A DNA stretch of 11,705 nucleotides from an uncultured Lachnospiraceae bacterium (lineage in GTDB: Bacteria > Bacillota_A > Clostridia > Lachnospirales > Lachnospiraceae). A model generated the notes under the pieces. That model saw only the letters and a program-made list of their open reading frames with translations, was not told the DNA's origin and did no database searches. The DNA is taken from NCBI GenBank assembly GCA_947178085.1, contig CAMWWS010000048.1, positions 1 through 11,705 on the forward strand, read 5' to 3'. This document shows, in pieces, positions 1-11,705 of this stretch; position 1 is the stretch's first letter, and every line of letters starts with the position of its first letter. A program made the translations under genes and the position numbers.

Positions 1-1475
1 CTCACATCCTCCTTGCGCAGCAGAATGTTGCTGCGGATATCCCCTGAGAACAGGAATACGTCCTGAAGCATTTGACCGAAGTGTCTCCTAAGTGAAGATA
101 TCTTGATTTTACGGATATCTATGCCGTCAATGAGAATCTGCCCCTTCTGGATATCATAATTACGGCAGATAAGGCTTAAAATCGTAGTCTTTCCGGAACC
201 GGTAGAACCGACTAACGCCACCGTCTGCTTAGCATCCACATGGAAGGACACGCCTTTTAGCACCCATTCATCAGGCTTATAGCAAAACCATACGTCTTTA
301 AACTCAATCTCTCCCCGAATCTCCGGCAGTTCAACTGCATCGGGTTCATCCACCACCTCCGGTATCATATCCAGAATGGTGAAGATTTTCTCCGCCGCTG
401 CAAAAGAACGCTGTAACATATCGAACTGCTCAGCCAGAGTCTGGATGGGATTGAAAAATCTGGAAATATACATATAGAAAGATACCATAATACCGCTGTC
501 AATTACCTGTCCGAAATAACTGATATCCTTTATATATCCCTTTGCTCCGAAATAAAACAGGCACAGGTTAGATGAAATATAAAGCATATATACCATAGGC
601 TGGAAAATACCGAATACAAGCATTCTACCCATCTTCGCCTTCTGCAGTGTCCGGCTGCGGCTTAAGAAATCATCAAGCTTCTGTTCCTCCCTGTTAAAAA
701 TCTGGGTTATCTTCATACCGGACAGATTCTCGGACAGATAAGTATTAATATCCGTAGTGGCATCATTTACCTTACGGTGTACACGTCTTGAGAATTGACG
801 GAATACTATGGTAAAAAACAGTACAAACGGCACGAAGCAAAGTACCATCAGCGTCAGAGCATAGTTCAACATCAGCATGGCTCCCAGCACGCCCACGATC
901 ACCATGGAATTCTTGGCAAGTGTCACCAGAATATTGGTGAACATATATGAAATAGCGTTAGGGTCATTGGACACCCTTGTCACCAGTTTACCGACAGGAA
1001 TATTATTCAACTGTTCATGGCTAAGCTTCTCAATGTGAGTAAAGACATCCAGGCGTATCTGTGAGAGTATCTTCTGCCCCGTCTTTTGCAAAATCATCGC
1101 CTGTAGGTATGTGCAGATCATGGAAACTACCAAGATTCCTGCATATAGTCCTACCATTGCATACAACCTGCTCAGTTCAAAGTCCTTCTTTATCAAATTC
1201 TGAATATTTCCTATGATTAACGGAGAAACCAAATCGTACACAATGGAAAACAGCATCACAAAAAACACCAGTACAAAGCTTTTCCAATAGGGTTTTGCAT
1301 ACTGCAACAGACGCATGATGATTTCTCTATCCGGCATCTTCCTTTCCTTATCGGATTCATCTTTTACCTTCTTAAGCGCTATAAAAGCAAGCAGAAAAAC
1401 TATCGTAAAAGCGCCTATAATTGCGCCTACAATCATTATGGGCAGATATTCATTCTTTATTGCCGTATCATTCAT
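1..1475 (-). CDS. ABC exporter half-transporter, BmrD/YheH-like (partial, C-terminal end beyond the window)
   Basis: This is a fused permease-ATPase half-transporter, presumably the second subunit of a heterodimeric drug exporter in the cytoplasmic membrane. I translated it through the left edge: 491 codons are visible. About 40 N-terminal residues hold an extra hydrophobic segment (roughly residues 11-34). The usual six-helix exporter domain follows (helices near 64-88, 103-124, 182-204, 206-226, 286-308 and 326-342), then the start of the ATPase domain with Walker A GSTGSGKTT at 423-431 and the Q-loop glutamine at 471 (LQDVFLF). Signature, Walker B and H-switch lie beyond the window. The ATG at 1475 overlaps the stop of the upstream ABC gene by 8 nt (ATGAATGA) and is preceded by GGAGGAAGGAG, so translation is probably coupled. 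The pairing with a Walker-B-degenerate neighbour fits the BmrC/BmrD and TM287/TM288 arrangement. Substrate unknown. Confidence 0.9.
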   Translation of the reverse strand, partial: MNDTAIKNEYLPIMIVGAIIGAFTIVFLLAFIALKKVKDESDKERKMPDREIIMRLLQYAKPYWKSFVLVFFVMLFSIVYDLVSPLIIGNIQNLIKKDFELSRLYAMVGLYAGILVVSMICTYLQAMILQKTGQKILSQIRLDVFTHIEKLSHEQLNNIPVGKLVTRVSNDPNAISYMFTNILVTLAKNSMVIVGVLGAMLMLNYALTLMVLCFVPFVLFFTIVFRQFSRRVHRKVNDATTDINTYLSENLSGMKITQIFNREEQKLDDFLSRSRTLQKAKMGRMLVFGIFQPMVYMLYISSNLCLFYFGAKGYIKDISYFGQVIDSGIMVSFYMYISRFFNPIQTLAEQFDMLQRSFAAAEKIFTILDMIPEVVDEPDAVELPEIRGEIEFKDVWFCYKPDEWVLKGVSFHVDAKQTVALVGSTGSGKTTILSLICRNYDIQKGQILIDGIDIRKIKISSLRRHFGQMLQDVFLFSGDIRSNILLRKEDV

Positions 1476-3249
1476 TGCTATCCGCTCCTTCCTCCTCCAG
1501 TTTCTGAAGGTCTACCATTTTACGATACTGAGGGCAGGATTCATACAATTCCTCATGGGGTCCTGCCGCTATGAGCTCCCCATCCTCAATAAACAGAACC
1601 TTATCCATTTTCTCGATGGTAGTAACACGGTGCGCTATCAAAATGGTAGTCTTACCTTGTCTTGCATTGCGCAGATTTTCCAGAATTGCCGCTTCGGTTT
1701 TCGTGTCCACGGCGGATACCGAATCGTCCAAAATCAGTATAGGCGCGTCTTTCATCAGTGCACGCGCAATGGAAATCCTCTGCTTCTGACCGCCTGAAAC
1801 AGTGACTCCGCGTTCACCTAAAACAGTGTTGTAACCTTGCTGGAACTCTTTGATATTACTATGTACATCCGCAAGTCTCGCCGCCTGAACCACGGCTCTT
1901 GAGTCATGCTTTTCCACTCCAAATGCGATATTATTCTCAATGGTATCAGAAAACAGGAAATTATCCTGGGGAACATAGGCACAGCACGCTCTTAAATCAC
2001 GGATTTTCACATCGTTTACATCTATACCGTCCACAAACAAAGTACCATCCGGCACATTATATGTGCGTAAAAGTAAATCCACAAGCGTAGTCTTGCCGGA
2101 ACCGGTTTTCCCTACCAGTCCGACGTTCTCTCCTGCTTTTATAGTGACAGAAATGTCTCTTAGTATCTCCGTATCGCCGTCTGGATAGCAAAAAGACAGA
2201 TTACGGAACTCGATATCTCCTTTGACATTTTTTAAATCCCTTGCACCTTCCCTGTCCGTAACGGCAATCTCTGCATCCAGCAGCTCTCCCAGACGATCTA
2301 AAGACGCCTTGCCTCTGGACGTCATGTCAATCAATTCCGAAACTGCCATGATAGGCCATACAATAGTAGTAAAGTATCCGATGAACTCTACAAGCTGACC
2401 TGCATCGAACTCGCCACGGTACACCAGATATCCGCCGTATCCTAAGATTATGCAGATAACGCTCTCCACAAACAACGTCACCATGATTCTCAGCAGTACA
2501 GAATATCTCGTATGGTCAATGTTTGCTTCCTCATTCTCTACATTCAGCTTCTTAAACGCCATCAGTTCCTTTGCTTCCTTAACGAATGCTTTGATTACGG
2601 CAATACCCGAAAAGCTTTCCTGTGAAAAGTCCGAAAGTTTGGAAAACGCCTCCTGCCTGATATCCCATTTTTTCATCATCTGCTTGCCAATCACTGTAGC
2701 AGATGCCAATAAAAACGCCATTGGGATAAGGGATAAAAGCGTCAGCACCCTGTCCATATGCCACATATTCATTATAGCCAGCACTCCAAGAAGCAGCGCG
2801 TCGCATAACATCATGACGCCCCAGCCGAAGCACTCCTGTACGGTGTCCAAATCGTTTGTAAACAGGCTCATCAGGTTTCCGACCTTATTGACCTGATAGT
2901 ATTCACGGCTTAAATCCTTGGCATGGTCGAACATACGGTTACGCAAGTCTGCTTCCAGACGGACCGCAGCCCCGAAGAAGCAAACCCTCCACAGAAAACG
3001 CCCTATTACCATAGCCGCAATGATTCCAACCATAGGCATACAGATTCCGTCAAGCAGAAAATCCATGTCAAACGCAGTCTCTACTCCGTTTACAATGACA
3101 CTTCCGCCGTTCATACCATTGACAATCAATCGATAGAGCTTAGGAATTTCCAACTGCAGATAGTCCACAGCAACCAGCGAAAGCAGACCCAGAATCAGCC
3201 ATCCCGCGTATTTAAAATAATACCTGTTGATATGTTTACCGAATATCAT
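1468..3249 (-). CDS. ABC exporter half-transporter with degenerate Walker B, BmrC/YheI-like
   Basis: This is a fused permease-ATPase of 593 residues, a normal length for the family. Six membrane helices lie within about residues 16-305. The ATPase domain has Walker A GKTGSGKTT (380-388), Q-loop Gln428, signature VSGGQ (484-488), Walker B ILILDD (Asp508-Asp509) and switch His540. The residue after the Walker B aspartate is Asp rather than the catalytic Glu. In known heterodimeric exporters (BmrC, TM287) this substitution marks the subunit with the weak ATP site, so it should work with the overlapping downstream subunit. Start choice: ATG at 3249 lies 8 nt after GAGG. The in-frame ATG at 3255 (two codons longer) has only 2 nt between GAGG and the ATG, so 3249 is preferred. 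It is the first gene after a consensus promoter. Multidrug export is inferred from the family; the substrate is unknown. Confidence 0.93.
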   Translation of the reverse strand: MIFGKHINRYYFKYAGWLILGLLSLVAVDYLQLEIPKLYRLIVNGMNGGSVIVNGVETAFDMDFLLDGICMPMVGIIAAMVIGRFLWRVCFFGAAVRLEADLRNRMFDHAKDLSREYYQVNKVGNLMSLFTNDLDTVQECFGWGVMMLCDALLLGVLAIMNMWHMDRVLTLLSLIPMAFLLASATVIGKQMMKKWDIRQEAFSKLSDFSQESFSGIAVIKAFVKEAKELMAFKKLNVENEEANIDHTRYSVLLRIMVTLFVESVICIILGYGGYLVYRGEFDAGQLVEFIGYFTTIVWPIMAVSELIDMTSRGKASLDRLGELLDAEIAVTDREGARDLKNVKGDIEFRNLSFCYPDGDTEILRDISVTIKAGENVGLVGKTGSGKTTLVDLLLRTYNVPDGTLFVDGIDVNDVKIRDLRACCAYVPQDNFLFSDTIENNIAFGVEKHDSRAVVQAARLADVHSNIKEFQQGYNTVLGERGVTVSGGQKQRISIARALMKDAPILILDDSVSAVDTKTEAAILENLRNARQGKTTILIAHRVTTIEKMDKVLFIEDGELIAAGPHEELYESCPQYRKMVDLQKLEEEGADSNE

Positions 3250-3307
3250 AATCATTTCCTCTTTACTATAATACTGTTATCGGACTTTCTAAATTGCCCT
3301 GCACTCT

Positions 3308-3336
3308 ATTATAGCCATTGTCTGTCCACATGTCAA
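3308..3336 (-). promoter_or_regulatory. Sigma-A promoter of the left ABC exporter operon
   Basis: On the minus strand, TTGACA (3331-3336) is followed by exactly 17 bp and then TATAAT (3308-3313). Both hexamers and the spacer match the sigma-A consensus perfectly. Transcription should start near 3301, giving a leader of about 50 nt before the ATG at 3249. No regulator gene is adjacent, so expression may be strong and constitutive unless something binds the hairpin-forming dyad that abuts the -35. Confidence 0.85.
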
Positions 3337-3365
3337 AGCCCTCTCAAGCGAATGCTGAGAGGGCT
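3337..3365 (-). terminator. Probable hairpin terminator after copA
   Basis: A 10-bp perfect inverted repeat, AGCCCTCTCA (3337-3346) and TGAGAGGGCT (3356-3365), encloses a 9-nt loop. It lies 72 nt past the copA stop. On the minus strand only a short T stretch (TTTGACAT) follows, so intrinsic termination may be incomplete. The stem ends one base before the -35 hexamer of the ABC operon promoter, so it could also act as an operator dyad. Confidence 0.5.
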
Positions 3366-3437
3366 GATTAACTCTTTAAACTTAACATTAAATTAACTTA
3401 TTTACCAATTACTAAACTGTTATCGCAGTTCACGAAC

Positions 3438-6071
3438 TTAGCTGATTGACACCACTTCGTAGTCCTTGTCTTCCACTGTCTTTTTCAAAACCTCATCAGC
3501 AATTTCAGCATTCAGGCTGACTACTGCTGTACCCTTTTCGTGGCTTACAACCGCCTCAGTTACCTCCGGCAGTTCTTCTAAGGCCTTCTTAACGCTCGCC
3601 TCACAGTGACCACACATCATTCCTTTGATTTCCATTGTTTTTTCCATTTCTTTTCTCTCCTTTTCATTTATATTTTTTTCAATTTTATCAATTACTTCCT
3701 TCTCATTTTTACTGTTCATATCTTTTTCACCTTTATGAGCTGTTTTACGCCTGACCTTTTTGTCATGCTTCGTATCGTACATCTTAAAAAGATTGAGCCT
3801 CAGTGCATTGCTGACAACGCAGAAGCTTGATAAGCTCATTGCCGCGGCGCCGAACATGGGATTGAGTTTCAATCCGAATATAGGATACCATAAACCTGCG
3901 GCAAGCGGAATACCTATTACATTGTAGAAAAACGCCCAGAACAGGTTTTCATGAATATTCCTAAGTGTCGCCCGGCTAAGCCGGATAGCGGCAGGCACAT
4001 CGCTGAGTCTGCTCTTCATCAGTACGATATCCGCTGCATCTATGGCAATATCCGTTCCGGCGCCGATTGCGATACCTATATCCGCTCTGGTAAGCGCCGG
4101 GGCATCATTAATGCCATCTCCGACCATCGCAACCTTGCCTCTTTTTTGCAGATTTCTGATTACGCTCTCTTTGCCATCGGGCAGTACTCCTGCAATCACT
4201 TCATCCACACCCGCCTGCTCACCGATTGCCTGTGCCGTTCGTTCGTTGTCTCCGGTTAACATAACTACTTTTATACCCATATTCTGCAGTTCTTTTACCG
4301 CCTTTGCACTATCTTCTTTCATCACATCCGCTACTGCAATAACGCCTTGAAATTTACCTGCTCTGCTGAAAAACAGCGGCGTCTTACCTGCTTTCGCGAA
4401 GCTCTGTGCCTGCCAGGCAGCACTATTTGGAACCTCCGCCTTCGTCTTGATGAAATCAAGATTACCGCCTGCCAATTCTTCTTTCTGCCACATACCTACG
4501 AGTCCATTTCCCGGCATGGCACGAAAATCCTCTACAGCTTCGGCATGTATGCTTTTTTTCTCTGTAAACTCCAGTATTGCTTTAGCCAACGGGTGCTCGC
4601 TCTTTTGCTCCAATGCAAGAGCCAGCTTTAACAAAGCTTCCTCATCACAGCTGCCATACGGAGCAACATCTGTCACTTTAGGTTCTCCGCTTGTAATAGT
4701 GCCCGTTTTATCCAGTGCGGCAATCTCTATCTTTCCGGCAAGTTCCAGAGACTGCGCCGTTTTAAACATAATTCCGTGCTTGGCTCCCATACCGTTTCCC
4801 ACCATGATTGCCACGGGAGTCGCCAACCCAAGTGCGCATGGACAGCTTATCACAAGTACCGATATAGCTCTTGCAAGTGCGAACCCGAAGCTTTCACCGG
4901 CAATGAGCCAGATAATACCGGTCAATACCGCTATTCCTATTACTGCCGGAACAAAAACTCCCGATACTCTGTCAGCCACTTTGGCAATCGGCGCCTTAGT
5001 CGCAGCCGCATCGCTTACCATCTGTATAATCTGTGACAGCGTTGTGTCTTCGCCGACCCTTGTCGCCTCGCAGCGAAGGAAACCTGACTGATTAAGGGTA
5101 GCCGCGGAAACACTGTCGCCCGCCTGCTTATCCACGGGAATACTTTCCCCGGTAAGCGCCGCCTCATTGACAGCACTGCTTCCTTCCACTACAATTCCGT
5201 CAACAGGGATATTTTCTCCAGGTCTTACGACAAACTTATCGCCTATTTTGACTTGCGCAATATCAACCTCTATTTCCTGACCGTCTCTTATAATCACCGC
5301 TTTTTTAGGCGCCAGTTTCATCAGACCTTTTAATGCATCTGTTGTTTTTCCTTTTGAACGCGCTTCCAGCATCTTTCCCACAGTAATCAGCGTTAATATC
5401 GTTGCAGCGGATTCAAAATAGAACTCATGCATATATGACATAACCATTTCCATATTTCCATTAAGCTGGGCGTCAGTCATTGCAAACAGTGCATATACGC
5501 TGTATATAAAAGAAGCTCCCGCTCCCATCGCAACAAGAGTATCCATATTCGGTGCTCCATGCATGACGCTCTTAAATCCGCTTACAAAAAATTTCTGGTT
5601 AATAACCATGATTGCAACGGTAAGAAGCAGCTGCAACAGCCCCATTGCGATATGATTATTATGGAAAAAGGTTGGCACCGGCCAGTTCCACATCATATGT
5701 CCCATGGAAAAATACATCAGAGGCAAGAGCAGGCAGACAGATACGGCCATTCGTTTTAATAAAAGCGGGGTTTCCTTATCTTCCAGCGCACTCTCATAGG
5801 ATGATGCATTTGATGATGCGCCTCCGGCACTATTGCCGTTTCCTGAAACTCCCACGTTTTTTGCGGAAGCTCCATATCCTGCCGCTTCCACAGCCGCTAT
5901 GATTTCTTCCGAAGACGCAGTACCTTCCACGCCCATTGAGTTAGTCAACAGGCTGACTGAACATGTTACCACACCGGGAACTTTTGATACCGCTTTTTCC
6001 ACTCTGGCGCTGCATGCGGCGCAGCTCATTCCGGTAACTTCATATTGTTCCATATCTATCACTATCTCCAT
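3438..6071 (-). CDS. copA: Copper-exporting P1B-type ATPase CopA with fused C-terminal CopZ-like domain
   Basis: This ATP-driven pump moves Cu(I) out across the cytoplasmic membrane. Domains in order over 877 residues: N-terminal heavy-metal-associated domain with MSCAAC (Cys17, Cys20); a Gly/Ser/Asn-rich linker (about 71-92); membrane helices with a Met/His-rich loop near 123-143; actuator motif TGES (307-310); metal-site CPC (Cys410, Cys412); phosphorylated Asp454 in DKTGT; His493-Pro494; GDGINDAP (651-658); last helices with Tyr716-Asn717 and MSLSS (745-749). After residue about 765 comes a Lys/Glu-rich linker, then a second metal-binding domain from Met809 with MMCGHC (Cys820, Cys823). 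ATG 6071 has only a weak AAGAAGA site; Met7 at 6053, with GGAG 12 nt upstream, is an alternative and would leave the domain intact. It lies 37 nt downstream of csoR, in the same operon. All catalytic motifs are intact, so copper specificity is well supported by the CPC motif and context. Confidence 0.96.
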   Translation of the reverse strand: MEIVIDMEQYEVTGMSCAACSARVEKAVSKVPGVVTCSVSLLTNSMGVEGTASSEEIIAAVEAAGYGASAKNVGVSGNGNSAGGASSNASSYESALEDKETPLLLKRMAVSVCLLLPLMYFSMGHMMWNWPVPTFFHNNHIAMGLLQLLLTVAIMVINQKFFVSGFKSVMHGAPNMDTLVAMGAGASFIYSVYALFAMTDAQLNGNMEMVMSYMHEFYFESAATILTLITVGKMLEARSKGKTTDALKGLMKLAPKKAVIIRDGQEIEVDIAQVKIGDKFVVRPGENIPVDGIVVEGSSAVNEAALTGESIPVDKQAGDSVSAATLNQSGFLRCEATRVGEDTTLSQIIQMVSDAAATKAPIAKVADRVSGVFVPAVIGIAVLTGIIWLIAGESFGFALARAISVLVISCPCALGLATPVAIMVGNGMGAKHGIMFKTAQSLELAGKIEIAALDKTGTITSGEPKVTDVAPYGSCDEEALLKLALALEQKSEHPLAKAILEFTEKKSIHAEAVEDFRAMPGNGLVGMWQKEELAGGNLDFIKTKAEVPNSAAWQAQSFAKAGKTPLFFSRAGKFQGVIAVADVMKEDSAKAVKELQNMGIKVVMLTGDNERTAQAIGEQAGVDEVIAGVLPDGKESVIRNLQKRGKVAMVGDGINDAPALTRADIGIAIGAGTDIAIDAADIVLMKSRLSDVPAAIRLSRATLRNIHENLFWAFFYNVIGIPLAAGLWYPIFGLKLNPMFGAAAMSLSSFCVVSNALRLNLFKMYDTKHDKKVRRKTAHKGEKDMNSKNEKEVIDKIEKNINEKERKEMEKTMEIKGMMCGHCEASVKKALEELPEVTEAVVSHEKGTAVVSLNAEIADEVLKKTVEDKDYEVVSIS
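3645..3662 (-). promoter_or_regulatory. Internal ribosome binding site and ATG for a free CopZ-like chaperone inside copA
   Basis: On the minus strand AAGGAGAG (3655-3662) precedes an in-frame ATG at 3647, with 9 nt between AGGAG and the ATG. Starting there gives exactly 69 residues, the usual length of stand-alone CopZ, with MMCGHC near the N-terminus. The product would be a soluble Cu(I) carrier in addition to the fused domain. Internal initiation is inferred from the sequence. Confidence 0.55.
3717..3733 (-). promoter_or_regulatory. Second possible internal start in the copA linker
   Basis: AAGGTG (3728-3733 on the minus strand) lies 8 nt before an in-frame ATG at 3719, codon 785 of copA. 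It would give a 93-residue product: a charged Lys/Glu-rich leader followed by the CopZ-like domain. The site is weaker than the one at 3655-3662 and may be a remnant of a former gene start. Confidence 0.3.
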
Positions 6072-6108
6072 TCTTCTTGCTTTATCATTAATTGGATTGT
6101 TAAAATCT

Positions 6109-6459
6109 TCATTTCATCAGCTTCTCTAACAGTATAACCAATTCGTCTATTACTTCATCGTTCCCTGCACGGATATTATCAGCTACGCAGGAATGAATAT
6201 GGTTTGCAAGCAACGCTTTACTGAAGCTGTTCAGCGCAGCATTAACTGCTGCAACCTGTATCAGCACATCCGTGCAGTAGGCGTCCTTTTCAATCATTCC
6301 CTGTATTCCGCGTACCTGACCTTCGATTCGTTTCAGGCGGTTCATCATATCTTTATATTCCTTCGGTGAACGTTCTTTAGTCTTATTGGAACATTCGCAG
6401 GCTGCCTCATGGCAGTTTTCCATGTTTTCTATCTGCTGTTTTTCATTATTTTGTGACAT
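6109..6459 (-). CDS. csoR: CsoR-family copper-sensing transcriptional repressor
   Basis: This is a 116-residue all-helical repressor of the CsoR/RcnR family. It releases its operators when Cu(I) binds and so turns on the copper pump downstream. The ligand set is clear: Cys62, His87 and Cys91. The spacings of 25 and 4 residues are the same as in Mycobacterium CsoR (Cys36, His61, Cys65), and a Tyr precedes the first Cys. The core begins near residue 33 (RLKRIEGQVRGI at 41-52). The N-terminal 30 residues are a charged extension with an added cluster Cys16, His17, Cys21, Cys23, which could bind metal but is not part of the family core. The start at 6459 has a good GAGGAGCG site. Two CsoR-type operators lie just upstream, so it should repress its own operon with copA. 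Confidence 0.93.
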   Translation of the reverse strand: MSQNNEKQQIENMENCHEAACECSNKTKERSPKEYKDMMNRLKRIEGQVRGIQGMIEKDAYCTDVLIQVAAVNAALNSFSKALLANHIHSCVADNIRAGNDEVIDELVILLEKLMK

Positions 6460-6474
6460 TTTTTCGCTCCTCGC

Positions 6475-6490
6475 ATACCCTATGGGGTAT
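6475..6490. promoter_or_regulatory. CsoR operator, downstream copy
   Basis: ATACCCTATGGGGTAT consists of perfect half-sites ATACCC and GGGTAT around 4 central bases. The ATACCC/GGGTAT pattern is typical of Firmicute copper (CsoR) operators. It lies about 15-30 bp before the csoR ATG and just downstream of the predicted transcription start, so a bound repressor would block the start of elongation. Confidence 0.75.
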
Positions 6491-6503
6491 TAATCTTAAG
6501 AAT

Positions 6504-6532
6504 AAAATATACCCTCATGGGGTATATGTCAA
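6504..6532 (-). promoter_or_regulatory. Promoter of the csoR-copA operon
   Basis: The minus strand reads TTGACA (6527-6532), 17 bp, then TATTTT (6504-6509). The -35 is perfect and the -10 is moderate. An alternative -10, TATATT, would need a 15-bp spacer and is less likely. Start of transcription is expected near 6497. An operator occupies the spacer, consistent with copper-inducible expression. Confidence 0.7.
6507..6527. promoter_or_regulatory. CsoR operator, promoter copy
   Basis: The core ATACCCTCATGGGGTAT (6509-6525) is extended by AT on the left and AT on the right, giving 8-bp half-sites around 5 central bases. It fills the spacer between the -35 and -10 of the csoR promoter, where a repressor excludes RNA polymerase. 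Its half-sites are one base further apart than in the other copy. Confidence 0.8.
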
Positions 6533-6573
6533 GATATCTTTACTCAAAATATCAAACTTCTTGCTCTTATCTC

Positions 6574-6582
6574 TGATATAAT
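6574..6582 (+). promoter_or_regulatory. Extended -10 promoter of the AraC-GGDEF gene
   Basis: TGATATAAT matches the extended -10 form TGnTATAAT perfectly. No good -35 hexamer is found at the right distance, which is common for extended -10 promoters and also for activator-dependent ones. Transcription should start near 6589, giving a leader of about 25 nt. The nearest CsoR operator ends 46 bp upstream. Confidence 0.6.
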
Positions 6583-6584
6583 AA

Positions 6585-6602
6585 CTTTACGATATCGTAA
6601 AG
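6585..6602. promoter_or_regulatory. Perfect 18-bp palindrome at the AraC-GGDEF start site
   Basis: CTTTACGATATCGTAAAG is perfectly self-complementary. It covers the predicted transcription start and ends just before the ribosome binding site (AAGGG at 6604-6608). It could be an operator for a dimeric repressor. In RNA it could form a short stem of about 6-7 bp next to the ribosome binding site. The binding protein is unknown. Confidence 0.5.
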
Positions 6603-6613
6603 AAGGGTGTATT

Positions 6614-7411
6614 ATGCGGAATATAGAGCTTTTGATGGCTGCGCTTGAGTATATAGAGCTGCATCTTAGTGATGAAATCAAGACTGAGGACATCGCAGGC
6701 ATATGTTTTTGTTCTAAATCCACTCTCGAAAAATTATTTCGTAGTGTGCATAACATCTCCGTACATGAATATATCGTTCGGAGAAGAATGATGTTAGCCG
6801 CAAAAAAAATATCGCAATATCCTGAAATTCCCATTCTGGACATTGCCCTTGAATACGGCTATAGCACTCACGAATCATTTGCGCGCGCATTTGAACAAAT
6901 CTGGAACTGTAAACCATCTGAATTTCGCACAACAAAATTCACAGAATTGTTTCCGAGGTTAAACGCGCCTACGGAGAAAGGAGATAATTATATTATGCAG
7001 AAAAAGCATGTAGATATCAGCGAACTATACGATTTATTTAAAGAGAGAAAGGACTGCTTCTTTGTAACCTGTGATATTAAACAATTGATACCGATTAATG
7101 AAATATCCAGAAAAGCCGGCGATTTAGCAATTTTGGAGCAGATGCGGCGTCTTACGGTATCAGCCGGCGAGGAAGATATCGTATTCCGTATCGGCGGTGA
7201 TGAATTTTGTATACTAACATCCAGCAGCGATGCTGCTTATGCAGAACAGATTGCGGACAAAATCCGCAACATGAATAATAACACTTTTTCTTACGGAAAT
7301 CAGGAAATCCCTTTGACTCTCTACGTAACTACTATAAGTCTGAAAGAATGTCACAGTAAAGAAGAGGTATTTTCCGGATTGCACAGCGCAATCGATAAAA
7401 GTAAAATGTAA
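6614..7411 (+). CDS. AraC-family DNA-binding domain fused to a shortened GGDEF domain
   Basis: This is a 265-residue, probably cytoplasmic transcription factor. Residues 1-110 form an AraC-type double helix-turn-helix: first motif about 24-47, second about 75-97, ending PSEFR. No sensor domain precedes it. Residues about 132-265 resemble a GGDEF domain: Asp154-Ile155, Asn162, Gly169-Asp170 and an intact GGDEF at 194-198 match the nucleotide- and metal-binding positions. However, the LTGLxNR entry helix is missing, the conserved Lys of FKxIND is Ile159, there is no RxxD inhibitory site, and the protein ends at the AK position before the usual GRN. It may therefore bind a nucleotide (perhaps c-di-GMP or GTP) as a signal rather than make c-di-GMP; this is inference. 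The start at 6614 has AAGGG with 5 nt to the ATG. It is divergent from csoR and convergent with the right-hand ABC operon. Target genes are unknown. Confidence 0.85.
   Translation: MRNIELLMAALEYIELHLSDEIKTEDIAGICFCSKSTLEKLFRSVHNISVHEYIVRRRMMLAAKKISQYPEIPILDIALEYGYSTHESFARAFEQIWNCKPSEFRTTKFTELFPRLNAPTEKGDNYIMQKKHVDISELYDLFKERKDCFFVTCDIKQLIPINEISRKAGDLAILEQMRRLTVSAGEEDIVFRIGGDEFCILTSSSDAAYAEQIADKIRNMNNNTFSYGNQEIPLTLYVTTISLKECHSKEEVFSGLHSAIDKSKM
6977..6997 (+). promoter_or_regulatory. Internal ribosome binding site and ATG at the AraC/GGDEF junction
   Basis: AAAGGAG (6977-6983) is followed by 11 nt and an in-frame ATG at 6995, codon 128. This is exactly where the GGDEF-like part begins. Initiation there would give a free 138-residue GGDEF-like protein. 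The spacing is slightly long, and use of the site is inferred. Confidence 0.4.
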
Positions 7412-7417
7412 ATTTTT

Positions 7418-7452
7418 CGTTTAGGACCTTTATCTATAAAAGGTCCTAAACG
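7418..7452 (+). terminator. Hairpin terminator after the AraC-GGDEF gene
   Basis: A perfect 14-bp inverted repeat, CGTTTAGGACCTTT (7418-7431) and AAAGGTCCTAAACG (7439-7452), has a 7-nt loop and begins 6 nt after the stop codon. Only TTTCT follows on the plus strand, so the U-tract is short. It sits between convergent genes and may also slow transcription arriving from the ABC operon. The rest of 7453-7510 holds nothing recognisable. Confidence 0.65.
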
Positions 7453-7510
7453 TTTCTACAAGATGTCCTTTATCACATCAGTCTTTACCTGATTATTAGG
7501 ATGAATTCCG

Positions 7511-7974
7511 CTATACATAGTACTGCGCCTGAGCCTCCCACATTCTGTGGTAAACTCCTCCCTCATCCGCCACAAGCTCATCATGGGTTCCGTTTTGGAC
7601 TATCTGCCCTTCATCAAACACAACAATCTCATCGCAAAAGCGACAGCTGCTCATTCGATGCGATATAAACACCGCGGTCTTATCCGCCACCATATCATTG
7701 AAGCGTGTATAAATATCCTGTTCGGCAATAGGATCTAACGCGCTTGTCGGCTCATCAAGTATTACCAGCGGGGCGTCTCGGTACAGCGCTCTTGCAAGCG
7801 CAATCTTCTGTTTTTCTCCGCCTGATATTTCAATTCCTTCCTCATCGCCATCCTGCTGATCTTTTAAAAGCTTCGAATCAATTCCGCTCTGCATGCTCTG
7901 AACCCTCGTATAGATACCGGCATCCTTAAGACTCTTTATAACCTTCTCCCTGTCAAATTCAGGACCTGCCGCCA
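7511..7974. repeat. Direct repeat, copy 1 (3' end of ABC gene B)
   Basis: This copy aligns without gaps to 11242-11705. I count 28 mismatches in 464 positions, about 94% identity. The left boundary is the stop codon; the right end is set by the edge of the window, so the true repeat is probably longer. Both outermost blocks of about 50 bp are identical. Confidence 0.9.
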
Positions 7975-9388
7975 CGTTTTCCGCAACCGAGAATGAAAAT
8001 ATCTTATAATCCTGAAATACAATGGAAAAGAGTCTTATATATTCATCATAATCATATTTACGGATGTCAATTCCGTTTAAAAGGATTTCTCCCTCCGTAG
8101 GGTCATACAGCCTGCACAGAAGTTTGATAAAAGTTGTCTTCCCGGCTCCGTTAGCTCCTACAATCGCTAATTTCCGCCCCAGTTTCAACTGAAATGACAC
8201 ATTTTTTAAGACCATCTTATCATTATTGGGATAATGGAAGCTTACATTCCGAAACTCCAGCTCGTACTCATTGTCAAGGCGTTTTTCCACCGGAAGCCGC
8301 CCCTCATACTTTTCGTTTTGGATGCTCATCAGTTCATTGTAACTCTCCAGATAAGTATTCTGTGTATTGATTTGGATTATCAGTGAGAATACAACGCTTA
8401 TCTGGGTCTGGAGAAGAGTTATCGCACTGATGTATTTTGTCACCTCACCGATTGTTATCATGCCGTAAATTGCCTTGATTCCTACATATGCATAAACCGC
8501 CACAATAAAAATGTTCTGTGCAAGCAGCGACCACGCCCCCACCTTCATTTCGTCCCTTATCGCCTGCTTCTGCGCACTCTCAATATCATCGTAGGCTTCC
8601 ATACCCTTACTCCGAATCATATCGTACATTTTAAAGATTCTGATATCCTTGCCCATAGAATAGTTATTTATCAGTTCAAAGAAGAACCAATAAATTCTTC
8701 CGCTTCTTATCTCCACCTGATTGCAGTTGTAACGAATCTGCCCCTGCTTTGCCTCGCACTTACTCTTGACATAAATACTTACTACAAGCAGCCCAAGGAG
8801 CAGGACATAGCTGACCGGAGATGCAAAAAATCCAAACACCGTACCTTCGCCATGATAAGGCGTGACTATAAAAAGCCCTGCCATTGCAGAAACCGCTCCA
8901 ATACAGGAAAACACAGCGCCAAACAAATTCAGCGATTTCTGTAAATATCCGCCCATTCCTCCCATATTATCCGTACTGGTGTCCGCTTGTGCAATTAATT
9001 CCAATGTGCTGTTTTTTTCTAAAACCTCATAATCAAGACTCATAGCCTTGAATCCAATATCCCTGTTCTTGCGATCCGATACTAATGATCTGCGGATTTC
9101 CATAAGCTGTGAGAGCGCGCTGCGGATTAATACCATCAGCATCCTACTTCCCACCATAACAGCCGCAACCGTCATAATCCTTTTTTTATCCGCCCGGTTC
9201 ACCAGCATATCTACTATTTGTGCGCCCAGAATCATTGGTATAAACGGCATGGACCGTTCAATGAGCATAGACAGAATACTAATGGGAATATACGAAGAAC
9301 ATAGATTGTGGACATTTCTCAAATTCTTCTTAAGACACTTAAAAAACGGAGGTCTGTTGTTCTGTTCGTCCGTATTATTTTTCTTCAT
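7511..9388 (-). CDS. ABC exporter half-transporter B (fused permease-ATPase)
   Basis: This 625-residue membrane exporter subunit has six helices within about residues 33-340 and a GKDIRIF coupling motif (247-252). The ATPase domain carries Walker A GANGAGKTT (411-419), Q-loop Gln459, an acidic stretch (510-518), signature ISGGE (521-525), Walker B LVILDE (Asp545-Glu546) and switch His577. All catalytic residues are intact. Start choice: the open frame extends 100 codons further, but that lies inside the upstream ABC gene. ATG 9388 gives the normal length, overlaps the upstream stop by 14 nt and has GGAGGAG 12 nt upstream. ATG 9400 is too close to that site. Translation is probably coupled to subunit A, which suggests an A/B heterodimer. 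The C-terminal 154 residues are nearly identical to the partial gene at the right edge. Such exporters carry peptides, lipids or drugs; the substrate here cannot be told. Confidence 0.9.
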   Translation of the reverse strand: MKKNNTDEQNNRPPFFKCLKKNLRNVHNLCSSYIPISILSMLIERSMPFIPMILGAQIVDMLVNRADKKRIMTVAAVMVGSRMLMVLIRSALSQLMEIRRSLVSDRKNRDIGFKAMSLDYEVLEKNSTLELIAQADTSTDNMGGMGGYLQKSLNLFGAVFSCIGAVSAMAGLFIVTPYHGEGTVFGFFASPVSYVLLLGLLVVSIYVKSKCEAKQGQIRYNCNQVEIRSGRIYWFFFELINNYSMGKDIRIFKMYDMIRSKGMEAYDDIESAQKQAIRDEMKVGAWSLLAQNIFIVAVYAYVGIKAIYGMITIGEVTKYISAITLLQTQISVVFSLIIQINTQNTYLESYNELMSIQNEKYEGRLPVEKRLDNEYELEFRNVSFHYPNNDKMVLKNVSFQLKLGRKLAIVGANGAGKTTFIKLLCRLYDPTEGEILLNGIDIRKYDYDEYIRLFSIVFQDYKIFSFSVAENVAAGPEFDREKVIKSLKDAGIYTRVQSMQSGIDSKLLKDQQDGDEEGIEISGGEKQKIALARALYRDAPLVILDEPTSALDPIAEQDIYTRFNDMVADKTAVFISHRMSSCRFCDEIVVFDEGQIVQNGTHDELVADEGGVYHRMWEAQAQYYV

Positions 9389-11210
9389 GATTCTCTGCAT
9401 CTCCTCCCTTATAATATTGACTTTGCACTTCAAAAACCTCCGCATACTTTCCCCTTTTTTCAAGCAGTTCGTCATGAGTCCCCGTTTCCGCGATTCTGCC
9501 GTTATCAAGGAAAAGTATCTTATCGCAGAACTTTGTACTCGCAAGTCTATGAGAAATAAACAACGCTGATTTTCCCCGGCTTGCCGTTTGATACTCCTCG
9601 TACATATTGCTTTCTGCAATAGGGTCAAGAGCTGCAGTCGGTTCGTCAAGCACAAGCAATGGGGCGTCTTTATACAGGCATCTGGCAAGCATGAGTTTCT
9701 GCATCATGCCGCCCGACAGTTGAATTCCATCAGGGTCAAAACTCTGGGTTAAGCTTGTCAGTTCCTTCCGCTCGAGTGCCTCGACATCCTTCCACAGACC
9801 TGCACGACGCAGACATTCACGAACTCTCACCATATCCGTTTCTTTCTCCACACGCCCCGATACGTTACCTGCAATTGAAACCGGTATCGTATTGATATCC
9901 TGAAAAATAACGCTCAAAAGCTCATGATACTCGTCCAGATTCAATTCCTCAATGGAATGTCCGCCGATCAGTATTTCTCCATCCGTAGGATGATAAAATC
10001 CGCACAGCAGCTTCACAAGAGTGGTTTTTCCTGCTCCGTTATGTCCCACAAGCGCTATCTTCTCTCCCGGCTGAATGGAGAATGATATATCTTTCAGAAT
10101 GTCTACTCCTTCTTCCTCATATCGGAAATACACATTTTTAAACTCAATCTCAGGAAGCTGTCTGTTCCACTCAGGAGGAATACTCATACCTTCTTCACGC
10201 ATGAATTTATTTGGATAATCCATCATCTTGCGATATTCACATATCATCAGATTCCCTTCCATAAGATTACTAATGTGATAACATATATTTCCAAACCAGC
10301 CGGCAAGACCTTCAACCACTCCCAGTCCAAGCGTAAATTCTGCTATGGTTAAGGTTCCGTTCAGCACTCCGGTGACCAGAATTCCATATGCCAAAAGATC
10401 TCTTGCTGCGATAAAAACGGCATCGGAAACATTAACAGCATATCTTCGCCTGCATTGGCTGACCGCCAATTCTTTGTTTCTTTCTGCAAGTCTGTCAAAT
10501 CCGGAACGGAACCAGTCAGCCATATTGTAAATGCGAATATCTTTTCCGTTATCCACCGATGTTGTCTGTTGCTTCAGATAATAAAATCTGCCCCATATCT
10601 TATACTGATAATCTATATTTCGGGCTCTGAATTTACGACACCACGCTTCCAACAGATAACTTACGATAGACATGACCACTATGACCATCATGATTCGCCA
10701 GTCAAAAAAAGAGATTGTCAGTGAATAAAGAAGAATCCCCAAAATTGAGGCTGCAAGCAGCGGATAGTTAATATACATAAGGTTAACACCCTGTCTGTAC
10801 ATATGGACGGCATGGGTAGCCCGGGTCATAAGCCGCTGTTGCGCAGGAGACTCCACATTATCAAAATCTGCGTTCAGACTTTTTTTAACCAGCCTCAGCA
10901 GAAATTCCCTATTTTGAGTGGTCTGATAATAGAATCTGCTCCACTCGTTGACATACTGACTTCCAAACTGGCAGAACAGATACACCGCCAGCATGATGGC
11001 CATAACCATCAGATAATGACCCATCTTTCCCTTTTCAGTAATACTTGCAACGGCTGCGGCAAGCGTTACCGTACCGACCACACGCCCTACAAGGTGGAAA
11101 AATACCGTGCAGTACACGCCCAATCTCATTGCGGGTTTTACGTCATACAAAATCTTATATACGTACCTCACGTTACTGAACACCGAATATTTTTTTTCTT
11201 TTTCTTTCAT
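9375..11210 (-). CDS. ABC exporter half-transporter A (fused permease-ATPase)
   Basis: This 611-residue exporter subunit has membrane helices near 28-50, 66-84, 148-168, 171-190, 262-284 and 287-310, with GKDIRIY at 222-228. Its ATPase domain has Walker A GHNGAGKTT (389-397), Q-loop Gln437, Walker B LLVLDE (Asp522-Glu523) and switch His554. The signature is LSGGM (498-502): Met replaces the usual Gln or Glu, an uncommon variant. Start choice: ATG 11210 has GGGGAG 5 nt upstream and follows the previous ABC stop by 31 nt. The longer open frame to 11315 would run back into that gene in another frame. An A8 run lies in codons 5-7. It overlaps gene B by 14 nt, so A and B probably form one heterodimeric pump. 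The operon promoter lies beyond the window. Substrate unknown. Confidence 0.9.
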   Translation of the reverse strand: MKEKEKKYSVFSNVRYVYKILYDVKPAMRLGVYCTVFFHLVGRVVGTVTLAAAVASITEKGKMGHYLMVMAIMLAVYLFCQFGSQYVNEWSRFYYQTTQNREFLLRLVKKSLNADFDNVESPAQQRLMTRATHAVHMYRQGVNLMYINYPLLAASILGILLYSLTISFFDWRIMMVIVVMSIVSYLLEAWCRKFRARNIDYQYKIWGRFYYLKQQTTSVDNGKDIRIYNMADWFRSGFDRLAERNKELAVSQCRRRYAVNVSDAVFIAARDLLAYGILVTGVLNGTLTIAEFTLGLGVVEGLAGWFGNICYHISNLMEGNLMICEYRKMMDYPNKFMREEGMSIPPEWNRQLPEIEFKNVYFRYEEEGVDILKDISFSIQPGEKIALVGHNGAGKTTLVKLLCGFYHPTDGEILIGGHSIEELNLDEYHELLSVIFQDINTIPVSIAGNVSGRVEKETDMVRVRECLRRAGLWKDVEALERKELTSLTQSFDPDGIQLSGGMMQKLMLARCLYKDAPLLVLDEPTAALDPIAESNMYEEYQTASRGKSALFISHRLASTKFCDKILFLDNGRIAETGTHDELLEKRGKYAEVFEVQSQYYKGGDAENHEEK

Positions 11211-11241
11211 ACGCTCTCCCCTATCACATAAAACGATTCCT

Positions 11242-11705
11242 CTATACATAGTACTGCGCCTGAGCCTCCCACATTCTGTGGTAAACTCCTCCTTCATCCG
11301 CCACAAGCTCCTCATGTGTCCCGTTTTGGACTATCTGCCCCTCATCAAATACAACAATCTCATCGCAAAAGCGGCAGCTGCTCATTCGATGCGATATAAA
11401 CACTGCAGTCTTTTCCGTCACCATATCATTGAAGCGTGTATAAATATCCTGTTCGGCAATAGGGTCCAGTGCACTTGTCGGCTCATCAAGTATTACCAGC
11501 GGGGCGTCTCGGTACAGCGCTCTGGCGAGTGCAATCTTCTGTTTTTCGCCTCCTGATATTTCAATTCCTTCCTCATCGCCATCCTGCTGATCTTTTAAGA
11601 GCTTCGAATCAATTCCGTTATACATGCCCTGAACCCTTGTATAGATACCAGCATCCTTAAGACTCTTTATAACCTTCTCCCTGTCAAATTCAGGACCTGC
11701 CGCCA
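11242..11705 (-). CDS. ABC exporter half-transporter B' (partial, N-terminal part beyond the window)
   Basis: This is the last 154 codons of an ABC ATPase domain, open to the right edge and ending at TAG 11242-11244. It shows the acidic stretch DQQDGDEEG, signature ISGGE, Walker B LVILDEPTSALD, the switch histidine in FISHRMSS and the C-terminus AQAQYYV. It differs from the C-terminus of the B gene at 7511-9388 by only about 6 residues (for example Gly for Ser, Tyr for Gln, Asn for Ser, Thr for Ala). It is therefore a recent paralogue of B lying directly upstream of A, 31 nt away and in the same direction. The catalytic motifs that can be seen are intact, so the visible part is not a pseudogene. 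An upstream A-like partner is expected but cannot be seen. Confidence 0.92.
   Translation of the reverse strand, partial: AAGPEFDREKVIKSLKDAGIYTRVQGMYNGIDSKLLKDQQDGDEEGIEISGGEKQKIALARALYRDAPLVILDEPTSALDPIAEQDIYTRFNDMVTEKTAVFISHRMSSCRFCDEIVVFDEGQIVQNGTHEELVADEGGVYHRMWEAQAQYYV
11242..11705. repeat. Direct repeat, copy 2 (3' end of ABC gene B')
   Basis: Second copy of the repeat at 7511-7974, offset by 3731 bp with no gaps. Homology stops abruptly at the stop codon; the downstream sequences differ (the start of gene A here, the convergent intergenic region in copy 1). Confidence 0.9.

Follow-up and report, generated by a model that had tools for sequence, protein, structure and literature searches.

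Can a gene for a copper-exporting pump also yield a free copper chaperone, by letting ribosomes enter its message a second time near the 3' end? The question is raised by copA (3438..6053, minus strand) in the window analysed here, which is the whole stretch of 11,705 nucleotides from an uncultured Lachnospiraceae bacterium. The gene was identified as a P1B ATPase with Pfam and NCBIfam models and encodes 871 amino acids from the ATG at 6053, arranged as an HMA domain at the N-terminus (5874..6041, minus strand; PF00403, residues 11-66, with the motif GMSCAAC), a P1B ATPase core and a CopZ-like HMA domain at the C-terminus. The reading frame carries the motifs CPCAL and DKTGT of a CPC-type core, and its score of 591.7 bits against TIGR01511 exceeds the cut-off of 397 for that model of P1B-type copper-exporting ATPases; against PRK10671, the equivalog model for CopA of E. 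coli, it scores 644 and stays below the cut-off of 1316. The open reading frame as called mechanically starts at 6071. Translation of the pump probably begins at 6053 instead, because MEQYEV is the N-terminus in eight of nine fetched homologues and the ATG at this position has the best upstream signal among the possible first codons (aSD energy -6.4 kcal/mol).

Upstream of copA lies a gene for a CsoR-like copper-sensing repressor (6109..6459, minus strand), which matches PF02583 with 106 bits and scores 78.1 bits against the NCBIfam RicR model, under the cut-off of 175. Two ATACCC-GGGTAT palindromes before this gene, at 6475-6490 and 6507-6527 (minus strand; 6475-6527 together), are presumably CsoR boxes and are treated here as candidates, the second of them overlapping a promoter-like site (TTGACA/TATTTT) at 6532-6504. 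Divergently from csoR-copA, positions 6614-7411 (plus strand) encode a 265-residue protein that joins an AraC-type DNA-binding domain to a GGDEF domain (RIGGDEF). On the 3' side of copA, a stem-loop without a long U run (3337..3365, minus strand) is a possible terminator, and right after it a sigma-70-like promoter matching at 12 of 12 positions (TTGACA-17-TATAAT; 3308-3336, minus strand) is directed toward an ABC exporter gene at 3255. Two ABC exporter gene ends (7505-7974 and 11236-11705, minus strand) are 93.8% identical over 470 bases, the mark of a recent tandem duplication or gene conversion.

The first-pass annotation of this DNA read the last 69 codons of copA as a complete CopZ-like domain, and the tail indeed matches both CopZ and HMA models as well as sequences of solved CopZ proteins (for example 6ff2, E = 6e-9). 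It is CopZ-like in combining a length of about 70 amino acids with an HMA domain and an MxCxxC motif, here MMCGHC. The pattern MxCxHC recurs in 76 of the 78 tails of the near relatives described below, and a passage in a review assigns it to CopZ2-like chaperones (PMC7558416). With 51.3 and 51.4 bits against the NCBIfam CopZ equivalog and exception cut-offs of 91 and 85, the tail falls below both, and we therefore call it CopZ-like from its appearance, with no formal assignment to those models. Matches to the C-terminal region of copA were found in 7979 database proteins, of which the best 120 are listed.

The nested CopZ-like coding sequence (3438..3647, minus strand) would run from the ATG at 3647 to the stop codon of the pump and specify 69 residues with the MxCxHC motif. 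It is preceded by AAAAGGAGAGAAAAGAA-ATG, in which the Shine-Dalgarno sequence AGGAG (3657..3661, minus strand; inside AAGGAGAG and kept in relatives) occupies 3661-3657 and leaves 9 nucleotides to the ATG. The in-frame start codon and the spacing that had been claimed are thus both present in the sequence, ahead of a complete domain. Between the last pump helix and this site lies a hypervariable linker rich in Lys, Glu and Asn (3648..3779, minus strand), which differs in length and sequence from locus to locus and through which the pump's frame is open. The duplex energy at ATG 3647, calculated with a presumed 16S tail, is -8.7 kcal/mol and ranks at the top of all in-frame ATG, GTG and TTG codons in copA; the runner-up is a GTG with -8.4 kcal/mol. 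A second ATG in the linker, at 3719, has -6.9 kcal/mol and was rejected as the internal start, being missing in the homologues P0002 and P0007. When the codons of this copA were resampled synonymously, an equally strong site arose in 10% of the trials (p = 0.10), and over 77 loci a mean of 32% reached an equally strong Shine-Dalgarno sequence. Because one resampled sequence in ten equals the site, this genome by itself does not settle the matter and is only suggestive; it is when judged across relatives that the site is convincing.

For the near relatives, at least 595 matching stretches were found in named genomes; the 80 with the best matches were kept and analysed together with the window, a selection biased toward relatives that are full-length and fused. 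Among these 81 rows, 78 were parsed as fused genes; one was cut by a contig end (L040), one has no fused domain (L071) and one was left unanchored by the script (L004), the signal in the last being visible by eye (-9.3). A signal was counted when a start codon was accompanied by an aSD energy of -5 or lower, using the best ATG or GTG within 3-14 codons of the motif. The first-pass annotation had named loss of the Shine-Dalgarno sequence in close relatives with the fused domain as grounds for abandoning the idea, and the opposite was observed: start codon and Shine-Dalgarno sequence are kept in 73 of the 78 fused genes (window included), with -7 or better in 70, counts that the choice of the best candidate tilts somewhat toward presence. 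The five genes without a good signal are L017, L053, L057, L058 and L074. As a control, 147 of 2103 other in-frame ATGs in the near set (from codon 60 onward and more than 75 nucleotides from the site) reached -7 or better. The internal site has a median of -9.3 and the pump's own start one of -8.8 in 109 pairs, the strongest candidate being taken for each site; in 69 pairs the internal site equals or exceeds that of the pump. The start region is also predicted to be open, with a mean unpaired fraction of 0.74 (n = 75) vs 0.41 at random sites in the same genes (n = 375), in a calculation supplied with the first 80 of the 139 fused genes.

The position of the motif shortly after the last transmembrane helix would suit a ribosome pause that aids folding or insertion of the pump and involves no initiation. 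Yet the distance from the NALRL motif at the pump end to the internal ATG ranges from 23 to 68 codons, while the spacing between Shine-Dalgarno sequence and ATG is nearly constant; a pause would not need an ATG at a fixed spacing, and the Shine-Dalgarno sequence and the start codon go missing together. We regard a pause as the most improbable of the alternatives considered here.

Selection on the DNA motif itself was examined in the codons just upstream of the ATG, as the first-pass annotation had suggested in calling for a comparison of the Shine-Dalgarno bases with other linker positions. Only loci with an ATG exactly 8 codons before GMxC were used, with any upstream sequence (of the fused genes parsed for this test, 62 of 75 from the near relatives and 44 of 55 from a wider draw from the class, described below), so that the ATG was set by its position and not by the Shine-Dalgarno sequence, which avoids circularity. 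At codon -4, Glu is encoded by GAG and GAA in a ratio of 57:1 in the near set, compared with 31:117 at the other Glu codons of the linkers (p = 7e-27), and at codon -5 the ratio of AAG to AAA for Lys is 34:2, compared with 111:267 (p = 6e-15). The class draw gave 30:3 vs 14:72 for Glu (p = 3e-14) and 21:7 vs 65:150 for Lys (p = 8.5e-6), all p-values reported here treating related loci as independent. Windows with -7 or lower peak just upstream of the ATG, in 95% of the loci in the near set and 82% in the class draw, and outside -21 to -11 no window from -40 to +19 rises above 3% of the loci. GGAG is found in all three codon registers, in 102, 7 and 2 loci, with 10 loci lacking it (L007 being counted twice, the second time as L181), which indicates that a DNA motif has been kept and not simply a peptide. 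The fixation of synonymous codons and the use of three registers both point to selection on the start signal beyond the protein sequence.

These data bear on two further explanations. The gene might produce the fusion only, the ATG and its Shine-Dalgarno sequence being left over from a copZ that was once a gene of its own, or a by-product of the Lys-Glu-rich linker, a suggestion that draws on the split forms of pump and copZ seen among relatives and on the fact that Lys and Glu residues by themselves often give a Shine-Dalgarno sequence. We find this very unlikely: a relic would be expected to decay in so variable a linker (138 distinct linkers were found among the 139 parsed fused genes of all sets), the codons at -5 and -4 are fixed while the remaining linker prefers GAA and AAA, and the motif occurs in three registers. 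Proteolysis within the linker, which is long, charged and variable, could also release a free chaperone; it would leave the Shine-Dalgarno sequence and the codon fixation unexplained, and we consider it more doubtful still. The open linker adds little to the argument for internal initiation, because fused loci are defined by a linker free of stops; stops in the two other frames of the linker were seen in 126 and 132 of the 139 fused genes.

How widely the arrangement is distributed was examined in 196 genomes from the class of G007, one of the comparison genomes described below, in 170 of which a pump was found at 1e-100. The 30 best loci (L181 among them being a repeat of L007) and the 40 matches ranking after them were read, giving 69 loci beyond the near set, of which 51 were fused, three split, seven without a C-terminal HMA domain and eight unanchored. 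The internal signal is present in 47 of the 51 parsed fused genes, one of them with a GTG, and absent or weak in L197, L209, L229 and L233. Seven of the eight unanchored loci are fused with a motif resembling a Shine-Dalgarno sequence when inspected by eye, and three are weak (-5.3 to -5.6). From Synergistota and Spirochaetota we took the 30 best loci each, of which 28 (new to the analysis) and 29 were counted, and here the signal is present in four of four and six of six parsed fused genes; the linker of L270 from Synergistota is identical to that of L052. Pumps without a C-terminal HMA domain make up 18 of the 28 loci examined in Synergistota and 18 of the 29 in Spirochaetota, so the arrangement is not universal. 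A tree of 180 rows and 140 columns, in which few branches are supported, indicates scattered loss only (7 changes).

Natural losses provide a second line of evidence. No ATG is within reach in L017, L057, L209 and L229, and in all nine fused loci without the signal no window at the expected place of the Shine-Dalgarno sequence is better than -5.1. In L199, an ATG is missing, but a GTG with a strong Shine-Dalgarno sequence (-11.6) is present. In L017, L057 and L074, copA is followed directly by a separate small HMA gene, a separate CopZ-like gene lies directly upstream in L197 and elsewhere in L058, L209 and L229, and the HMA search found no separate CopZ-like gene for L053 and L233. The signal has thus been lost mainly where a separate CopZ-like gene exists: a soluble GMxCxxC gene accompanies seven of the nine loci without the signal and six of 30 genomes with it (p = 0.003), a test that is only moderate in strength because the HMA search may miss divergent members, as it did in G031 for the copZ-like gene beside L071, and because the sorting was done by eye. 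The 30 comparison genomes are those for which all HMA matches were listed, those in the latter half of the near set being left out, and HMA frames above 700 amino acids were counted as pumps, in several cases with length as the only criterion. Two of the genomes, G007 and G009, have one ambiguous small HMA protein each, and that of G019 was rejected as CopZ-like on inspection; when all three are counted as positive, the p-value is 0.019. Within 600 nucleotides downstream, a copZ-like gene was found in three of nine loci without and in 0 of 112 loci with the signal, a comparison of loci with at least 300 nucleotides available that used a pattern match plus an HMA check, by which pattern matches at L070 and L212 were dropped as not HMA. 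When the loci were sorted into fused and split forms, a match at L295 was discarded on the same grounds.

Other small proteins were met in the same survey. Proteins of about 80 amino acids with the motif DCANC and membrane-anchored HMA proteins, most with GGCCGGG or similar, were excluded as CopZ by eye. In L090, L094, L140 and L169, the small protein beside copA has a membrane segment at its N-terminus, together with a GGCCGGG-like stretch and an HMA domain, and in L090 and L094 it sits between csoR and copA; such a protein might carry copper while tethered to the membrane. A second family of soluble HMA proteins (GMxCxxCEAHVND-like) was seen in L085, L148-L151, L173, L178, L096 and L099, several of them ending in KKGLFG or similar, and adjoins copA in L057 and L074. 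Split pump and copZ neighbours also occur among relatives. In L271 from Synergistota, the linker frame is shifted and the stop codon of the pump overlaps the ATG of the chaperone, with the Shine-Dalgarno sequence and the ATG kept; this split may be an assembly error.

Taken across the relatives, the comparative evidence supports the proposal of the first-pass annotation that pump and free chaperone come from one gene. Very probably, two proteins are made from the copA message: the fusion of pump and CopZ-like domain and, through initiation at the internal ATG, a free CopZ-like chaperone of 69 residues. In the process that we envisage, copper would relieve repression by the CsoR-like protein, and csoR and copA would be expressed on one message. 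Ribosomes starting at ATG 6053 would produce the pump with the CopZ-like domain tethered at its C-terminus, while other ribosomes would bind the Shine-Dalgarno sequence at 3661-3657 in the open RNA of the linker and initiate at ATG 3647 in the same frame, so that the second entry site would supply a free Cu(I) chaperone. We infer from the sequences that translation begins at ATG 3647, that the resulting protein binds Cu(I) and acts in support of the pump, and that copper controls its synthesis. The same internal start could instead be read from a short mRNA of its own, made from a promoter inside copA, for which a weak promoter-like site (9/12) at 3904-3877 might be proposed; shuffled sequences are nearly as rich in such sites, with 8 found and 6.5 expected over 3250-6700, and we consider this source of free CopZ unlikely.

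If internal initiation on the copA message is correct, many pump fusions annotated as single proteins conceal a second protein. Of the 30 genomes that have the signal, 24 yielded no clear soluble chaperone with GMxCxxC besides the predicted nested one, although two of these 24 contain an ambiguous small HMA protein. The locus also offers a clean case for selection on internal starts, in which the position is fixed, codon usage is biased, and losses have occurred naturally alongside a compensating gene. One hypothesis, to which we give an even chance, is that most Clostridia with a fused copA carry their chaperone nested in this gene, and that the ribosomes passing along the pump frame set the ratio of chaperone to pump. 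This would be a third way of coupling the two proteins, alongside separate genes and frameshifting, and one maintained across the divergence of the class and also present in some Synergistota and spirochaetes.

The closest comparison is with the copA gene of E. coli, where the product of frameshifting is the N-terminal domain, made by a change of frame. In this respect the window's copA differs from that type, since its predicted free domain is C-terminal and in the pump's own frame. No account of an in-frame copZ start inside copA was among the papers listed in our literature search, and an earlier description may exist. Passages in two articles describe how programmed frameshifting lets the single E. 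coli gene copA encode a free chaperone in addition to the pump (PMC7558416, PMC10187127), with a slippery sequence, a pseudoknot and the nascent chain involved according to one of them (PMC7558416). The likeness is that one copA gene specifies the full pump and, here by prediction, a free CopZ-like chaperone; the difference is that frameshifting is used there, whereas here an in-frame internal start would release the C-terminal domain. The parallel in principle with another mechanism, as first suggested, therefore holds, with the addition that the opposite end of the gene is used, and if our reading is correct, two lineages have hit on different translational tricks for obtaining pump and chaperone from one gene. 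A further parallel is provided by Cas11b, which is described as arising from cas8b through internal in-frame translation (PMC11899642). There too, a small separate protein is obtained from an in-frame start within a larger gene; the proteins are different ones, of an archaeal CRISPR system, and the product there was reported from experiment, whereas here it is predicted. Finally, passages in the two copper articles also mention a separate copZ in an operon with copA (PMC7558416, PMC10187127), an arrangement that resembles the present one in placing the same two activities in one operon, with copZ having its own ribosome binding site. The genes in such operons are divided by a stop codon, whereas in the locus studied here the frame of the pump runs across the proposed start of copZ.
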